Below, piece by piece: positions 1 to 64,000 of a stretch of DNA of 64,000 nt; position 1 is the first letter of the stretch; the number at the start of each line of letters is the position of its first letter. The stretch is from Sphingobacteriales bacterium 50-39 (lineage in GTDB: Bacteria > Bacteroidota > Bacteroidia > Chitinophagales > Chitinophagaceae). The notes under the pieces were generated by a model that saw nothing but the letters and a program-made list of their open reading frames with translations, was not told the origin of the DNA and made no database searches. The DNA is taken from assembly GCA_001898505.1 (NCBI GenBank), contig MKTZ01000026.1:186001-250000 (forward strand), read 5' to 3'. Both the position numbers and the translations under genes were made by a program.

Positions 1-610
1 CTGCCAGCAGCCCCAGCTGCCGGATCATCGTTGCGACCAGGACAAAGAAAATGCCCTGGATAATGTAGGTGAGTCTGCCCTGACGAAGCCCCTTGACAAA
101 GAATAATATTGAAAGTATAAGAAAGGAGGTGAATGGAACATCCGTCATGAAGGTATTGGACAAGTTGAGATAAATGGGATTTAGCAGCAGGATCAAAGCT
201 GTAAAAAAACAGGCGGCTTTGTTTTCGGAGAATTCCCTGGAAAGGAAGTAGGCTCCTATACCTCCAATGCATCCCAGCACCAGCGTGGAATATCTCAATA
301 CAGTGAATGAAAACCCAAATATCTTGCAAAAGACCATACCCCAGACAAGGTGGGCCGCCAGCGGCATGGAGGTCCAGCCAAGGAGGTTGTAATGGTGCAT
401 CGCGTACCATTGTTGCAGGCTTCGGGTATAGGACCAGTCGTCATTCAACGGGAATTCACCAGCCGGATGTATCAGCAGCTCGACGAACACCCAAATAGCC
501 GTCAGGGTCAGCACGGCTGTACTGTCCTTGCTGAGCACCGCCCGCAAATGCATGAGGCGGTATCTCGCCCCGATTGTCCGTGGCCCCGCAGGCACTGGAT
601 CAAAAAGCAT
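1..610 (-). CDS. GT-C family membrane glycosyltransferase, 5' part (runs off left edge)
   Basis: The minus-strand frame from the ATG at 610 stays open to base 1, giving about 203 residues. The first hydrophobic segment begins near residue 30 and is followed by an Asn-Asp-Asp-Trp motif. That placement is typical of GT-C (PMT/ArnT-like, GT39-type) transferases, where an Asp in the first periplasmic loop is catalytic. At least four further hydrophobic stretches follow, with FMTDVPF between two of them. A GGAGATAAG stretch sits just before the ATG. The start overlaps the end of the upstream polyprenyl-phosphate transferase gene by 11 bases, so it is probably the next gene of the polysaccharide operon. 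By family knowledge it would move a sugar from a polyprenyl-phosphate donor on the outer face of the inner membrane. The acceptor is unknown and the C-terminus is not in the window. Confidence 0.7.
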   Translation of the reverse strand, partial: MLFDPVPAGPRTIGARYRLMHLRAVLSKDSTAVLTLTAIWVFVELLIHPAGEFPLNDDWSYTRSLQQWYAMHHYNLLGWTSMPLAAHLVWGMVFCKIFGFSFTVLRYSTLVLGCIGGIGAYFLSREFSENKAACFFTALILLLNPIYLNLSNTFMTDVPFTSFLILSILFFVKGLRQGRLTYIIQGIFFVLVATMIRQLGLLA

Positions 611-1985
611 TCTTATCTCCTTTTAACGTTACATACAGCGTAAGAAGGATAATACGGATGTCCAGCCACGAGCTCCAGTGTTCAAGATACCAGATATCGT
701 GCTCGATCCTCTTCCGCAGCTGATCTTCCCGTTTGATCTCGCCGCGGAAACCATTGACCTGTGCCCATCCCGTCACACCCGGCTTTACAAAATGACGGAT
801 CATGTACTGGCCCAATATCTTTGAATACATTTCGGTATGACGCAGCATATGGGGGCGCGGACCTACGACGGACATGGAGCCTGCCAGCACATTCAGGAAC
901 TGCGGCAGCTCATCGAGGTTGGTCTTGCGAAGGAATTTTCCCAGAGGCGTGATCCGGGAGTCGCCACGAGTGACCTGCTGGACATTGGCATTGTCATTGA
1001 CAGCCAGACTGCGGAATTTGATACAACGGAAAGGCTTGTTGTCCTTGCCCGAACGCCATTGAACGAAGAAAACCGGTCCCCTGGAGCTGAGCTTGATCAA
1101 TATTGCCAGTATAGGCGTCAGCCAGGAGAGAACAAAGACGATGACCACGAGACTGAAGATGATGTCAAAGACCCTTTTTTTGATGCTGTTGCTCATATCT
1201 TCCAGCGGCTCGGGCCGTAAGGAAAGGATAGGAAGCTCGTCCAAGTACTCAAGATGAGTATCGCGATTGACATAGAATTTAAAGTCCGGTACGAATTTGA
1301 ACCGGATAAGTGATTTCTCCGCCGTCTGGGCCATATCGTAAATGGATGTATTGGTCTCGGGGGAAATGGTAGAATATATTTCACTGATACGATTGTTGAT
1401 GGCATAATTGATACATTCATCGATGTCACCGATAATGGGGAGATCGGACAGCTCATGGATACGGCGGGGATCTTCAAAAAATCCCTCCACGGACATACGA
1501 TGATCCCGTCCTGAAAAGCTATAAGCCAGCCGCTTCGCCACGTTGTTATAACCTACGATGACCACTTTTTTACCTGATCGGCTGTTTTTTTGTCTGTAAA
1601 AGGCCGACGCCATCAGCAAGCCCCTGGTAAGCAACAGGACGGTGCAGAAGGCAAAAAAGCTCAGCATGACAAATATGCGGGAATAAGAATAGTGAAAGAG
1701 AAAGATGAAGAAGATCATAAAGACTACAAAAAGTATCATGGTCTTCACGGTGCGCCGGGCAAACCTGTCGAGGTCCAGACTGGCATTGTCGACATAGAGG
1801 GCCGTGGAATAGGACGTCAGCAGCCAGACCATATTGGCTACGATAAATAAGATCATATACCGGTGCTCGGCGCCTAACTGTATCTTATTGGTGCTAAGCA
1901 CCAACAAAAAGTAGACTACATTGAGCGCTAGAAGGTCTACGCATACGAAAAAAAACCTGAATAGGTTACTATAACGGCTGTTCAT
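600..1985 (-). CDS. Polyprenyl-phosphate sugar-1-phosphate transferase (WcaJ-type, initiates repeat unit)
   Basis: 461 residues. Four or so membrane helices lie in residues 8-130. A Rossmann-like CoA-binding segment follows (VVIVGYNNVA near 141-150), and the C-terminal bacterial sugar transferase domain begins with a re-entrant helix at about 270-300. Conserved transferase signatures are visible: KFRSL near 323, LDELPQ near 358, VVGPRPH near 373 and KPGVTGWAQVNG near 401. The length matches the WcaJ/WbaP-like PHPT family. By homology it transfers glucose-1-phosphate or a related hexose-1-phosphate to undecaprenyl phosphate and so starts the repeat unit at the cytoplasmic membrane. Its late position in the operon, after the glycosyltransferases, is common in Bacteroidota clusters. 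Sugar specificity cannot be read from the sequence. Confidence 0.9.
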   Translation of the reverse strand: MNSRYSNLFRFFFVCVDLLALNVVYFLLVLSTNKIQLGAEHRYMILFIVANMVWLLTSYSTALYVDNASLDLDRFARRTVKTMILFVVFMIFFIFLFHYSYSRIFVMLSFFAFCTVLLLTRGLLMASAFYRQKNSRSGKKVVIVGYNNVAKRLAYSFSGRDHRMSVEGFFEDPRRIHELSDLPIIGDIDECINYAINNRISEIYSTISPETNTSIYDMAQTAEKSLIRFKFVPDFKFYVNRDTHLEYLDELPILSLRPEPLEDMSNSIKKRVFDIIFSLVVIVFVLSWLTPILAILIKLSSRGPVFFVQWRSGKDNKPFRCIKFRSLAVNDNANVQQVTRGDSRITPLGKFLRKTNLDELPQFLNVLAGSMSVVGPRPHMLRHTEMYSKILGQYMIRHFVKPGVTGWAQVNGFRGEIKREDQLRKRIEHDIWYLEHWSSWLDIRIILLTLYVTLKGDKNAF

Positions 1986-2008
1986 GGCAATAGATGGTTT
2001 TGTATGCT

Positions 2009-3466
2009 TTAATGGAAAGTCCTTGACAATTTGAGAATGACGCCGCCGGAATTGTTCAACAGCTTGCCCTGGTCCAGGGCTCCGAGACAGCCTATGCTAT
2101 AGCCACCTCCCAGGTCTTTTTTGACCTCCAGGAAAGAAGAGAGCTGGGATACTTCCTGCCAGATACCGTATTTGGGAGGGACATACAGACGTCCGGTGCT
2201 ATGCCCATAAATGCTGGTGCCAAATGTGCCGTAGTTCATGGAGTAGGAAAGCTTTACCGTAAAATACCATTTATCGACGGCGCCTTGTACACCCAGGTGA
2301 AAGGCTACGACACGGTTGTTATTAAAATAGTCCTGTGGATCATCCGGAAGTCCTGTCCGGGTAGACGTACGGGTACTGATAAAAGGGTTGCCCAGTGCCA
2401 GGCCATTATAGGACCACCCTTCCGCATATTCATAATTGTTATAATAATTCTCGTCTCCGGAGGGGGTATACCTGGACCAGGGGTACCCAGCCTGGTTTTT
2501 GGAACAAAAGAATTCGAAAAGAAGTTTGCTCCAGTGGAACAGCCGCTGTTCATCCGCCAGATTGGTCAAAGAGATGCCGCTAAGCCCATCCCTGAGATTG
2601 GCCAGATGAGCAAGGGCTCCTTCGCTAATAAAGAACTGATGATATAGGAACAGACGGGTATTATCCCAATCATACGTAAGCCCCATATCAGCAGAGCCCA
2701 AGTGTTTACCCACCTTGGAATTATTATAGGTCCTGACGGTGACCACATCCCAGTATGTCCGCCAGTTGGACAGGTTGTAGCCTTTGCCAAAGACCTTGTT
2801 TTCCTGCCCCCAGTACACCTGGTGGTTGATCCCCCCATATAACTTCAGTCTCCACGATGGTTTTCCCAGACGTACATAGAAAGATTTCTGGTGCCACCAG
2901 GCATAGATGTGGATGTTGCTATCGAGGTGTTTGTACTGGACGGGCACTTCCCCAATCCAGCCCTGCGCAAAGTTGCCTTTGAATGCAAACAGTCTCCCAA
3001 ACCACGGCAATTGAAAATACTCGGGAATGGACACCTCTACCTTTGGAATACCCAGTGCATTGCCAGAAACAGCAAAGGCGCCGGAAGACAATGTAGTATC
3101 CACCAGCCCCATGATCTCTTTTATACGCCCCGCCTTCAGCTCGAAAATGCTCACCCTCAGTTTACCATAGCCCTCGATCAGGGTGGCCCGGGCTTTTTCT
3201 CCCATATCGCCCCGTACCTCGAGCGATGCGCCCCAATCCATGAGGCGGGAATGAGCAGTGTCGTAATCCATATGAATAGCGCCAATGACGGAGGCGGAGG
3301 ATCCTGGCAGCGGTATGCTGCCGAACTGGTTGCTCCGGAACCAGAAAGGGGTATTGTGCGCGGTAGCCGCGATCCCCTGTACCTGGAGACTCCCATTGAT
3401 CAGGCCTGTCTGCGCTGCACTCCTGATAACGATAAGTCCCAGCAAGAGTGTTAAGTAAAATTTCAT
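2009..3466 (-). CDS. Wzi-like capsule assembly outer-membrane protein
   Basis: 485 residues from the ATG chosen here, which begins MKFYLTLLLG and gives a clean signal peptide ending SAAQ. An ATG 33 bases upstream (3499) overlaps the previous stop as ATGA and is the alternative start. The mature part is rich in alternating aromatic and polar beta strands (WFRSNQFGSIP, GASLEVRGD, GYGKLRVSIFELKAGR, FYVRLGKPSWRLKLYGG) with Trp/Tyr-rich turns, and it ends in an amphipathic Phe strand (LKLSRTFH). This fits the Wzi capsule-assembly family, a barrel that anchors surface polysaccharide to the outer membrane. Its place between the glycosyltransferases and WcaJ supports a role in attaching or organising the polymer made by this operon. 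Confidence 0.75.
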   Translation of the reverse strand: MKFYLTLLLGLIVIRSAAQTGLINGSLQVQGIAATAHNTPFWFRSNQFGSIPLPGSSASVIGAIHMDYDTAHSRLMDWGASLEVRGDMGEKARATLIEGYGKLRVSIFELKAGRIKEIMGLVDTTLSSGAFAVSGNALGIPKVEVSIPEYFQLPWFGRLFAFKGNFAQGWIGEVPVQYKHLDSNIHIYAWWHQKSFYVRLGKPSWRLKLYGGINHQVYWGQENKVFGKGYNLSNWRTYWDVVTVRTYNNSKVGKHLGSADMGLTYDWDNTRLFLYHQFFISEGALAHLANLRDGLSGISLTNLADEQRLFHWSKLLFEFFCSKNQAGYPWSRYTPSGDENYYNNYEYAEGWSYNGLALGNPFISTRTSTRTGLPDDPQDYFNNNRVVAFHLGVQGAVDKWYFTVKLSYSMNYGTFGTSIYGHSTGRLYVPPKYGIWQEVSQLSSFLEVKKDLGGGYSIGCLGALDQGKLLNNSGGVILKLSRTFH

Positions 3467-3495
3467 ATAGCAGTTATTATGTATTGATCTTAAGA

Positions 3496-4785
3496 TCATG
3501 ACATGCTTTTTGTAACAGCTTCTTTATACGTATTATGGATAAGGCTGAGATCTGCATACATGGTCTTCAGGCGTGCATTCTCCTCTTCCAACTGACGCAC
3601 GCGCTCTTCGGGGCTTTGGACATTTCTCGTAAGCCGGCCAAAAGAGGTCCTTGGCGTGAAGACATCGAGGCCTTTTTGTGCAAAATTCTTTTCCTTGTAA
3701 GCGTCGATCATACACCGGATGTATTGGCCATTGATATCATCCCAGGAATAAGTCGTCCGTATTTTACGGTGATTATTGAATATTGAAAAACGCGCTTCTT
3801 CACTGTTCTTTTCCATGGACTCCACCATTTGTCTGACCTCTGCGGAATTGGTGAAGTAGGTAGCGTCGTTGCCCAATATGGAAAAGTTGAAGATATTCTT
3901 GTTGGCACAGATATAAGAATTGGAGGACATGGCTTCCAGAAGGGAGGGATTGGTGCCACCTACGGAATGGCCATGAAAATAGATATTGGAGAAATAGCGC
4001 AGGTTGTTGAGGATACGCATATCATAGATGCTCCCGATGAAACGGACCTTATTGGAAAGTCCGAACTTATCTTTGAGATAGGCGCCATAGGCTGTATTAT
4101 GATTGCCTATGACAAGGAAGGTCCGTTCACAATTTGACGTCGTCACCCCTTCGAGTATGGCCTCGATATTATTCTCAGGTTCCAGCCGGGCGATCAGCAT
4201 GTCATAAGAATATTTCTCCAGCTCGTATTGGGCAAGCACCTCGATCTCAGGTTCTTCAAAAAGACTGGCGCCATACGGAATGTAATGGGAACGGACCCCA
4301 TATTTCTGGAGAAGATAATCCTGTATGCCGATGCTGTCGGAAATGAGGAAGTCGCTGGTCTTCACAGCCAGTTTCTCTGCCCAGCGAAGAAATTTCTGAA
4401 CACGTGGGCTGTACTTCGATCGCTTCCATTCCATACCATCCATATTGGTGATGATGACAGATTTTTTTGGCAACAGGAAACCCCATATGGAGTTACTGGT
4501 GTAGCCCAATTGCAGGATGATGTCATAGTGCCTTCTACGGCAATCCAGGATACAATTGAGATCATAAAAGAACTGGCCGATAGTCCCAAGCTTATTTTCC
4601 GGGTCGTGACAATGCCGGATCTTCACGCCTTTCCATTCCGTAGCCTGGTAGGGATGGGTGTGGGAGTTGTAGACAGTCACATCATGACCGTCCTTTACGA
4701 GAAACTCGGACAGGTGTTCCGCGAACTGTTCGAATCCGCCGTAGTAGTTAGGCACACCCCGTGTGCCGGTAATCGCGATTTTCAT
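3496..4785 (-). CDS. GT4-like glycosyltransferase, DUF1972 type, with coiled-coil tail
   Basis: 429 residues. The N-terminus GTRGVPNYYGGFEQFAE is the signature of DUF1972/RfaB-like rhamnosyl- and galactosyltransferases of polysaccharide clusters. A GT-B second domain follows, with MLIARLEPENNIEAILEG and HSVGGTNPSLLEAMSSN as donor-binding segments. The last 45 residues (from about 385) form a charged heptad-like stretch, ERVRQLEEENARLKTMYADL, predicted to be a coiled coil and not typical of the family. Cytoplasmic, acting on the lipid-linked intermediate. The stop overlaps a possible upstream start of the Wzi gene. Donor and acceptor are unknown. Confidence 0.85.
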   Translation of the reverse strand: MKIAITGTRGVPNYYGGFEQFAEHLSEFLVKDGHDVTVYNSHTHPYQATEWKGVKIRHCHDPENKLGTIGQFFYDLNCILDCRRRHYDIILQLGYTSNSIWGFLLPKKSVIITNMDGMEWKRSKYSPRVQKFLRWAEKLAVKTSDFLISDSIGIQDYLLQKYGVRSHYIPYGASLFEEPEIEVLAQYELEKYSYDMLIARLEPENNIEAILEGVTTSNCERTFLVIGNHNTAYGAYLKDKFGLSNKVRFIGSIYDMRILNNLRYFSNIYFHGHSVGGTNPSLLEAMSSNSYICANKNIFNFSILGNDATYFTNSAEVRQMVESMEKNSEEARFSIFNNHRKIRTTYSWDDINGQYIRCMIDAYKEKNFAQKGLDVFTPRTSFGRLTRNVQSPEERVRQLEEENARLKTMYADLSLIHNTYKEAVTKSMS

Positions 4786-4824
4786 TGCCAGTTGTTTTAA
4801 TAATTTAGTAAATCATGAGGGCCG

Positions 4825-5994
4825 TTAATCGAGCACCGGTGAAGCCTTGACAGACACGCCAGGAGTGTTGAATACGGGATGGGGCTTACCCACCTTCTTC
4901 CAGATGAGCTCATTCATGGTAAAGGCAGCTTTCTCCCAGCCATAGCGTCTCCGTATCGTATTGCTGATCTCCCGCAGGTTGGAGGGTTGCTCCGCCAGCG
5001 CCCTGCTGATGGAAGCTTTTAGCTGAGTGATATCCGGATGGATATGTCTGTCCCCGAAGAAGGAAAAATCTTCCATGGCCGTCGTGTTGGAGCAGATGGT
5101 CGGTATGCCCAGGGCTCCGGCTTCCAGTGGCGGGATACCAAACCCCTCCCCCTTTGATGGATATACAAAAAGCTCTGTTGCCTGATACAGCAAGCGCAGG
5201 TCGTCGTTGGAGATATCCTCCAGGAAAAATATCTTCCGCTTTATCTCTTCGGACAGTGGCTGCATGATCTCTTTCAACTGTGGGACGGGTATGGATGTCT
5301 TACCCACAAAGACGAGACTTTTACCCTGGTCATACAGCTTCAGATCGAGATAAGCTTTTAGCAGGTCCAGCTGGTTCTTGCGGGGTTCGATCCTGCTGAC
5401 ATAAAGGATGTAATGTTGAAAGCCAAATTTCTCCCATACTTCCAGGGCAGCTTTTTCTTTGTCGAAGGGCTCGAAGTAGAAGTTGGATACTCCATTTGGA
5501 ACCACATGAATATTGTTTTCGGGTATGGAGAAATGACGTACGATGGCTTTCTTGGAATAAGCCGAGACCGTGGTGATGAGGTCGGCGCTTTTGGCGGAAA
5601 GATAGAAAGCTGCACTTTTCGTCATCCTGTATGCAAGACTAAATTCTCCTGGAAAATCCTTAAAAAGCAAGTCATGTATGGTAACAATGTGCAGACAGTT
5701 CTTACGGGGTGGCGCCACGTATTGATAATGGGCCGCATCGATGCGGTAACGTGTCATCATCTCCGGCAATTCATAGAGGGCGCGACGAAGCTTGGAGACG
5801 GTGTTATAAGGTATAAAACGTATGTTATGACTGCCGGGAAAGAAACCGGCAGCGTTTTCCGGATTGCAGGACGCCAGGAATATTTCGAAATCGCCGATAT
5901 TATCAATGATCTTATAGAGGTTGTGGATATAAGTCCTTGTCCCCTGATATTCTGTATCGAATACACGTCCATCTACAAAAATTTTGGGCATCAT
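4825..5994 (-). CDS. GT4 family glycosyltransferase
   Basis: 389 residues. The N-terminal GT-B half begins IFVDGRVFDTEYQGTRTYI. The C-terminal half holds LYVSRIEPRKNQLDLLKAY and the EX7E donor-site motif in GEGFGIPPLEAG. The conserved PNGVSNFYFEPF lies at the domain boundary. Length and motifs are typical of GT4 mannosyl/glucosyl-type transferases. Two adjacent Met codons begin the protein (5994 and 5991) and either could be used. The gene lies 39 bases after the start region of the DUF1972 transferase, in the same operon. The sugar transferred cannot be deduced. Confidence 0.88.
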   Translation of the reverse strand: MMPKIFVDGRVFDTEYQGTRTYIHNLYKIIDNIGDFEIFLASCNPENAAGFFPGSHNIRFIPYNTVSKLRRALYELPEMMTRYRIDAAHYQYVAPPRKNCLHIVTIHDLLFKDFPGEFSLAYRMTKSAAFYLSAKSADLITTVSAYSKKAIVRHFSIPENNIHVVPNGVSNFYFEPFDKEKAALEVWEKFGFQHYILYVSRIEPRKNQLDLLKAYLDLKLYDQGKSLVFVGKTSIPVPQLKEIMQPLSEEIKRKIFFLEDISNDDLRLLYQATELFVYPSKGEGFGIPPLEAGALGIPTICSNTTAMEDFSFFGDRHIHPDITQLKASISRALAEQPSNLREISNTIRRRYGWEKAAFTMNELIWKKVGKPHPVFNTPGVSVKASPVLD

Positions 5995-6021
5995 GGTAGT
6001 ATGTATTGGTAAGAGATATTC

Positions 6022-7125
6022 CTATTGATGAGAGAGCGCCCGCTTCACACCGGAGAGAAGGTGAAGGGTGTCATTCTCGGAAGGCGTCAGCCATGCCCCT
6101 TCTCCATATTCATTCCAGGCATAAAGCAAAGCCACATGGTCGGCGGTTTCATTGGGGTTGTCAAGGAGCCAGTCGTGCAAAGCTCTTACGGCCCGGTATA
6201 CAGTATTGGAATTATAGCCGGTGAAGCGGGTAGTTTTGCTGTACCAGTTTGTCCCATTGGCCCAGGGGCGTGGATCCCAGTTGAGAGTGGCTACGGGAAT
6301 ATAAGGCAGGGCAGTGTTACGGAACTTATCCCATACATATTTGCCAAAGCTGGCCAGGCTGTCCACATGATATTGCATGAGCTGATTCTTATAACCCGGG
6401 TTAGGATAGTTATATCCTGTCACCATGTCGAAACCGCATTCCTTCGCCTCCTGTACAGCCGGGGCATTGGGTGAAACACAAGCGGCGATGGTAACACCAG
6501 GCTGTCCCGCCTGACTGGCTTTGCTTCTCAACGCATCCATGGCCTGGTGTACGGCATCGTTGGATCCGAACAAACGGATCAGGCTGCGCAGATCGAAAAA
6601 TGCCAGGTAGGGCTTGCCAGCCACCTGAAGATAGCCGGGCTGTCCCATAAGCCTGACCCATTCATCGGTGACAGCTGACCAGTCGGAAGGCCCGATCTCC
6701 TGTCCAGCATGATTGCAGATAATAAGGCAAAATTTCAAACGCCCTTTATTAGGCGCCTCCAGGTAGAGGTTCAGCGCATGATTCAACGGGTCCTGCTGAA
6801 AATGCTGGTGGTCGTAGTCCGGATAATACCAGTCAAAGCAGAAAAAACCCAGTCCGGCATCGGCAGCCAGGTCGATCTGTTCCTTCATGGCGTCGGGCGT
6901 GCTCGTGATCCACCCCCATTTTGGTTTACGATCCGGGAAGCTGTCTCTCAACTTGGGTGTAAGATGACCGGATTTCGCAACTGCCCAGCCATCGAAATAA
7001 TAGGCGCCAAGGGTAAGGTTAATATCCCTGTTCCGGGTTTGAAAATGTGACCTTCTCCCTTGACAGATGCTTACAGCCAGGAGGAACGGCAGCGACAGTC
7101 CGACGCATAGTAAATAAGCTTTCAT
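6022..7125 (-). CDS. Secreted WbsX/GH99-like (beta/alpha) glycan-active protein
   Basis: 367 residues from the ATG at 7125, 10 bases after the preceding stop. An ATG at 7179 would overlap the neighbour by 44 bases and is less likely. The chosen start gives a signal peptide (MKAYLLCVGLSLPFLLAVSI). Mature motifs TLGAYYFDGW, GFFCFDWYYPD, KPYLAFFDLRSL, TGYNYPNPGY and LLYAWNEYGEGAWLTPS match the WbsX/GH99-like family, whose members are endo-mannosidase-like folds found in O-antigen clusters. Asp and Glu in FDWYYPD and WNEYGEG are plausible active-site acids. The export signal suggests periplasmic or surface action on polymer instead of cytoplasmic transfer. Hydrolase and transferase roles both remain possible. 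Confidence 0.72.
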   Translation of the reverse strand: MKAYLLCVGLSLPFLLAVSICQGRRSHFQTRNRDINLTLGAYYFDGWAVAKSGHLTPKLRDSFPDRKPKWGWITSTPDAMKEQIDLAADAGLGFFCFDWYYPDYDHQHFQQDPLNHALNLYLEAPNKGRLKFCLIICNHAGQEIGPSDWSAVTDEWVRLMGQPGYLQVAGKPYLAFFDLRSLIRLFGSNDAVHQAMDALRSKASQAGQPGVTIAACVSPNAPAVQEAKECGFDMVTGYNYPNPGYKNQLMQYHVDSLASFGKYVWDKFRNTALPYIPVATLNWDPRPWANGTNWYSKTTRFTGYNSNTVYRAVRALHDWLLDNPNETADHVALLYAWNEYGEGAWLTPSENDTLHLLSGVKRALSHQ

Positions 7126-7135
7126 AACTGTTGAT

Positions 7136-8266
7136 TTAAGAGGGCTTTTGATGTGAGTGCCCTTGTAACTTCTTCCCAATGGACATGAAGGGTTTTTCCA
7201 CCAGGCGATAGGTCAAAAAAGAGACGAGTATGATGGCGCCGAGCCAGACAATCACTGTAAGCCAGGGTTGACGGAAGGCGGGTATGACAGAAAATACGGC
7301 GGCCTGAACGAGGTACAGGGAATAGCTGATCACGCCTAATGTGAGCAAAAATCCGGGATACTGTATCTTTCGCAAGGCAAAGCTCAGGCTGAACAACAGA
7401 TATGCTCCTGCGACGCCCGTCGTGACAGGCAGGAAACTGAGCGTACCCATGGCCTCGGGCTTGTCCTTACCATACAGGTTAAAATAGGTGATCAGGCATA
7501 ATACCCCGATAGCGGCCAGCACGATAGTCGCAAAGAGCGCAGCGGGCACTTTGCCCTGTAGCCGGCGGTAATAAAGGAATCCCATGAACATGGTGGCGAA
7601 ATAAAAGGCAGTGCCCCAGCCATTGGTGAAAAGATGAAAAAACTGTGTTCCCACCACTCCGATGAGCATGCTGATCGCCAGCGATGCTATGGCCAATGCG
7701 ACAGTTTTTTTGAGCCATCCCGCCAGGAATACGAGAGAGACCATGATATAAAACGCCATCTCCAGACTCAGCGTCCAGTATAAATGAAGGATGGGCGGAC
7801 GACCCAGGAACTTTTGCAGCATGGTGAGATTGGCCAGTATGTCGGTGACGGGAGGCAGCTGTCTGCCATTGATCAGGATCAGCACAAAGGCAGCCCCCAT
7901 GCTGAGCAGATACAGGGGATACAGCCGGAATATACGGTTGATCCAGAACTTCCGCAATGAATGTGTCTTTTCCAGCGAGACGGGTATGACGAATCCGCTG
8001 CAGAGGAAAAAAAGGCTGACGCCAAAGACGCCAAACTGAAAATAATGGGTAGTGAAATAAGCAAAGGAAGGGAACATCTTCTCACAGGCATGCTGGATCA
8101 GCACGGACATGGCAGCCATGCAACGGAGGAAGTCCAGGAATTCCAATCTTGCCTTACGGGTAGTAGCCGGCACGGCAGCAGGCACGGCATGTAGTATCAC
8201 AGGCTGCAGGTCTGGAGTAACAGCACCCGGTGCAGGTTGCACGGCGGTGGAAGTCTTATAGCTCAA
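7136..8266 (-). CDS. Acyltransferase family 3 (OafA/YrhL-like) membrane protein
   Basis: 376 residues. The signature RLEFLDFLRCMAAMSVLIQHA lies at about residues 42-62, followed by SLFFLCSGFVIPVSLEK and about ten hydrophobic helices. This is the integral-membrane acyltransferase-3 family that O-acetylates cell-surface sugars. No ATG precedes the essential LDFLR segment, so initiation must be at a non-ATG codon. TTG at 8266, 4 bases after the upstream stop, is the best candidate, and a GTG at 8242 is the alternative. The first 40 residues are Pro/Ala/Val-rich and probably disordered. Likely role: acetyl decoration of the polysaccharide repeat unit at the inner membrane. Confidence 0.85.
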   Translation of the reverse strand: MSYKTSTAVQPAPGAVTPDLQPVILHAVPAAVPATTRKARLEFLDFLRCMAAMSVLIQHACEKMFPSFAYFTTHYFQFGVFGVSLFFLCSGFVIPVSLEKTHSLRKFWINRIFRLYPLYLLSMGAAFVLILINGRQLPPVTDILANLTMLQKFLGRPPILHLYWTLSLEMAFYIMVSLVFLAGWLKKTVALAIASLAISMLIGVVGTQFFHLFTNGWGTAFYFATMFMGFLYYRRLQGKVPAALFATIVLAAIGVLCLITYFNLYGKDKPEAMGTLSFLPVTTGVAGAYLLFSLSFALRKIQYPGFLLTLGVISYSLYLVQAAVFSVIPAFRQPWLTVIVWLGAIILVSFLTYRLVEKPFMSIGKKLQGHSHQKPS

Positions 8267-8270
8267 CGTC

Positions 8271-9563
8271 TTAACTTTTGTTTAATGATGGGCTTTCGGC
8301 CTTGAAATACTGGTCGGGGAATACACGGGAAAATGCGAGCGTCCAGAAAAATATCTCTACGATGTTGGTGGAAAAGCTGCCCACAAACTGGTATATGAAC
8401 ATAAAAATGAACAGGCACAGACGGAAGGATGAGGTCTTGACCTTGGTCTTGCGGAAAAGGATCAGCTCTACGAGCAGCTTACCAGAGAAACCCACCCATC
8501 CGAAGGTAGCAAGCGTCTCTGCCATGGAGGAGGGTATGCGCGCCATCTGCCCGGAATCCGGCTGGTCGCTGAAAGCGTATACAAGGCTGATAAGATTCTC
8601 GCCCAAAAGCTTCAATTGTCCAGGGCCTACCCCAAAGACGGTGCTTTTCAGGTCGGCAATGCTGAGAGCCAGAAAATATGCCTGGGAGGATCTATTGTTA
8701 ATGGATGAATCTGTACCGGAAACTATATTCAGGATACGCAGCACAAATCCCGACTCCGCAAAAAGAGTAAATATCAATACGATGCCCAGGACAAGTGCGG
8801 CGCTCAGGAAGAACACAAACCGCTTGTTATGACGGCGGCGCACATTGGAAAAAAGATTGTATGAAACAAAGAGTCCTAAGGTTAGAATAGATATAAAAAT
8901 CGCGCCATAGGACAGGGAAAGACCCAGAGAAATAAGCACAGTCGCCAGCAACACCCATTTTCTAGTCGTCATGTTCCGGTAGAATATGTATTGAAAATAG
9001 AAAAGGAAAGAAGGTATCAGCAGCAGACTGTAATAAGAAGGCTCGTAGGTCAGCATTCTTAGCCTGGGGAAGTCGGATACTCCTTCGGAAATATCTGTAA
9101 CACTCCATACGATGTCCCGTTGATTGGCCACCAGCAGAAAGACACAGACAAGCACAAAAAGGAAATTTATTTTAAGCACGGTCTCCATCAACGGCTCATA
9201 GGTGAAGCTATAGTGCTTAAAATAGTAATATACGGTCATCGAAAAGACAAATACCGTCAAATAAAGAGCCGATGACTTCAGATATTCATGCAGCGATATA
9301 CCATAGGAATAATGAATGACCAGAAAGGGCAGCCAGCAGAGAAAGAAGAGAATGATATTCCGCATGACATGCACTTTTTTCGACATCAGCCAGTATAGGA
9401 ACACCGGGCTCAACAGGATGGTGTACAACAGTCCGTCCGGAAGCAGGAAGCTGTTGAAAAAGAAATACAGACAGGCTACCAGCAGGAAATACCTGTATTG
9501 GCCGCGGCGTATCACAGGCGTTGTCAAAGACATCGTTTCTGTATATGGTAGCGTCAGCTGCAT
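8271..9563 (-). CDS. Wzy-like O-antigen/exopolysaccharide polymerase
   Basis: 430 residues, almost entirely hydrophobic, with about ten to twelve membrane helices. It has a large polar loop in the second half containing FGVGPGQLKLLGENL and the helix following ETLATFGWVGFSGKLLVELILF. That topology is typical of Wzy polymerases and O-antigen ligases, which are poorly conserved in sequence. It is the only such protein in the cluster, so it most likely polymerises repeat units delivered by the flippase at the periplasmic face. The start overlaps the end of the upstream glycosyltransferase by 10 bases. A Met at residue 11 (9533) is an alternative start. The call rests on topology and context more than on motifs. 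Confidence 0.7.
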   Translation of the reverse strand: MQLTLPYTETMSLTTPVIRRGQYRYFLLVACLYFFFNSFLLPDGLLYTILLSPVFLYWLMSKKVHVMRNIILFFLCWLPFLVIHYSYGISLHEYLKSSALYLTVFVFSMTVYYYFKHYSFTYEPLMETVLKINFLFVLVCVFLLVANQRDIVWSVTDISEGVSDFPRLRMLTYEPSYYSLLLIPSFLFYFQYIFYRNMTTRKWVLLATVLISLGLSLSYGAIFISILTLGLFVSYNLFSNVRRRHNKRFVFFLSAALVLGIVLIFTLFAESGFVLRILNIVSGTDSSINNRSSQAYFLALSIADLKSTVFGVGPGQLKLLGENLISLVYAFSDQPDSGQMARIPSSMAETLATFGWVGFSGKLLVELILFRKTKVKTSSFRLCLFIFMFIYQFVGSFSTNIVEIFFWTLAFSRVFPDQYFKAESPSLNKS

Positions 9564-10723
9564 GTGATCAATTGGTATGAATATCTGCGGGCGCCATCCA
9601 GGTAATTATCCAGCCGGGTGATGATGTCATCCCACTGATAGCTTTTTAGACGCAGGTACCCCTGGTTGATATAATGCTGTCTGTCGGCTGTGATGCTCCC
9701 GATGGCCTTTTTCCAATCCGCTATCTCCCACCCTTTCACGGTGACCCCAGCGCCCTGGACTACTTCGATCATGGCCGAATTATGGGGCGCGATGACAGGA
9801 CAACCACAGGCCATGGCCTCCAGCTGAGGAAGCCCTAATCCCTCATTCAGGGACGTGGAGATAAAAAGAAGGGCGTCCCTGTATAAGGCTATCAATTCGT
9901 CATCAGTGACATAGCCGATGAAATGGACCGCATCCAATGGATAATCCTTTTCTGCCAGTATCTCATCGATGTGCTTGCGCATATCTCCCCAGCCCGGGTC
10001 ACCTGCAATGACCAGCTGATATTTGTCCGGGTCCAGTGTTTTAAAGAGTCTCAATAGGAAGGCAAGGTTCTTCCGGGGCTCTACCGTGCCGACAAAAAGC
10101 AAATAATCCTTTCGACGCCCCGTCTTTCCATAAAAAGGGTTTGTTCTTATCGCCGGCTGAGCTATCCGCTGCAGGAATCCCGGGTTGATGCCAGCCCCCG
10201 TAAATAAAAGAGTGCCTTGGGCGATGTCTGGATAATGATAAATGAACTGCTGTTCCGTATAGGCCGAGTTGAACCAAAGAATAGCTGCCCTCCGCAGCGA
10301 TGCATCGAAAAAAAGCTGCATTTGCAGCCTGGTTATAAGCTGCATGGTGTCGCGGTATTGTTTATATACCATGTCATGGATATAGAGCACCAGCTTCATT
10401 TTTTTGGGAAGGAACCAGGTCACGACAAAAAAATTGGGAGCAATAAGGACATCTGGTTTTATCTTTTTCAGGAGCCGGTGAAATTTCACGATAGACCATA
10501 GAAAGCCGATGGAGCCAAATACGGGGAGAGGGCTGTTGACAAGAATGATATTGTCCCTCATTTGTAATTTGGACCTTACCTCCGGATGCAGTTCGCCATT
10601 GGTGAGTATATAAAAAGTATGTTGTGGGCACAATCTGGCATAGGTATTAATGATGGAGATACCTATGTTGGTAACACCCATTGGCTTTTTTGCCAGTCGT
10701 ACACCATCAAAAGCTATTTTCAT
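9554..10723 (-). CDS. GT4 family glycosyltransferase
   Basis: 389 residues. GT-B architecture with N-terminal KIAFDGVRLAKKPMGVTN and a helix-rich middle. The C-terminal motifs are LLFVGTVEPRKNLAFLLRLF, HFIGYVTDDELIALYRDA and the EX7E element NEGLGLPQLEAMACG. Typical length for GT4 enzymes of polysaccharide clusters. Its start overlaps the preceding GT2 gene as ATGA and its end overlaps the polymerase start, indicating translational coupling. Cytoplasmic, extending the undecaprenyl-linked repeat unit. Sugar specificity unknown. Confidence 0.88.
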   Translation of the reverse strand: MKIAFDGVRLAKKPMGVTNIGISIINTYARLCPQHTFYILTNGELHPEVRSKLQMRDNIILVNSPLPVFGSIGFLWSIVKFHRLLKKIKPDVLIAPNFFVVTWFLPKKMKLVLYIHDMVYKQYRDTMQLITRLQMQLFFDASLRRAAILWFNSAYTEQQFIYHYPDIAQGTLLFTGAGINPGFLQRIAQPAIRTNPFYGKTGRRKDYLLFVGTVEPRKNLAFLLRLFKTLDPDKYQLVIAGDPGWGDMRKHIDEILAEKDYPLDAVHFIGYVTDDELIALYRDALLFISTSLNEGLGLPQLEAMACGCPVIAPHNSAMIEVVQGAGVTVKGWEIADWKKAIGSITADRQHYINQGYLRLKSYQWDDIITRLDNYLDGARRYSYQLITCS

Positions 10724-11523
10724 CCGATGACCTTTGTTTGGGGTTGTGCCTGTTGTTCCGGTAATGGAGGGCGGCGGCGGAGGACTTTTTTTGCAACGCG
10801 CTTCACCGAATAGACCCCGACCCTCCAGGGGGGCTGGTATAACAGCCGCAGTACATAGCTATTGGACTTTTTTCCATTGAGGAATGCGCTGATGAGGCCT
10901 TCCACTTCATAACGCAGCCGGTGCTTTACGCTGCCGGAAAGACCCGCATTGTAACGAATGATGTCCTGGTCCACCGACTTCAACGCATAGTGAGGCAATA
11001 CGCGGAGAAAAAAGTCAAAGTCCATCCTGATCTTATAGCTACCATTGTAGCCCCCCATCGTTGCATATACGTCCCGGTGGACAAAAGTGGCCTGGTGTCC
11101 CAACAATGCTTTTTTTTCAATATTGATCTCACTTTCATCCACCAGTCTCGAATAGTCACCGGAATTTTCTTCCTTGTACCGGAACGTGACGATTGGCGCC
11201 GTCAGGTGAGGCGCCAGCTCTTCCAGTGAATGTATCGACGCAAAGCTATCGCCTGCGTTCAGGAGGTTGATATATTTCCCTTTGGCCGCAGCTATGCCTT
11301 TGTTGAATGCATCGCTGATACCCTTGTCCTTCTCAGATACCCAATAAGCCAGGTGCGGGTTGTGGCGGCAGATAATATCCGCGGTGCCATCGGTGGATCC
11401 GCCATCGATGATGATGTATTCAAAATCGGTGTATCGCTGCGAGAGGACGCTTCGAATGGTCTTTTCGATGGCGTCCGCACAGTTATAGGAAATAGTGATA
11501 ATGCTGATCAATGGTTGAGCCAT
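10720..11523 (-). CDS. GT2 family glycosyltransferase
   Basis: 267 residues with a GT-A fold. ISIITISYNCADAIEKTI forms the nucleotide-binding strand, EYIIIDGGSTDGT follows near residue 40, and ISDAFNKGIAAAKGKYINLL leads to NAGD in the usual DxD position. KIRMDFDFFLRVL in the second half is the expected acceptor-side motif of WcaA/EpsE-like enzymes. NAGD in place of DxD is known in this subgroup. The stop overlaps the next gene's ATG by four bases. A basic stretch (KRVAKKVLRRRP) near the C-terminus may bind membrane. Donor sugar unknown. Confidence 0.86.
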   Translation of the reverse strand: MAQPLISIITISYNCADAIEKTIRSVLSQRYTDFEYIIIDGGSTDGTADIICRHNPHLAYWVSEKDKGISDAFNKGIAAAKGKYINLLNAGDSFASIHSLEELAPHLTAPIVTFRYKEENSGDYSRLVDESEINIEKKALLGHQATFVHRDVYATMGGYNGSYKIRMDFDFFLRVLPHYALKSVDQDIIRYNAGLSGSVKHRLRYEVEGLISAFLNGKKSNSYVLRLLYQPPWRVGVYSVKRVAKKVLRRRPPLPEQQAQPQTKVIG

Positions 11524-11532
11524 AAATGATCT

Positions 11533-12456
11533 TTAGGGATGAATACTCCTTATCTTTTTGGTCAGCTGAAATCCCAGCAGGCTAAAGACCGTCCATTTCC
11601 AATAGCGCCGCGACGAGAATTTTAGCCGCAATGCCCGGAGAAAATACCGGACGGCCTTCACCCTATGCCTGGTCCCAAGTGAAAGGGCGACGGCGCCGGA
11701 ATTGAAATAAGCGCCCGCCATAAAGTGATTGACGAAACTTTTCAGGCTCCTCACTTTCACGATGTCCGGGGACCACTTCTCCACGATGAGGTCCAGCCCC
11801 GCCCGACGTCTGTCAAAATTGATGCTCGTCCTTTGTCCGTCATGCTGAATGAATTTAGCGACCAGTCCTTCATGAGCCATGATGGTATGCAGCCTGGCGA
11901 CCTTTAGCCACATATCATAGTCCTGAAAGCTTGGGAGGGATTCATCGAATAAGCCTGCTTCCAGCAAGGCAGCCTTTCTTGCCATCACTACCGAGGACGA
12001 GGGCGGGCAATTCCCCATGATGAGATCGGAAAAGCTCAGGGGCGCTTTTCTAAAGGCGGTGGTTTCCGTTACATGGTACAGATCATCTACTACCTGGCAA
12101 TTACCGTATACCATTCCGGTGGAGGCATCGAAGGCATCGACATGAGCCTGCAGAGCTCCCGGGAGAAAGACATCGTCATCATCCAGAAAGGCGATGAATT
12201 CTCCTTTTGCCATCGTGATACCTGAGTTCCGGGCTCCGCACCCTCCTGCTTTTCTGAAGTTGGGTATCCATACCAGCCGCGGGTCCTCAAAGGATGCGAT
12301 ACATTCTTTTACGGCCAGGCTTTCGGCCTCATCCCGGTTGTCGTCCACCACAATGATCTCCCTGGCAGGCACACTTTGCTGCAAGGCGCTGGAAAGAGCC
12401 CTTTTCAGCTTGTCTTTTCTTTTATACGTAGGAATGATGACAGAAATATCGTTCAT
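11533..12456 (-). CDS. GT2 family glycosyltransferase
   Basis: 307 residues. Classic GT-A motifs: ISVIIPTYKRKDKLKRAL at the N-terminus, EIIVVDDNRDEAES near 35, GCGARNSGITMAKGEFIAFL near 75, then a run of four Asp (DDDD) in the DxD position, and DYMWLKVARLHTI as the acceptor-side motif. The C-terminal 60 residues are basic and amphipathic and may sit on the membrane. The first four bases overlap the stop of the glycosyltransferase-flippase gene (ATGA). Part of the cytoplasmic assembly line for the repeat unit. The specific linkage cannot be predicted. Confidence 0.87.
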   Translation of the reverse strand: MNDISVIIPTYKRKDKLKRALSSALQQSVPAREIIVVDDNRDEAESLAVKECIASFEDPRLVWIPNFRKAGGCGARNSGITMAKGEFIAFLDDDDVFLPGALQAHVDAFDASTGMVYGNCQVVDDLYHVTETTAFRKAPLSFSDLIMGNCPPSSSVVMARKAALLEAGLFDESLPSFQDYDMWLKVARLHTIMAHEGLVAKFIQHDGQRTSINFDRRRAGLDLIVEKWSPDIVKVRSLKSFVNHFMAGAYFNSGAVALSLGTRHRVKAVRYFLRALRLKFSSRRYWKWTVFSLLGFQLTKKIRSIHP

Positions 12457-15092
12457 TTTTTTAGTCTAAGGGTCCCAAGTGAATGAAGGATGCGGGCGCC
12501 GGGCGCTGTCTGTCCAAGCCTGCCGGTGATGGCCTTTAGCAAGGGGCGGGCAGAGATCAATACATATATCGCAAAGACCCCCATCATCACGTTCCGGAAA
12601 TAGTCCAACCGGAAATACAAACAGAACCAAAGCAACAGGGAGAGAGCGACTTTTGGCAGCCAGAATGCATAGACCCTTTTCCCGTTGAGCCCCAGCGTCT
12701 TTACGTAGATATAAAACACATTCAACAAAATGACAAAGACGATGTATGAAAGAGAGTAGAATTGGGCGATGCCTTCCAGCGAGATCGTAGCCCCCAATAC
12801 AATAAAGCTGATAAGGAACAGGGCCGTTATCCATCCGCAGAGCATAAAAGCCTTTTCTTTTTTATAAAGTATCAGCAGGTGGCCTGCCGTGGATACTAAC
12901 GCCTGTGTAAAGATCAACAGCCCAAAATATGGCAGCAGGTCGGCTACATGCGTCCAACTCTTGCCCCACAGCAGCAGCACCATCTCTTTTGAGAAACAGA
13001 CGAAAAGTAGCACCAGGGGGAAAGTGATAACGCTAATGACATTCAGAACAAAATAATATTCATTCTCAACGTCGCCATTGCGGCTTTGCAGCTTCTTCAG
13101 ATTGGGAAAGAGGATATTGTTGAATAGGCCAGTGACCAGATTCAACGGTAGCATCAAAAGAGAATATGCTCTGTTGTATATGCCCAGGTCGGCGGCTCCA
13201 TACCATTTGCCTACGATCATGTTGTCGCTGTTGCGGGACCAGTAGTTGACAGAGGCGAAACCTATGACACTCCCCACCAGTTTCCTGGTATGACGGAATA
13301 CAACGATGATATAGTTCATGGGGAAAAGCCGGAACCCCAGCCTTACTTTCTTTTCATAAAGGATAGCCGTGATGATGGCAGCGAGTATTTGGGGGATGAT
13401 CAGCGCCCAGTAGCCTGCTCCGAAGTAAGCCATTGGAATGGACAGCAGTATCTGCGCCAGGTTGCTGACCAAAGTGACTTTTCCTATATAGCCGAATTGC
13501 AGGTTCTTAGCCAGCACCGCCCCCTGTGCCAGCCCCATGCTTCTAAAGATAAAAGTGGTGGCGAGCACGATGATGGGAGCTATCAACCCTGGGTTGTGAT
13601 AAAAATGGGCAATCGGCCAGGCGGCCAGCACCGTAATAAGAAAGAGAATAGAGCCCAGGAATACGGAAAGGTTGGTGAGCACTCGTTGAAAAGTGCGTCC
13701 AAAATCGCTGCGAATAAGAGCATAGGACAGACCTCCATCCGAAAAGACCATGATAAAGCCTGTAAAGACCGTGATCAGCCCAACCACACCATAGCTTTCC
13801 GGAGAGAGCAGACGGGCCAGAATGGTAGATGCCAGGAAGGTAATCCCCTGGGAAAGATATGTATAGCTGCCGGCCACCAGTATATTGCTAAAAAGGGTCC
13901 GGCGAAAACTGGGTTCCTTGCCATTGCCTCCGTTGCCGTTGTGTTTACCCCCGTCGCCATGCGGATCCTTGCGACGGGCGACAGCCAGCTCGATCTCTCT
14001 GTTAATATTATCGATGTGTTTTTTCAATGTAAAGTTTTCCAGGATCCTTCTACGGGCGGCGGATCCCATTTGTCCCGCCAGTTCCGGCGCGTCGAGCATG
14101 CGGATCATGGCCCGGCTCATCCCGTCGATGTCTCCCTCCTCTACCAGCAAGCCCGTGTGGCCTTCCAGCACTACGTCAGGGATACCGGCATGCCGGGTGG
14201 CTATCACCGGCAGTCCGCCAGCACCAGCTTCAAGCACGGCAACGGGAGTCCCTTCAGAGTCGCCATTGGGCGCTGTCCGGGAATGCTGGACAAAGGCCAG
14301 GCTTTCTGAAACGAGGTCCGCTATTTTCTCCGGCTGCAGCACACCTGCAAAACCTACCTTTTCTTCTATGTCCAGCTCTCTTACCAGTCTTTTACAATCT
14401 TCCAGGAGAGGACCTTCACCTACCATGGTAAGACGGGCATCCGGATGAAATTCGGTCGCCTGTTTAAAAGCACGGATGGTATATTGCGGCGCTTTCTTGT
14501 CTACAAACCGGCCGATGGCCAGGAAATCCCTGCTGCTGTACTTGTTGTTGACAGAAAAAAATATATTAGCCGGCCCGTACGGATTCAGCACCAGCTTGGC
14601 CTCGGGACATCCCAGCCTGACCAGCTGTTGGTACATATGCCGGGATACTACGATGACCTTTTCGGCTGTCTGGAAAAGAGGCTTATAGTCATAGGTCTCC
14701 AATACCTCTTTTGAATAGGCATCCACACCATGAAAATGGACGATCAGGGGAATACCCGTTTTACGGGACAGCTTGGCCATGGCCAGACCGGTGAAACCGA
14801 ACTCTGCCAGGATCACGTCGATATGATGCCTTTTCAAATATCCTGCGATGCGAATCTCGTGCAGGTTGAGCAGGCGAGGAAAGAACGTGCGGGACAGTTT
14901 CCGCAAAACTTTCCCAAAAAAATTGTATCGCATGAATGGCCCTTCCTCGCTCATCTCTGGCAGCGCCTCCTGCCATAAAAAATGGATATTGGCGTCGATC
15001 TCTGTCCGGTGGAGGCTTATAAAGGTCTCACTATACGCGTTCTTATTCGGAGAGACCAGGGCTAAATTTATTTTCCGTGAATTAATATGCAT
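12453..15092 (-). CDS. Fusion: GT4 glycosyltransferase + Wzx-type flippase
   Basis: 879 residues in a single uninterrupted frame. Residues 1-372 are a complete GT4 glycosyltransferase: VHFHGVDAYSKEV near 118, LAIGRFVDKKAPQYTI near 191, and the EX7E element SEGTPVAVLEAG near 279. Residues 373-397 form a Gly/Asn/His/Lys-rich linker. Residues 398-879 are a full polysaccharide flippase of the WzxC/MVF type: LLSPESYGVVGLITVF near 428, then NYWSRNSDNMIVGKWYG and GIYNRAYSLLMLPLN. About twelve to fourteen hydrophobic helices are present. Normally these are separate genes. The fusion would couple addition of a sugar, possibly the last of the repeat unit, to translocation. Both halves look intact, so this is not a decayed gene. 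No other flippase is visible in the operon, which supports the C-terminal half being the working Wzx. Confidence 0.9.
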   Translation of the reverse strand: MHINSRKINLALVSPNKNAYSETFISLHRTEIDANIHFLWQEALPEMSEEGPFMRYNFFGKVLRKLSRTFFPRLLNLHEIRIAGYLKRHHIDVILAEFGFTGLAMAKLSRKTGIPLIVHFHGVDAYSKEVLETYDYKPLFQTAEKVIVVSRHMYQQLVRLGCPEAKLVLNPYGPANIFFSVNNKYSSRDFLAIGRFVDKKAPQYTIRAFKQATEFHPDARLTMVGEGPLLEDCKRLVRELDIEEKVGFAGVLQPEKIADLVSESLAFVQHSRTAPNGDSEGTPVAVLEAGAGGLPVIATRHAGIPDVVLEGHTGLLVEEGDIDGMSRAMIRMLDAPELAGQMGSAARRRILENFTLKKHIDNINREIELAVARRKDPHGDGGKHNGNGGNGKEPSFRRTLFSNILVAGSYTYLSQGITFLASTILARLLSPESYGVVGLITVFTGFIMVFSDGGLSYALIRSDFGRTFQRVLTNLSVFLGSILFLITVLAAWPIAHFYHNPGLIAPIIVLATTFIFRSMGLAQGAVLAKNLQFGYIGKVTLVSNLAQILLSIPMAYFGAGYWALIIPQILAAIITAILYEKKVRLGFRLFPMNYIIVVFRHTRKLVGSVIGFASVNYWSRNSDNMIVGKWYGAADLGIYNRAYSLLMLPLNLVTGLFNNILFPNLKKLQSRNGDVENEYYFVLNVISVITFPLVLLFVCFSKEMVLLLWGKSWTHVADLLPYFGLLIFTQALVSTAGHLLILYKKEKAFMLCGWITALFLISFIVLGATISLEGIAQFYSLSYIVFVILLNVFYIYVKTLGLNGKRVYAFWLPKVALSLLLWFCLYFRLDYFRNVMMGVFAIYVLISARPLLKAITGRLGQTAPGARILHSLGTLRLKK

Positions 15093-15110
15093 TAGAAGGT
15101 CACATTAGGA

Positions 15111-15665
15111 TCAAATCACATTTGAGGAAGTTGCCTCACCATATAGCGAAAGTATTTCCACATTTGATTTTTCGATAGTGGCCGTAAGAACGTAGCCCAG
15201 TGAGGGCAGCTGTACTTTTACCGTCTTGTGCTTAATCTCCACGATATTGCCTTCTCTTTCCATGAGAGGGCCGCCGATGATCCGGACGCGGTCGTTGACA
15301 TTGACCTGGGTCTTTTCCAGTTTGACGGATTCATAATCGTTCATAAAGCGACGGATAGCTTCTATTTCTTCATCACGGATGATTGCGGGTCTCTTCAGCC
15401 AATAAACAAAGCTGAGCACACCGTCCGTCTGCAGGACAGGCAGATGCTCGACATCAGAGAGGCGTACAAATACATAGGAGGTGAACAGGGGCTCGAGGAT
15501 GATCTTCTTCCGGTCGCTCCATTGCCGTTGGACCTTATTTAAAGGACAATAGTGCTCTACCTTCTTCTTCGCTAACAGGCCGGCTACCTTTTTTTCCCAG
15601 CGGGGCCTCGTGTGAACGGCATACCAGCTCTTAGCGGATGCATCCATCATTGCAGGTTGGTTCAT
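15111..15665 (-). CDS. UpxY/RfaH-like NusG-family antiterminator
   Basis: 184 residues. The NusG N-terminal domain starts at WYAVHTRPRWEKKVA (residues 14-28), continues through HYCPLNKVQRQWSDRKK and EPLFTSYVFVRL, and ends near residue 105. A KOW-like domain follows, with VNVNDRVRIIGGPLMEREGNIVE near 120. This is the specialised NusG paralogue (UpxY in Bacteroides, RfaH in enterics) that lets RNA polymerase read through long polysaccharide operons. It is encoded inside the operon it is expected to control, between Wzc and the glycosyltransferases, not as the first gene. The few residues before WYAV contain several Met codons, so the exact start is uncertain. Confidence 0.85.
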   Translation of the reverse strand: MNQPAMMDASAKSWYAVHTRPRWEKKVAGLLAKKKVEHYCPLNKVQRQWSDRKKIILEPLFTSYVFVRLSDVEHLPVLQTDGVLSFVYWLKRPAIIRDEEIEAIRRFMNDYESVKLEKTQVNVNDRVRIIGGPLMEREGNIVEIKHKTVKVQLPSLGYVLTATIEKSNVEILSLYGEATSSNVI

Positions 15666-15707
15666 AGTCTTTAGTTAACAGATTAATCAATGCAACTTTC
15701 ATTCTAC

Positions 15708-15791
15708 GGCGGGCTCCGCCCAATCCAGTCACATTAGGAGAAATGACGAGACAAAACTGTTGCGAAACTGGACATCCGGCTTGCGCCCGGA
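15708..15791 (-). other. Two hairpins in the wzc-upxY gap
   Basis: The 138-base gap contains two inverted repeats: GGCGG/CCGCC at 15708-15720 with a 3-base loop, and TCCGG/CCGGA at 15775-15791 with a 7-base loop and partly paired flanks. Neither is followed by a T-run on the minus strand, so they are not ordinary terminators. Their place between the export genes and the antiterminator gene makes them candidates for a pause site or processing site in the long transcript. This is inference from position only. Confidence 0.35.
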
Positions 15792-15803
15792 CGTTTTAAG
15801 GGG

Positions 15804-18155
15804 TTATTTACTTACTTTATCTTTCTTTCTGCTCTTCTTTTCTTCGTCATAGCCATAGGTATATTCCTTGCCATAGCCATAACCATAGCCGTAATTGATG
15901 CCACCCATGCCACGGTTTCTGACACCGTTGAACACAATGGCAAGGTTCTTCAATCCACGGATCTTTATATTGTTATCCAGCATCTTTATGTAGCCCTTGG
16001 GCGTCACTTTGTGGCGTACCACATAGAGGGTTGCATCACAGAGCGGTGAAAGGATATAGGCATCCGTCACAGGGCCCACGGGAGCCGTATCGATGAGGAT
16101 ATAGTCAAAAATAGTATCGAGATATTGCAGCAGCTCATCCAGCTTGCCATTCAGGATCAGCTCTGATGGATTGGGCGGAATGGCGCCGGAAGGGATAATA
16201 AACAGATTATTGCTGACCTCTGTCCTTTTGATGATGTGATCGGCGTCTTTATTGCCAATGAAATAATTGGTAATGCCTACTTCCCGGCTGACGTCGAATA
16301 GCTGGCTGATCTTTGGCTTGCGCAGGTCCAGCTCCAAAAGAACCACTTTTTTATCCGTCAGGGCAAGGCTCATGGCCAGATTGGCTGCGATAAAGCTTTT
16401 ACCCTCTCCGCTGATGGTGGAAGTGACGAGTATTTTCTTCTTTCTGGAGTTGATGCCAATATAGGCCATGGATGTCCGCAGTTGCCGGAATTGTTCTGCA
16501 ATAACCGTGCGCTGCCCCGGAGATACGACCAGGGGATGATCCTCTGCCGGCTGGTACATGATCTCCCCAACCACGGGTACTGTGGTATACTTCTCTATCT
16601 CGCTCCTGAATACGATACGCTGGTTCAACCCCTCACGTATAGCTATGAGGCCGGCGCCCAGTCCGATAGCAGCCAAGACGGCGAGCGCCCAGATCAGCAA
16701 AGGTTTGGGGCTGACGGGTTTTACCGTAGTAGCGGCGGAGTCTATGATACGGGTGTCGGCGATGGCGGAGCTGAAAGTGAGGGCTGTCTCTTCCCTTTTT
16801 TGGAGGAGAAAGGAATAGATGCTGTTCTTGATGCCCTGCTGTCTGCTGATCTCCACCAGTTTCCGTTCTTTGGCGGGGAGGGTCCTGAGGATACTAGCAT
16901 AGCTGTTGCTGGTATTGAGCAGGTTGCCTCTTCCTGCCGTAAGGTTCTTACGGAGGCTTCCCACATTCTCCAGGATGCTGGGTTTGATCTTCTCGATCTC
17001 ATGACGCAGGGACACCAGCACGGGATTGTTCTCAGCTGTGGTCTTGCTCAGACCTTCGTATTTCACCTCCAGGTCGTATAGCTTCTGAAGCAGGTCTTCC
17101 AGCACGGGGTCGTCTACGCCAAAGGTGGAAGGGACGATGCCTGTCTGGTTGTCCTTGGACCGTACATAACTTTCCACCTGGTCAAGAACGGCCAGCTGCA
17201 CGTTGAGCTCGCTGAGCTTCTGATCATTGGCGCCTACATTGTTCAGATAAAGCTGTCCCTGGGCGCTGATGTCTACAATACCTGCTTCGGTCTTGTATTT
17301 CTGTATCCCGTGTTCGACGCTGTCTAGCTCGGAAGCAACAAGTCCCAGCCTTTCGTTGATGAAACGGAGGGTATTTGCAGCCAGGGCGTTCTTATCGTTG
17401 ATACCGGCCTTGTTATATTCTTTGATGAGGCCGTTGAGGATATCCTCCCCTCTTTTAGGAACGGCATCTTTTATTTTCAGGTCGATAACGGAAGACAGCT
17501 TGGTAGCTTGGGTGACCTTCAAATCAATGAGCAGCTCATCCGTTACGGCCCTTACGCTGCGCAGGGAGAAGAACAGGGGCCTCGGCTTATCGGGAACCAC
17601 ATAATTGGGGTTGGCAATGAAGCGGATGTCGCCGTAGTAGTTCTTTATCCACTGGCCTAAAGGATATTTTCCGCCGGGTATGGAGACTTCCTTGGTGACA
17701 TTGTCGTACGTAAAATATATCTTTTTTTGTTCGATGAGCGAGTCAGGTTGCCTGACCTGCACTATCACAGGCGAGGTAAGATAGGCGGGTCTGGAATTGA
17801 TCCGGCCTTCCTGGGTGACAGGGGCATAAAGATCCAGGTTCTTTACTACTTCGCGCATAAGGGTCCTGGATTGAATGACTTCAATTTCATTCTCAACCAG
17901 TTTCTTACTGCCAAAAAGGTTCAGTTGCTCCATGAGATTGGAGTTGTCATCCAAACCCTTTTTCTCATCTTTTACCAGGATGGTGGCAGCTGTCTCATAT
18001 TCGGGTACCGCATAATGCAGGTAGAAATAAGCTCCTGTGCCGGATAACAGCAGCAGAAACAAGAACAGCGGCCAGTAAGGCAGGTATTTGAACAGTACCT
18101 GGGAGAATAGGCTGCTTTCCTCATCTTCGAAAATGTTCTTATTGGATACCTGCAT
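15804..18155 (-). CDS. wzc: Wzc-like polysaccharide co-polymerase / BY-kinase
   Basis: 783 residues. A first membrane helix near residues 30-50 is followed by a Wzz-type periplasmic domain with long coiled-coil helices (about 60-480), including the GNVR-like tail. A second membrane helix (LLIWALAVLAAIGLGAGLI) follows near 490. The cytoplasmic BY-kinase domain has Walker A SGEGKS near 582, the A' motif LLELDLRKPK near 604 and Walker B YILIDTAP near 683. The C-terminus has a cluster of seven tyrosines (GYGYGYG and nearby, about 752-767), the autophosphorylation tail. It controls chain length and export together with Wza, encoded 34 bases upstream. No cognate Wzb phosphatase gene is visible in the window. 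Confidence 0.95.
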   Translation of the reverse strand: MQVSNKNIFEDEESSLFSQVLFKYLPYWPLFLFLLLLSGTGAYFYLHYAVPEYETAATILVKDEKKGLDDNSNLMEQLNLFGSKKLVENEIEVIQSRTLMREVVKNLDLYAPVTQEGRINSRPAYLTSPVIVQVRQPDSLIEQKKIYFTYDNVTKEVSIPGGKYPLGQWIKNYYGDIRFIANPNYVVPDKPRPLFFSLRSVRAVTDELLIDLKVTQATKLSSVIDLKIKDAVPKRGEDILNGLIKEYNKAGINDKNALAANTLRFINERLGLVASELDSVEHGIQKYKTEAGIVDISAQGQLYLNNVGANDQKLSELNVQLAVLDQVESYVRSKDNQTGIVPSTFGVDDPVLEDLLQKLYDLEVKYEGLSKTTAENNPVLVSLRHEIEKIKPSILENVGSLRKNLTAGRGNLLNTSNSYASILRTLPAKERKLVEISRQQGIKNSIYSFLLQKREETALTFSSAIADTRIIDSAATTVKPVSPKPLLIWALAVLAAIGLGAGLIAIREGLNQRIVFRSEIEKYTTVPVVGEIMYQPAEDHPLVVSPGQRTVIAEQFRQLRTSMAYIGINSRKKKILVTSTISGEGKSFIAANLAMSLALTDKKVVLLELDLRKPKISQLFDVSREVGITNYFIGNKDADHIIKRTEVSNNLFIIPSGAIPPNPSELILNGKLDELLQYLDTIFDYILIDTAPVGPVTDAYILSPLCDATLYVVRHKVTPKGYIKMLDNNIKIRGLKNLAIVFNGVRNRGMGGINYGYGYGYGKEYTYGYDEEKKSRKKDKVSK

Positions 18156-18189
18156 AAGCTCACATTTTATTATTTCACATAATTCCGCA

Positions 18190-19011
18190 TTATTTCACAT
18201 AATGCAATGTCACCACTGCTATTAATGATGCAGCGCTCAATATGATGGGTAATAATTGCTGGGTTCTGCTGGTGGCCGCAATCTTATCTTTACGCGGCTC
18301 TACATAGACGATATCGTTGGTCTTTAAATAGTAATAAGGCGAAAGTAGGATATCATTGGAATTGAGGTCGATGCGTTTGATGATCTTCTTATCGCCCTCC
18401 TCGCGTATCAGCAACACGTTGTCCCTTTTGGCGTAGATGGTAAGGTCTCCCGCGAGACCCAGGGCTTCCAGGATAGAGATCCTTTCATTGGCGACATTGA
18501 GCGTAGTAGGTCGTGCTACTTCACCGAGCACGGTGACCCTGAAGTTGAGGAAGCGGGCAGTAACGATGGGGTCCACCAGTAATTTCCTGTTGGTAAGTGT
18601 ATCTGTAAGAAGGTTTTCCAGCTGTCGTTTGGTGAGGCCGGCTGCTTTTACCGACCCGAGGACGGGGAATTTGATCGAGCCATCTGAGTTGACGAGATAG
18701 CCCATTAATTGTGGTGTTCCATATCCGCCTGTTGAAGGTGTTGTCCCGGACGATGTGGCTGTCACGGGCATCGTTATATTGGGTGTATTGAAGACCATAG
18801 AGGCTTCCGGGTTAAGGCTCGTTACCGAGATATTGAGCAGGTCATTGGGTTGTATCACTGGCTCAACACTGGCTAGGGTGTTACTTAATGTCGTATCCTG
18901 GATGTTATTGAAATAAACTGCCTTCCTGCTGTTGTAACAAGAAGTCAACAAAAACCCTGAAAAAATAAAAAGCATCCAAATTTTCGAATACATATATCTG
19001 TTATAGTTCAT
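18190..19011 (-). CDS. wza: Wza-like outer-membrane polysaccharide export lipoprotein
   Basis: 273 residues from the first ATG (19011). In-frame ATGs at 18993 and 18975 are alternatives. A lipobox FLLTSC ends at Cys25, so the protein is lipidated. The poly-export domain lies at about 50-130 (IQPNDLLNISVTSLNPEA, INSDG-like LVNSDGSIKFPVLGSVKAAG). A single SLBB-like domain follows (VTVLGEVARPTTLNVANERI, about 165-230). One hydrophobic helix (LLPIILSAASLIAVVTL) sits at the extreme C-terminus, the expected outer-membrane-spanning segment. It is the first gene of the polysaccharide operon, preceded by a leader of about 295 nt. It forms the export channel with Wzc. Confidence 0.9.
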   Translation of the reverse strand: MNYNRYMYSKIWMLFIFSGFLLTSCYNSRKAVYFNNIQDTTLSNTLASVEPVIQPNDLLNISVTSLNPEASMVFNTPNITMPVTATSSGTTPSTGGYGTPQLMGYLVNSDGSIKFPVLGSVKAAGLTKRQLENLLTDTLTNRKLLVDPIVTARFLNFRVTVLGEVARPTTLNVANERISILEALGLAGDLTIYAKRDNVLLIREEGDKKIIKRIDLNSNDILLSPYYYLKTNDIVYVEPRKDKIAATSRTQQLLPIILSAASLIAVVTLHYVK

Positions 19012-19075
19012 ACAAAGCCATTCCACTCCCAGCAACGCTGGAAAATCAATCCTGTTCAGGGAATAAGCAGCCGTT

Positions 19076-19109
19076 CATTCGTACAACCATCATTGTGGTT
19101 GCGTGAATG
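19076..19109 (-). promoter_or_regulatory. Hairpin in the leader of the polysaccharide operon
   Basis: An imperfect inverted repeat: CATTC at 19076-19080 pairs with GAATG at 19105-19109, and CAACCA with TGGTTG inside, separated by a 6-base loop. Three weak or wobble positions lie between the two helices. It lies about 65 bases before the wza ATG in the transcribed leader. No T-run follows, so it is not a simple terminator. A role as a pause or recruitment element for the UpxY-like antiterminator is plausible but not shown. Confidence 0.4.
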
Positions 19110-19311
19110 GCAATAACATCCCGCATCAGGGAGCTACATACTTAAGTGCTGATCTGAGTCTAGTAAGCAAGAATCGGAAATCGACACGGCGTTTTAAAAG
19201 GATCCAGGTGGGCAACCGTAGATCTTTTAATAAGGAATTTAGCGTGGTTATTCGTAGGCTGGAGTCCCGGCGGGGGGTAGTTTTCTACGCTAGAAATTTG
19301 AGGAGGTAGTG

Positions 19312-19343
19312 CAAAACTATTACATATGTCCCAAAATTCCAAA
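19312..19343 (-). promoter_or_regulatory. Bacteroidota-type promoter of the polysaccharide operon
   Basis: Read on the minus strand, TTTG (19340-19343) is followed after exactly 20 bases by TAGTTTTG (19312-19319). This matches the Bacteroidota sigma-ABfr consensus TTTG-N19/20-TAnnTTTG. Transcription would begin near 19305, giving a leader of about 295 nt before wza. A second identical TAGTTTTG lies 102 bases further upstream (19414-19421) without a well-spaced -33 element. A TCAAAG/CTTTGA inverted repeat with a 4-base loop at 19380-19395 sits just upstream of the -33 element and could be an operator. Nothing coding was seen in 19036-19574. Confidence 0.65.
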
Positions 19344-19574
19344 TCCACCCTTCCACTTAACAATTACGAATATGATCTTTCAAAGGATGCTTTGAGAATT
19401 ACAAATTCCATTCCAAAACTATGGGCCCTCAAAGTATTTATTAACATATAGCGATGAAAATCTTTTAATTAAGCATTAAACAATGGGGACAAACAACCTC
19501 TATCACTCTACAGGTAAGCATTTATAATAAATATAATTATGCAATTTTTATTCCCCTGCGAGTGTGGACTTTCT

Positions 19575-21545
19575 TCAACGGTGTATATGCGCTGCAAATC
19601 CTCCGCCCGGCGCCATCTTAATAGTCATATTATATTGAGGGGACAGTTGTTGGGTCCGTGTCTCCAGGTGATTGGGATTCACGGGAGCATCGTATGCATC
19701 CGACCAGGTGACGAGCGTATAGGTATGCGGCCCCAAAAAACTCAACGGGATGGTCACCTCCCGCGCTTCATGATCATTGATCGCGCCGATGAACCACTCC
19801 TCCCCCTTTCTTCGGGCGATAATAATGTACTTATCCACGACTGCATCTATGACTTTTGTCTCATCCCATACAGTCGGTACTTGCTGTATGAATTCGAAGC
19901 CGGGCTGGCCTTCGTAGGCATCGGGATAATCGCACACCATGGCCAGGGCGCTCTCCAGAACTACGTACATTCCTAACATATGACAACGGGTGCCAAGCAT
20001 CAGCGGACGGGTATATTGCACCCGGAAAAGAGAATCGGGGACGGCGCGAAAGCCTCCCAGGTGATAGTCGGTGGCGCCAGCCAGCAGGCGGGTAAAAGGC
20101 ATATTGAGGTCGTGATCAGGCGTGATCCTCTTGGCCCATTTATTCACCTCATAGTTCAGCGTGCCCTCCCTGGTGAACTCATTGGGATAGGTGCGACTAA
20201 GGCCGGTGGGCTTATATGCTCCATGGAACTGGATATGCAAATGATGCCGTGCTGCTTTCTCCAATATCTCCGTTTGTATATTGACCATCTGCTGATCGTC
20301 CCTATCCATAAAATCTACCATCATACCATTAATGCCCCATCTCTCAAACTGGGCAAAGGCGGAGTCGAGACGAGGATACAGGGCAGCCCAATGCACCCAC
20401 ACACGGATACCTACCCCTTTCCGATGCGCGTAATCGCATACCTGCTGCATATCGAGACCAGGTACGGCATGGGTAGGGTCTGCATGAGGTCCCGGCATGA
20501 AGCCCGCCCCATCATTGACATACCATTCATGAAGGCCGTATTCAACCACGGAATGATATTGCAGTCCCGCACGCGCGCAGAAGTCGATATAATATTGGGC
20601 AGTGGCAAAATTATTACCCGGCGCATCCAATGTATCGGGCACTACATTGCCATTCCACCAGGGGAAGGTGGTCTTGCCGGGACGTATCCACGAAGTGTCG
20701 CCGATCCTGCAGGGTGGGCTGAGATCGGTGATGATATTGGACTCGATGAGAGCCCCGACCCTGTCGCTGATCAACAGCACCCGCCAGGGGCTGTAATGAG
20801 GAAGATCCGCCCGTACACAAAGCCCTGAACCATCGGGCAAGGGAGACAGCCTGCCTGTCAGATCATGGTCATGCTTTTCCAGGTACATGCCGGCATAATC
20901 CAGCAAGGCGGCTTCCGTGATGGCCATGTAATAATGTCCGGGGAATTCGAAAAGCGCGGGCATATCCATCAACGTATCCGCTTTCAAGGAGTTCCAGGAT
21001 GTGGTAGTATATTCCCCTTCATGGCTGCTGGTAAAATTTGGCAGCAGCAGCGCCTTTATCCTTGGGTCGCCCGCCAGCCGGAATCGTGTATGCTCTCCCG
21101 TTAGCTGCAGCGAGGTCCATCCTTCCTGCTGCGGGAATTCGTAGCGAAAGGCCAGACCATCATCAAAAGCCCGGACGATCAGCTTTATCCTCCTGAACGG
21201 GGCAATGGTTTCTTTCAGCGTAAGGATCATTTCGCGATAGCCATCGCGCACATGGCTGGTCTTGCCCGTCAGCAGGGAATAATCCTCTACCCCCTCCCGG
21301 ATGGCGACGTCGGCAAGCTTCATCTTTGCTCCCAGATCCCGTTGATCCTTGAATGACAACGACAGAGAGCTGGAAACTATAAGCGGTATCCCTTTATAGG
21401 TGACCGAATAAACGGGAAAACTATCGGTAAGCCGGAGATCATAGACAAGTCGCTTGTCCGGGGAGAAGAGGCGAGCTGTCTTTTGCGCCCATGCCGGCAT
21501 GACAGCGAGTATGCTCCATAAGCAGAGAATGAAAGATCGTTTCAT
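19575..21545 (-). CDS. Glycoside hydrolase family 97 protein (alpha-glycosidase type)
   Basis: 656 residues with a signal peptide ending AWA-Q near residue 20. An N-terminal beta-sandwich (about 21-290) precedes a (beta/alpha)8 barrel, with GINGMMVDFMDRDDQQMV near 404-421. Next come IQFHGAYKPTGLSRTYPNE and TREGTLNYE near 438-466, and then a small C-terminal beta domain. These are GH97 hallmarks. The Asp-containing VDFMDRDD segment resembles the retaining subgroup, which uses an Asp nucleophile (probably D411), as opposed to the inverting SusB subgroup. Acting in the periplasm, it would release alpha-linked glucose or galactose. It follows an Oar-like TonB receptor across a terminator. No SusD homologue is nearby, so it is not a classical PUL. 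Confidence 0.9.
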   Translation of the reverse strand: MKRSFILCLWSILAVMPAWAQKTARLFSPDKRLVYDLRLTDSFPVYSVTYKGIPLIVSSSLSLSFKDQRDLGAKMKLADVAIREGVEDYSLLTGKTSHVRDGYREMILTLKETIAPFRRIKLIVRAFDDGLAFRYEFPQQEGWTSLQLTGEHTRFRLAGDPRIKALLLPNFTSSHEGEYTTTSWNSLKADTLMDMPALFEFPGHYYMAITEAALLDYAGMYLEKHDHDLTGRLSPLPDGSGLCVRADLPHYSPWRVLLISDRVGALIESNIITDLSPPCRIGDTSWIRPGKTTFPWWNGNVVPDTLDAPGNNFATAQYYIDFCARAGLQYHSVVEYGLHEWYVNDGAGFMPGPHADPTHAVPGLDMQQVCDYAHRKGVGIRVWVHWAALYPRLDSAFAQFERWGINGMMVDFMDRDDQQMVNIQTEILEKAARHHLHIQFHGAYKPTGLSRTYPNEFTREGTLNYEVNKWAKRITPDHDLNMPFTRLLAGATDYHLGGFRAVPDSLFRVQYTRPLMLGTRCHMLGMYVVLESALAMVCDYPDAYEGQPGFEFIQQVPTVWDETKVIDAVVDKYIIIARRKGEEWFIGAINDHEAREVTIPLSFLGPHTYTLVTWSDAYDAPVNPNHLETRTQQLSPQYNMTIKMAPGGGFAAHIHR

Positions 21546-21584
21546 AATGGCAATATTGCCACTAAGATAAGGGCACTAAAATAA

Positions 21585-21612
21585 AAAGAGGAAGCAATGC
21601 TTCCCCTTTTTT
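21585..21612 (-). terminator. Rho-independent terminator after the Oar-like receptor
   Basis: GGAAG at 21590-21594 pairs with CTTCC at 21600-21604 around a 5-base loop. T-rich tracts lie on both sides, so it can work in either direction. On the minus strand it follows the receptor stop codon by about 15 bases and lies before the GH97 start, suggesting the two genes are at least partly separate transcripts. Confidence 0.75.
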
Positions 21613-21622
21613 TATCTTGATG

Positions 21623-24600
21623 TTAGAACGAGTACCGAGCCCCAAATTGGACGGAGTAGTAGGTCGCTGTTTTTTGTCTTTGCCCTGCGCTGGTATTGAC
21701 GGTATATTTATAGGAATTTGTGGTGGGATCGAAACCTGCCAGCGAATAGGGATTGGTATTGATGATCTGGGTATACCCACCCCACTTGTAATTCAGCAGA
21801 TTCAGCACATTGAAAATATCGCAACGGAAGCTGATCTTGTTGGTCTTGAACACCTTCAGTTCGTATGCTACGCTCATGTTCCATTGTGTGCGCCAGGGCA
21901 TGAGGCCTCCGAGATAAGGGGCGAACTTACCAAAATTGGATTGAAGGAACTTCCGGTATTCGGGGCTGGTGTTCTGCAGCAGGGTGTTCATACCAGTGAC
22001 GATATTGGCCGGTGTATTCGGGTTATTGGGATCATAAATATAGGCCAGGTCTTGGCCGTCGTTGCCTTCTCCGATGACGTCCTTGTCGATATAGGCAGAA
22101 TAACGGGCATTCTGATAAGCCTGGAAGGACGAGCTGATGCTGAATCCGTAGAACGTGGGGCTGAGGAACAATGCCACGATCTTGTTAGGCTGATCGCCAT
22201 CGCTGTACCAGTTCTTGCCATAAGCGGAATAGTTCCAGTAGGATGCTCCGACGGCAAAGTTCGCGTTGCGGGGGTCGCCGTTGTCGTATGGCGGTGCGCC
22301 TGTAGCTTTGCCTTTGGCATAGGAGATGGAGAAAGTACCGTCGCGGCCTATCTGGGCGGCAGCTTCTATTACAGCGCCAATATATTTGGAGGACCACTTG
22401 GTATTGGTGAAATACCTTACCTGGTTGAAATTGGATGAAATACGGGAGTATTTGATGTCCGACTGGTTCTTGCTGGCAGGATTGATGTTAGACGGGTCCA
22501 TATATACCTCACGGCCTTCGTTCGTTACAAAACCAGGCGTACGTTTCAGGTTCAGATCATATAAGTAGAAATTATCCCAGGTATTGTCGAAGTATACGTT
22601 GGCTCCCATCCGGAACCAATTGTTAAAGTAGTGGTAATAGCTCAGGCTGGTCTTGAAGGTCAGCGGATTCTTCAAATGCTTGTCCAATACCAGTACCGTG
22701 GCGGGCTGCTTGGTGGGCAGCGAATTGTAATAGGCCACACCCGGCACCAGGCCAAAGTCCTTTTGGTAGCCCCTCCAGTCGGGGATGGGTACGTTGCTGG
22801 TGATGTTGATCTGCCGGAAGTCAACGCCATTATCGATATGCGCAAAAGTGATGGGCTGGGTGGTCAATTCCGAGGCGAAGAGACCGGCGCCCCATTTCAC
22901 GATGTCATGACCATTGTTGTTTACGTCCCAGATCAGGTTGATACGGGGCTGTACATTCTTGGCATCGAAAGGTACCACATGATTGTTTACACCCAGGTCC
23001 TGCTGCAGCTGCGCATTGTAGGTGGGAGCGCTGCCGATGATCTGTCCATCCCAGCGAAGACCGACGGCAAGGCTAAGATTGGGGCGAAGATTGGTTTCCA
23101 TCTGGGCAAAAACACCCAGCTCGATCAGGGGAACACTGATCATCGGATTGACTCCGTTGAGAGGTATCTTACGATTGAAACGATAAGGATTGTTATTAGC
23201 CATATCCTGTATCGAATTGTAATAGAACTGTCCCTGCTGGTCATGCGACAGCCTGTCGGTGATATGGTTGATATTATTATCCGTACCAAATGTGAAGTTG
23301 AACTTACCTGTCTTGTACCGGAAATAATCCACGATCTGTATCACATCCGAAGCATCCCTTTCAGGTACCCAGTTCTGGTCGCCAAAGGCAACGGTAGTGC
23401 TGACATTGGTGCCGTCGGAAAGAATGGAAGCAACATTGACAAATCCTTCCGGCACGTGGTTATTCAGGAAATGCAGGAATTTGCGATAGGTGCTGAAATT
23501 AAGCTTCAGCTCGTTGACCATACGTGGGGAGAATTCCGTACGGAGACCCAGCATGACGGCATTGTCTATTTCAACACCCGTGTATTGGGTGGTAAGCAGA
23601 CCGCTGCCTTTCAGCTTGTTGGGATCGACGAAATGAAGATAATTGTATTTGAGGGTCAGCAGGTTCTTTTTATTGATATTCCAGTCGAACTTGACGAAAG
23701 CGTTCTTTGTCTCCTGTTTGATATTGATCGTCCCGAATTCCTGGCTGGCTGGGAACCCGAACTGGTTATGCATGATGTCGACGATCTTCTGAAGACTGTC
23801 CTTTGCGATCTTCAGGGCTTTTTCCGCAGCCAGCTGCGTAGCACCTGAATAGTCGAAATCATAGGCCCGGAAAGGGATGGTATTGGTGTATTGATCGTAG
23901 GAGACGAGGAAATGCAGCTTATCCTTGATAATGGGACCACTGAGCAGGGCGCCAAACTGTCCCACTTCGTATTTGCTGGTGAGGTGCTTGCCATTGACAT
24001 CCGTGGTCTGCGCCAGGGAGTTCGCGCCATAGTAACCCCAGGCGGAACCTGACAACGTATTGGTACCGGACTTGGTGATAGCTTTTACCACACCACCCGA
24101 GCCGCGACCGGTAGTAACATCATACGAATTGGTGGAAACCTCAAATTCCCGGATGGTCTCCGAAGAGATGGAGAAGGCGGCGTCGGTGGTTCCGGCAAAG
24201 TGAGCACGGCGGTTGCTCACGCCATCCAGCATATAGCCTGTACCTCCAGGCTTGGCGCCTGCCAGGGAAGCTCCGTTGGCCAGAGGCGACAATACCATCA
24301 GGTCGGTGTAATTGCGGGTGGCTACGGGTATTTTCTGCAGAGCGCGGCTGCTGACGGCTGTGCCGGTACCCAGACGGTCCACACTATTATTGAAACTGGA
24401 GCTGCGTACAACGACCTCCGTCAGTTGGGTAGCATTTTTGCTGAGAGCGATCTTGTGGAGTACCAGGCGATCGCCCAGATTGAGATTATTGTCCTTTAAT
24501 ACGGTGGGCTGGAATCCTACGGCCGATATTTCTATATTGTAAGCACCCACAGGCAATTCGCGAAAGATAAAAAAGCCCTGTTTGTTGGAAATAGAGCTGG

Positions 24601-24781
24601 TGGTGAAGCCCGTGGCCGTGTTCTTCACGATGATGGTAGCTGCCTCCAGGGGTTTGCTGTCATTGTCCTCATAGACAAAACCGCTGATACTGGAACCGCT
24701 GGACTGGGCCATGGCGGCCGTACAGCAGCAAAGCAGCAGTAAATGGAAAAAAACTTGTTTTAGCGACAAGTGCAGGTTCAT
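21623..24781 (-). CDS. Oar-like TonB-dependent outer-membrane receptor
   Basis: 1052 residues from the ATG at 24781; an upstream in-frame TTG is less likely. The signal peptide ends CCTAAMAQ. A carboxypeptidase-regulatory-like domain at about 30-115 (GFVYEDNDSKPLEAATIIVKN) is followed by a plug domain (about 125-240) with GGTGYMLDGVSNRR and GRGSGGVVKAITKSGTN. A long beta-barrel then ends in the expected aromatic C-terminus (QFGARYSF). The order and the GRGSGGVV motif mark the Oar/cell-surface-antigen type of TonB-linked protein instead of SusC. The substrate is unknown. The downstream GH97 gene hints at sugar-related use, but a terminator separates them. Confidence 0.92.
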   Translation of the reverse strand: MNLHLSLKQVFFHLLLLCCCTAAMAQSSGSSISGFVYEDNDSKPLEAATIIVKNTATGFTTSSISNKQGFFIFRELPVGAYNIEISAVGFQPTVLKDNNLNLGDRLVLHKIALSKNATQLTEVVVRSSSFNNSVDRLGTGTAVSSRALQKIPVATRNYTDLMVLSPLANGASLAGAKPGGTGYMLDGVSNRRAHFAGTTDAAFSISSETIREFEVSTNSYDVTTGRGSGGVVKAITKSGTNTLSGSAWGYYGANSLAQTTDVNGKHLTSKYEVGQFGALLSGPIIKDKLHFLVSYDQYTNTIPFRAYDFDYSGATQLAAEKALKIAKDSLQKIVDIMHNQFGFPASQEFGTINIKQETKNAFVKFDWNINKKNLLTLKYNYLHFVDPNKLKGSGLLTTQYTGVEIDNAVMLGLRTEFSPRMVNELKLNFSTYRKFLHFLNNHVPEGFVNVASILSDGTNVSTTVAFGDQNWVPERDASDVIQIVDYFRYKTGKFNFTFGTDNNINHITDRLSHDQQGQFYYNSIQDMANNNPYRFNRKIPLNGVNPMISVPLIELGVFAQMETNLRPNLSLAVGLRWDGQIIGSAPTYNAQLQQDLGVNNHVVPFDAKNVQPRINLIWDVNNNGHDIVKWGAGLFASELTTQPITFAHIDNGVDFRQINITSNVPIPDWRGYQKDFGLVPGVAYYNSLPTKQPATVLVLDKHLKNPLTFKTSLSYYHYFNNWFRMGANVYFDNTWDNFYLYDLNLKRTPGFVTNEGREVYMDPSNINPASKNQSDIKYSRISSNFNQVRYFTNTKWSSKYIGAVIEAAAQIGRDGTFSISYAKGKATGAPPYDNGDPRNANFAVGASYWNYSAYGKNWYSDGDQPNKIVALFLSPTFYGFSISSSFQAYQNARYSAYIDKDVIGEGNDGQDLAYIYDPNNPNTPANIVTGMNTLLQNTSPEYRKFLQSNFGKFAPYLGGLMPWRTQWNMSVAYELKVFKTNKISFRCDIFNVLNLLNYKWGGYTQIINTNPYSLAGFDPTTNSYKYTVNTSAGQRQKTATYYSVQFGARYSF

Positions 24782-24801
24782 AAGCAATTCTTTTTAGGCC
24801 G

Positions 24802-24809
24802 CAAATGTA
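24802..24809 (-). promoter_or_regulatory. -7 box (TACATTTG) for the receptor gene
   Basis: Read on the minus strand, TACATTTG matches TAnnTTTG and lies 20 bases before the receptor ATG, implying a leader of roughly 15 nt. No good TTTG was found at the standard spacing upstream, so the call rests on one half of the promoter. Confidence 0.4.
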
Positions 24810-24914
24810 GGCCGCGAAGATCAACGTCCGTGTCATCCAATTGCTATGTAACCATTAGTTAAGGGAGAGGTAATAATTTCGTAACGATGACGAGCAGGGG
24901 TAACTATTTATTAT

Positions 24915-25406
24915 TTATTTGTGTAATTCATCCAGCAATCCTTTTATATCCAGGCGGTGAGTGTACATCGTTAGCTTCCCTTCTTCGTCCTTTGGCCACT
25001 GGTCCCGGGGTCTGTCCCAGTATAGCTCTACCCCATTGCCATCGGGATCGTCCAGGTACAGCGCTTCGGAAACACCATGATCGCTGGCGCCGGTGAGGGG
25101 ATATTTTGCATCGAGGAGCCGGAAAAGCGCGATGGCCAGGTCTTTTCTTTCGGGATAGAGTATGGCAGTGTGAAAGAGCCCCGGAGCCTTCTCGGGAGCC
25201 GGCGGCTGACCCTTGCTATACCATGTATTAAGCCCTATATGATGGTGATAGCCGCCGGCAGAGATAAAGGCAGCTTCTGTACCATAACGGACCATAAGCT
25301 GGAATCCAAGCAGCCCGCAATAAAAATCCATCGATCGCTGAAGGTCGCTGACCTTGAGATGTACATGTCCGATCCTGGTAGCCGGGGGAATGATATAGTT
25401 CTCCAT
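24915..25406 (-). CDS. VOC (glyoxalase/dioxygenase-fold) metalloprotein
   Basis: 163 residues. Two beta-alpha-beta-beta-beta modules are visible: IGHVHLKVSDLQRSMDFYCGLLGF (about 12-35) and LFHTAILYPERKDLAIALFRLL with ALYLDDPDGNGVELYWDR (about 85-140). Metal ligands expected of the VOC fold are His in GHVHLKV, His in YHHHIGLNTW and Glu in GVELYWD. The pattern is that of CatE-like catechol-2,3-dioxygenase family proteins. The substrate cannot be inferred, and many such genes are orphans. It lies between the receptor and an unknown outer-membrane protein on the same strand. A TACCTTTG box sits 4 bases before its ATG. Confidence 0.88.
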   Translation of the reverse strand: MENYIIPPATRIGHVHLKVSDLQRSMDFYCGLLGFQLMVRYGTEAAFISAGGYHHHIGLNTWYSKGQPPAPEKAPGLFHTAILYPERKDLAIALFRLLDAKYPLTGASDHGVSEALYLDDPDGNGVELYWDRPRDQWPKDEEGKLTMYTHRLDIKGLLDELHK

Positions 25407-25410
25407 GCGG

Positions 25411-25418
25411 CAAAGGTA
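25411..25418 (-). promoter_or_regulatory. -7 box (TACCTTTG) abutting the VOC gene start
   Basis: Read on the minus strand, TACCTTTG matches TAnnTTTG and ends only 4 bases before the ATG at 25406. If functional, the transcript would be leaderless or nearly so. The -33 element is not evident at the usual spacing. Confidence 0.4.
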
Positions 25419-25433
25419 CGTAGATCTGAAACA

Positions 25434-26927
25434 TCAGAACCTGTAACGGATCCCCAGGGTCACCGGGAGTGCGATGAGGTGATAGTCCATGGCAGCGGCC
25501 TTGTTGGAAAAATACTGTCCGCTGACGGAGGCTGCCAGACCGAACTTGCAGCTAAAGAAGTAGGCGATGCTCATTTTGACGCCGCCCGTAGGTCCCCCTT
25601 TTACACCTGGCTTTGTCGTTAGTGTATTGCCGCTGTTCACGATCTGGTCCTTTGAAACAATGGACCAGCCGGCGGAAAAAGAAATATTCGACTGCCAGCG
25701 CAAGGGGCCGCCAATGGTGAACTTTCCAAAAAGCTGGACGGGTATGATGGGCTTACCGACATAAACAGTATTGTATGTATTGGAGGCAGAGCCGGGGTAA
25801 GCTACATCATCCTGATAAGAAAGTGTGATATAGCCGGCAGAGATGCCCGCCTGGAACCAGGGTTTGAATATCCGGGAGATGGCCAGCTCCGCAGCGGGAT
25901 GGCTGCCATCCGTACGGGTGTGGGTAGTCGTGTTGTCAAATCTTGGTATGGAGCTGTAAGAGATGCCCCCATCCAATGCTATTTCCCATTTCTTGTTACA
26001 GCCGACATTGCTCTTGGCGTATTCGGTGATATATGCAGTATCGGAAAGTATATATTGTAGGCTGTCGATCCTGCCCTTCGAGCTGTCGACGACCAGGCGG
26101 GGACGCATCTGAATAACGGTGTCACGGCATACCAGCATACGGCTTAGGACATCGATGGAGGACACCGTAATGGTATGTCGTCCCAGACTGTCCCTAAAAG
26201 TAGTAACGGTATCGATGTTGCGAATAAGGGTGAACAATGTATCCCGCCCTTCTATACCATGACGCTTGCGCAAAGCCAGGATCCTTCCCTGATAGAAACT
26301 GATCTTTATATGCAGAGGGCGATCCGTTGCGTTGGGTTTTATCTCCAGCGGGTTGATCCTTGTCTCAGCCTGTATCAATTTACAGCAGGCATTTTCATCT
26401 TCAGCACGATTGGGATAGAAGGCATTCCCGCAGGTATGCAGGATATAGAACCAGCAGCCGGATGGTCCCGTGATCTTCCAGGCAGGTACGCCACGACGTC
26501 CTTCTCCGGCAGGATTCAGACGCACATATATATAATTGTATTGCGGCTTGTCTTTATTATAGAATCCCAGGTTGCCAATAGCGCCATCCTGTACAAAGCT
26601 CTTCTTTACATGTATCGTGTGGAGGTCTTTATATCCATTGACAAAGCCAATGTCCTTCAGCAATTGATCAAATATCCTGAACTCCTCGGGATATTGCTTC
26701 CGGCTTTCAGGGTCCTTGACAAAATGAATGACGAGATTGGGAGTAGTGACACCTTTCTCACGCTGCAGAAAAGGGAATTGAGGATGATTGCCCAGTTTGT
26801 CGGTGAACAGGCGGGGATGTTCATGTGTATCAAAAAGAAAGAGAGGCGAACTTTTCCTGCAATTATCCTGAGGCCGGGCCTGTTCGAAAACAAACACCAA
26901 TACCATCAATAAAAAATATCTCATCAA
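25434..26927 (-). CDS. Unrecognised secreted protein with C-terminal outer-membrane beta-barrel
   Basis: 497 residues. The signal peptide is MMRYFLLMVLVFVFEQARP or similar. Residues about 25-200 form a cysteine-containing region (DNCRKSS, GPSGCWFYILHTCGN, ENACCKLIQ) that I do not recognise. Residues 200-300 contain repeated short beta segments with Asp-Thr-Val (TLIRNIDTVTTF, VCRDTVIQM). From about 310 the sequence becomes alternating beta strands typical of a small outer-membrane barrel (WEIALDGGISYSS, FQAGISAGYITLSY, FGLAASVSGQYFSN) and ends in GIRYRF, a good barrel-terminal signature. The N-terminal part may be a periplasmic or surface domain. No function is offered. It is transcribed toward the VOC gene with a 27-base gap. 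Confidence 0.7.
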   Translation of the reverse strand: MMRYFLLMVLVFVFEQARPQDNCRKSSPLFLFDTHEHPRLFTDKLGNHPQFPFLQREKGVTTPNLVIHFVKDPESRKQYPEEFRIFDQLLKDIGFVNGYKDLHTIHVKKSFVQDGAIGNLGFYNKDKPQYNYIYVRLNPAGEGRRGVPAWKITGPSGCWFYILHTCGNAFYPNRAEDENACCKLIQAETRINPLEIKPNATDRPLHIKISFYQGRILALRKRHGIEGRDTLFTLIRNIDTVTTFRDSLGRHTITVSSIDVLSRMLVCRDTVIQMRPRLVVDSSKGRIDSLQYILSDTAYITEYAKSNVGCNKKWEIALDGGISYSSIPRFDNTTTHTRTDGSHPAAELAISRIFKPWFQAGISAGYITLSYQDDVAYPGSASNTYNTVYVGKPIIPVQLFGKFTIGGPLRWQSNISFSAGWSIVSKDQIVNSGNTLTTKPGVKGGPTGGVKMSIAYFFSCKFGLAASVSGQYFSNKAAAMDYHLIALPVTLGIRYRF

Positions 26928-27161
26928 GGGGTAAGGGGTTAAGATACAATGGGCTTAGATACATGGCCCTCGGCCACTGCCGGCAATAACGTATAAACGC
27001 ATGTTTTGGTATATCGCTAATATATTATCCACTATTAAATAGGGCGTTAACAATTGAATAAAAATAACTTATTATAAGGTTCCGTTAAACCTTCCAAAAT
27101 ACAATCCGTCCTAACCGGGATCAACTAAAAAACTAAAACCTCCATCTAAAAATCGTAATGT

Positions 27162-28148
27162 ATGAAAACAAGGTCGTTGTATCTCATCGGGGCCGCCGTC
27201 ACCCTTATGAGCATTTTGTATGCTTGTAAAAAGGATAATAACAGTAATAATAATACCACATCGAGCACTGATCTTCAAACGCAGTCGGATGACCAGACAC
27301 AGGTCACAAATGAAAACGACGCAGTAGTAAATGATGTAAATGTGGCGCTTGGCAGCCAGTCCACGGTCACGGGCGCCAGTATCAATCCCGGCTATCAGCA
27401 GGGTGTTGCTGCCCAGGGTGGAAACAGCATACAGAGCCCGATATGTGACGCCACATTGACACTCGACACCACCTCAAGCACCCGGGTGCTAACGATCACG
27501 TATAATGGGAATAATTGCGCCGTTACCCGTACCCGCACCGGTACTGTCGTGGTTACCTGGCCCGCAGGTCAAAATTGGCGCAACAAGGGCGCTGTCATCA
27601 CCGTCAATATCCAAAACCTGAAGATCACCCGTATCAGGGATGGCAGGAGCATCACGATCAATGGCACGCATATCTATACGAATGTCAACGGTGGAAGCCT
27701 GATCGACCTGGCTCTTGGGAAGGTCAGCAGCGTTACCCACACCGTCACCAGCGACAATATGTCCATCACTTTTGATAATGGCACCACCCGTACCTGGCAT
27801 GTTGCCCGTATGAGGGTATATAGCCTCTCAGGACAGAGCATATTGATTACGCAGACGGGTACGCATACAGATGGCACTACCACCAGTATCTCCGAATGGG
27901 GCGTCAACCGCTGGGGCAATGCGTTTGAAAATGTCATTACCACCCCGCTGACAGTGGATGGGAATTGTAACTGGCGCCTGACAGGTGGCGCCATCGAGAC
28001 CATTCGTCCCGAAGTGACCACAACACTGACCTTTGGCCTGGATTCCACCGGCAATCCGACTGGCTGCCCCGTAAGCGGCGGCTCTTACTATTTCAAACTG
28101 GTATGGCAGGGCGGCGGAAAGTCGTATACGTTCATCCTCCCCTACTAA
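27162..28148 (+). CDS. Unrecognised lipoprotein, beta-rich
   Basis: 328 residues. Lipoprotein signal with lipobox ILYAC at about residue 22, followed by KKDNN and a Ser/Thr/Asn/Gln linker to about 50. The mature part is rich in Thr and Val in an alternating pattern (TLTLDTTSSTRVLTITYNGNNC, GTVVVTWPAGQNW, ITINGTHIYTNVNGG, TLTFGLDSTGNPTGCPVSGG), indicating an all-beta fold. Four mature cysteines could form two disulfides. The Asn/Gly-rich look resembles Bacteroidota surface lipoproteins of unknown role. It stands alone: divergent from the upstream gene and closed by a strong terminator, so it is probably monocistronic. Confidence 0.75.
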   Translation: MKTRSLYLIGAAVTLMSILYACKKDNNSNNNTTSSTDLQTQSDDQTQVTNENDAVVNDVNVALGSQSTVTGASINPGYQQGVAAQGGNSIQSPICDATLTLDTTSSTRVLTITYNGNNCAVTRTRTGTVVVTWPAGQNWRNKGAVITVNIQNLKITRIRDGRSITINGTHIYTNVNGGSLIDLALGKVSSVTHTVTSDNMSITFDNGTTRTWHVARMRVYSLSGQSILITQTGTHTDGTTTSISEWGVNRWGNAFENVITTPLTVDGNCNWRLTGGAIETIRPEVTTTLTFGLDSTGNPTGCPVSGGSYYFKLVWQGGGKSYTFILPY

Positions 28149-28170
28149 CACAATTTTTTCCTATCAAAAA

Positions 28171-28194
28171 GGCCAGCATCAGCTGGCCTTTTTT
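28171..28194 (+). terminator. Rho-independent terminator
   Basis: GGCCAGC (28171-28177), a 4-base loop, GCTGGCC (28182-28188), then TTTTTT. It closes the lipoprotein gene 22 bases after its stop and lies only 15 bases before the kinase ATG. Confidence 0.9.
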
Positions 28195-28209
28195 GTTTAA
28201 TTTGCCTTT

Positions 28210-29610
28210 ATGGAAAACGTCAGCGCAGAATGGCTTGGCTCCCTCGAGGCCTTGAAAGAAGTCCCATTAGAACAGCTGCAGTGGATGATCGAAAACAGCA
28301 CTGTCACCGAAATCCCGGACGGAGATTTTATCTTCCGATCAGGCGAGCCCATGAAAGGCACGCATGTCCTGCTGGAAGGAAGGATAAAGATGTATCTCGT
28401 GCAGAACAATGAGATGCGGGACGTCCTCTACATAGAAAAGGACGCCATCTTCGGCTATCTCCCCTTCTCCCGTGGACTGGTAGCCAAGGCAATGGGACAG
28501 GCTCTCGGCAATACCCGCGTCATGACCCTGCCAATGGACAAGACGAGGGAGATGATCGCCAAACATTTCGAGCTGACACAGGCGCTGGTGCATATCATGA
28601 CTACCCGGGTACGGAACTTCACCGCCTATCAGCAGCAGAATGAAAAAATGATGGCCCTCGGAAAACTGTCAGCGGGCCTCGCACATGAGCTGAACAACCC
28701 CGCCGCTGCCATCGTAAGAGGCTCTTCCTCGCTAATACAGCATCTTCAGCTGGAACCCACCTCCTTTAAAGAGGTCATGGCCATCCGGATGGAAGAAAAA
28801 GAAGTGGACATCGTAACAAAGAAGCTGTTTGAAATATTGAACAGAGGCGAAAGACCCAAACTGACGCTTATCCAACGCACCGAAAAAGAAGATGCCGTAA
28901 GGGACTGGCTGGATGACCATCATGTAATCAACAGCGACGAGGTAGCGGAGAACTTTGTGGATTATGCCTTTACCTGCGAGGACATGGAATCTTTTAAGGA
29001 ACATATCCCCGAAAAATACCTCTCACCCGTCTTTAACTGGATCAATACCAACCTGGTGACGGAAAGAATGGTGATGGATATACAGAACTCCTCACAGAGG
29101 ATCTCAGACCTCGTGAAATCCATCAAAAGCTTTACCCATATGGATCAGGGTAAAGGAAAGGATTATACGGATATTCACGAAGGTCTCCGCAATACCCTCG
29201 TTATCCTTCAGCATAAGATAAAAAAAGGGAATATCACAGTGACAGAACAGTACGATGACACCCTGCCAAAAGTTAAGGCCATGGTAGGAGAATTGAACCA
29301 GGTATGGACTAACCTGATCGACAATGCCCTGGATGCCATGGAAGTAAATAAGAAAGGGCAGCTGACCATCCACACCCGACGGGACAGGGAGTTTGTGGAA
29401 GTGACGATCACAGATGATGGACCGGGTATACCTGACGAGATAAAATCACAGATATTCGACCCCTTCTTTACCACCAAAGAGATTGGAAAGGGCACGGGAT
29501 TGGGACTTGATGTAGTCATGCGGATCGTACAGCAGCATCGTGGTTCCGTCAAGGTCAACTCCCGGCCAGGGCGGACGGACTTCATCGTCTGCTTCCTCAT
29601 AGACGGTTAG
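28210..29610 (+). CDS. Cyclic-nucleotide-binding-domain histidine kinase
   Basis: 466 residues, no membrane segment, so cytoplasmic. Residues about 15-135 are a CRP-type nucleotide-binding domain (IPDGDFIFRSGEPMKGTHVLLEGRIKMY), but the phosphate-binding cassette is not canonical, so the ligand may differ from cAMP. The H-box KLSAGLAHELNNP places the phospho-accepting His at 159. The ATPase has N-box NLIDNALDAM (368-377), DDGPGIPDE (402-410) and FFTTKEIGKGTGLGL (419-433). Between the H-box and the N-box lie about 210 residues, roughly 100 more than usual, so an extra charged helical insert splits the dimerisation region. The response-regulator fusion protein starts 69 bases downstream and is its likely partner. 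Confidence 0.88.
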   Translation: MENVSAEWLGSLEALKEVPLEQLQWMIENSTVTEIPDGDFIFRSGEPMKGTHVLLEGRIKMYLVQNNEMRDVLYIEKDAIFGYLPFSRGLVAKAMGQALGNTRVMTLPMDKTREMIAKHFELTQALVHIMTTRVRNFTAYQQQNEKMMALGKLSAGLAHELNNPAAAIVRGSSSLIQHLQLEPTSFKEVMAIRMEEKEVDIVTKKLFEILNRGERPKLTLIQRTEKEDAVRDWLDDHHVINSDEVAENFVDYAFTCEDMESFKEHIPEKYLSPVFNWINTNLVTERMVMDIQNSSQRISDLVKSIKSFTHMDQGKGKDYTDIHEGLRNTLVILQHKIKKGNITVTEQYDDTLPKVKAMVGELNQVWTNLIDNALDAMEVNKKGQLTIHTRRDREFVEVTITDDGPGIPDEIKSQIFDPFFTTKEIGKGTGLGLDVVMRIVQQHRGSVKVNSRPGRTDFIVCFLIDG

Positions 29611-29679
29611 TTATCCTTGACAAACGGCAGTCGGCCGGAAGCATTATTAATTTAAATTGCAGCTCAACAGACCCATTTT

Positions 29680-31341
29680 ATGAACCAACCGATCATTTTT
29701 TCCATCGACGATGACGCACAGGTCCTACGCGCTATCGCGCGTGACCTTAGAAGCCATTATCGCAATGATTACAGGATATTGAGCACCACTTCAGCCAGGG
29801 AAGCGCTGGATAGTCTGTTGGACCTGAAGAATAAATCCGAAACAGTGGCGCTGATCATTTCGGATCAGCGCATGCCGGAAATGGAAGGAGTGGATTTTTT
29901 CAAACATGCCATCGAATACTTTCCGGACGCCAAACGTGTGCTGTTAACAGCCTACTCCGATACAGATGCCGCCATCCGGGCCATCAACGATATTCAGCTG
30001 GATTACTATCTGATGAAACCCTGGGATCCCCCGGAGGACAGATTATATCCTGTTATCAATGGATTGCTGGAGGACTGGCAAAGCACGTACCGGCCGGCCT
30101 TTAAAGGGATCAAGGTCCTTGGCTATCAATTCTCGCCCAAGTCACACGACATAAAAGAATTCCTTTCAGGGAACCTGGTCCCTTATCAATGGCTGGATGT
30201 GGAAAGCAACGAGGAAGGCGGGCATCTGATGAAGCTGAATAATATACTTTCAAAGGATCTTCCCGCAATGTTCCTGGAAGATGGCAGCTTTCTTACTTCG
30301 CCGTCTATTCCGGTGGTAGCTGAGAAGATAGGCCTGACTCCATCTATCAGGAACAATATGTACGACGTGGTGATCATTGGCGCGGGTCCGGCAGGTCTTG
30401 CTGCATCCGTATACGGCGCCTCTGAAGGGCTAAAGACCCTGCTCGTCGAACGTCATTCCCCCGGCGGACAGGCAGGGACCAGCTCGAGGATCGAAAACTA
30501 TTTAGGCTTTCCCACAGGACTCAGCGGCGCGGAGCTTACCCGGCGGGCCGTTACCCAGGCCAGCCGTCTGGGAGCAGAGCTTTTTTGCCCCGGATATGTA
30601 AAGGACATCCGGCAGAAGGACGGATATAAAAAAGTAATTTTGGATAACGATCAATGTATCGACACCCATTCCATCGTGATCACTACCGGCGTCGATTATC
30701 GAAAGCTGGATACAAGGGGCGTGGCGGATTTTACAGGGGCCGGTATTTATTATGGGGCCGCCATGACCGAAGCCGCGGCCTTCCGGGATAAAGAGGTCTA
30801 TGTCGTAGGCGGGGGTAATTCTGCGGGACAGGCAGCCATGTATCTCTCCAAGTTTGCCAAAAATGTGTATGTCCTTATCCGCAAAAGCGACCTTATCAGC
30901 ACGATGTCCGCCTATCTCATTGACCAGTTGGCCACGCGCCCTAATGTCCAGGTGATGGGAAAGAAAGAGATCAGCGCGGCCTCGGGCAATGGGCGACTGG
31001 AGGAGCTGACCATCGAGGATGTCGATTCACGGACTTCGGAGACACGCCGGGCGGATGCGCTCTTTATTTTTATCGGGGCCCGTCCATATACAGACTGGAT
31101 CGGCCTGGATATCATAAAAGATGAAAAGGGATTCCTGGAGACGGGCCGTGACCTGAAGACCTATGCCGATTTTAGCAAAATATGGAAGCAGGACCGGGAC
31201 CCCTATTTGTTGGAGACAAGCTGTCCCGGCATTTTTGCGGCAGGAGATGTACGGGCAGGAGCGATGAATCGCGTGGCTTCTGCCGTCGGCGAAGGGTCAA
31301 TGGCCATCAGCTTTGTCCATAAATACCTTGCAGAAGTATAA
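29680..31341 (+). CDS. Response regulator fused to thioredoxin-reductase-like flavoprotein lacking CxxC
   Basis: 553 residues. Residues 1-130 are a receiver domain: acidic D10-D12, phospho-acceptor D62 in IISDQRMP, T90 and K113. Residues about 140-220 resemble a glutaredoxin/thioredoxin fold without a CxxC (IKVLGYQFSPKSHDIKEFL). Residues 227-553 follow the TrxB layout: FAD motif GAGPAGLAAS (234-243), PGGQAGTSSRIENYLGFP, NADPH motif VVGGGNSAGQAAMYL (375-389) and second FAD motif GIFAAGDVR (517-525). Where TrxB has CATC, this protein has YYGAAMTEA (357-365), with no cysteine pair. It is therefore not a standard thioredoxin reductase. Phosphorylation by the adjacent kinase could gate a flavin-dependent redox activity. 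Such fusions are known as an annotated family, but I know of no established function. Confidence 0.9.
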   Translation: MNQPIIFSIDDDAQVLRAIARDLRSHYRNDYRILSTTSAREALDSLLDLKNKSETVALIISDQRMPEMEGVDFFKHAIEYFPDAKRVLLTAYSDTDAAIRAINDIQLDYYLMKPWDPPEDRLYPVINGLLEDWQSTYRPAFKGIKVLGYQFSPKSHDIKEFLSGNLVPYQWLDVESNEEGGHLMKLNNILSKDLPAMFLEDGSFLTSPSIPVVAEKIGLTPSIRNNMYDVVIIGAGPAGLAASVYGASEGLKTLLVERHSPGGQAGTSSRIENYLGFPTGLSGAELTRRAVTQASRLGAELFCPGYVKDIRQKDGYKKVILDNDQCIDTHSIVITTGVDYRKLDTRGVADFTGAGIYYGAAMTEAAAFRDKEVYVVGGGNSAGQAAMYLSKFAKNVYVLIRKSDLISTMSAYLIDQLATRPNVQVMGKKEISAASGNGRLEELTIEDVDSRTSETRRADALFIFIGARPYTDWIGLDIIKDEKGFLETGRDLKTYADFSKIWKQDRDPYLLETSCPGIFAAGDVRAGAMNRVASAVGEGSMAISFVHKYLAEV

Positions 31342-31351
31342 AACTTATTAT

Positions 31352-31624
31352 ATGCACACCGATCCATCCTGTTCACATATAGAGGCCATCGAAAAATTAA
31401 AGAAGTCGAAAGACTATGTCTGTGAAGAATGTATAAAGACGGGCGACGAATGGGTGCACCTCCGGGTCTGCCAGACCTGCGGCGCTACCCTATGCTGCGA
31501 TGACTCGCCCAACAGGCATATGACCAGACACAACCATCAGACTCACCACCCCGTCATCACCTCGGCCCAACCGGGTGAACAATGGCTCTGGTGTTACAAA
31601 GACCGCATTTTCGCTGAGTATTAA
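31352..31624 (+). CDS. UBP-type zinc finger protein
   Basis: 90 residues from the ATG at 31352, 10 bases after the preceding stop; an in-frame ATG at 31313 would overlap that gene. It is essentially one domain. Candidate zinc ligands are C7, H9, C24, C27, C40, C43, C48/C49 and the histidines of RHMTRHNHQTHHP (residues 55-67). The WVHLRVCQTCG core (34-44) and WLWCYKD at the C-terminus complete the ZnF-UBP pattern. In eukaryotes (USP5, HDAC6) this domain binds the free C-terminal Gly-Gly of ubiquitin. Bacteria generally lack ubiquitin, so the ligand here may be the C-terminal tail of another protein. The tight spacing to the flavoprotein suggests the three genes work together. Confidence 0.88.
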   Translation: MHTDPSCSHIEAIEKLKKSKDYVCEECIKTGDEWVHLRVCQTCGATLCCDDSPNRHMTRHNHQTHHPVITSAQPGEQWLWCYKDRIFAEY

Positions 31625-31782
31625 ATCTGGCATGAAAATTTCATGGTGTCAACGGAACCCGCCTACCACCAATTCTCTATTCCGCTTATTAACTTCCCTG
31701 ATCGATCTACACCGTAGAAGAGAACTTGCTTGTCTCACCGTGTTCCTCAAATAAAGAGTTGAAAATTAACAATCAAGATCAT

Positions 31783-31860
31783 ATGACACCGGAAATAAAA
31801 CAAAACCTTCTTATTGTCCTGCTCTCCGCCATTTTTATCTTCCTGATATTCATCAGCTGA
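31783..31860 (+). CDS. Possible 25-residue single-pass membrane peptide
   Basis: ATG at 31783 to TGA at 31858-31860 encodes 25 residues: a short polar start (TPEIKQN) and then about 17 hydrophobic residues ending in Ile-Ser. It is spaced 44 bases before the dihydroorotase-like ATG. It could be a small membrane protein or a chance open frame. The rest of 31625-31904 shows no other coding signal. A TATCTTCG box (31882-31889), one mismatch from TAnnTTTG, precedes the next gene. Confidence 0.35.
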   Translation: MTPEIKQNLLIVLLSAIFIFLIFIS

Positions 31861-31904
31861 TCATCCTGTATACAAATTCCGTATCTTCGCGCAATTCTTT
31901 GGAA

Positions 31905-33185
31905 ATGAAGATACTCATTCAGCAGGCTACTATCATCGACCGCCTGTCGCCTCACAACGGACAGCATCGGGATATACTCATAGAAAATGGCCGGATAAAG
32001 GCCATTGCACAGCACTTGCAGGCTACTGCCGACAAGGTGATCCATCATCCCGGACTGCATGTCTCTCCAGGCTGGGTAGACATATTTTCCCATTTCTGCG
32101 ATCCCGGCTATGAATATAAGGAGACCCTCGAGACTGGAGCCAATGCCGCAGCGGCAGGAGGATTCACAGATGTCTTTGTCATACCCAATACCAAACCCGT
32201 CGTCGACAGCAAGTCTCAGGTAGAATATATCCGGAGCCGGTCGGCCCTGCTCCCCGTGAACATACGACCCATCGGAGCCCTGACAAAGGGATTGGAGGGC
32301 AAAGATCTGGCCGAGATGTACGACATGCGTCACAGCGGCGCCGTCGCCTTTAGCGATGGTACCAGCCCTGTACAGTCGGCAGGTCTGTTACTGAAAGGAC
32401 TGCAATATGTAAAGGCATTCGCGGGAGTGGTGATCCAGGTGCCGGACGACCGTACCGTAGGGGCCAATGGGCTGATGAACGAAGGCATCGTCTCCACCCG
32501 GCTCGGCCTGCCCGGCAAACCCATGATGGCCGAAGAGCTGATCATCGCCCGGGACATCAAGCTGGCCCGGTATACGGATTCCCGTCTGCACTTCACAGGA
32601 GTCAGCTCTCCCCGTGGACTGGAATATATACGAAGGGCAAAAGAGGGGGGTCTTGCTGTCACCTGTTCGGTGACACCTTATCATCTCTTTTTCACCGATG
32701 CCCACCTTGTCAATTACGACACCAACCTGAAGGTCTTCCCCCCCCTGCGGGACGAGGCTTCGGTAACGGCGCTGAAACAATCTGTCCTGGATGGAACGAT
32801 AGATTGTGTGGCCTCGCATCACCTGCCCCATGAATACGACAGCAAGACCATAGAGTTTGAATATGCCAAGGCCGGAATGACAGGACTGGATATAGCCTAT
32901 GCCGCGCTGCGGACGGCGATCCCGGAGCTGAGGGTCGAACGGACAGTGGATCTGTTATCCTACTCGCCAAGGAATATCTTTGGGATGGAGCAGCCATCCA
33001 TCATAGAAGGCGGGGCAGCTTGTCTCAGCCTGTTCGATCCCGCAGGGACGACAAAAGTGGAGGAAGGTATGCTGCGGTCAAAGTCGAAGAACACGGCTTT
33101 CCTTGGTCAGACCCTCAAAGGACGTGCGCTGGGTATCCTCAACGGAGAGAGGCTGGTATGGAGTGATCTCTCACACCAATCATAA
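31905..33185 (+). CDS. Dihydroorotase-like amidohydrolase, probably catalytically dead
   Basis: 426 residues from the ATG at 31905; a TTG 6 bases earlier also keeps the frame. The fold is clearly dihydroorotase class I: GWVDIFSHFCDPGYEYKETL near 57, AAAAGGFTDVFVIPNTKP near 81, GALTKGLEGKDLAEM near 124, GAVAFSDG near 145 and VFPPLRDE near 277. Key residues are changed. The HxH metal pair of the DxHxHxR motif reads F61-S-H63 with Cys for the substrate Arg (C65), the His of the HVS motif is Gly (G232), and the catalytic Asp of the TDHAPH motif is His (H305 in SHHLPHE). It is therefore likely a non-catalytic homologue. I would not infer pyrimidine synthesis from this gene. It heads a plus-strand run with DUF4199 and glycosyltransferase genes. 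Confidence 0.85.
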   Translation: MKILIQQATIIDRLSPHNGQHRDILIENGRIKAIAQHLQATADKVIHHPGLHVSPGWVDIFSHFCDPGYEYKETLETGANAAAAGGFTDVFVIPNTKPVVDSKSQVEYIRSRSALLPVNIRPIGALTKGLEGKDLAEMYDMRHSGAVAFSDGTSPVQSAGLLLKGLQYVKAFAGVVIQVPDDRTVGANGLMNEGIVSTRLGLPGKPMMAEELIIARDIKLARYTDSRLHFTGVSSPRGLEYIRRAKEGGLAVTCSVTPYHLFFTDAHLVNYDTNLKVFPPLRDEASVTALKQSVLDGTIDCVASHHLPHEYDSKTIEFEYAKAGMTGLDIAYAALRTAIPELRVERTVDLLSYSPRNIFGMEQPSIIEGGAACLSLFDPAGTTKVEEGMLRSKSKNTAFLGQTLKGRALGILNGERLVWSDLSHQS

Positions 33186-33192
33186 TTTTAAT

Positions 33193-33732
33193 ATGAAATC
33201 CGGAAAAATATCTATCGCAGTCACCTGCGGATTGATCGCAGGTCTGGCCCTGATCCTCCTTATAACAATATTGTATCTTGGGGGGATTGATGCGTTCATA
33301 GGATATAGCTGGTTTATCTGGCTTGTTCTTATCAGCGCCGCCATTGTCGCCCCTGTAATGGAAAAAAAGGCCCAGGCAGGATACCTGGAATTCAGAGAGG
33401 CTCTGAAAGCCGCCTTTCTCGTCTTTGTCATCGCCATGTTCCTGCAAAGTATCTTTTCCTGGATCCTGATGAACTTCATCGATCAAGGGTTCCGGGATGC
33501 TGTGGAGCGCGCAACACTCGAGAAGGCCGAGAAGTTCATGCAGAGCATAAAGATGGACCAGGACCTCATTGACAAAACACTGGATGAACAGCGGGGAAAG
33601 AACCAATATGCCCTTCCCAAGATCCTGACCGGGCTTTGCGTTTCCTATATTTTCTGTTTCCTGATCTCTCTGCTGATCGCAGCTATTGTAAAAAAGAAAA
33701 AACCGGAATTCCACGACACGGCATTTAAATAA
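33193..33732 (+). CDS. DUF4199 family membrane protein
   Basis: 179 residues starting MKSGKISIAVT; the ATG at 33193 is 7 bases after the preceding stop, and an in-frame upstream ATG at 33103 would overlap it by 83 bases. Four hydrophobic helices: about 9-29, 35-50, 70-95 and 150-170. A conserved helix pair around FREALKAAFLVFVIAMFLQ and a charged loop of about 50 residues (DAVERATLEKAEKFM) sit before the last helix. This matches DUF4199, a Bacteroidota inner-membrane family with no known role that is often encoded between a dihydroorotase-like gene and a GT2 gene, as here. Confidence 0.8.
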   Translation: MKSGKISIAVTCGLIAGLALILLITILYLGGIDAFIGYSWFIWLVLISAAIVAPVMEKKAQAGYLEFREALKAAFLVFVIAMFLQSIFSWILMNFIDQGFRDAVERATLEKAEKFMQSIKMDQDLIDKTLDEQRGKNQYALPKILTGLCVSYIFCFLISLLIAAIVKKKKPEFHDTAFK

Positions 33733-33743
33733 TAAAGCACCAC

Positions 33744-34697
33744 ATGGATGTATCGATAGTCATACCTGTATACAACGAAGACGAATCCCTGCCTGAACTA
33801 TGCAGCTGGATCGACCGCGTGGTAAAGGAGAATAACCTTTCCTGTGAGATCATTCTCGTAGACGATGGCAGCACGGACAATTCCTGGGAGGTCATTAAAG
33901 AATTACGACGAGGCAATCCCTGTATTCGGGGCATACGGTTCCAACGCAATTATGGCAAGTCTGCCGCTCTTAACGAAGGCTTCAAAGCCTCCGTCGGAGA
34001 GGTCGTGATCACTATGGACGCAGATATGCAGGATAGCCCGGATGAAATACCCGAGCTTCGGCGTATGATCCTGGAAGATAATTTCGACCTGGTCAGCGGC
34101 TGGAAAAAAGTCCGTCATGACCCCATTTCAAAGACCCTGCCATCCAAATTCTTTAACTGGACCACGGCGCGCGTAAGCAAAATACCGCTCCATGATTTCA
34201 ACTGTGGACTGAAGGCCTACCGCCTCAAAGTCGTCAAAGGCATCGAGGTTTATGGAGAGATGCATCGCTATATCCCCGTCATTGCAAAATGGGCTGGCTT
34301 CCGCCGTATAGGCGAGAAAGTGGTGCAACACAGGGCCCGGAAATATGGGTATACAAAATTCGGCGGCCTGGGCAGGGGACTGAAAGGCTTGTTAGACCTG
34401 GTGTCGATCACCTTTGTAGGTAAATATGGCAAACGCCCCATGCACTTTTTCGGTCCCCTGGGTGTGGTATGCTTTCTCATCGGCTTCTTCTTCGCCGTAT
34501 ACCTCATTGCCAACAAGCTCGCACACTATACTACTTTTGGATTGACGACGAAACCAGCTTTTTATATTGCGCTGACCATGATGGTCATCGGGAGCCAGCT
34601 TTTTCTCACCGGCTTTGTGGCGGAGCTGATAGGCCGTAATTCATCGGGACGGAACAATTATCTCATCGAAGAAAAACTGGGGCTGGATCAGCCATGA
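33744..34697 (+). CDS. GT2 glycosyltransferase, polyprenyl-phosphate sugar synthase type (GtrB/DPMS-like)
   Basis: 317 residues. Catalytic GT-A domain with DVSIVIPVYNEDESLPEL, CEIILVDDGSTDNS near 33, FQRNYGKSAALNEGF near 67 and the metal-binding MDADMQDSPDEIPEL near 92. Two C-terminal membrane helices (about 233-255 and 268-290) follow, the GtrB layout. Such enzymes make polyprenyl-phosphate-linked glucose, mannose or similar on the cytoplasmic face, to be used by GT-C enzymes after flipping. Its stop codon overlaps the next start as ATGA. Confidence 0.87.
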   Translation: MDVSIVIPVYNEDESLPELCSWIDRVVKENNLSCEIILVDDGSTDNSWEVIKELRRGNPCIRGIRFQRNYGKSAALNEGFKASVGEVVITMDADMQDSPDEIPELRRMILEDNFDLVSGWKKVRHDPISKTLPSKFFNWTTARVSKIPLHDFNCGLKAYRLKVVKGIEVYGEMHRYIPVIAKWAGFRRIGEKVVQHRARKYGYTKFGGLGRGLKGLLDLVSITFVGKYGKRPMHFFGPLGVVCFLIGFFFAVYLIANKLAHYTTFGLTTKPAFYIALTMMVIGSQLFLTGFVAELIGRNSSGRNNYLIEEKLGLDQP

Positions 34698-35860
34698 ACG
34701 GCTCCGTCATCATCCTGGGCCCTGCACACCCCCTCAGAGGAGGAGGGCTTACTACGTTCAATCACCGGCTGGCAAAGGCCTTTATACAGGCAGGCTATGA
34801 TTGTCAGATCTACTCCTTTTCATTACAATACCCTTCCTTTTTGTTTCCCGGGAGCTCGCAATATACGGATGAACCCGCCCCCGAGGGTCTGAACATCCAT
34901 TCCCGTGTCAATAGCATCAATCCCATCAACTGGTGGCTGGTAGGCGAAGAGCTGAGACGCCGCCGTCCCGACATCATCGTCGTACGGTACTGGCTGCCGT
35001 TTATGGGGCCCGCGCTGGGGACCATCCTGCGGAGAGTGCGCAGGAACAGGCATACCCGCATCATTGCCTTGACGGATAATGTCATACCACATGAGCGGAG
35101 GCCGGGTGATATCCCCTTTACAAAGTATTTCCTAAAGAGCTGTGACGCCTATATTACCATGAGCGAAAAGGTGATGCAGGACCTGCGATCTTTTGAAAAG
35201 GAGAAACCTGCCTTGCAGGTGCCGCATCCTTTGTACGACAACTTTGGAGAGCCTGTTACCCGGCAGGAGGCCAGGGCCGCGCTGCGACAAAAAGGGCTGT
35301 CCATCGGGGACGATGACAGGATACTGCTGTTCTTCGGATTCATCCGCAAATACAAAGGGCTCGACATGCTGTTCGACGCCATGGCGGATAGCCGTATCAG
35401 GGCGGCAGGTATCAAGCTGCTGGTGGCAGGTGAATTCTATGAGGACGAGCGGGGCTATCGGGAACAGATCGAACGGCTTGGCATCGGTCCCAGTCTGCTG
35501 CTACGCACAGACTTTATTCCCGACCAGGATGTGAAGTACTATCTCTGTGCGGCAAATGCGGTGGTACAGCCTTACCGGAATGCCACTCAGAGCGGAGTTA
35601 CTCCCCTCGCCTATCATTTCGGAATACCCATGATCGTCACGGATGTGGGAGGGCTGCCCGCCCTGGTTCCGCACGAACGTGTGGGGTTGGTAGTACAGCC
35701 GGAAGCCGAAGCCCTGGCGGACGGGATATTGCGTATGTTCGAATTAGGCTTCGACCATTTTATTCCTCATCTTCGTACAGAAAGGGAAAAATATTCATGG
35801 AGCAAGCTAGTGGACAGTATTATAACACTGAGCGATAAAACCGCAGGGTTGCGGACTTAA
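34694..35860 (+). CDS. GT4 family glycosyltransferase
   Basis: 388 residues. The N-terminal half begins SVIILGPAHPLRGGGLTTFN, where a Gly-rich turn binds the donor phosphates. The C-terminal half contains LLFFGFIRKYKGLDMLFDAM, LLVAGEFYEDERGY and QSGVTPLAYHFGIPMIVTDV. The residue before SGVTP is Gln, so the usual first Glu of EX7E is absent, a variation seen in some GT4 members. It is translationally coupled to the GT2 gene and followed 9 bases later by the GmhA-like gene, consistent with a small glycoconjugate operon. Substrate unknown. Confidence 0.86.
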   Translation: MNGSVIILGPAHPLRGGGLTTFNHRLAKAFIQAGYDCQIYSFSLQYPSFLFPGSSQYTDEPAPEGLNIHSRVNSINPINWWLVGEELRRRRPDIIVVRYWLPFMGPALGTILRRVRRNRHTRIIALTDNVIPHERRPGDIPFTKYFLKSCDAYITMSEKVMQDLRSFEKEKPALQVPHPLYDNFGEPVTRQEARAALRQKGLSIGDDDRILLFFGFIRKYKGLDMLFDAMADSRIRAAGIKLLVAGEFYEDERGYREQIERLGIGPSLLLRTDFIPDQDVKYYLCAANAVVQPYRNATQSGVTPLAYHFGIPMIVTDVGGLPALVPHERVGLVVQPEAEALADGILRMFELGFDHFIPHLRTEREKYSWSKLVDSIITLSDKTAGLRT

Positions 35861-35869
35861 AATTTATCT

Positions 35870-36448
35870 ATGAAGGACAAAATAAAACACTGTATCAGCG
35901 AGTCGGTGTCCGTAAAATCTGAAGTGCTAAAGGACGAACGGCTATTGCTGCTGATCGAGGAGCTCGTGGATGTCATCGTTACGGTGTTCCGTAACGGCAA
36001 CCATATCTATTTTTGCGGCAACGGAGGAAGCGCAGCAGATGCGCAGCACCTGGCGGCCGAGTTCTCGGGGAGGTTTTATATCAATCGGGAAGCCCTGCCC
36101 GCCGAGGCATTGCATTGCAACACGTCTTATCTTACGGCGGTAGCCAACGACTACACTTATGACGTGATCTATTCGCGGCTGATCAGGGGTATTGGGAAAA
36201 AAGGCGATATACTCATCGGGCTGTCTACTTCGGGCAATTCCGCCAATATCGTACAAGCTTTTGAGACGGCACGGGAAAAAGAGATGATAACAATAGGGTT
36301 CACGGGTGCAAGCGGCGGCGCATTAAAAGAATTGAGCGACTACCTGGTGAATGTGCCATCCTCCAACACACCCAGGATACAGGAGGCGCATATGCTCATC
36401 GGACACATTATTTGTCAGCTGGTAGAAGAAGAATATTTTCATGCATAG
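35870..36448 (+). CDS. gmhA: SIS-domain phosphoheptose isomerase (GmhA-like)
   Basis: 192 residues, the usual GmhA length. FCGNGGSAADAQHLAAEFSGRF (about 46-67) is the substrate-phosphate loop. Further signatures are LPAEALHCNTSYLTAVAND near 76, GDILIGLSTSGNSANIV near 112, and NTPRIQEAHMLIGHIICQLVE near 164, whose Glu and His are the catalytic pair in characterised GmhA. By homology it converts sedoheptulose-7-phosphate to D-glycero-D-manno-heptose-7-phosphate in the cytoplasm. Its last 8 bases overlap the GmhB-like gene. The kinase and nucleotidyltransferase for the rest of the heptose pathway are not nearby. Confidence 0.9.
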   Translation: MKDKIKHCISESVSVKSEVLKDERLLLLIEELVDVIVTVFRNGNHIYFCGNGGSAADAQHLAAEFSGRFYINREALPAEALHCNTSYLTAVANDYTYDVIYSRLIRGIGKKGDILIGLSTSGNSANIVQAFETAREKEMITIGFTGASGGALKELSDYLVNVPSSNTPRIQEAHMLIGHIICQLVEEEYFHA

Positions 36449-37004
36449 TATGCTGGATCTTAGAGAAATCGATAGCCGGTGGACCCTGTTTCTTGACAGG
36501 GATGGGGTTATCAACGTGGAAAAGGATCAGAGCTATATCTTCCATTACGGCGAATTTGTATTTTATGAGGGGGGATTGGAAGCATTATCTTTACTGTCGA
36601 AGATCTTTCCCCGCATCGTGGTAGTGACGAATCAAAAAGGAGTTGGAAAGGGACTGATGACCATAGCAGCATTGACGGACATACACGAAAAGATGACGGC
36701 AGCGGTTGTGGCGGGAGGAGGACGGATCGATGCAATATATTATTGCGACGCCCTTTCAGATGATCATCCCCACCGTAAGCCTAATCCTGGGATGGCGTTT
36801 GCTGCACAGCAGGACCTCCCGGAGATCGATCTCTCAAGGAGCATTATGGTAGGAAACAATATCAGCGATATGGAATTTGGGAAGAACGCAGGCATGTATA
36901 CCGTGTTCCTGAGCACCACCAGCCCCGCGCCAACGCTCCCCCACCCTTCCATTGACATGATTTTTAGCAACTTATACGATTTTGCAAAAGCTTTGCACTT
37001 GTGA
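36441..37004 (+). CDS. HAD phosphatase, GmhB-like (heptose-1,7-bisphosphatase type)
   Basis: 187 residues; starts at 36441 (8-base overlap with gmhA) or at the third codon after, 36450. HAD motif I LFLDRDGVIN (about 17-26), motif II VVVTNQKGVGKG (61-72), motif III RKPNPGM and motif IV MVGNNISDMEFGKNAGM. The insertion that in E. coli GmhB carries a Cys/His zinc site reads CDALSDDHPHRKP, keeping one Cys and two His but not the CxC. The zinc site is thus probably lost or altered. The pairing with GmhA argues for the heptose bisphosphate substrate. A histidinol-phosphatase-like role is the alternative. Confidence 0.84.
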   Translation: MHSMLDLREIDSRWTLFLDRDGVINVEKDQSYIFHYGEFVFYEGGLEALSLLSKIFPRIVVVTNQKGVGKGLMTIAALTDIHEKMTAAVVAGGGRIDAIYYCDALSDDHPHRKPNPGMAFAAQQDLPEIDLSRSIMVGNNISDMEFGKNAGMYTVFLSTTSPAPTLPHPSIDMIFSNLYDFAKALHL

Positions 37005-37042
37005 TGAAATACGGATATGTCTTTAGCGTTAAAAATCCTAAT

Positions 37043-38068
37043 ATGATCAACCGTGTGTTCTATATTGTGCTTATTTGCCTCTTCGGCGCAGGTTTCCAGC
37101 AAATGCATGCGCAGACCTCCATCAGCAGGAGCGTTTTGAAGTCGTTGCAGGTACAAGAGGACTCCCTGAAGGTGTTGTCGGACTCGCTGATCAATGCAGG
37201 GGATCCGGCTGTGCGGTTGCGCGCCGACAGCCAGTTCATCCGTACCCTGGTGCGGAGTCTCAAGATGAAGAACTCTTTTTATTACCCATTCGACAGCCTG
37301 GCAGGCATATCCAGGCTATATGCTCCGGACAGCACATTCCGGATCCTCACCTGGCAGTATAAAAGAGATGATCTGCTCTTTTTACAGGAAGGGGCCATTC
37401 AGATGAATCAGCCCGATGGATCGCTGAAGCTTTACCCTCTTTTTGACGTCTCCATGTTCACTGCCAAGCCGCTGGATTCTATAAGGACCCGCCGTAACTG
37501 GATAGGCGCCATCTATTACCGGATAATCGAGAAGTCCTACCAGGGGACCAATTATTATACGTTATTGGGGTTTGATGACTTCACGCGCAGCAGCAATAAA
37601 AAATGGATGGAAGTGCTGACCTTTTCACGCAGCGGGGAGCCCGTTTTTGGAGGACCTTATTTTTCATTCCAGGACGATTCGATACGGAAACCCGTCCAAT
37701 ACAGGTATAACATCGAATACAAGAAGGATGCCACCACCCGGTTCAATTATGACCCACAACTCAATATGGTGTTGTTCGATCACCTGGTCCCCGAAGGGGA
37801 TGAGCCGGAGAGAAAGGACACTTATATACCGGATGGGGACTTTGAAGGGTTCAAGTGGCAGGATGGCATGTGGGTGCATGTTGAGAAACGGATATTCAAT
37901 ACTATTCTCAAGAACGGTGAGTTCCCGATGGATGAGAAGATGAGGGATGACAACGGGGCCATCAACGAGCAGAAACTGCAGGAACAATCCGAGAAAAATA
38001 TTCAGAACGCCGAAAAGGCGAAGACTACTACCCCGGCCAAGAAACCGGTCAAGAAGCCCAATGGCTGA
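37043..38068 (+). CDS. Unrecognised secreted protein
   Basis: 341 residues from the ATG at 37043, which begins a signal peptide MINRVFYIVLICLFGAGFQQMHAQ; an ATG at 37001 would add a polar extension before it. The mature chain is soluble, with many Tyr/Trp/Phe and beta-like segments (RILTWQYKRDDLLFLQEGAIQM, WIGAIYYRIIEKSY, YYTLLGFDDFT, FGGPYFSFQDDSIRKPVQYRYNIEY). It ends in a Lys/Pro-rich tail (TTTPAKKPVKKPNG). I recognise the general type as a conserved Bacteroidota periplasmic protein but no function. It follows the GmhB-like gene by 38 bases and may be the last member of that operon. Confidence 0.75.
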   Translation: MINRVFYIVLICLFGAGFQQMHAQTSISRSVLKSLQVQEDSLKVLSDSLINAGDPAVRLRADSQFIRTLVRSLKMKNSFYYPFDSLAGISRLYAPDSTFRILTWQYKRDDLLFLQEGAIQMNQPDGSLKLYPLFDVSMFTAKPLDSIRTRRNWIGAIYYRIIEKSYQGTNYYTLLGFDDFTRSSNKKWMEVLTFSRSGEPVFGGPYFSFQDDSIRKPVQYRYNIEYKKDATTRFNYDPQLNMVLFDHLVPEGDEPERKDTYIPDGDFEGFKWQDGMWVHVEKRIFNTILKNGEFPMDEKMRDDNGAINEQKLQEQSEKNIQNAEKAKTTTPAKKPVKKPNG

Positions 38069-38072
38069 GCCC

Positions 38073-38143
38073 GGCTTCGCACAGCGAAGCCGTCCGAAGG
38101 ACAGACAAACAGAGTCCGCGTAAAAGCCGGACCGCCAGGTCCG
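38073..38143. repeat. Cluster of short perfect hairpins between convergent genes
   Basis: GGCTTCGC-ACA-GCGAAGCC (38073-38091), GTCC-GAA-GGAC (38092-38102) and CGGACC-GCCA-GGTCCG (38128-38143) lie in the gap between two convergent genes. No T-runs follow, so they are not standard terminators, although they could block read-through in either direction. Hairpins of similar design, with 7-8 bp stems and GCA loops, occur at 53465-53521, suggesting a dispersed palindromic element. Confidence 0.55.
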
Positions 38144-38151
38144 ACGTCTCT

Positions 38152-38793
38152 TCAATGGCCTAACAATCTGTTTTTCGCCCGCAGATACTCTTCCTCCGAC
38201 AAGGCGCCCTTTTGCTTAAGATCAAATAATTTCTCCAGCTCGGCAGCAATGGCAGGAGCATTTTGAGCCGGTCCCGGATGGGCGGCGTATGGCATAGCCT
38301 GCTGTATGGCCGCCGCCATCTGCTGTGCATGGGCCGAGGTCTGGAGTGTTTTATATTCCGACTGTGCGGCCGTGATGGTATCCTTCAGGCGGCGGGGATG
38401 ATTGACGTTGAAATAATCCGTTGCTCCTACTTCGGCAGCCGTTTGTATCTCTACATGCCCGTAATTGAAAAGCCTGCCCATCGGCGTCATATCATAAGAG
38501 ACATTGTTGATCTTATCCAGGGGACTTTCTTTGGCATAATGGCTGAGCAGACCGGACTCGTCGACAACGCGATAATTGGTCACTACCCAGATATTGACCT
38601 TCCACGTATAATATTTCCACAGGAAATAAAGGATGCCCAGGGCGGCGGCGATCCATCCATAACGCTCGATAAAGCCTATGAAATAGGAAGCAACACAGCC
38701 TGCCAGAGCAATAAGGACAGGGAGGACCAGCAGGGTCCAGCTGCTGTAGGTGACCAAAAGTATCTTTTCTCCTTTTTGAAGCGGGGTGCGCAT
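38152..38793 (-). CDS. Membrane PH-domain protein with C-terminal SHOCT
   Basis: 213 residues. Two hydrophobic helices (about 17-40 and 46-62) are followed by a bacterial PH (bPH2/YdbT-like) domain (NIWVVTNYRVVDESGLLSHY, IKNVSYD-like DKINNVSYDMTPMGRLFNYG, VEIQTAA) spanning about 65-150. An Ala/Gln-rich linker leads to a SHOCT motif at about 182-211 (LEKLFDLKQKGALSEEEYLRAK). Both modules are common in bacterial membrane proteins of unknown function, and SHOCT is thought to mediate oligomer contacts. It is convergent with the upstream secreted-protein gene. Function unknown. Confidence 0.85.
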   Translation of the reverse strand: MRTPLQKGEKILLVTYSSWTLLVLPVLIALAGCVASYFIGFIERYGWIAAALGILYFLWKYYTWKVNIWVVTNYRVVDESGLLSHYAKESPLDKINNVSYDMTPMGRLFNYGHVEIQTAAEVGATDYFNVNHPRRLKDTITAAQSEYKTLQTSAHAQQMAAAIQQAMPYAAHPGPAQNAPAIAAELEKLFDLKQKGALSEEEYLRAKNRLLGH

Positions 38794-38837
38794 GAGTATT
38801 ATGCTATTAGCGTGATGATTCGATGCAATTTCCGGGC

Positions 38838-39908
38838 CTACTTATAGCAGCCCTGTTTGCCCAGCATGTCCTTGATCATCTGTTCCCATTTGGCCTGGGC
38901 GGCAACTATCTGTCCATGATTGGTCTCCCCATCATAGAGCTCCTGCTGCTGCTGGATCTCTTTCTCCTTCTGTCTGTACAGCTGTTCCAGCTCTTTGATA
39001 TAATTACCGGGCGTAAAGGTAAAGCTACGGATCGTGTCAGCCAATTCACAGGCTTTTATGGCTGTGATATTGAAATGATGCTGTTCGTGCTGTAAGGTAC
39101 GGGCATTACGGCTATCGGTCCGGCACCAGGACCGGCTCTTGTCAAAAAAAGGGAGGATGGTAACGACGACCCTGGTCTGGCTGTACTGTGTCTGCTGGCT
39201 GGTCCTCACATCCAGACCGCTGTTGGTCGCGGCAGCGGCACGGCTTAGGTCATCTGGCCTGCCTCTAAAATCATCTAATGTCAGAAGCCTTCCGGTGGAC
39301 CAGGCGATCTTATCCGTATCGTCGGAACTGGTTGCTATTTCTGCCTGTACGTCTACGGAGGGACCGCTGTTACTGGCCTTCAGCTGTTGTTGATGCTGGC
39401 CTGCCCAGGTATCGAACTGCTGTAACATATCGTCCAGGCCACGTCTGATGAGCTCTTCGATATACCGGGTGGCGTCCATGGTGGACTGCACAGAATTGTT
39501 CCCTTTGTATTCCACGATCTTTCCACCGGCATTGTAAAAGGCGATATTCATCCGCACCTCCGATTCTGCCTTTAGCCCTCCCGCCTTTTCGGCAACCTCG
39601 AGCTGCGCAATGTGGAGGGTGATGGAATTGGTGCGGGTGTCCTGTGTCAGGTTGGTCTTCAGGAAATCCGATATAGCCGCGGCAGCTCCGCCGGGCAGAT
39701 TGAGCGATACATACTTTTTACTGAAAAGACCGGCCCGTACGGAGCCAATGGTGGCAGTATCCTGTCTGTCATCCCTGACGCCGGCGATATAGTAATTCTG
39801 CAGCCGGGTCTTCAGCTTCTCCTGCCGGAAGCTGATAGTCTTTACTCCCTGGGCCTGATTGAGAAAAGGAAGGAACAAAAGGAATAAAAGAAAGGATATC
39901 TTCTGCAT
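38838..39908 (-). CDS. Secreted DUF922-like zincin-type protein
   Basis: 356 residues from the ATG at 39908, 7 bases after the lepA stop, which begins the signal peptide MQKISFLLFLLFLPFLNQAQ; an ATG at 39923 overlaps lepA by 8 bases and is possible. The first half (about 30-190) is an unassigned mixed domain. The second half starts WSTGRLLTLDDFRGRPDD and contains LQHEQHHFNIT, an HExxH-type zinc motif, followed by a coiled-coil-like Gln/Glu tail (KELEQLYRQKEKEIQQQQ). The DDFRG and HEQHHF pair is characteristic of DUF922 putative metalloproteases. Proteolysis is unproven. The gene is probably co-transcribed with lepA. Confidence 0.75.
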   Translation of the reverse strand: MQKISFLLFLLFLPFLNQAQGVKTISFRQEKLKTRLQNYYIAGVRDDRQDTATIGSVRAGLFSKKYVSLNLPGGAAAAISDFLKTNLTQDTRTNSITLHIAQLEVAEKAGGLKAESEVRMNIAFYNAGGKIVEYKGNNSVQSTMDATRYIEELIRRGLDDMLQQFDTWAGQHQQQLKASNSGPSVDVQAEIATSSDDTDKIAWSTGRLLTLDDFRGRPDDLSRAAAATNSGLDVRTSQQTQYSQTRVVVTILPFFDKSRSWCRTDSRNARTLQHEQHHFNITAIKACELADTIRSFTFTPGNYIKELEQLYRQKEKEIQQQQELYDGETNHGQIVAAQAKWEQMIKDMLGKQGCYK

Positions 39909-39915
39909 AAGTTGT

Positions 39916-41706
39916 TTAGTCATCCAATTTCAAGACGGCCAGGAATGCCTCCTGCGGAACTTCCACGTTACCGATCTGGCGCATACGCTTTTTACCTTCC
40001 TTCTGCTTTTCCAGCAGCTTACGCTTACGGCTGATGTCACCGCCATAACATTTGGCTGTAACGTCCTTACGCAAGGCGCTGATGGTCTCCCGTGCGATGA
40101 CCTTGGCGCCGATGGCGGCCTGGATAGCGATCTGGAATTGCTGACGGGGCAAAAGCTCCTTTAACTTTTCACAGAGCTTTCTTCCAAAGTCCGTGCTCCG
40201 GCTGCGATGGATAAGAGCGCTGAGGGCATCTACTTTATCCCCGTTGAGGAGGATATCCATCTTTACGATATCGCTTTCTCTCCTGCCTATCGGATGATAG
40301 TCGAAGGAAGCGTAACCGCGGGTCTGGCTTTTCAGCTTATCATAGAAGTCGAATACTATTTCCGTCAATGGCATCTCGAAGATGAGCTCGACGCGAGTAG
40401 TGGTCAGGTAGCTTTGATTGAGCAGTATACCCCGCTTGCCCAGACAAAGGGTCATGATATTGCCGATATAATCCGGTTTGGTAATGATCTGCGCCTTGAT
40501 ATATGGCTCTTCGATCCTCTCGATACGCACCGGGTCGGGCATTTCCGCGGGATTGTTCACCACTATCTCCTCCCCTTTGGTAGTATAGGCGACAAAGCTT
40601 ACGTTGGGGACGGTAGTGATCACCGTCTGGTTGAACTCTCTTTCCAGCCTTTCCTGGATGATCTCCATATGCAGCATGCCAAGGAATCCGCAACGGAAAC
40701 CAAAGCCAAGGGCCTGGGATGTCTCCAACTCATACGTGAGGCTGGCATCATTGAGCTGCAGCTTGTCCATGCAATCCCGCAGCTCTTCAAAATCATCCGT
40801 ATTGACGGGGAATATTCCGGCAAATACCATCGGCTTTACTTCCTCGAAACCCTGGATCATCTCCGGCTTGGGATTGCTTGCCAAGGTGATGGTGTCCCCT
40901 ACCTTGACTTCCTTTGCATTTTTAATACCCGTAATAATGTATCCTACGTCCCCCGTCTTTACCTCCTGTTTCGGTTCCAATGTGAGTTTCAGCACCCCCA
41001 CCTCATCCGCCTCGTATTCGATATCAGTCGAGACAAATTTTACGATATCGCCTTTTTTGATGCTGCCATTGAGTATCCGGTAGTATACGATGATACCCCG
41101 GAAAGAATTGAATACGCTGTCAAAGATGAGGGCTTGCAGAGGTACGTCGGGATTGCCTTCCGGAGGCGGTATCTTTTCGATGATGGCATCGATTATCTCC
41201 TGAACGCCAAGCCCTGTGCGTGCACTGGCCAGCAATATCTCCTCCGGCCGGCAGCCGATGAGGTCGATGATCTGATCCTTTACCTCCTCTACCATGGCGC
41301 CATCCATATCGATCTTATTGATGACAGGGATGATCTCCAGGTCGTTGCCAATGGCCAGGTAAAGATTGGAAATGGTTTGGGCCTGGATACCCTGGGTAGC
41401 ATCCACCAGCAAAAGGGCGCCTTCACAAGCAGCCAGCGCCCGGCTGACTTCATAGCTGAAATCGACATGTCCCGGAGTATCGATCAGGTTGAGTATATAT
41501 TGCTGTCCTTTATGGGCATAATTGATCTGGATGGCGTGGCTTTTAATAGTGATCCCCTTCTCTCTTTCCAGGTCCATATCATCCAGCACCTGTGCCTGCA
41601 TATCCCTTGCAGATATGGTGTTGGTCATTTCGAGCAAACGGTCTGCCAGGGTACTTTTACCGTGGTCAATATGGGCGATGATGCAAAAATTCCGGATGTT
41701 CTTCAT
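39916..41706 (-). CDS. lepA: Elongation factor 4 (LepA)
   Basis: 596 residues starting [20 protein letters not shown]; the upstream in-frame extension to 41790 is not needed because LepA proteins start at this point. G-domain motifs: AHIDHGKST (P-loop), DTPGHVDF (G3) and NKIDMDGA (G4). Domains II and III and the LepA-specific C-terminal domain follow, with [16 protein letters not shown] and the basic end [22 protein letters not shown]. It is a ribosome-binding GTPase that acts on stalled or mis-positioned elongation complexes. Length and order are fully standard. Confidence 0.97.
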
Positions 41707-41813
41707 TGCGGTGTAAATACCCCTTTTTAATGAGGGTGCAAGATACGATTTTAGTGCCGCAAATTCCTTATTTTCACACAAATTCCACATCCCCCAGGCA
41801 ACTGGCTAAAAGC

Positions 41814-42395
41814 ATGATTTCCTTGCGTTCATACATCCAAAGACTATATCTTGTGCGATGCTGGCAGGAGTATAAATTGCTCTTTTTTCTTGCCATTATC
41901 TTTATCGGAGCCGTCCTTTATGGTCATAAGAGCAGCTGCGAGGTCACCCCGGCCCTGGTCATGGGCATGTATGCCGGTAGGGAGCAAAGGAGTGCAGACG
42001 ATTTTTTGGTCATTACGGCTGACAACGAGCTGCTGGACCTGCACCATACGCTTGATGAACCCCGCAGAATGATGATCTACTCCACCCTTTCAGCTTTTTA
42101 CCAGGCCGTTCCCTACCAGGGAGCGCCGGCAGGAGAAGACCCCAAGGCGCCGGCTATTCGTGAATTGGTACGCAAACATCCCTACATGAGGCTGTTAAGC
42201 TCTCATGCGATGAATGCGAAGGAAGACTACGGACAATATTTACCCTGGCTTCTGCAATACATCCGGCATTCGGTGAAGAGGGATATTCAACACCTGGGCA
42301 TCTACCAATTGCACGTTCATTATGACAAACAAAATTTGCCCGTAGCGGATTACCGTAAAATACTCTATGAGCTGGAGTCTCCCCATACTAAATAG
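41814..42395 (+). CDS. Unrecognised single-pass membrane protein
   Basis: 193 residues from the ATG at 41814. A short basic N-terminus (MISLRSYIQRLYLVRCW) precedes one hydrophobic helix (LLFFLAIIFIGAVLYG, about 22-38). A soluble part of about 150 residues follows, with DDFLVITADNELLDLHHTL and a His/Tyr-rich end (IYQLHVHYDKQNLPVADY). Topology suggests cytoplasmic N-terminus and periplasmic bulk. Its last 29 bases overlap the following membrane-protein gene, implying coupled translation and related roles. No family recognised. Confidence 0.65.
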   Translation: MISLRSYIQRLYLVRCWQEYKLLFFLAIIFIGAVLYGHKSSCEVTPALVMGMYAGREQRSADDFLVITADNELLDLHHTLDEPRRMMIYSTLSAFYQAVPYQGAPAGEDPKAPAIRELVRKHPYMRLLSSHAMNAKEDYGQYLPWLLQYIRHSVKRDIQHLGIYQLHVHYDKQNLPVADYRKILYELESPHTK

Positions 42396-43194
42396 GGACA
42401 GAGCTGCCCGATGGACATTCGGGTTTGCATTCTTTATTTTTGTCTACCGGCTGCTGACCCATTCGCTGGTCCATCAGATGCAGCAGCCTGTGCTGTATGA
42501 GACTGATTTCGACTATACATACTGGTTATATCATCTCACCGGCGTCCCCCGCCTGCTGGCGGACAATAAATTCCCTGCCTGGGCTTTCGATATTTTGCTA
42601 TTATTCTTCACCTCGTACTCCTGGGCCACCTCTGGCCGTTACAGATGGGCCGTCCTGTGCTGCGCCATCGGCTGGACGCTTTATGGGCTGATCTACAACA
42701 GCTACAGCCATCATCATAATGCCTCCATCATCGGGGTAATGGTGCTGCCTTATGCATTCCTCTTACAAAAAGAAAGGAAATTCAGGCTGATGTGGGAAGG
42801 GTTCCGCTATTTCTACCTGTATATATTTACAGACGCCTTTATCCACAAGGCTTTGATCAAACACAGCCTGTTCTTCCTCCCCAATGGCGCAGAATTTATC
42901 AAGACCAACCAGGCCCTGTTCATGGTCCAGCATCCGGACAGCCTGCTCACGGAGCTGTATGCCTGGGTCATCACTCATCCGATGGTGGCCTATCTGGGAT
43001 TCCTGACGATGATCCTATTGCAAGGATGTATGCTCATCGGTTTCTTTACCAGGAAATGGGACCGGTGGCTATTCTGGATACCCATCCTGTTCCATACCAT
43101 GAACCTCTTGTTCATCGATGTCTTTTTTTATGAGCTGCTGATCCTGAACCTGACGCTGTTGCCTTTGTCACGAACCTCTGATGACGGCAAATAA
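42367..43194 (+). CDS. Polytopic membrane protein, possibly HTTM/DoxX-like
   Basis: 275 residues with six to seven hydrophobic helices. Notable features are YETDFDYTYWLYHLTGVPRL early on, a His-rich NSYSHHHNASI around residues 115-125, GFRYFYLYIFTDAFIHKALI and a helical end (LFIDVFFYELLILNLTLLPL). The helix arrangement with a His-rich turn resembles the HTTM (vitamin-K carboxylase-like) membrane family, but the match is loose. It overlaps the upstream single-pass protein gene by 29 bases and is convergent with a methyltransferase gene, overlapping it by 27 bases. Function unknown. Confidence 0.65.
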   Translation: MSWSLPILNRDRAARWTFGFAFFIFVYRLLTHSLVHQMQQPVLYETDFDYTYWLYHLTGVPRLLADNKFPAWAFDILLLFFTSYSWATSGRYRWAVLCCAIGWTLYGLIYNSYSHHHNASIIGVMVLPYAFLLQKERKFRLMWEGFRYFYLYIFTDAFIHKALIKHSLFFLPNGAEFIKTNQALFMVQHPDSLLTELYAWVITHPMVAYLGFLTMILLQGCMLIGFFTRKWDRWLFWIPILFHTMNLLFIDVFFYELLILNLTLLPLSRTSDDGK

Positions 43195-43860
43195 GGAGAC
43201 CTCATCCTGCAGATGCCCCGTCCGGATATTGCATCCGGGTAATTCCCTGCGAAGAAAAATAGGCAGACTGTCGCTGCCCCAAAAATGGATATGTCCAGCA
43301 AAATCGTCGAGTCTGCCATCGGGCACTGTGATCACTAAAATACCGCCTGGACGTAACATGGCCACGAGATTACGCAGTGCTGTCTCAGGCTCTACAAGGT
43401 GTTCGAGCACCTGCTGGCAGAGGACGAGATCGAAGTCCCCGGCTAGCTTTTGTTTTTCCAGATCCAGCTCATGCAATTCGGCATGTGGGCATATCTCACG
43501 GGTAATAGCCAGCGCTGCCCGGGAAATTTCGGTACCGGTGAGATGTTGGCAGTTGTATTCATCCCTCAACATTTTCAAACAGTCACCTGTGCCACAGCTG
43601 GCATCCAATATGGTCATGTCTTTATGAAGGCGTATATCTTCTTCGTCCAGCAGTATGCGAAGGTTTTGCAAATGTTGGGTCACGCTCTCTCTCCGGTATT
43701 TATCAACCAGTGACTGGTTGCTATAAAAACGATCGGCGTATTCCGCCGTATTGTAAACGACGGCATCCGGCGCACGCAGCCTGTTGAGGGCACGGATCTC
43801 ATACCCGAGTCCATTCAGGGTACTTTTCAGTCTTGTCTTCAAAAATCTGCGAAAATGCAT
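43168..43860 (-). CDS. Class I SAM-dependent methyltransferase
   Basis: 230 residues. SAM-binding motif I is ILDASCGTGDCLKML (near 84-98), with Ser-Cys in place of the usual first Gly. Acidic motif II is TGTEISRAAL near 111. Motif IV is FDLVLCQQVLEHL near 141, followed by LRPGGILVITVPDG near 168. This is the Methyltransf_11/25 type common in polysaccharide and lipid modification. The 65-residue N-terminal extension is basic and may interact with membrane or partner. It lies 8 bases after the flippase stop on the same strand and is the last gene of a three-gene cluster. Its substrate is probably a sugar or lipid-linked glycan, by context only. Confidence 0.85.
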   Translation of the reverse strand: MHFRRFLKTRLKSTLNGLGYEIRALNRLRAPDAVVYNTAEYADRFYSNQSLVDKYRRESVTQHLQNLRILLDEEDIRLHKDMTILDASCGTGDCLKMLRDEYNCQHLTGTEISRAALAITREICPHAELHELDLEKQKLAGDFDLVLCQQVLEHLVEPETALRNLVAMLRPGGILVITVPDGRLDDFAGHIHFWGSDSLPIFLRRELPGCNIRTGHLQDEVSLFAVIRGS

Positions 43861-43868
43861 GCGGATCT

Positions 43869-45188
43869 TTATTTCAAATCAAATTTAACTAATTGCAGTA
43901 CAAATATCCTGATATGTTTCCAATCGCCGGCTCGGATGAACAGTATATCCGCCAGCCTGTAAGGCGTCAATTTCCGGAAGACGATACAGTCATACGCCAT
44001 AGAGCCCAGACTTGCTATGCTGAATGCCAGTGCCGCCCCCCACACGCCAAGGACGGCCGTCAACGGGAAAAACAGCGCTATGGACAGGCCCAGCTGTATA
44101 CAACCGCTGGTAAAGTTATTCTTCAGCCGGTGGACCCCATAGAAGTAAGCCGTAAAAAAAGTAGATGAAAAAACAGGGGAAAGGCCCGGTATAAAGAAAA
44201 GAGTTATGCTGTACATGCTCCCGAACGAGCGGCCATACATCAGTGGAAAAAGCATTTTTCCACCCAGGAGGATGCCTATGCAAAAAAGAAGCATCCCCGT
44301 ATGCGAGATACGAATAAGCAACAAAAGCGCTCTCTCCTTTTTCTCTTCCTCCTGCGCCCCTGCCACCCATGCCATAAAGGGATAATATAAAAAGGATGCC
44401 GCCAGGCCAATGTATTCCACCAGTTTGTATGCCTGAATATAATTTCCCAGCTCAACGGCATCGACAAAGTAAGGCAGCAGATAGATGTTCAGTCGGACGC
44501 CTAAAAAGAATATAAAATTGATGATAAAGGCCTTAAAGGAATAGCGAAGGATGAAAGGGATATGGACGTCCCGGGATACAGGTTCCGCACGCCTGCCTCC
44601 ATAGGATATGGCAGCCAGTATCAAAAGCAGGGCCCCCTGCAGGAATGAAAAAGAAAATAAGATCATGAAAAGGTTCTCCACCAGCCGGGGGCCCTGAAAG
44701 AACAAGGATGCAAAAAAGATCAGGGCGACCACCAGGATATTTACAGCAAACGTATACCGGGTTGCCTGCCAGCTACGACCATATGCAGTAAAGATAGTTC
44801 CTGACAAGCCGGTCAGCAGGGTCCCGGATATATGCAAAGCCGAAAAAAGGAGCCATTTTCCCATGGTGATATGGTGATGGCTGAATAAATGAAAGGTCAG
44901 CGCAAGTAAGGGAAGGCTGACGGCCAGGGAAAAGACGGTCGCCCCTGCAACGATCCTGCCTGCTGTTGTAAACGATAGCTCCCGGCGTGAAAGAAAATAG
45001 TTGAGGCTGATGTCAAGGCCAAACGTAAAAAAGGTGGCGAGAAGAGAAAGGAGATATATAAAAGAATAGTACTCGGCGGAAACGGAGGCCCTGAACAGGC
45101 GGACCAAAAAGAGATTGGTAAAAAAAGAAAGAGCTGCCAGCAGCGCTTTCCAGTACATATTCTTATATAAGATCTTTGCTATCGTCAT
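43869..45188 (-). CDS. Wzx/MVF-type polysaccharide flippase
   Basis: 439 residues from the ATG at 45188, whose A is the last base of the radical-SAM stop codon (TAATG); a longer frame to 45251 would overlap that gene. About twelve to fourteen hydrophobic helices are present. The N-terminus LYKNMYWKALLAALSFFTNLFLVRLF and the middle LRYSFKAFIINFIFFLGVRLNIYLL are characteristic of oligosaccharide flippases, as is the pattern ELGNYIQAYKLVEYIGLAASFLYYP. This second flippase, separate from the fused one at 12453-15092, suggests a further lipid-linked glycan. It is coupled to radical SAM and methyltransferase genes. Confidence 0.87.
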   Translation of the reverse strand: MTIAKILYKNMYWKALLAALSFFTNLFLVRLFRASVSAEYYSFIYLLSLLATFFTFGLDISLNYFLSRRELSFTTAGRIVAGATVFSLAVSLPLLALTFHLFSHHHITMGKWLLFSALHISGTLLTGLSGTIFTAYGRSWQATRYTFAVNILVVALIFFASLFFQGPRLVENLFMILFSFSFLQGALLLILAAISYGGRRAEPVSRDVHIPFILRYSFKAFIINFIFFLGVRLNIYLLPYFVDAVELGNYIQAYKLVEYIGLAASFLYYPFMAWVAGAQEEEKKERALLLLIRISHTGMLLFCIGILLGGKMLFPLMYGRSFGSMYSITLFFIPGLSPVFSSTFFTAYFYGVHRLKNNFTSGCIQLGLSIALFFPLTAVLGVWGAALAFSIASLGSMAYDCIVFRKLTPYRLADILFIRAGDWKHIRIFVLQLVKFDLK

Positions 45189-46285
45189 TACGCCGTGTGA
45201 TGAATGCGATTGCTGCACATCAACCCGTACGCATCGATACAATTGCGGCATTGCACAGGCAGGTCGCGGCCAAGGCGATGGGCCTCTCTGAACTGGCGGG
45301 CCTCGCTGCTGCGATAGATCTCCATGGGGTCAGTCTTTAAGATATTCCCGAAAATAACGGGGGGATTGCTGGTGGTCTTTTCCCATAGCGTAAAGGGAGT
45401 GGTGACACCGAGAAAATCACATGGAGCCACATTACCCTTGATGTCCACATAAAAAGTCTCGACTGTCTGACAACCCATTTGCTTAGGCTTAAGACGGGGT
45501 ATGCTAATGGATATCTTATGGCCACGGGCCCGTCGGACAGCTTCGTCGAAAAGCGCTTGTGCAACAGAGTTCCCTTCCTGCGTATAAAGGGCCAGGGGAG
45601 CCAGGTTCCGGGTAAACGTAAGGACATTGTTGACATATATCCTGCGCACACCCAGCTGATGAACGAAATCCACATAGTCCGGCAGCTCATGGATATTGTC
45701 CCGGTGGGCCACAAAGGTCACTGCCACCACATCCTTTAGGGAAGAGGTCTTGAGCAGGCGAATGGTTTCCACTATCTTTTCGAACTTTACTTCTGTCTTG
45801 AAATTCTCGACCGTCTCTTTGGTATAGCCGTCCATGGAGACATTGACCTCCGACACCGGATACTTTTCCAGCTGACGGATCTTTTCCTCGCTGAGCTCCA
45901 TCGAATTGGAAAGGAAAGGGAATCGTATATCCGGATTGATCTGCAGGATAAGGTCCATCATTTGAAAAAGATACTTATTAAGTATGGCTTCAAATGTGGA
46001 AAATGTGAAGAAGGAGGCGTTCCGGATCATGGGAGCCAGCCTTTCTGCAAAAACAGTGAACTCCTCCATTTTCATTATCCGAATGACCCCGTCATGTATC
46101 TCCGTGTGATAATCATTTATAAAGCAATGCTTGCACTTCAAATTGCAAGCGCTCACCGTCTGAACAGTAATGTAATACGGATAACCTGTAATATACTTCC
46201 GGATCCCCAGCATTATCCGCCTGGAAAGGTTGATCCTAGGCAGTCTTCGCACCTTCTTGATTGCGATGTCGAGGTTTTTCAACAT
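45188..46285 (-). CDS. Radical SAM/SPASM-like protein
   Basis: 365 residues. The radical-SAM cluster motif is CNLKCKHC (C47, C51, C54), with the barrel continuing through PFLSNSMELSEEKI, EVNVSMDGYTKETVENF near 138 and VVAVTFVAHRDNIHELPDYV. The C-terminus carries several more cysteines: CQTVETFYVDIKGNVAPCDF and CRNCIDAYGLMC. These fit a SPASM/twitch-type auxiliary iron-sulfur cluster site. Such enzymes modify peptides, sugars or lipids. It is first in a minus-strand trio with a flippase and a methyltransferase. No peptide precursor gene is evident next to it, so a glycan or lipid substrate is the better guess. Confidence 0.87.
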   Translation of the reverse strand: MLKNLDIAIKKVRRLPRINLSRRIMLGIRKYITGYPYYITVQTVSACNLKCKHCFINDYHTEIHDGVIRIMKMEEFTVFAERLAPMIRNASFFTFSTFEAILNKYLFQMMDLILQINPDIRFPFLSNSMELSEEKIRQLEKYPVSEVNVSMDGYTKETVENFKTEVKFEKIVETIRLLKTSSLKDVVAVTFVAHRDNIHELPDYVDFVHQLGVRRIYVNNVLTFTRNLAPLALYTQEGNSVAQALFDEAVRRARGHKISISIPRLKPKQMGCQTVETFYVDIKGNVAPCDFLGVTTPFTLWEKTTSNPPVIFGNILKTDPMEIYRSSEARQFREAHRLGRDLPVQCRNCIDAYGLMCSNRIHHTA

Positions 46286-46308
46286 GCAGTAAAGATATAA
46301 AATATTCC

Positions 46309-47067
46309 CTACTTAAGGGCCCTCATAATTGTCAGAAAATCAGCGGCTACCAGCGAAGCTCCCCCTACCAGGCCACCATCTACGTCCGGGCAGCTGAACA
46401 GTTCCACTGCATTGCCGGCCTTGACGCTGCCACCGTAAAGAATGGGAATGGAGTCCGCCACCTGTCCGTATTTGGCTTTTAACAGGCCACGAATACAGGC
46501 GTGCATCTCCTGTGCCTGTTGGGCGGAGGCTGTCTTGCCCGTGCCGATGGCCCAGATGGGCTCATAGGCGATGACGATCTTGCTGATATCTTCAGGGGAG
46601 AAATGGAAAAGAGATTCTTTCAGCTGAGCCTCTACAAAGCTTTCCTGGGCATCTACCTCGCGGATACTAAGGGGTTCGCCGCAGCAGAAGATGGGGGTAA
46701 TACCCCGTTCCAGACAACGCTGTGTCTTCGCGGCCAGGGATTGATTATGTTCGGAGAAATATTCTCTTCTTTCGCTGTGCCCCAGCACGCAATAACGGAT
46801 ATTGATAGAACGAAGCATTTCGGCAGATACTTCACCCGTATAAGCTCCGGCAGGCTGATCCGAGCAGTTCTGCGCAGCGGCAGCATAGTTCTTCTTATTT
46901 CCCAGCCGCGTCTGGGCCATGATGAGGTAAGGAAACGGAACGGCAAAGACGGCCTGCTGATGCTCCTTCAGCTCGATATTTTCTTTTAAAATAGCATCCA
47001 GCAATTCTTCTCCCTGTTGATACGTAAGATTCATTTTCCAGTTGGCGGCCGCAATTTGCTTTCTCAT
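46309..47067 (-). CDS. tpiA: Triosephosphate isomerase
   Basis: 252 residues. Catalytic residues are all present: Lys in ANWKMN near residue 12, His in CVLGHSERREYF near 95-105 and Glu in VIAYEPIWAIGTGKTAS near 165-180. The phosphate-binding ends ILYGGSVKAGNA and VGGASLVAADFL are intact. It interconverts dihydroxyacetone phosphate and glyceraldehyde-3-phosphate in glycolysis. It is followed closely by the radical-SAM gene region (23 bases) and preceded by the GlmU-like gene (12 bases), so it may be cotranscribed with the latter. Confidence 0.97.
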   Translation of the reverse strand: MRKQIAAANWKMNLTYQQGEELLDAILKENIELKEHQQAVFAVPFPYLIMAQTRLGNKKNYAAAAQNCSDQPAGAYTGEVSAEMLRSINIRYCVLGHSERREYFSEHNQSLAAKTQRCLERGITPIFCCGEPLSIREVDAQESFVEAQLKESLFHFSPEDISKIVIAYEPIWAIGTGKTASAQQAQEMHACIRGLLKAKYGQVADSIPILYGGSVKAGNAVELFSCPDVDGGLVGGASLVAADFLTIMRALK

Positions 47068-47079
47068 TGATCGGGTGAT

Positions 47080-47979
47080 TTATAATTTTTCGTAAATATA
47101 TCTGAGTTTTTTTATTTCGGCATCGGTAAGTGCCTGCCCTTTAAATCTTTTCCAGCTGTCGATGTCGCGCAGGGCTTTTTCCATCTGATATCCGGGATTG
47201 TTCTCATATCCCCAGCTGAAGCTGGGGATATATTTGGGCGTAAGCCCCTCTCCGAATACATTGCAACAGACGCCAACCACCGTACCTGTATTGAAGGAAG
47301 TGTTGATAGCGCTGCGGGAATAATCCCCCATCAGCAAACCACATTTGCCGCCCGCGGAAATATATTGGCCGGAGCTTTGATCCCAGGCTTTTACTTCGGC
47401 AGCATTGTTCTTCAGATTGGAGTTGGAAGTGCCGGCGCCCAGGTTGCACCACTCCCCTATTACGGAGTCTCCCAGATAGCCGTCATGCCCTTTGTTGGAA
47501 TAGCCAAAAATTACCGAGTTCTTGATCTCGCCGCCAACGATACTATAAGGCCCTATCGTAGTGGCGCCATATATCTTTGTGCCCAGCTTCACCGTTGCAC
47601 CTTCACAAAGAGCAAAGGGGCCGCGAATGAGTGAACCTTCCATGGTCTCTGTTCGGGCGCCAATGTAGATCGGTCCCGTGGAAGCATTGAGGATACAGTG
47701 CTGCAGCACAGCGCCCTCTTCGATAAAAATGTTCTCCGGGGCGATGGCCTGTACGGAAGATGGGATAGGCTGTGAAAGACGTCCACTGGTCAGCAGCATA
47801 AAATCGTCGACCAGCGCTTCGGCATTGAGCTGGAAGATATGCCAGGGGCGGATGAGAAGGGGTATCCAGTGCAATACTCCGCGGGAACCACGCTGCTCCT
47901 TCTCCCGAATGGTCAGGATGCCTACACGTATGTCGGCGATGGGCCGGGTGAGCGTAAATGGAAACAGGGAATCATCCAT
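47080..47979 (-). CDS. GlmU-like sugar nucleotidyltransferase-family protein with shortened N-terminal domain
   Basis: 299 residues. The N-terminus LFPFTLTRPIADIRVGILTIREK matches the start of the Bacteroidota GlmU-family putative sugar nucleotidyltransferase, but relatives I know are nearer 390 residues. Here REK at about residue 27 runs within 15 residues into RPWHIFQLNAEALVDDFML, a segment that normally lies roughly 80-90 residues further on. The C-terminal left-handed beta-helix (hexapeptide) domain is intact: IFIEEGAVLQHCILNAS, GPIYIGARTETMEGSLIRG, IYGATTIGPYSIVGGEIKNS. A stop codon lies in frame two codons before the ATG. The gene looks like an in-frame internal deletion, leaving an acetyltransferase-like beta-helix with little nucleotidyltransferase core. 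Confidence 0.75.
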   Translation of the reverse strand: MDDSLFPFTLTRPIADIRVGILTIREKEQRGSRGVLHWIPLLIRPWHIFQLNAEALVDDFMLLTSGRLSQPIPSSVQAIAPENIFIEEGAVLQHCILNASTGPIYIGARTETMEGSLIRGPFALCEGATVKLGTKIYGATTIGPYSIVGGEIKNSVIFGYSNKGHDGYLGDSVIGEWCNLGAGTSNSNLKNNAAEVKAWDQSSGQYISAGGKCGLLMGDYSRSAINTSFNTGTVVGVCCNVFGEGLTPKYIPSFSWGYENNPGYQMEKALRDIDSWKRFKGQALTDAEIKKLRYIYEKL

Positions 47980-48031
47980 GGATTAAAGCTACGGTATAAA
48001 GTCGGGACAATGAACCAGGTCCGTTCGACCT

Positions 48032-48060
48032 AAAAAAAAACCCCTCCATTGCAGGAAGGG
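48032..48060 (-). terminator. Rho-independent terminator of rpmE2
   Basis: On the minus strand CCCTTCC, a 6-base loop and GGAGGGG (48041-48060) are followed by nine T residues (48032-48040). It lies 26 bases after the L31 stop codon. Confidence 0.85.
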
Positions 48061-48086
48061 ATAATAGGTTATGTGAGAACCAATGC

Positions 48087-48341
48087 TTATTTGGCTTTCT
48101 TTTCGTAACGCTTTTTGAATTTGTCGATCCTACCAGCCGTATCCACCAGTACGTTCTTACCAGTGAAGAAGGGATGGGAAGTATTGGAAATTTCCAATTT
48201 GATCAGGGGATACTCGTTGCCATCTTCCCACTTGATAGTTTCCCTGGAAGCAGCTCCGCTACGGCTAAGGAAAGAATAGCCATTACTCATGTCCTTGAAA
48301 ACAACGAACCGATAGTTATTCGGATGGATACCTTTTTTCAT
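48087..48341 (-). CDS. rpmE2: Ribosomal protein L31 type B
   Basis: 84 residues: [20 protein letters not shown], then [38 protein letters not shown] and a Lys-rich end. The zinc-binding CxxC of type A L31 is absent, which defines the zinc-independent type B form. It is part of the large ribosomal subunit near the intersubunit bridge. The gene has its own promoter and terminator and a hairpin in its leader, so it is independently expressed. Confidence 0.96.
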
Positions 48342-48362
48342 AATTAGTTCTATTTGAAGGTT

Positions 48363-48380
48363 GTACGGATTTGGCCGTAC
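48363..48380 (-). promoter_or_regulatory. Hairpin in the rpmE2 leader
   Basis: GTACGG (48363-48368) and CCGTAC (48375-48380) form a 6-bp stem with a 6-base loop about 22 bases before the L31 ATG and downstream of the predicted transcription start. Ribosomal protein leaders are often bound by their own product. This could be an L31 autoregulatory site, but no direct evidence exists here. Confidence 0.4.
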
Positions 48381-48401
48381 GATTTTTTACCTAAGAGTTT
48401 G

Positions 48402-48433
48402 CAAAGATACGGAGTATCAATGGGTAAAACAAA
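48402..48433 (-). promoter_or_regulatory. Promoter of rpmE2
   Basis: Minus strand: TTTG (48430-48433), 20-base spacer, TATCTTTG (48402-48409). A perfect match to the Bacteroidota housekeeping promoter. Predicted start near 48396, leader about 55 nt. Confidence 0.75.
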
Positions 48434-48449
48434 TAATTTCTCTATGTAT

Positions 48450-48941
48450 CTAGCTCCGCATATTGACATACTGGAGCGGTATCCCCAGGTTGGCGCTCTT
48501 GCAGAGTTGAATGATGGACTGCAGGTCATCGATCTTTTTGGCTGTGACACGGACCAGGTCGTCCATGATCGCAGCCTGTACCTTCAGGCCCGAATCCTTG
48601 ATAAGCTTGACCACTTTTTTGGCATCCTCCTGTTTGAGCCCGTTGCGCACGGGAACTTCCTTCTTTGTCACTTTTCCGCTGGGATAAGCCTCCTTCGTGA
48701 GGTCGAATGCCAGGGGATCCAGTCCCTGCTTCATACTGCGGCTGATCAGTACATCTGTGATCTGGTTGATCTTCATGTCGCTCTCCGCTTCCAGCATGAT
48801 CTTCGATTCTTTCTTATCCAGATCGATGACGACGTGGGAGTTAGAAAAATCAAATCTGTTGGTTATCTCTTTCTTTGTAACGTTGACCGCATTGTCCAGT
48901 GTCTGCGGGTCAACCTTGCTGACAATATCAAAGGATGGCAT
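48450..48941 (-). CDS. YajQ-family nucleotide-binding protein
   Basis: 163 residues from the ATG at 48941 (MPSFDIVSKVD, the invariant family start); an in-frame upstream extension to 49088 runs into the receptor gene and is discarded. Two ferredoxin-like halves: NRFDFSNSHVVIDLDKKE and KVVKLIKDSGLKVQAAIMDDLVRV, ending GIPLQYVNMRS. YajQ proteins bind RNA or nucleotides, and some bind cyclic di-GMP; the ligand here is untested. A TATCTTTG box lies 17 bases upstream. Confidence 0.93.
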   Translation of the reverse strand: MPSFDIVSKVDPQTLDNAVNVTKKEITNRFDFSNSHVVIDLDKKESKIMLEAESDMKINQITDVLISRSMKQGLDPLAFDLTKEAYPSGKVTKKEVPVRNGLKQEDAKKVVKLIKDSGLKVQAAIMDDLVRVTAKKIDDLQSIIQLCKSANLGIPLQYVNMRS

Positions 48942-48958
48942 GATTAGAAGTTGAGCGG

Positions 48959-48966
48959 CAAAGATA
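48959..48966 (-). promoter_or_regulatory. -7 box (TATCTTTG) for the YajQ gene
   Basis: Minus-strand TATCTTTG lies 17 bases before the YajQ ATG, matching TAnnTTTG. No clear -33 element was found at N19-20. It lies between the receptor stop (48979) and the YajQ start, so YajQ may have its own short-leader transcript. Confidence 0.4.
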
Positions 48967-48978
48967 GGTCTTCCGACA

Positions 48979-51435
48979 CTAATTGTTGCCTCCTGTCTTG
49001 ACACGGCTTTGCTCCTCTCCTGCGCCACCGGCCGTTCTGCGGGACGGGGCTTTGATGGGCTTGCCAAAGCGGTAGCCAAACGTAACACTGACCTGACGGC
49101 TGTCGTGGAAGTTCCGGAAGGTGGCTTCCGTCTGCTGGAAGTTGATATAGCCGTGGGGTTTCATGGTATAAAGGAAGTCCCGAACCCCCAGCTTGATGCT
49201 GCCTTTTTCACCCATTATTTTTTTGGAGATGGCGGCGTTAGCTTCGCCAAAGGAATATATAATCAATTGCCCTTCAACACCTTTAGTTCGGTACCAACCG
49301 GAAAGCTCTCCGCTCCATCCATGCCCGAGGGTGAACTGGTTGTTCACATTGAGCAGCAGCGTGGTGGCGTCTACATTGACGGGCTCGCCATAGAGGTATC
49401 CGTTGAACTTGGTATAGTTGACATTGCTGTACAGGATAGACATCCACCATTTGGTAACATGCAGCTGTGCGCTGACCGCGATGCCTGCATTCTTCCGGTT
49501 GCCGATATTGCCATTTCGAACAATGGTGGCATGGCCTGATTGCTCGAACGTCTGCGAGAAAAAATCCTTTGTATAGCTGTAATTGACCGTAGTGGAAAGA
49601 AATCCCGCATAGGTATGGCTCAGCTCTACATTTTGGGAGAACTGGGGCTGCAGATAAGGGTTACCCGCCTGGTAGGTATACTGATCCAGGAAAAAGAGAA
49701 AGGGGTTCAGGTCCTGGTATGCCGGACGATCGATGCGACGGCCATAGTTCAGAGAGAACTGATTCTTTTCACTGGCTGCATAGCTGATATAGGCGGTGGG
49801 GAACAAGCTGAAATAGCTACGGGAAAAGCTCGAATCCCTGTTGAGCTGGGAGCCATTGCCCAGCTGGTGACCGGAGTAGTTGGTGTTCTCCAGCCGCAGA
49901 CCGGCCTGAATACTCCACTTCTTGTATTGCTTGTTAAAGTTGAGATAGCCGGCGTTGATATTCTCACGATAGAGGAAGTGATTGGTCTTCGTGGTGTCTA
50001 CCTCGCTGGCGCCATGAATGACATTATAATAGTTGGCCGTGTTGTCCGTATTGACATAGCTCGATTTCAGACCGGCCTCGATTTTTACGTCCTTACTGAC
50101 GGGATGTGTATAGTCCGTCTTGAACGTATAGATATTGATCCTGGCGGGCAGATTGCCGGTGAGAATGGTCTCGCTGCTGTTGTTGCTGTTGGGATAGGTA
50201 GTGATATTATCGAAATACTGGTCGCTGCCGGAAGAATAATGAACATAGTCCAGGTCTGCCGTCAGCTCCCTTCCCGTAGAATCATATTGATGGCGGTAGT
50301 TCAGGTTGACCGAACCATTCTTCCAGGTATTGTGGGTTGTGCTGGGGGAATTGACCATAGAGTCGATATTGCCATGCGGGTCTTTCAGAAATATGTTGCT
50401 GGAGCTGTTGTTATTCTCCTTGTTCTGAAAACCGCTGACCACGAATCCCAAAGTAGTCTTATTGGACAGATAATAGTCCATGCCGAATTTGAGGTTCATG
50501 GCGGGATTGACAAAATGCATCTCCGTGCCCTGGGTAAAGATGGAGTTCACCACCTTGCCCGGACCGGCGTCAAGATAGGTACGGGAGATATCCAGGTGCT
50601 GAAAACCTTCCCAGCGGCTGTATCCGCCATTGAGAAAAAAATTCGTTTTCCCATTGCGGTAGTTCAGGTTGATATTGCCGCTGGGCTTAGGGTAAACGCC
50701 CTGGGTATGTGTCAGGTTGACGCTGCCATTGAAGCCTTTGGCCTTGTTCTTTTTTGTCTTGATATTGATGATCCCGGAATTGCCCGCCGCATCATATTTC
50801 GCGGAAGGATTGGTCATGAGCTCGATCTGGTCGATGGCGGAAGCCGGCAGGCTTTTGAGATAGCTGGCCAGCTGGGCAGCATTGAGGTAGGTGGGTTTGT
50901 TGTCGATCATCACCGTCACACCCTGCTTGCCTTTCAGGCTGATATTATCGTCCTTGTCCAGGGTGACGCCGGGAGCTCTTTCCAAAACATCCAGCGCGGT
51001 AGAGCCGGCATTGGAAGGAGATGCGTCCACGTTGACGACCATACGGTCTGCCTTCTGCTCGATAAATGGCTTTTTACCTACAACGGAAACCTCCTGAAGA
51101 TTGCTGGAGGAAGCGTCCAGGGTCAGGGGTTGAAGTGTTAGGTTGGGTTGGGTGGCGGAAATTTCGAATACGGGTGAAAAACGGGGGTTGTGTCCTACGC
51201 TGGTAATACTTATAAGGTATTTCCCTTCTGCTATATTATCAAAGATAAACTTTCCGGACTTGTCACTGACGGTCTGCCGGACAGAGGAGGAATCCTTTCC
51301 CTGCAGCAGGGAAACGGTGGCAGCTTCGATGGGTTTGTGGCCTTGGTCTCCTACCTCACCGCTGATCCTGCCGGATTGGGCAAAGAGTGATAGGGAAAAA
51401 GAAGTCAAAAATACAGTTAGCAAGATCCTGGTCAT
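48979..51435 (-). CDS. TonB-dependent receptor-like outer-membrane beta-barrel protein (OMP_b-brl_3 type)
   Basis: 818 residues from the ATG at 51435, which starts a signal peptide (MTRILLTVFLTSFSLSLFAQ); an in-frame extension to 51501 adds polar residues in front and is unlikely. A carboxypeptidase-regulatory-like domain (ISGEVGDQGHKPIEAATVSLLQ) spans about 25-110, followed by a plug (ERAPGVTLDKDDNISLKGKQG, MTNPSAKYDAAGNSGIINIKTK) to about 240. A barrel with repeated aromatic strands follows (FSLFPTAYISYAASEKNQFSLNY-type), then a C-terminal tail of about 30 polar residues. This is the outer-membrane-beta-barrel family common in Bacteroidota. The substrate is unknown. GTAC-containing repeats lie directly upstream. 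Confidence 0.9.
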   Translation of the reverse strand: MTRILLTVFLTSFSLSLFAQSGRISGEVGDQGHKPIEAATVSLLQGKDSSSVRQTVSDKSGKFIFDNIAEGKYLISITSVGHNPRFSPVFEISATQPNLTLQPLTLDASSSNLQEVSVVGKKPFIEQKADRMVVNVDASPSNAGSTALDVLERAPGVTLDKDDNISLKGKQGVTVMIDNKPTYLNAAQLASYLKSLPASAIDQIELMTNPSAKYDAAGNSGIINIKTKKNKAKGFNGSVNLTHTQGVYPKPSGNINLNYRNGKTNFFLNGGYSRWEGFQHLDISRTYLDAGPGKVVNSIFTQGTEMHFVNPAMNLKFGMDYYLSNKTTLGFVVSGFQNKENNNSSSNIFLKDPHGNIDSMVNSPSTTHNTWKNGSVNLNYRHQYDSTGRELTADLDYVHYSSGSDQYFDNITTYPNSNNSSETILTGNLPARINIYTFKTDYTHPVSKDVKIEAGLKSSYVNTDNTANYYNVIHGASEVDTTKTNHFLYRENINAGYLNFNKQYKKWSIQAGLRLENTNYSGHQLGNGSQLNRDSSFSRSYFSLFPTAYISYAASEKNQFSLNYGRRIDRPAYQDLNPFLFFLDQYTYQAGNPYLQPQFSQNVELSHTYAGFLSTTVNYSYTKDFFSQTFEQSGHATIVRNGNIGNRKNAGIAVSAQLHVTKWWMSILYSNVNYTKFNGYLYGEPVNVDATTLLLNVNNQFTLGHGWSGELSGWYRTKGVEGQLIIYSFGEANAAISKKIMGEKGSIKLGVRDFLYTMKPHGYINFQQTEATFRNFHDSRQVSVTFGYRFGKPIKAPSRRTAGGAGEEQSRVKTGGNN

Positions 51436-51470
51436 GATGTTTATTTTTAGCGGCAGGTGATCTGCCATGT

Positions 51471-51528
51471 TTGGTACTATTTTTTGATAATTACAGTACA
51501 AAGATTGGTACTATTTATTGCATAGTAC
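51471..51528. repeat. GTAC-centred repeats upstream of the receptor gene
   Basis: TTGGTACTATTT occurs at 51471-51482 and again at 51505-51516, 34 bases apart, and an inverted CATAGTAC lies at 51521-51528. A further AGTACAAAG is at 51495-51503. All fall 36-95 bases before the receptor ATG, the usual place for an operator. The arrangement suggests a dimeric regulator binding roughly three helical turns apart. Confidence 0.45.
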
Positions 51529-51535
51529 ATTGCTT

Positions 51536-51793
51536 TGTGTTAGATGGCGAATTTTATTGATAGCTGGTAATCCCTTTTTGCATTGCAAACATACCGGGCG
51601 GATGAAGGGTCGGGAAAATTTTTAGGCGTAAAGCGTTCTTTTGTTGACGAGTAGATGACATCTTACGAGATAAGACGAGGATTCCCGACCAAGGTTACAG
51701 GCCAGAACCTGGTATTGATAAAAGGAGTTATTACAGGAAGGGTGGCAGGCTTCAGGGAGCCATAGGCAACTCGCCGGCAGCCCAGACCCTGAC
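51536..51793. other. Intergenic stretch with no recognised feature
   Basis: About 260 bases between the receptor upstream region and the lgt stop. It holds one isolated TATGTTTG box on the minus strand (51586-51593) without a spaced -33 partner. Short imperfect inverted repeats lie around 51690-51712. I see no convincing gene, riboswitch or terminator. Confidence 0.4.
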
Positions 51794-53113
51794 TTAAGTC
51801 CGTGAGTCCGGAGCAGGCATTCCTGTCTGCGGATCTTTTTGCGGCGGATGTGATCTTAGTTTGAAAAAGAGGATTACGCCCGCAAGGACGAGGAGAAAGG
51901 AAATGATCTCTGCCTGTGTTGGGTGCAGCGGCAGGAAATCGTATTTGGTATTGACCCGGATCTTTTCAACAAAAAACCGCTCTATCCCATTGACTGCCAG
52001 GTAGACCGCGAAGAGCGTACCGGGCACTTTCAGCTTTTTACGGAGCGACCAGAGCAGGAAAAAGAGTCCCAGACAAACGATGGTCTCATAAAATGGAGTG
52101 GGGAAAACAGGGATAGGCAGCTGGCTGCAGTAGGAACTTTCGGTACAGCCGGGAATGGGTACGCCCTGGTTGATCACATTGTGCGGGTAGGTATAGGCAA
52201 AAAGCCAGTCCGGCAACCAGGAGGGAGCCTTTGCAGCCAGATGAGGGATTTGATTCACGCTATGGAACTCGTTATATACCTGAGTATAATGCTGCTGTGT
52301 AATGCGTTGGAAATCACTTGAACTGGCCAGGGCGACCTTACCAGTTCCTGTCGTGTAATAGGCGCTGTTGAGAATGCCCCAGTCCCCGTCACCCGCTACC
52401 TGGCAGCCGATGCGACCGACGGCATACGCCAGCATAAGACCCGGTGCAGCAGCGTCGTTGAGATACCAGAAGCCGATGTTATGCTTGCGGGCATAATACC
52501 AGATGGCCAGCGCGGCACAGATAAGCCCCCCATAAAAAGTAAGACCGCTGAATGAGAAAAGCGAGCCCAGTGGGTCTTTTACAAAGTCGTCCCAGGTCTC
52601 AAGGGAGTTGAAGATCTTGGCGCCAAGGAACCCAAAGAGGGCGGCATAAATGGTGAGATCCCCCACCCTGTCATGAGGCCAGATACGGATCTTCTTCTCC
52701 TGGGGCTGCGGCAGCTTCTGTTTGTTCTTTTCATACCATTTCCATCCGGCCAGAATGAGGCCCAGTAGGAGCCCGGCAGGGAAATTGCCAGCCGTGGACT
52801 TTATATAGTCCTGGGGGTTGGCTGTCACAGAGCTATCCAGGGTAAAGAGCCCTACCAGCTTGTACGCCACCACAAAACCCAGGATAAAGTTAGCGAGGAG
52901 CTCAAAGATGCTGGCGGGCTTGCCGATTACGACCATCTGATCCTTACCCTGTAATAAGCCTTCTCTTTCCTTCCGGAGCAGCTCTTTTGACAAGGTCACT
53001 GCCGCAGCAATAAAGGAAAGGGCCACGAAAAAGCCGAAACTGTTAATGAACCGTAAGGCTGGCAAGGATACACCGAACAGATCCTTAAAGGCAAAATATA
53101 GGTTGGGATACAT
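51794..53113 (-). CDS. lgt: Prolipoprotein diacylglyceryl transferase (extended form)
   Basis: 439 residues from the ATG at 53113 (MYPNLYFAFKDLFGV); an in-frame extension to 53167 is hydrophobic-poor and unlikely. Seven or more membrane helices. Signature segments are FSFSGLTFYGGLICA near the middle, the catalytic AYAVGRIGCQVAGDGDWG, FPTPFYETIVCLGLFFL, and the end RFFVEKIRVN with LPLHPTQAEIISFLL. These match Lgt, which adds diacylglyceryl to the lipobox Cys of prolipoproteins. Typical Lgt proteins have about 270-300 residues. Here an extra region at about 40-165 contains a charged loop (KWYEKNKQKLPQPQEKKIR) and extra helices, and a polar loop of about 60 residues follows the active site. Confidence 0.88.
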   Translation of the reverse strand: MYPNLYFAFKDLFGVSLPALRFINSFGFFVALSFIAAAVTLSKELLRKEREGLLQGKDQMVVIGKPASIFELLANFILGFVVAYKLVGLFTLDSSVTANPQDYIKSTAGNFPAGLLLGLILAGWKWYEKNKQKLPQPQEKKIRIWPHDRVGDLTIYAALFGFLGAKIFNSLETWDDFVKDPLGSLFSFSGLTFYGGLICAALAIWYYARKHNIGFWYLNDAAAPGLMLAYAVGRIGCQVAGDGDWGILNSAYYTTGTGKVALASSSDFQRITQQHYTQVYNEFHSVNQIPHLAAKAPSWLPDWLFAYTYPHNVINQGVPIPGCTESSYCSQLPIPVFPTPFYETIVCLGLFFLLWSLRKKLKVPGTLFAVYLAVNGIERFFVEKIRVNTKYDFLPLHPTQAEIISFLLVLAGVILFFKLRSHPPQKDPQTGMPAPDSRT

Positions 53114-53238
53114 AAGTATTAGATGGGCGAGGGTGGCCCGGCACAAACCTACATTAAAAAGAGACAAGAACCATATTATCTGGAAAGAATGGAGGATGAG
53201 GAGTTTAGCTCAAAATTCCGAACTGACTTAAAAAATAA

Positions 53239-53418
53239 TTTTCCACAAATACTAAAGATGGTGGATTGCCGTTCCACAAATATGTTCCACGGGGAACATT
53301 CTTCGCTTCAAATTAAGCTCCCATCTGCATTTCGTAGATTATTCACAACTGTGGACATTTTTCAAATCAAAAATTGTTGGTTTTGACAGGTAAAACCTGA
53401 GAATTCAGGTTATCCACA
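53239..53418. other. Cluster of DnaA-box-like sites
   Basis: Three sites match TTWTNCACA: TTTTCCACA (53239-53247), TTATTCACA (53339-53347) and TTATCCACA (53410-53418, the perfect consensus DnaA box). They lie within 180 bases of AT-rich intergenic DNA that also holds a parS-like palindrome. A weaker inverted box (TGTGGACAT, 53350-53358) faces the second site. This looks like a DnaA-binding region. Whether it is oriC is uncertain, because the ribosomal cluster to the right would then face replication head-on. An 87-codon plus-strand frame (53123-53386) crosses the region but shows no coding character. Confidence 0.5.
53283..53298. other. parS-like palindrome
   Basis: TGTTCCACGGGGAACA is one base away from the perfect palindrome TGTTCCACGTGGAACA and two bases from TGTTCCACGTGAAACA, a ParB-type centromere sequence. 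The flanking A and T extend the palindrome to 18 bases. parS sites usually lie near the replication origin. No parA or parB gene is in the window. Confidence 0.5.
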
Positions 53419-53430
53419 TCCCGGACCCCA

Positions 53431-53521
53431 GACCGAGCACAGCAAGACCGAGCACAGCGAGGGCGGCATCCGCAGGATGCCCATCATTAAACGCAAAATC
53501 CTGTCGGGCCGCAGGCCCGAC
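53431..53521. repeat. Tandem repeat and hairpins, palindromic element
   Basis: A 15-base unit GACCGAGCACAGCRA is repeated twice (53431-53445 and 53446-53460). Two perfect hairpins with GCA loops follow: GGCATCC/GGATGCC (53465-53481) and GTCGGGCC/GGCCCGAC (53503-53521). The style matches the hairpins at 38073-38143. It may be a dispersed REP-like element. Confidence 0.5.
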
Positions 53522-53552
53522 AACACTTCACCAAAGTTTCGAACAACAAAAA

Positions 53553-53576
53553 AACCCCGAACAAACGTCCGGGGTT
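53553..53576 (-). terminator. Rho-independent terminator of the bacilliredoxin gene
   Basis: On the minus strand AACCCCG, a 10-base loop and CGGGGTT (53553-53576) run into a T-rich tract. It lies 20 bases after the stop codon at 53597. Confidence 0.85.
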
Positions 53577-53596
53577 CCTCTTAATATAAGATTTTC

Positions 53597-54010
53597 TTAG
53601 CAATACTCGCTGAATGCCGCGATAAGATTATGGGCTATCAACTGGGCTGGGCGGCCTTCTATCTGATGACGCTCGATCATATGGACCAACTGGCCATCCT
53701 TGAACAGGGCAATAGAAGGAGAAGAAGGAGGATAAGGTAATAAGTGCTCGCGTATCTTGTTCACCGCCTCGAGGTCAAAGCCGGCAAAAGACGTAGTAAG
53801 GAAATCGGGCTTTTTAGGGCTGTTTGCCACAGCCATCAATACACCCGGACGGGCCAAACCCGCCGCACATCCACATACACTGTTTACCATCACCAGGGTA
53901 GTCCCTGATCTTTTCAATTGATTCTCCACATCGGAAGAAGTCAGTAATTCCTCGAACCCATTATCTGTGAGCTCTTCCTTCATCGGTTGTACTATCTCTG
54001 CTGGATACAT
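53597..54010 (-). CDS. Bacilliredoxin (BrxA/BrxB, YphP/YqiW family)
   Basis: 137 residues, the normal family length. The active-site CGC motif is at C46-G47-C48 in VNSVCGCAAGLARPG. Other family marks are PSSPSIALFKDGQLVHMIERHQIEGR near 93-118 and a terminal Cys137. Bacilliredoxins remove bacillithiol from S-bacillithiolated proteins; whether this organism makes bacillithiol cannot be told here. Single gene with its own terminator. A TAATTTTG box (54066-54073, minus strand) lies 55 bases upstream, without a clear -33 element. Confidence 0.92.
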   Translation of the reverse strand: MYPAEIVQPMKEELTDNGFEELLTSSDVENQLKRSGTTLVMVNSVCGCAAGLARPGVLMAVANSPKKPDFLTTSFAGFDLEAVNKIREHLLPYPPSSPSIALFKDGQLVHMIERHQIEGRPAQLIAHNLIAAFSEYC

Positions 54011-54288
54011 TTTTTTAAGTTATTTAAGATGATTGGGGATTGCAGGCGAAGCCTCAATTCCTGCACAAAATTAAACATAAAAATAGTCAAAAAGTTGTGA
54101 GGCCCCTATCGATCGGAACAAATGTCACCTAAAATTGCCCTGAAGTGCAATTCTGTCATCCTGATTTAGGGTTCCTTGGCCCAAATCCGTCAATTCTTCC
54201 CGAAAAAAGGAGTTTTTGGCCCATGGTATGGGGTTTGATCCCTGTTTACCGTCAAACAAAATTGATAAAACTTAAATAAGAACTCACT

Positions 54289-54720
54289 ATGACACTCGTA
54301 AAAGTAAACAATCATCCAGCCAGGAACCTGTCCAGCTTTGTAGACGAATTCTTACAGGATCTCCCGCTCAGCTGGGGTCGTGAAGGCGGTTTTGCCTTCC
54401 CTCCGGTGAATATCCACGAGACGAAGGAAGCTTATCACCTGGAATTGAGTGCACCCGGTCGCAGCAAAGAAGATTTCCAGCTGTCGATAGACAAGGGTCA
54501 GCTGACCATCTCCTTTGAGAAGAAAGAAGAAACAAAGACGGAAGAATATAAGACCATCCGGAAGGAATTCTCTTTCAAGAGCTTTAAACGCAGCTTCAAC
54601 CTGGATGACAGGATCGATACCAATGGTATCCAGGCCAAATATGAGAATGGCGTGCTGAAACTGTACCTGCCTAAGAAGGAACAGGAAAAAGAAAGCGCTA
54701 AACAGATCTCGATCCAATAA
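54289..54720 (+). CDS. Small heat-shock protein, Hsp20/alpha-crystallin family
   Basis: 143 residues. The alpha-crystallin domain (about 35-128) starts PPVNIHETKEAYHLELSAPG and includes the signature ENGVLKLYLPKKE near 121. The C-terminal tail ends ISIQ, providing the I-x-I motif that docks into neighbouring subunits. It is an ATP-independent holdase binding unfolding proteins in the cytoplasm. Single gene followed by a strong terminator. No recognised heat-shock operator such as CIRCE was found in the 278-base upstream gap. Confidence 0.95.
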   Translation: MTLVKVNNHPARNLSSFVDEFLQDLPLSWGREGGFAFPPVNIHETKEAYHLELSAPGRSKEDFQLSIDKGQLTISFEKKEETKTEEYKTIRKEFSFKSFKRSFNLDDRIDTNGIQAKYENGVLKLYLPKKEQEKESAKQISIQ

Positions 54721-54758
54721 ATAATTAAGCGTTTCATAAGCAGTTGGTTTTGGTTTAG

Positions 54759-54787
54759 GCCCCGCCAGTCCTGGCGGGGCATTTTTT
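54759..54787 (+). terminator. Strong Rho-independent terminator after hsp20
   Basis: GCCCCGCCAG (54759-54768), a 2-base turn, CTGGCGGGGC (54771-54780), then ATTTTTTAT. A 10-bp perfect stem, 38 bases after the stop codon. Confidence 0.93.
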
Positions 54788-54935
54788 ATACCCGATGGCA
54801 GTCTCCCGGCACGATTTTCGACTCTAAACAGGACGTTAAAGCTGCGGACTAATAAGGACTTTCTTTATTTTCTGGACGTTTTTTAGCCTGATTGTGTTAA
54901 TTTCGAGCTTCAACGACACCTTTTTATCCAAGAAT

Positions 54936-56222
54936 ATGATTAAAACCGTGAAAGTTTTTCAGTTTTGGCTTTTGGTGGTAGCAGGTTTGGCATTTTCCGA
55001 TCGTGTGTTTTCACAGAACCCAGTTTTTCATATCCCCATGGCTTTGACCGACACGGCGAAGATCGGGGAGGACTCAACCCTGCGTATTCGCAACCTCAAC
55101 CCTTATTTCACTTTGCATGTGGATTCCACCCTCGTCTATCAGTTGGAGATCAACCGCGATCCCAGCAAATACTTCTTTTTTATGAAGAATGCGCCGGTGG
55201 GTCTGAAGATCAAGGAAAACGGATTGCTCACTTTTAAAGCGGACAAATCTTACTTTCTCTCCGGCAGGCTCAAATACGACTACGAATACAAGGTCAATAT
55301 CGGGGTACAGAATCTAAACAATCCAAAAGAAAGGATAGATACATCCTTTACACTGTCCTTTTTTACCACCGAGATCACACCCTCCCACGTAAAGCCCACC
55401 GTGAGCAACGTATTATATATGGACGAAGGGGATACGATCAGCTTTAAGGTCCAGTGCGAGACGGGTACTTATCCCATCGAGGGCATCAATTTCTACTCCA
55501 GCGTACCTATAAAGACGAATTCGATTATCAAAGAGTGTAACGATGATTTTACATGGAGCCCGCCCTATGATTTTGTAAAAGAGGGGGATTCTTCCAAGAC
55601 CAAGCTTCTGATCCTCTATTTTGTGGGCACCAACAAGATCTTTATGCGGGATACCGCTACAATCCGTATATATGTAAAGGATGCGCTGAACTATCCCTAC
55701 ATGAAGGAAGAATATGCACTGGCTGTAAAGAACATCAATACGTATATGCTCCGCCTGAAATATGCTTTCTTTCAGCTGGATAAGAAGGTGAAAAAGACAA
55801 AGAGTACCCGATCGGAATTCGATATGTCCACAGCCACTACGGCCCTGGGTGGTACGATCTTTTCCTCTATGTCCAGTCCGGACGCCAAGACCACCGGTAC
55901 GATCCTGCCCAGTGTCGGCGTAGCGCTTGTACCAGTGAAAGAGGCGGTGGCCCCTACCCTGACGGCCGAGCAAAACCAGGCAGCGCTTGTCCGCAGCTCG
56001 ATCAAGCGGCTGGAGTACACTGAGCGGGATAATGCCCTCGTGGGAGAAAAGGACATGGAGATCACCAAAAAAGTCGCCGCCCTGAAGAATGAGCTGAAAC
56101 AGACGCAGGTCCAGCTCATCGACGTACCACTGGAAGAGACCAGCAACATGACGGAAGAACAGCTAAATGCCTACTTCAACAATCCCAAAGTGAATAAGAA
56201 ATACCGGCTGAAGAAGCGCTAA
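54936..56222 (+). CDS. Unrecognised secreted protein
   Basis: 428 residues from the ATG at 54936 (MIKTVKVFQFWLLVVAGLAF, a signal peptide ending RVFSQ); an upstream in-frame start at 54894 would only add polar residues. The first 260 mature residues are beta-rich with repeated Ig-like-looking strands (LRIRNLNPYFTLHVDSTLVY, YEYKVNIGVQNLNNPKERI, TFTLSFFTTE-type). Residues about 285-440 are helical and charged, with EEQLNAYFNNPKVNKKYRLKKR at the end, and a low-complexity Thr/Ala/Gly segment lies in between. No family recognised. A TAATTTCG box (54898-54905), one mismatch from TAnnTTTG, precedes it. It is convergent with the NTF2-like gene. Confidence 0.7.
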   Translation: MIKTVKVFQFWLLVVAGLAFSDRVFSQNPVFHIPMALTDTAKIGEDSTLRIRNLNPYFTLHVDSTLVYQLEINRDPSKYFFFMKNAPVGLKIKENGLLTFKADKSYFLSGRLKYDYEYKVNIGVQNLNNPKERIDTSFTLSFFTTEITPSHVKPTVSNVLYMDEGDTISFKVQCETGTYPIEGINFYSSVPIKTNSIIKECNDDFTWSPPYDFVKEGDSSKTKLLILYFVGTNKIFMRDTATIRIYVKDALNYPYMKEEYALAVKNINTYMLRLKYAFFQLDKKVKKTKSTRSEFDMSTATTALGGTIFSSMSSPDAKTTGTILPSVGVALVPVKEAVAPTLTAEQNQAALVRSSIKRLEYTERDNALVGEKDMEITKKVAALKNELKQTQVQLIDVPLEETSNMTEEQLNAYFNNPKVNKKYRLKKR

Positions 56223-56674
56223 TCGCAAATCCCTTTTTTACGGGTGTCCACGATGTAAAGTATCTTCCAGACCCCGTTTACGCGTATCAGCTGGAAAGAA
56301 TCCACACCACAGTGGAGCAACGTGCCATTATAGTAAAAATGGTAAGGCGCCCAAACCATGGCAAGCGGTCCGTCCATTTTCAGCGCCTCGATGTGTATCT
56401 GTTCATCGGCAGCCCCTTTTGGCAACCGTCCGATGGCTTGTGCAAATTCGGTTACGGGATAGCTGCGCGCTGTTACCTTTCCGTTACTGTCCATCACGAT
56501 GGTCTGCAGTACTGCGCTGTCATCAAAAGCCGACACCAGCTGGGCACTATCGGCATTCTTCATGGCGGTGAACAACAGGTTGATGGCCGCACGTACGGAA
56601 TCCTGTCCTGACTGGGCGTGAACCGTCCCCATCACCATGACACAGGCAATCGCGAAAAGGAATTTTAAGGTCAT
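56219..56674 (-). CDS. Secreted NTF2-like (SnoaL-type) protein
   Basis: 151 residues with a signal peptide (MTLKFLFAIACVMVMGTVHAQ). The mature part follows the NTF2 pattern: a long first helix (RAAINLLFTAMKNADSAQLVSAF), LPKGAADEQIHIEALKMDGPLAMVWAPY, and paired strands ending LIRVNGVWKILYIVD. NTF2-like proteins may be enzymes or ligand-binding proteins; no catalytic set is obvious here. The end overlaps the convergent upstream gene by 4 bases. Confidence 0.82.
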   Translation of the reverse strand: MTLKFLFAIACVMVMGTVHAQSGQDSVRAAINLLFTAMKNADSAQLVSAFDDSAVLQTIVMDSNGKVTARSYPVTEFAQAIGRLPKGAADEQIHIEALKMDGPLAMVWAPYHFYYNGTLLHCGVDSFQLIRVNGVWKILYIVDTRKKGICD

Positions 56675-56687
56675 ATTAAGAGAATGG

Positions 56688-58085
56688 TTACTTATATCCC
56701 AGTATCTTCAACATGCTTTGGGCTGTCTGCTCCTTGGCATATACCCAGTCGACGAGCTTCCCGTTCTTGTCATGTCCTACGATGACGTGCTTGGGTGAAG
56801 GGATCAGGCAGTGCTTGATGCCTCCATAACCAGATATCTGATCCTGGTAGGCGCCCGTATGGAAGAACCCTACATACAGCGGCTCGCCGTTGTTGAGCTT
56901 AGGCAAAAAGACCTCATTGATATGCTCTTCCGAGTCGTAGTAGTCATGGCTGTCGCAGGTAATGCCACCCAATACCACACGCTGATATTCTACATCCCAT
57001 TTATTGATGGGCAGCATGAGGAACCGCTCGCCGATACCCCAGGTGTCCGGTAAGGTGGTAATAAAGGAAGAGTCGATCATATACCAAATCTCGCGGTCGT
57101 TCTGCATTTTCTGCCCGATGACGCTATAGATATGGGCCATGCTCTCTCCCACGGTATAGCTCCCAAATTCGGTGAAGATATTGGGCATCGGCACATTGCT
57201 GCGCTTGCAGGCCTTCTTGATATTACCCACGATCTCATTGATCATGAACTGATAGTCGTACTCGAAGCCCAATGAATGCTTGATGGGAAAGCCGCCGCCG
57301 ATATTGATGGAATCCAGCTCGGGACAGATTTTTTTCAGCTGGCAATAGAGATTTATTACCTTGTTCAGCTCACTCCAATAATAGATGTCGTCCTTGATGC
57401 CCTTGTTCAGGAAGATATGCAGCATCTTCAGCTGGAACCTGTCCTCATTGCCTTCTATTTTGTCTACATAGAATTCCAGCACGTCCCTGGCACGAAAGCC
57501 CAGGCGGGAGGTGTAAAAAGGGAAATTGGGCTCTTCTTCCGCCGCCACACGTATACCCAGCTTGAAAGGCACTTTTACCGACCGCTTGTATTGCTGTAGC
57601 TCTTCCTTATTGTCCAGAATAGGGACCACGTTCTTGAAACCGCTGTTCAGCAGGGAGGCGATCCTGCTGGTATATGGCTTTTGCTTGAAGCCGTTGCAGA
57701 TGATGAAGGTCTCCTTGGTGATCTTCTTGCGGGCATATAATTTCTTGATGATCTCGATGTCGTATGCATAAGAGGTCTCCAGGTGGATGTCATGGTTCAA
57801 CGCTTCCTCTACAATAAAGGAAAAGTGAGAGCTCTTGGTACAATAGCAATAGAAATACTTCCCTTCGTAATGATGCCGTTTGATGGCATTGGCAAACATT
57901 TTCTTAGCCTTCCGGATCTGTTGACCGATCTTGGGCAGATAGGTCAGCTTCATAGGAGTTCCGTATTTATCAATGAGTGATTTCAGATCTAAGCCGTTGA
58001 ATTGCAAGTAAGCATCTTTGACCTCAAACCCTTCTTGGGGGAAATTGAAGGTTTGCGTCACCAGGTCGGTGTACGTATTGTTCAT
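56688..58085 (-). CDS. speA: Arginine/ornithine-type decarboxylase (PLP fold III, SpeA-like, Bacteroidota form)
   Basis: 465 residues. The alanine-racemase-like barrel has FYCYCTKSSHFSFIVEEALN near residues 77-96, where the Lys should hold PLP. ELDSINIGGGFPIKH near 255 is the Gly-rich phosphate loop, and ITCDSHDYYD near 373 is the Cys/Asp active-site element. The length is much shorter than the E. coli SpeA (about 660 residues) and matches the compact Bacteroidota enzymes annotated as arginine decarboxylase. Likely role: first step of agmatine/polyamine synthesis. Ornithine or carboxynorspermidine decarboxylation is possible. It lies downstream of the rplT terminator with an AT-rich promoter region. 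Confidence 0.85.
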   Translation of the reverse strand: MNNTYTDLVTQTFNFPQEGFEVKDAYLQFNGLDLKSLIDKYGTPMKLTYLPKIGQQIRKAKKMFANAIKRHHYEGKYFYCYCTKSSHFSFIVEEALNHDIHLETSYAYDIEIIKKLYARKKITKETFIICNGFKQKPYTSRIASLLNSGFKNVVPILDNKEELQQYKRSVKVPFKLGIRVAAEEEPNFPFYTSRLGFRARDVLEFYVDKIEGNEDRFQLKMLHIFLNKGIKDDIYYWSELNKVINLYCQLKKICPELDSINIGGGFPIKHSLGFEYDYQFMINEIVGNIKKACKRSNVPMPNIFTEFGSYTVGESMAHIYSVIGQKMQNDREIWYMIDSSFITTLPDTWGIGERFLMLPINKWDVEYQRVVLGGITCDSHDYYDSEEHINEVFLPKLNNGEPLYVGFFHTGAYQDQISGYGGIKHCLIPSPKHVIVGHDKNGKLVDWVYAKEQTAQSMLKILGYK

Positions 58086-58192
58086 TGACTGGTCCAGGTT
58101 ATAAAGTATTTATAATAATAAAATGACACCTATACTTTTAAAAACTATGCAAATGTGAAGTTTTTTTGAAACAATAGAGAAAATTTTTTTAT

Positions 58193-58223
58193 AAATAAAA
58201 ACCGGCCCCTGTTAGGAGGCCGG
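58193..58223 (-). terminator. Terminator of the rpmI-rplT operon
   Basis: Minus strand: CCGGCC ... GGCCGG with inner CCT/AGG pairs (58202-58223), followed by a T-rich tract (58193-58201). It lies 31 bases after the L20 stop. Confidence 0.9.
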
Positions 58224-58254
58224 CGCGTATAGTTGTGGTGCGTAAGACTAAGTA

Positions 58255-58599
58255 TTACTTCACAGAAGCAACCAGCTTCGAAAAGGTTGCAGGCTCATTC
58301 ATGGCCAGGTCAGCGAGCACCTTGCGGTCCAGGCCGATACCCTTTTGGGAGAGCTTGTGGATAAAAGCGGAATACGTAAGCCCTTCTGCACGAACGGCCG
58401 CATTGATACGGGCGATCCACAGCGTGCGGTATTCTCTTTTCTTTAATTTACGGCCAACATAACGGTATTGAAGACCTTTCTCCAGAACGTTCTTGGCTAC
58501 GGTGTAAACATTCTTTCTTTTGCCATAGAAACCTTTCGCTTCTTTTAAGATGCGTTTTCTGCGTGCCCGGGAAGCAACGGCGTTTACTGAACGTGGCAT
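58255..58599 (-). CDS. rplT: Ribosomal protein L20
   Basis: 114 residues: [32 protein letters not shown] at the RNA-binding basic N-terminus, then [21 protein letters not shown] and a C-terminal globular domain. An early assembly protein of the 50S subunit and, in many bacteria, an autoregulator of its own operon. Separated by 32 bases from rpmI upstream. Full length, no anomaly. Confidence 0.97.
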
Positions 58600-58631
58600 A
58601 TCCTAATTAGTTTGAAATTTTAATAATGGGG

Positions 58632-58829
58632 TTACTTCAACCTTAACAAACGCTTTACAAAATCAGTGTTGGCCTGATGTACAACACCCTTCTTATTCAG
58701 GTTGCGTTTGCGTTTCTTTGACTTCTTGGTCAGGATGTGGCGCTTGAAGGAACGCTGGAAGGTGATCTCGCCGGTGCCGGTGATCTTAAATCTTTTTTTG
58801 GCACTCGAATTGGTTTTAACCTTTGGCAT
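58632..58829 (-). CDS. rpmI: Ribosomal protein L35
   Basis: 65 residues starting [20 protein letters not shown], the invariant L35 start at 58829; a longer in-frame extension to 58952 has no homology and is rejected. Strongly basic ([18 protein letters not shown]). Encoded between infC and rplT, the standard order. Confidence 0.96.
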
Positions 58830-58938
58830 TTTAAATGCTTTTTGCATGATACCCTGCTGGCGGATCCACACCGGTGGATCACTTATGGGGCCGTTTGGGT
58901 TATTGTTCCGCCTGGTCATTGGACCTAAAAACGGAGCG

Positions 58939-58946
58939 CAAAGGTA
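58939..58946 (-). promoter_or_regulatory. -7 box (TACCTTTG) upstream of rpmI
   Basis: Minus-strand TACCTTTG lies about 110 bases before rpmI, just after the infC terminator. The spaced -33 element is off by a few bases (N23). It would allow rpmI-rplT to be transcribed separately, with a leader of about 100 nt available for L20 control. Confidence 0.4.
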
Positions 58947-58954
58947 GGTCAAAA

Positions 58955-58988
58955 AATGAAAAAACCGCCCAAAAGGCGGATTTTTTTA
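58955..58988 (-). terminator. Terminator between infC and rpmI
   Basis: CCGCC (58965-58969) and GGCGG (58975-58979) with a 5-base loop are flanked by long T/A tracts on both sides. It lies 35 bases after the infC stop, so infC and rpmI may be partly uncoupled, with attenuation or read-through deciding downstream expression. Confidence 0.8.
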
Positions 58989-59015
58989 TCATTTTCAGCC
59001 ATCCGGGCCGTATTT

Positions 59016-59600
59016 CTAGCTTTTTTCTTTCTTTTTCTGGGGTTTAGGGGCCCAGATAGCCAGCATACGCTTGCCTTCCATCTTGGGCATCCCTTCCAGC
59101 ACCCCGGCGTCATTTAGACGCTCGGCGAACTTCAGCAGGAGCAGCTCTCCCCTTTCCTTGAACTGGATGGCGCGTCCCTTGAACTGTACGTATGCCTTTA
59201 CCTTATTGCCTTCTTTCAGGAACTTTTCAGCATGCTTGGCCTTGAAGTCGAAATCATGGTCATCCGTATTGGGGGTAAACCTGATCTCTTTTACTTCTGA
59301 AGCCTTGCTCTTCGCCTTCATTTCCTTTTCCTTCTTCTTCTTCTCGTAAAGGAACTTGTTATAATCGATGATCTTACATACGGGGGGATCCGCATTGGGA
59401 GATATTTCTACCAGGTCGAGCTGCTGCTCCTGCGCCATTTTCAGCGCCTCCTGTATAGAATACACCCCTACTTCTATATTGTCTCCGACCAGACGTACCT
59501 GGGGTACTCTGATCATATGATTGGTGCGATGTTCTTGTTGTTGTTCTTTTCTGAAACGTGGATTAAAATTACCTCTCGGAGGTCTCGGTGGAAATGCCAT
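59016..59600 (-). CDS. infC: Translation initiation factor IF-3
   Basis: 194 residues. The N-terminal domain is preceded by a short Pro/Arg/Gln-rich extension (MAFPPRPPRGNFNPRFRKEQ), then RVPQVRLVGDNIEVGVYSI, KIIDYNKFLYEKKKKEKEMK (linker) and KEIRFTPNTDDHDFDFKAKHAEKF. A basic tail ends KPQKKKEKS. The start codon is ATG, not the AUU used for autoregulation in enterics. It lies 70 bases downstream of thrS and is probably cotranscribed with it. Confidence 0.96.
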   Translation of the reverse strand: MAFPPRPPRGNFNPRFRKEQQQEHRTNHMIRVPQVRLVGDNIEVGVYSIQEALKMAQEQQLDLVEISPNADPPVCKIIDYNKFLYEKKKKEKEMKAKSKASEVKEIRFTPNTDDHDFDFKAKHAEKFLKEGNKVKAYVQFKGRAIQFKERGELLLLKFAERLNDAGVLEGMPKMEGKRMLAIWAPKPQKKKEKS

Positions 59601-59670
59601 TTACAATTTTTAAATTAACCTTCTTCCCATGCTGAAGGCTTCGATTTTTTTCGTTTGTTTGATGACTTCC

Positions 59671-61614
59671 TTAGGGATTGGAAGTCCTTTCTTTGATCTC
59701 TTTTTTGATCTCAGGGATGAACTCGTCGATACTTTTAACGCCGAGGTCTCCTTTTCCTTGTCTTCTAATGGCGACTTTCCCTTCCTGCATCTCTTTTTCT
59801 CCAACTACCAGCATATAAGGCACCTTCGCCAGCTCAGTGTCCCGGATCTTTTTCCCGATCTTCTCATTGCGATCGTCCACCTCTGCACGAATATCCGCAT
59901 TTTTCAGTGAATCCAAAAGAGTTTGTGCATATTCCATGGACTTATCGCTTATCGGCAGGATCTTTACCTGGAGGGGGGCCAGCCATACAGGGAATTTACC
60001 CGCATAATGCTCCAGCAGGAAGCCAATAAAGCGTTCATGCGTACCCAGGGGGGCCCTGTGGATGATCAGGGGGGTCTCCGGCTGGTTGTCCTTATTGGTA
60101 AAGCTCAGTTTAAAGCGACGCCCCTGGGCAAAATCTACCTGATTGGTAGCCAGGGTGAACTCCCGTCCGATGGTGCTCCAGATCTGAACGTCGATCTTGG
60201 GGCCATAGAATGCCGCCTCATCCGCCACCTCCTTGAAAGGAGTATTGGTACGGACCAGCACATCTCTTACCAGGGCTTCTGTTTCCTTCCATAGTTCTGG
60301 CTCATCAACGTATTTCTGTCCTAGCTTGGCCGGATCATGCAGGCTGAGACGCATTACATATTTCTCGATCCCAAAGATCTTAAAATACTTCAGGTACATC
60401 TCGTTCACCGCCTTGAACTCCTCATAGAACTGCTCCTTTGTACAATAAATATGGGCATCATTCATATGCAAACACCGTACCCGCATGAGCCCGAAGAGCT
60501 CGCCGCTCTGCTCATACCTGTAACAAGTGCCATATTCCGCCAGCCGGTAAGGCAGGTCCTTATAGCTCTTTTGCTCGGCGTCGAATATCTTATGATGATG
60601 TGGGCAGTTCATTGCCTTCAGGTAGTACTTCACCCCCTCCAATTCCATGGGAGGATACATACTGTCCTGGTAATAAGGGAGGTGCCCGCTGGTGAGATAA
60701 AGGTCTTCCTTGGCGATATGCGGTGTCACTACCCTCTTATAGCCAGCCCGCTCCTCCGTCTCTTTTGCCAATCTTTCCAATTCCTCGATCACTACCGCCC
60801 CATTGGGCATCCAGAGTGGTAGTCCGGGGCCGACCATCTCGTCATAGGTGAAAATGCCTAATTCCTTACCCAGCTTGCGGTGATCCCTTTTCCGTGCCTC
60901 TTCCTGGAGGGCTTCGTATTCATCCAGCTCCTTTTTGGCGGGGAAGGTCACCCCGTATATACGGGTCAGCTGTTTGTTCTTTTCATCCCCCTTCCAATAG
61001 GCGCCGGCAATATTGGTCAGTTTGATGGCCTTGATAAAGCCCGTATGAGGGATATGCGGTCCGCGGCAGAGATCGGTGAACTGGCCCTGTGTATAAAAAG
61101 TTATTTCCCCATCCTTCAGGTTCTGCAACAGATCGAGCTTGTACTCATCACCCTTGTTCGTGAAATAGCTTATAGCTTCCGCCTTGCCGATATCCTTACG
61201 TTGATACGCCGAATTCTGTTTGGACAGATCAGCCATCTTTGCCTCCAGTTTGCGAAGGTCGTCGTCGGAGATCTGTCTTCCGCCCAGGTCCATATCGTAA
61301 TAAAAACCGGGAGGGTTTTCCGTGGCTGGGCCCACCCAGAATTTTACGCCGGGATAAAGTGATTCGATCGCCTCCGCCATCAAATGCGCAGAAGAATGCC
61401 AAAAAGTGGACTTACCTTCATTGTCGTCCCAGGTGAGTAATTTCAATGTAGAGTCTGCAGGTATAGGGCGGGTAGCGTCCCATATCTGCCCGTTCACACT
61501 AGCTGCTAAAACCTTTCTTGCCAATCCTTCGCTGATGGATTTTGCTATATCCAGCGCAGTGCTGCCGTAGGGATATTCACGCACGGCGCCGTCGGGAAAA
61601 GTGATCTTGATCAT
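59671..61614 (-). CDS. thrS: Threonyl-tRNA synthetase
   Basis: 647 residues. The TGS domain at the N-terminus (ITFPDGAVREYPYGSTALDIA) is followed by the editing domain with HSSAHLMAEAIESLYP and its zinc-site-like histidines. The class II core has motif 2 YRYEQSGELFGLMRVR and LKAMNCPHHHKIFD (catalytic zinc Cys/His). Motif 3 is IIHRAPLGTHERFIGFL, and the anticodon-binding domain follows (ADIRAEVDDRNEKIGKKIRD). Complete and standard. First gene of the thrS-infC-rpmI-rplT cluster. A TAAATTTG box (61622-61629) lies 7 bases before the ATG. Confidence 0.98.
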   Translation of the reverse strand: MIKITFPDGAVREYPYGSTALDIAKSISEGLARKVLAASVNGQIWDATRPIPADSTLKLLTWDDNEGKSTFWHSSAHLMAEAIESLYPGVKFWVGPATENPPGFYYDMDLGGRQISDDDLRKLEAKMADLSKQNSAYQRKDIGKAEAISYFTNKGDEYKLDLLQNLKDGEITFYTQGQFTDLCRGPHIPHTGFIKAIKLTNIAGAYWKGDEKNKQLTRIYGVTFPAKKELDEYEALQEEARKRDHRKLGKELGIFTYDEMVGPGLPLWMPNGAVVIEELERLAKETEERAGYKRVVTPHIAKEDLYLTSGHLPYYQDSMYPPMELEGVKYYLKAMNCPHHHKIFDAEQKSYKDLPYRLAEYGTCYRYEQSGELFGLMRVRCLHMNDAHIYCTKEQFYEEFKAVNEMYLKYFKIFGIEKYVMRLSLHDPAKLGQKYVDEPELWKETEALVRDVLVRTNTPFKEVADEAAFYGPKIDVQIWSTIGREFTLATNQVDFAQGRRFKLSFTNKDNQPETPLIIHRAPLGTHERFIGFLLEHYAGKFPVWLAPLQVKILPISDKSMEYAQTLLDSLKNADIRAEVDDRNEKIGKKIRDTELAKVPYMLVVGEKEMQEGKVAIRRQGKGDLGVKSIDEFIPEIKKEIKERTSNP

Positions 61615-61621
61615 AAGGGTG

Positions 61622-61629
61622 CAAATTTA
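61622..61629 (-). promoter_or_regulatory. -7 box (TAAATTTG) abutting thrS
   Basis: Minus-strand TAAATTTG lies 7 bases before the thrS ATG. If used, the mRNA would be leaderless or nearly so, ruling out a T-box or similar leader control. No clear -33 element at the standard spacing. Confidence 0.35.
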
Positions 61630-61722
61630 ACAAAGTATTGCCACAATTGGTTCTGCTTTATTGACAAGTGGGATCCCGGGACCAAATTATTTACCTACCT
61701 TGCTAAAGTGAAACAACCGGCT

Positions 61723-62889
61723 ATGCGGTGTATTTTTATTCTCTTTTTGATAATAACGGGAGGCTTTATCCATGCACAGGACCTCACCGGAGTCTGGCAG
61801 GGGCATTTTCGTGACAACAACATGAATATGCGCAATTCGTTCTTCGACGACCGTTATAAGTTCGAAGTGCAAATCGCGGAGCATGACAAAAACCTGGAGG
61901 CCATAACCTATTCCTATCTTTCCACGCTGTTTTATGGGAAAGCCGCGGCTACGGGTGCTGTCAACCCGAAGACCGGTAAGGTCATCGTCCAGGAAGTAAA
62001 GTTACTGGAGGTACGTAATCAGGGGGGAGATGTCGCTATCATGACCTGCTTTCTCCAATATTCCCGATCCGGCGGAGAAGAATTTTTAGAAGGCACTTAT
62101 AGCAGCATGAATCTCCGGGATTCCTCCAGAGGCAGCAGGGGCTCGGTATTCCTCCGGAAAGTGCCACAGTCCGACTTTTATAAAGAGCCGTTCCTTGTAA
62201 AAAAGGAAAAGGAGATGGATATGGCTAAGCACCGCAATCCACCCGAATCGACAGAAGTAGTAAAGATCAAGCCAAAAGATGATTCGGCCAGACATACGAC
62301 GGAACCTTCCAGGACTCCGGCTACCGCCGGCAGGACGACAAACCGTCCATCCAATGGGTCTGCTATGGTAAAGCCATCGACCAAACCCACAGGCGCACCC
62401 AGGCCGGTTGTAAAACCCAGACCGAAGGAACCCGAAACCGCGCCGCTGGTAAAAGTCAGCATTCCTCAGACTACCAGACCCGCCGCACCTGACTCCTCCG
62501 CCAATATCGGGAAACATTTCTCCGTTATCACCCCCAAGGTATTGCAGTCGCGCAGCACAGTGCTTGCAAAAGCCATCACGGTCAATACGAGGGAGGTGGT
62601 GCTGAACATCTATGATGACGGGGCCATCGACCACGATACGGTATCGGTATACCTGGATAAAAAGCTGATCGTCTCCCATGCCATGCTGACGGACCGCCCC
62701 ATCGTAGTCACCCTGCATCTCGATGAGTCAGATGAATATCATGAGCTGGTGATGGTAGCGGAAAATGAAGGAGAGATACCTCCCAATACCTCTCTGATGA
62801 TCGTCAAGGCAGGAGACAAGGAATACGATGTTCGCATAACCACCACCGAACAAAAAAATGCCATGGTGACCTTCAGATACCAGAAGTAA
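61723..62889 (+). CDS. Secreted two-domain protein, paralogue A
   Basis: 388 residues from the ATG at 61723 (MRCIFILFLIITGGFIHAQ signal peptide); a GTG at 61708 is possible. An N-terminal lipocalin-like beta domain (DLTGVWQGHFRDNNMNM to FLRKVPQSDF, about 20-150) is followed by a Lys/Pro/Thr-rich disordered linker of roughly 130 residues. The C-terminal domain of about 100 residues has VVLNIYDDGAIDHDTVSVYLD, SHAMLTDRPIVVTLHLDESD and IPPNTSLMIVKAGDK. The latter is a recurrent Bacteroidota module with an IYDDG...DHDTV signature. The downstream gene is a clear paralogue without the long linker. Function unknown. Confidence 0.75.
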   Translation: MRCIFILFLIITGGFIHAQDLTGVWQGHFRDNNMNMRNSFFDDRYKFEVQIAEHDKNLEAITYSYLSTLFYGKAAATGAVNPKTGKVIVQEVKLLEVRNQGGDVAIMTCFLQYSRSGGEEFLEGTYSSMNLRDSSRGSRGSVFLRKVPQSDFYKEPFLVKKEKEMDMAKHRNPPESTEVVKIKPKDDSARHTTEPSRTPATAGRTTNRPSNGSAMVKPSTKPTGAPRPVVKPRPKEPETAPLVKVSIPQTTRPAAPDSSANIGKHFSVITPKVLQSRSTVLAKAITVNTREVVLNIYDDGAIDHDTVSVYLDKKLIVSHAMLTDRPIVVTLHLDESDEYHELVMVAENEGEIPPNTSLMIVKAGDKEYDVRITTTEQKNAMVTFRYQK

Positions 62890-62896
62890 CTATTTC

Positions 62897-63745
62897 ATGC
62901 GCGGGATATATCTGATACTATACTGCTTATTCACCTCCTGTTCTGTTTTCGCAGAGGACGTTTCGGGCATCTGGAAAGGTACGCTGACACAAGGTCCCGG
63001 CGGCTGCTATCCTCATTATTTCCTGGAACTGCAGATCACCATTGCAAATGACCAGATCACGGGCAAGGCCTATGACTACTATGACAAGGAGCATTTTGTA
63101 AAAATGAGCTTTACGGGACGCTATAACGCGCAGACCCACCGGCTGGTCCTCATCGAAGAAAATATTTTGCAACAGGCTATTCCTTTGGAATGCTCCGCCT
63201 GTATAAAGACCTATGACCTCGACTATTCCAGGGAAGGCGGGGATGAAGTGCTAAAAGGAGACTGGAAAGGCGTTATGCAGGACAAACGACTCGCCTGCCC
63301 GCCCGGAAAAATATTCCTGAAAAAGGTGACAATCTCGGATTTCCCGGTAGACATAGGACAAACCGATACGCTGGCATCCCTGCAAAAGCAGCTCCACCTG
63401 CAGCCAAGAACGACAGAAGTGGTTAAGACAATTACCGTCAACACCTCGCAAATCAAGATCGAGCTGTATGACAATGGAGAAATAGACCACGATACGGTAA
63501 CAGTGCTCCTCAACGGGAAACTGCTCCTGTACCGGAAAATGCTTACGGACAGGCCGTTGTCAGTAGAATTTGTTGCATTGCCCGGCATGGAGTATGAACT
63601 GGTGATGTATGCGGACAACCTGGGTGATATCCCTCCCAACACAGCCCTGATGATGGTGACAGCCGGAAGCCGTAAGATTGAAGCGTTCCTTTCTTCCAGT
63701 GAGCAGAAAAGCGCGGCCGTGCGCTTTATCTATAAACCCGATTGA
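62897..63745 (+). CDS. Secreted two-domain protein, paralogue B
   Basis: 282 residues, starting 7 bases after paralogue A. The signal peptide ends SCSVFAE. The N-terminal domain (DVSGIWKGTLTQGPGGCYPHYFL to FLKKVTISDF) matches the same region of paralogue A, including DYSREGGDEVLKGDW against QYSRSGGEEFLEGTY. The C-terminal domain (IKIELYDNGEIDHDTVTVLLN, KMLTDRPLSVEF, GDIPPNTALMMVTAGSRK) is strongly conserved with A, but the linker is only about 20 residues. Five mature cysteines occur in the N-terminal domain, unlike A. Likely a tandem duplication. Function unknown. Confidence 0.75.
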   Translation: MRGIYLILYCLFTSCSVFAEDVSGIWKGTLTQGPGGCYPHYFLELQITIANDQITGKAYDYYDKEHFVKMSFTGRYNAQTHRLVLIEENILQQAIPLECSACIKTYDLDYSREGGDEVLKGDWKGVMQDKRLACPPGKIFLKKVTISDFPVDIGQTDTLASLQKQLHLQPRTTEVVKTITVNTSQIKIELYDNGEIDHDTVTVLLNGKLLLYRKMLTDRPLSVEFVALPGMEYELVMYADNLGDIPPNTALMMVTAGSRKIEAFLSSSEQKSAAVRFIYKPD

Positions 63746-64000
63746 GCAGCGGTATCTTTCTGCTGCTTGTTCCTGGTGAAATCCACTGAGTCGACGACCT
63801 CTCCGCAACCAAGCATCTTTGTTTTATAGGTCGGATGCTTGTTTCCCAGGTAAGGATTGATGATCTTCGAAGAATTCGAAAGCCAGAACCCTTCGATGGA
63901 ATCGCTGAATGCCATTGGGCAGCGGTCGTGGTAAATGACCCCGACATCATAGCGTACGGTACGTACGAGCGTATACAGGTCGTCGGTTAGGGTATTAAAA
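63730..64000 (-). CDS. DUF3347-type protein, C-terminal end (runs off right edge)
   Basis: The frame is open from base 64000 to the stop at 63730, giving about 89 residues. IYHDRCPMAF, GFWLSNSSKIINPYLGN and KTKMLGCGEVVDSVDF form the CPMA...WLS...NPY...CGEV signature of DUF3347. This domain occurs alone or at the end of copper-efflux adaptor (CusB-type) proteins, where the Cys, Met and His residues suggest metal binding. The upstream domains are outside the window. Its end overlaps the convergent paralogue-B gene by 16 bases. Confidence 0.8.
   Translation of the reverse strand, partial: FNTLTDDLYTLVRTVRYDVGVIYHDRCPMAFSDSIEGFWLSNSSKIINPYLGNKHPTYKTKMLGCGEVVDSVDFTRNKQQKDTAAQSGL

Follow-up and report, generated by a model that had tools for sequence, protein, structure and literature searches.

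Burroughs, Iyer and Aravind are said to have predicted from genome context, in Mol Biosyst in 2011, a cyclic-nucleotide-dependent redox signalling system with a bacterial ZF-UBP. The locus analysed here lies in a stretch of 64,000 nucleotides from Sphingobacteriales bacterium 50-39, the whole of which is called the window. The likeness to the system reportedly predicted there is that here too a ZF-UBP is linked to a flavin/redox protein and a CNBD belongs to the system. In contrast, the CNBD is carried here by a kinase that would act through a receiver, and the canonical cNMP-contact residues were not found in the kinase branch of the window. Because the 2011 paper reportedly predicted a cyclic-nucleotide redox system with a bacterial ZnF-UBP, the present cluster is a two-component variant of that predicted kind. 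No paper evidently about this kinase-flavoprotein-UBP system was found in the open-licence literature, although we do not claim its absence from print.

A soluble flavin enzyme controls a KTN-bearing K+/H+ antiporter under electrophile stress in the KefF-KefC and KefG-KefB systems, and full KefC activity needs the flavoprotein KefF (PMC10224563). However, KefF is a quinone reductase of about 20 kDa, and the Kef system, as described there, includes no kinase, receiver or ZnF-UBP. The genome of the window, in contrast, has no antiporter linked to the cluster (five Na_H_Exchanger (PF00999) matches, none on the contig of the window), and a Kef-like CPA2 gene stands beside the module in relatives of family f21. 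Another antiporter of the CPA1 type, YcgO, is inhibited by the phosphorelay protein PtsN when PtsN is unphosphorylated (PMC11808508).

The single proteins also have described kin. Bacterial TrxB has the FAD/NAD(P)H fold of the flavoprotein (24-32% identity to the solved thioredoxin reductases listed), but the flavoprotein lacks the active-site disulfide and has an added N-terminal receiver and glutaredoxin-like domain. The zinc finger shares its domain family and Cys/His pattern with the eukaryotic ZnF-UBP of HDAC6 and USP33, whereas it lacks their GR arginine and carries a W-x-H-L-R and C-C-D-x-S signature. Bacterial zf-UBP mini-proteins appear in a 2008 survey, where members of the group are named putative Zn-finger or hypothetical (PMC2602986). 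On Rhizobium and Paraburkholderia plasmids, an 'FAD-dependent oxidoreductase' is annotated beside a 'UBP-type zinc finger domain-containing protein', as here, a likeness of annotation only, as both are annotated as single proteins with no system or function; an annotated oxidoreductase of this name stood beside UBP in two of the six plasmid neighbourhoods inspected, of 87 matching records.

Gene organization and domains

Three ORFs lie head to tail on one strand, with gaps of 69 bases (29611-29679) and 10 bases (31342-31351), at the positions given by the first-pass annotation. Their features are as follows.

28166-28193, plus strand: intrinsic-terminator-like stem of 12 bp with a T run, between the upstream gene and the start of the cluster
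28210-29610, plus strand: soluble histidine kinase, 466 aa, ATG at 28210 (Pfam, alignment, model)
Kinase residues 34-119, plus strand: CNBD (Pfam cNMP_binding, 1.2e-9)
28684-28686, plus strand: codon of H159 in the kinase DHp (alignment)
Kinase residues about 183-265, plus strand: helical insertion (helices modelled between those of the DHp)
Kinase residues 362-461, plus strand: HATPase (Pfam HATPase_c, 4.3e-24)
29680-31341, plus strand: receiver / glutaredoxin-like / TrxB-like flavoprotein, 553 aa, ATG at 29680 (Pfam, model)
29695-30033, plus strand: receiver domain, residues 6-118 (Response_reg, 1e-13)
29863-29865, plus strand: codon of the phospho-acceptor D62, in a DQRMP motif
30109-30327, plus strand: glutaredoxin-like domain, residues 144-216 (model, profile), with SPKS at the CxxC position
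30355-31335, plus strand: TrxB-like FAD/NAD(P)H domain, residues 226-552 (Pyr_redox_2, 4.5e-34), with GAGPAG at 234 and GGGNSA at 377
30754-30774, plus strand: GAAMTEA in place of the active-site disulfide, residues 359-365
31352-31624, plus strand: ZnF-UBP protein, 90 aa, ATG at 31352 (zf-UBP, 2.1e-10, domain residues 24-85)

The ATG at 31352 was our choice of start for the zinc finger; the mechanical ORF list starts at TTG 31313. A scan returned six terminator-like sites where shuffled sequence gave 5.3 on average, and the stem before the cluster, 17 bases past the upstream stop and already described in the first-pass annotation, was the longest of them. We infer from the spacing alone that the three genes are probably co-transcribed. 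The absence of a DNA-binding output, claimed earlier, agrees with the Pfam search, in which no DNA-binding domain was matched in any of the three proteins at E up to 0.01. An anti-phage defence role was also considered and set aside, as PADLOC gave no match (E up to 0.01) for any of the three proteins.

The description of the first protein as a soluble kinase with a CRP-like sensor was borne out. Its HisKA match is below the Pfam cut-off. All 23 aligned kinases keep H159, as well as AHE-NNP, N368/N372, D402xG404xG406 and GTGxGL, which form the phospho-His and ATP-binding boxes. The structure model of the kinase has a pTM of only 0.37, too low to name a fold for the insertion. The second protein is a receiver-TrxB fusion, as proposed, but the thioredoxin reductase disulfide is absent and the glutaredoxin-like domain had been overlooked. 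This middle domain, the lost redox cysteines and the link of the zinc finger to antiporters in relatives were points absent from the first reading.

Conserved linkage in relatives

For the neighbourhood counts, the flavoproteins were deduplicated into 51 of the receiver type (window included), 22 fused to a CNBD and eight with neither N-terminal domain. A kinase of the window's family lay within 1.5 kb of 48 of the 51 receiver-type flavoproteins, against none of the 22 in which a CNBD replaces the receiver, the latter count covering the neighbourhood only and including three flavoproteins that lie near a locus end (L065, L078 and L215). Among the eight with neither domain, only L049 has such a kinase, and its receiver is encoded by a separate ORF. 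Two of the three receiver-type exceptions (L057 and G133) have the kinase elsewhere in the genome, matching at 58% and 43% identity along almost the whole length. Where the receiver was lost, in the clade of L020, L087, L088, L112 and L253, the flavoprotein has no adjoining kinase of the family. The profile is matched through the CNBD part by 47 of the 48 paired kinases, the exception being L249, with PAS domains in place of the CNBD. The proposed phospho-acceptor is conserved too: DQRMP with D62 occurs in all 33 receiver fusions compared (window included).

The pairing is kept across different gene orders, namely HK-TRX-UBP, UBP-HK-TRX, UBP-TRX-HK (L211) and a divergent arrangement (L245), and further genera, as well as a second phylum, show the linkage again. 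On the tree, the exchange of receiver and CNBD needs just one change, so the contrast of 48/51 with 0/22 reflects a single evolutionary event, retained throughout a deep clade, and not a series of independent trials. The genome-neighbourhood check suggested in the first-pass annotation, which treated a lack of conserved linkage as refuting, found the linkage conserved, and signalling from kinase to receiver is the best reading of these sequences.

In 147 genomes of the window's phylum (its own genome excluded), UBP was found in 15, Grx-TrxB in 22 and both in 13. Since seven of the nine genomes with Grx-TrxB in which UBP was not found keep the kinase beside the flavoprotein, UBP is not essential to the kinase-flavoprotein pair.

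Sensor, zinc finger and flavoprotein

The canonical cNMP-contact residues of a CNBD are G-E ... R. In the kinase branch of the window, the usual cNMP-binding Glu is missing, and GxLP[FY]SR is found in 32 of 32 kinases (window and its phylum). Three actinobacterial kinases (L187, L206 and L211) keep a canonical-looking G-E ... P-R cassette, and the Glu position is E or D in 21 of the 22 CNBD-flavoproteins. The missing Glu, together with the PAS-bearing kinase of L249, could mean that sensing, of NAD(P)H, quinones or electrophiles, is done by the flavoprotein itself, which would then signal in reverse, to the kinase or the zinc finger, while the CNBD would do no more than tune the response. Cofactor motifs retained without the disulfide (FAD motif in 81 of 81 TrxB cores, NAD(P) motif in 80) would fit such a sensor, as would an old yellow enzyme resembling NamA (below its cut-off) near UBP in L020. 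However, receivers normally receive signals, the kinase is found with flavoproteins of the receiver type, and the three canonical-looking cassettes favour a sensing CNBD; we consider a sensing flavoprotein unlikely.

The zinc finger is a genuine member of its family. Among 157 bacterial fingers, the zinc-ligand columns C7, H9, C24, C27, C40, C43, C48, C49, H56, H60 and H66 are 98-100% conserved and C81 93%; W78/Y82 are conserved too, and the best solved relative is the bacterial 2ida, followed by HDAC6. These similarities speak for a protein-tag device, in which the finger would recognise the free C-terminus of either a tagged substrate or the flavoprotein, with the bound protein then acted on by the flavoprotein. 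In eukaryotic UBP fingers, the arginine of the GR motif probably grips the C-terminal carboxylate of the ubiquitin tail. The column aligned with this arginine of HDAC6, near a one-residue length difference in the alignment, is S in 67% and D in 16% (83% together) of the 157 bacterial fingers, whereas R38, D50 and S52 are conserved instead. The flavoprotein tails, moreover, vary by clade (YLAEV, YLADSNL, YLEQS), and that of the window is a helix modelled confidently to its end. The proposals that the finger recognises a free C-terminus and that the flavoprotein tail is its ligand are both weakened, and a tag device appears quite improbable.

The TrxB fold with its cofactor motifs and a glutaredoxin-like domain in cis might still indicate a regulated thioredoxin or glutaredoxin reductase that serves thiol stress defence. 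The profile of the middle domain, built from 26 sequences, matches the mycobacterial glutaredoxin 2lqo at 3.6e-8, Pfam Glutaredoxin on the domain of the window itself giving only 0.11, and its modelled element order is beta-alpha-beta-alpha-beta-beta-alpha. The redox-active cysteines, however, are almost entirely missing. CxxC was found in none of the 81 TrxB cores, and GAAMT of the flavoprotein falls at CAIC of 4zn0; the score for the thioredoxin reductase family TIGR01292 of NCBIfam is 232 bits, below the cut-off of 343.45; and among the 26 aligned glutaredoxin-like domains, only L065 and L078 have a cysteine at the active site (CxxC/CxxS). Because the TrxB-like part lacks CxxC and the glutaredoxin-like part its active-site cysteines, the flavoprotein, judged from its sequence, cannot carry out normal thiol-disulfide exchange. 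A thiol reductase is very doubtful, and a thioredoxin-type redox step is not supported. The pairing of kinase and receiver-flavoprotein in the earlier interpretation is supported.

That the three genes share no function and are neighbours by chance or through synteny alone is scarcely credible, for although UBP often has no family flavoprotein next to it (38 of 80 loci, some on short contigs, and 44 of 55 actinobacterial regions), the linkage is repeated in several orders and phyla, kinase and UBP are directly fused in L206, and the neighbourhood counts contradict it.

Antiporter links and proposed pathway

In 45 actinobacterial genomes, an antiporter was within 1.5 kb of UBP or fused to it at 13 of 60 UBP sites, against 0.23 expected. 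UBP is fused to CPA1-type antiporters in L167, L197, L200 and L213, to CPA2-KTN in P0001 from L028, and to a CNBD-bearing histidine kinase in the single case of L206. Long open frames around UBP in the GC-rich actinobacterial L183 and L207 were left out of the fusion count, as Pfam (E up to 1e-5) matched no further domain in them and they overlap other genes. Within the phylum of the window, antiporter-linked UBP was found in 11 of the 15 genomes with UBP, 10 of the 11 belonging to one family. Since most antiporter-side UBP sites outside family f21 have no adjoining flavoprotein, the flavoprotein link and the antiporter link of UBP mostly occur apart. The fusions and adjacency to antiporters and to a CNBD kinase suggest redox or electrophile control of ion exchange.

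With moderate confidence, we read the cluster as a non-transcriptional two-component redox switch with a ZnF-UBP docking partner, possibly tuning ion and pH balance. The CNBD-like domain of the kinase would sense a ligand; the kinase would autophosphorylate on H159 and pass the phosphate to D62 of the receiver, as the motifs and the conserved pairing indicate; and phosphorylation would alter how the attached flavoprotein works or is shaped, its motifs predicting binding of FAD and NAD(P)H. Because relatives with a CNBD fused directly to the flavoprotein have no adjoining kinase, the phosphorelay looks like an alternative coupling of this kind of sensor to the same output. The ZnF-UBP protein, from its linkage and fusions, may dock the switch onto a target; in relatives, the likely targets would include antiporters of the CPA1 and CPA2/Kef-like types and, with less support, NhaA, whereas in the genome of the window the target would not be adjacent to the cluster. 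The system may thereby adjust the ion balance and pH of the cell when redox or electrophile stress occurs.

More tentatively, the family could form a phylum-spanning system built around a cysteine-free pseudo-thioredoxin-reductase. Controlled by either a two-component pair or a fused CNBD, this protein would gate antiporters of several unrelated families (CPA1, CPA2 and perhaps NhaA) through ZnF-UBP docking. Such a redox/electrophile-to-ion-balance pathway would run parallel to KefF/KefC, without transcriptional output.

From three genes with vague annotations, the analysis derives a signalling pathway that can be tested and that recurs in several bacterial phyla. If the reading is true, the output of this two-component system would be neither DNA binding nor second-messenger turnover, but a disulfide-less flavoprotein. 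For the bacterial kin of ubiquitin-reader zinc fingers, a concrete candidate role also emerges, on a kinase and on the cytosolic tails of antiporters; this is relevant to what such fingers did outside the ubiquitin system.

The three-gene cluster and its conserved linkage

In the window, the three genes lie on one strand, separated by 69 and 10 bases:

28166-28193, 12-bp terminator, before the three genes
28210-29610, same strand as the other two, histidine kinase (HK) gene; Pfam cNMP_binding, HATPase_c
29680-31341, same strand as the other two, flavoprotein gene; Pfam Response_reg, Pyr_redox_2
31352-31624, same strand as the other two, UBP (zinc finger) gene; Pfam zf-UBP

The first-pass annotation had described this cluster, and its facts were borne out, H159 and D62 included. 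PADLOC returned no match for the cluster proteins. The genome has 7.9 Mb, with the window on contig C26; it contains one zf-UBP match and likewise one match to the flavoprotein middle domain. By eye, the near relative L034 (8206-10148) carries after its cluster the dihydroorotase-like and small membrane-protein genes found at 31899-33732 of the window; because these downstream genes are the same, the gene neighbourhood there appears to be old and inherited vertically.

A neighbourhood search for the three families had also been proposed, and it found HK, receiver-flavoprotein and UBP together in 10 of the 15 UBP genomes of the phylum other than the window's own; an eleventh has UBP with a receiver-less flavoprotein. 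UBP occurs in 16 of 148 genomes of the phylum, own genome included. Of the other 147, 22 encode the glutaredoxin-TrxB flavoprotein and 15 encode UBP, with 13 encoding both (Fisher p 3e-11, kinship ignored). A scan of GTDB genomes gave at least 594 UBP relatives, of which the best 80 were retained by similarity to the window, some on short contigs. A family flavoprotein adjoins UBP in 42 of these best 80 loci: 23 with a receiver (including L049, where a separate ORF encodes it), 14 with a CNBD, and five with neither seen, one of them truncated by the contig start. The kinase was present at 22 of the 23 receiver-type loci. In L049, a Mucilaginibacter MAG, two overlapping open frames (6271-7951) hold the receiver and TrxB-like parts.

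A glutaredoxin-like domain and cysteine loss

Profile comparison and a predicted structure assign flavoprotein residues 144-216 to a glutaredoxin-like domain, which the first-pass annotation overlooked. A profile built from the middle domains of 26 relatives matched glutaredoxin 2lqo at 3.6e-8, and Pfam Glutaredoxin, at an E cut-off of 1, hit 12 of the 26 members; the best value was 7.5e-5, and the domain of the window reached only 0.11. In the AlphaFold2 model (mean pLDDT 86.5), the elements of this domain follow the order of a thioredoxin fold, and SPKS occupies the CxxC position in the window. In the TrxB-like part, CxxC is missing from all 81 deduplicated proteins (a set that includes the window's), although every one has the FAD motif and 80 have the NAD(P) motif. 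The CAIC of the solved thioredoxin reductase 4zn0 aligns opposite GAAMT; with CxxC in 0/81, the flavoprotein therefore failed the defining test for a thioredoxin reductase.

Receiver and CNBD as proposed alternative drivers

We compared 167 stretches (80 GTDB, 15, 60 and 11 loci, and the window). After removal of identical TrxB cores, 51 flavoproteins had a receiver, 22 a CNBD, and eight neither. A family kinase lay within 1.5 kb of 48/51 receiver types, 0/22 CNBD types (three of which are close to a locus end) and 1/8 of the remainder, the latter being L049. In 47 of the 48 adjacent kinases, the match to the kinase profile includes the CNBD part of that profile. At L249:4824-8374, PAS domains take the place of the CNBD in the kinase next to the receiver-flavoprotein; therefore, the kinase-receiver pair can persist when the sensor changes. 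The L244 kinase matches the kinase profile, not Pfam cNMP_binding. Three receiver types (L057, L181 and L251) lack an adjoining kinase, and the L057 and L251 genomes encode it elsewhere.

On the tree of 81 TrxB cores, parts of which are unsure (several long branches), receiver versus CNBD amounts to one change; thus, the contrast is a single event preserved in two phyla rather than a series of independent events. The nearest named relatives of the window's flavoprotein are Bacteroidota. One clade has lost the receiver (L020, L087, L088, L112 and L253), and its members likewise have no adjoining family kinase. The simplest reading is one output with two drivers, a CNBD in cis or a kinase acting via phosphate.

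GxLP[FY]SR occurs in the CNBD of 32/32 HKs compared (window and loci of its phylum), at a position where CNBD-flavoproteins have G-E (11/22) or G-D (10/22). The actinobacterial HKs L187, L206 and L211 retain a G-E ... P-R cassette that looks canonical. From sequence, a cyclic nucleotide ligand is therefore plausible for some members and unproven for the window's branch. The window's genome has one class III cyclase.

A low-pTM model of the window's HK predicts about 80 helical residues separating its two DHp helices (28756-29004; residues 183-265 of the model). The Pfam HisKA match to this kinase spans only positions 2-20 of 66.

The zinc finger, antiporters and proposed mechanism

Across 157 bacterial fingers, there is almost no variation in the Cys/His columns or at R38, D50, S52 and W78. 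However, the column of the HDAC6 GR arginine is mostly S (67%) or D (16%), and flavoprotein C-terminal tails differ clade by clade. The suggested recognition of a free C-terminus in the manner of a ubiquitin tail is therefore not supported; the finger may have another peptide-binding mode.

Na_H_Exchanger genes adjoin or are fused to UBP in 11 of the 15 UBP genomes of the phylum, ten belonging to one family (f21). There, all ten UBP loci examined have a Kef-like CPA2 gene ahead of UBP, and in six of them a DsbA-like gene separates the two. L246 and L250, f21 members where UBP was not found, still have the HK and flavoprotein genes together with the Kef-like and DsbA-like genes. The actinobacterial sample (198 genomes, 45 with UBP, 60 UBP sites) was centred on G149, a genome picked for having UBP. 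By coordinate comparison, at least 13 of the 60 sites, which are not independent, have Na_H_Exchanger within 1.5 kb or fused (four fused), a lower bound, versus 0.23 expected. The 55 regions retrieved cover 56 of the 60 sites, and 11 contain a family flavoprotein. UBP is rarer in Pseudomonadota (6/200 genomes, centre included), where a CNBD-flavoprotein adjoins it at 5/5 non-centre sites. Antiporter genes were absent from the window's contig, and the whole genome gave five matches.

Pfam confirmed fusions of UBP with Na_H_Exchanger lacking KTN (L167, L197, L200 and L213), with CPA2-KTN (P0001 of L028) and with CNBD-HK (L206), the finger always C-terminal; L091 and L096 appear, by sequence match only, to be further CPA2-KTN-UBP fusions. 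Additionally, UBP is directly followed by an NhaA with a DsbA-like domain in Thiobacillus (L045) and by a Kup transporter in L019, and L195 has another NhaA about 2 kb away.

Several loci had further features. L206:6077-10655 (actinobacterial) combines UBP, a receiver-flavoprotein and the CNBD-HK ending in a second UBP. Just before UBP and the NhaA-DsbA fusion, L045:7757-8270 holds a 77-aa frame with a TrxB-like match, which may be a flavoprotein gene remnant and was left out of flavoprotein counts. In several f21 genomes, glyoxalase-superfamily and carboxylesterase-like genes lie ahead of the Kef-like gene (L023:12559-13551, L026:11268-11957), an arrangement reminiscent of quinone-detoxification operons. 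On a Hymenobacter plasmid (L256:5171-6261), a Crp/Fnr-type regulator directly precedes UBP, amid quinone oxidoreductase, SDR and flavin-dependent oxidoreductase genes. A Paraburkholderia plasmid (L258:4722-10623) carries UBP and a gene annotated as FAD-dependent oxidoreductase opposite genes for Clp ATPase and Hsp20; farther along is a gene for acid resistance (HdeD).

The domains, motifs, cysteine loss, linkage and fusions are established at the sequence level. In the proposed mechanism, phosphotransfer within the kinase-receiver pair would change the flavin state of the flavoprotein, UBP would serve as a docking element, and ion exchange would be the target. By analogy, this last step is reasonable, since KefC is fully active only with the flavoprotein KefF (PMC10224563) and the CPA1 antiporter YcgO is bound and inhibited by unphosphorylated PtsN (PMC11808508). 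Counting against ion-exchange targets, antiporter links and flavoprotein links outside f21 are mostly at separate loci. In the abstract of their 2011 paper, which PMC4506424 cites, Burroughs, Iyer and Aravind reportedly assigned bacterial ZF-UBP domains to a new system of redox signalling that depends on cyclic nucleotides; because of this prediction, we rate the cluster as a variant within an already predicted kind of system.
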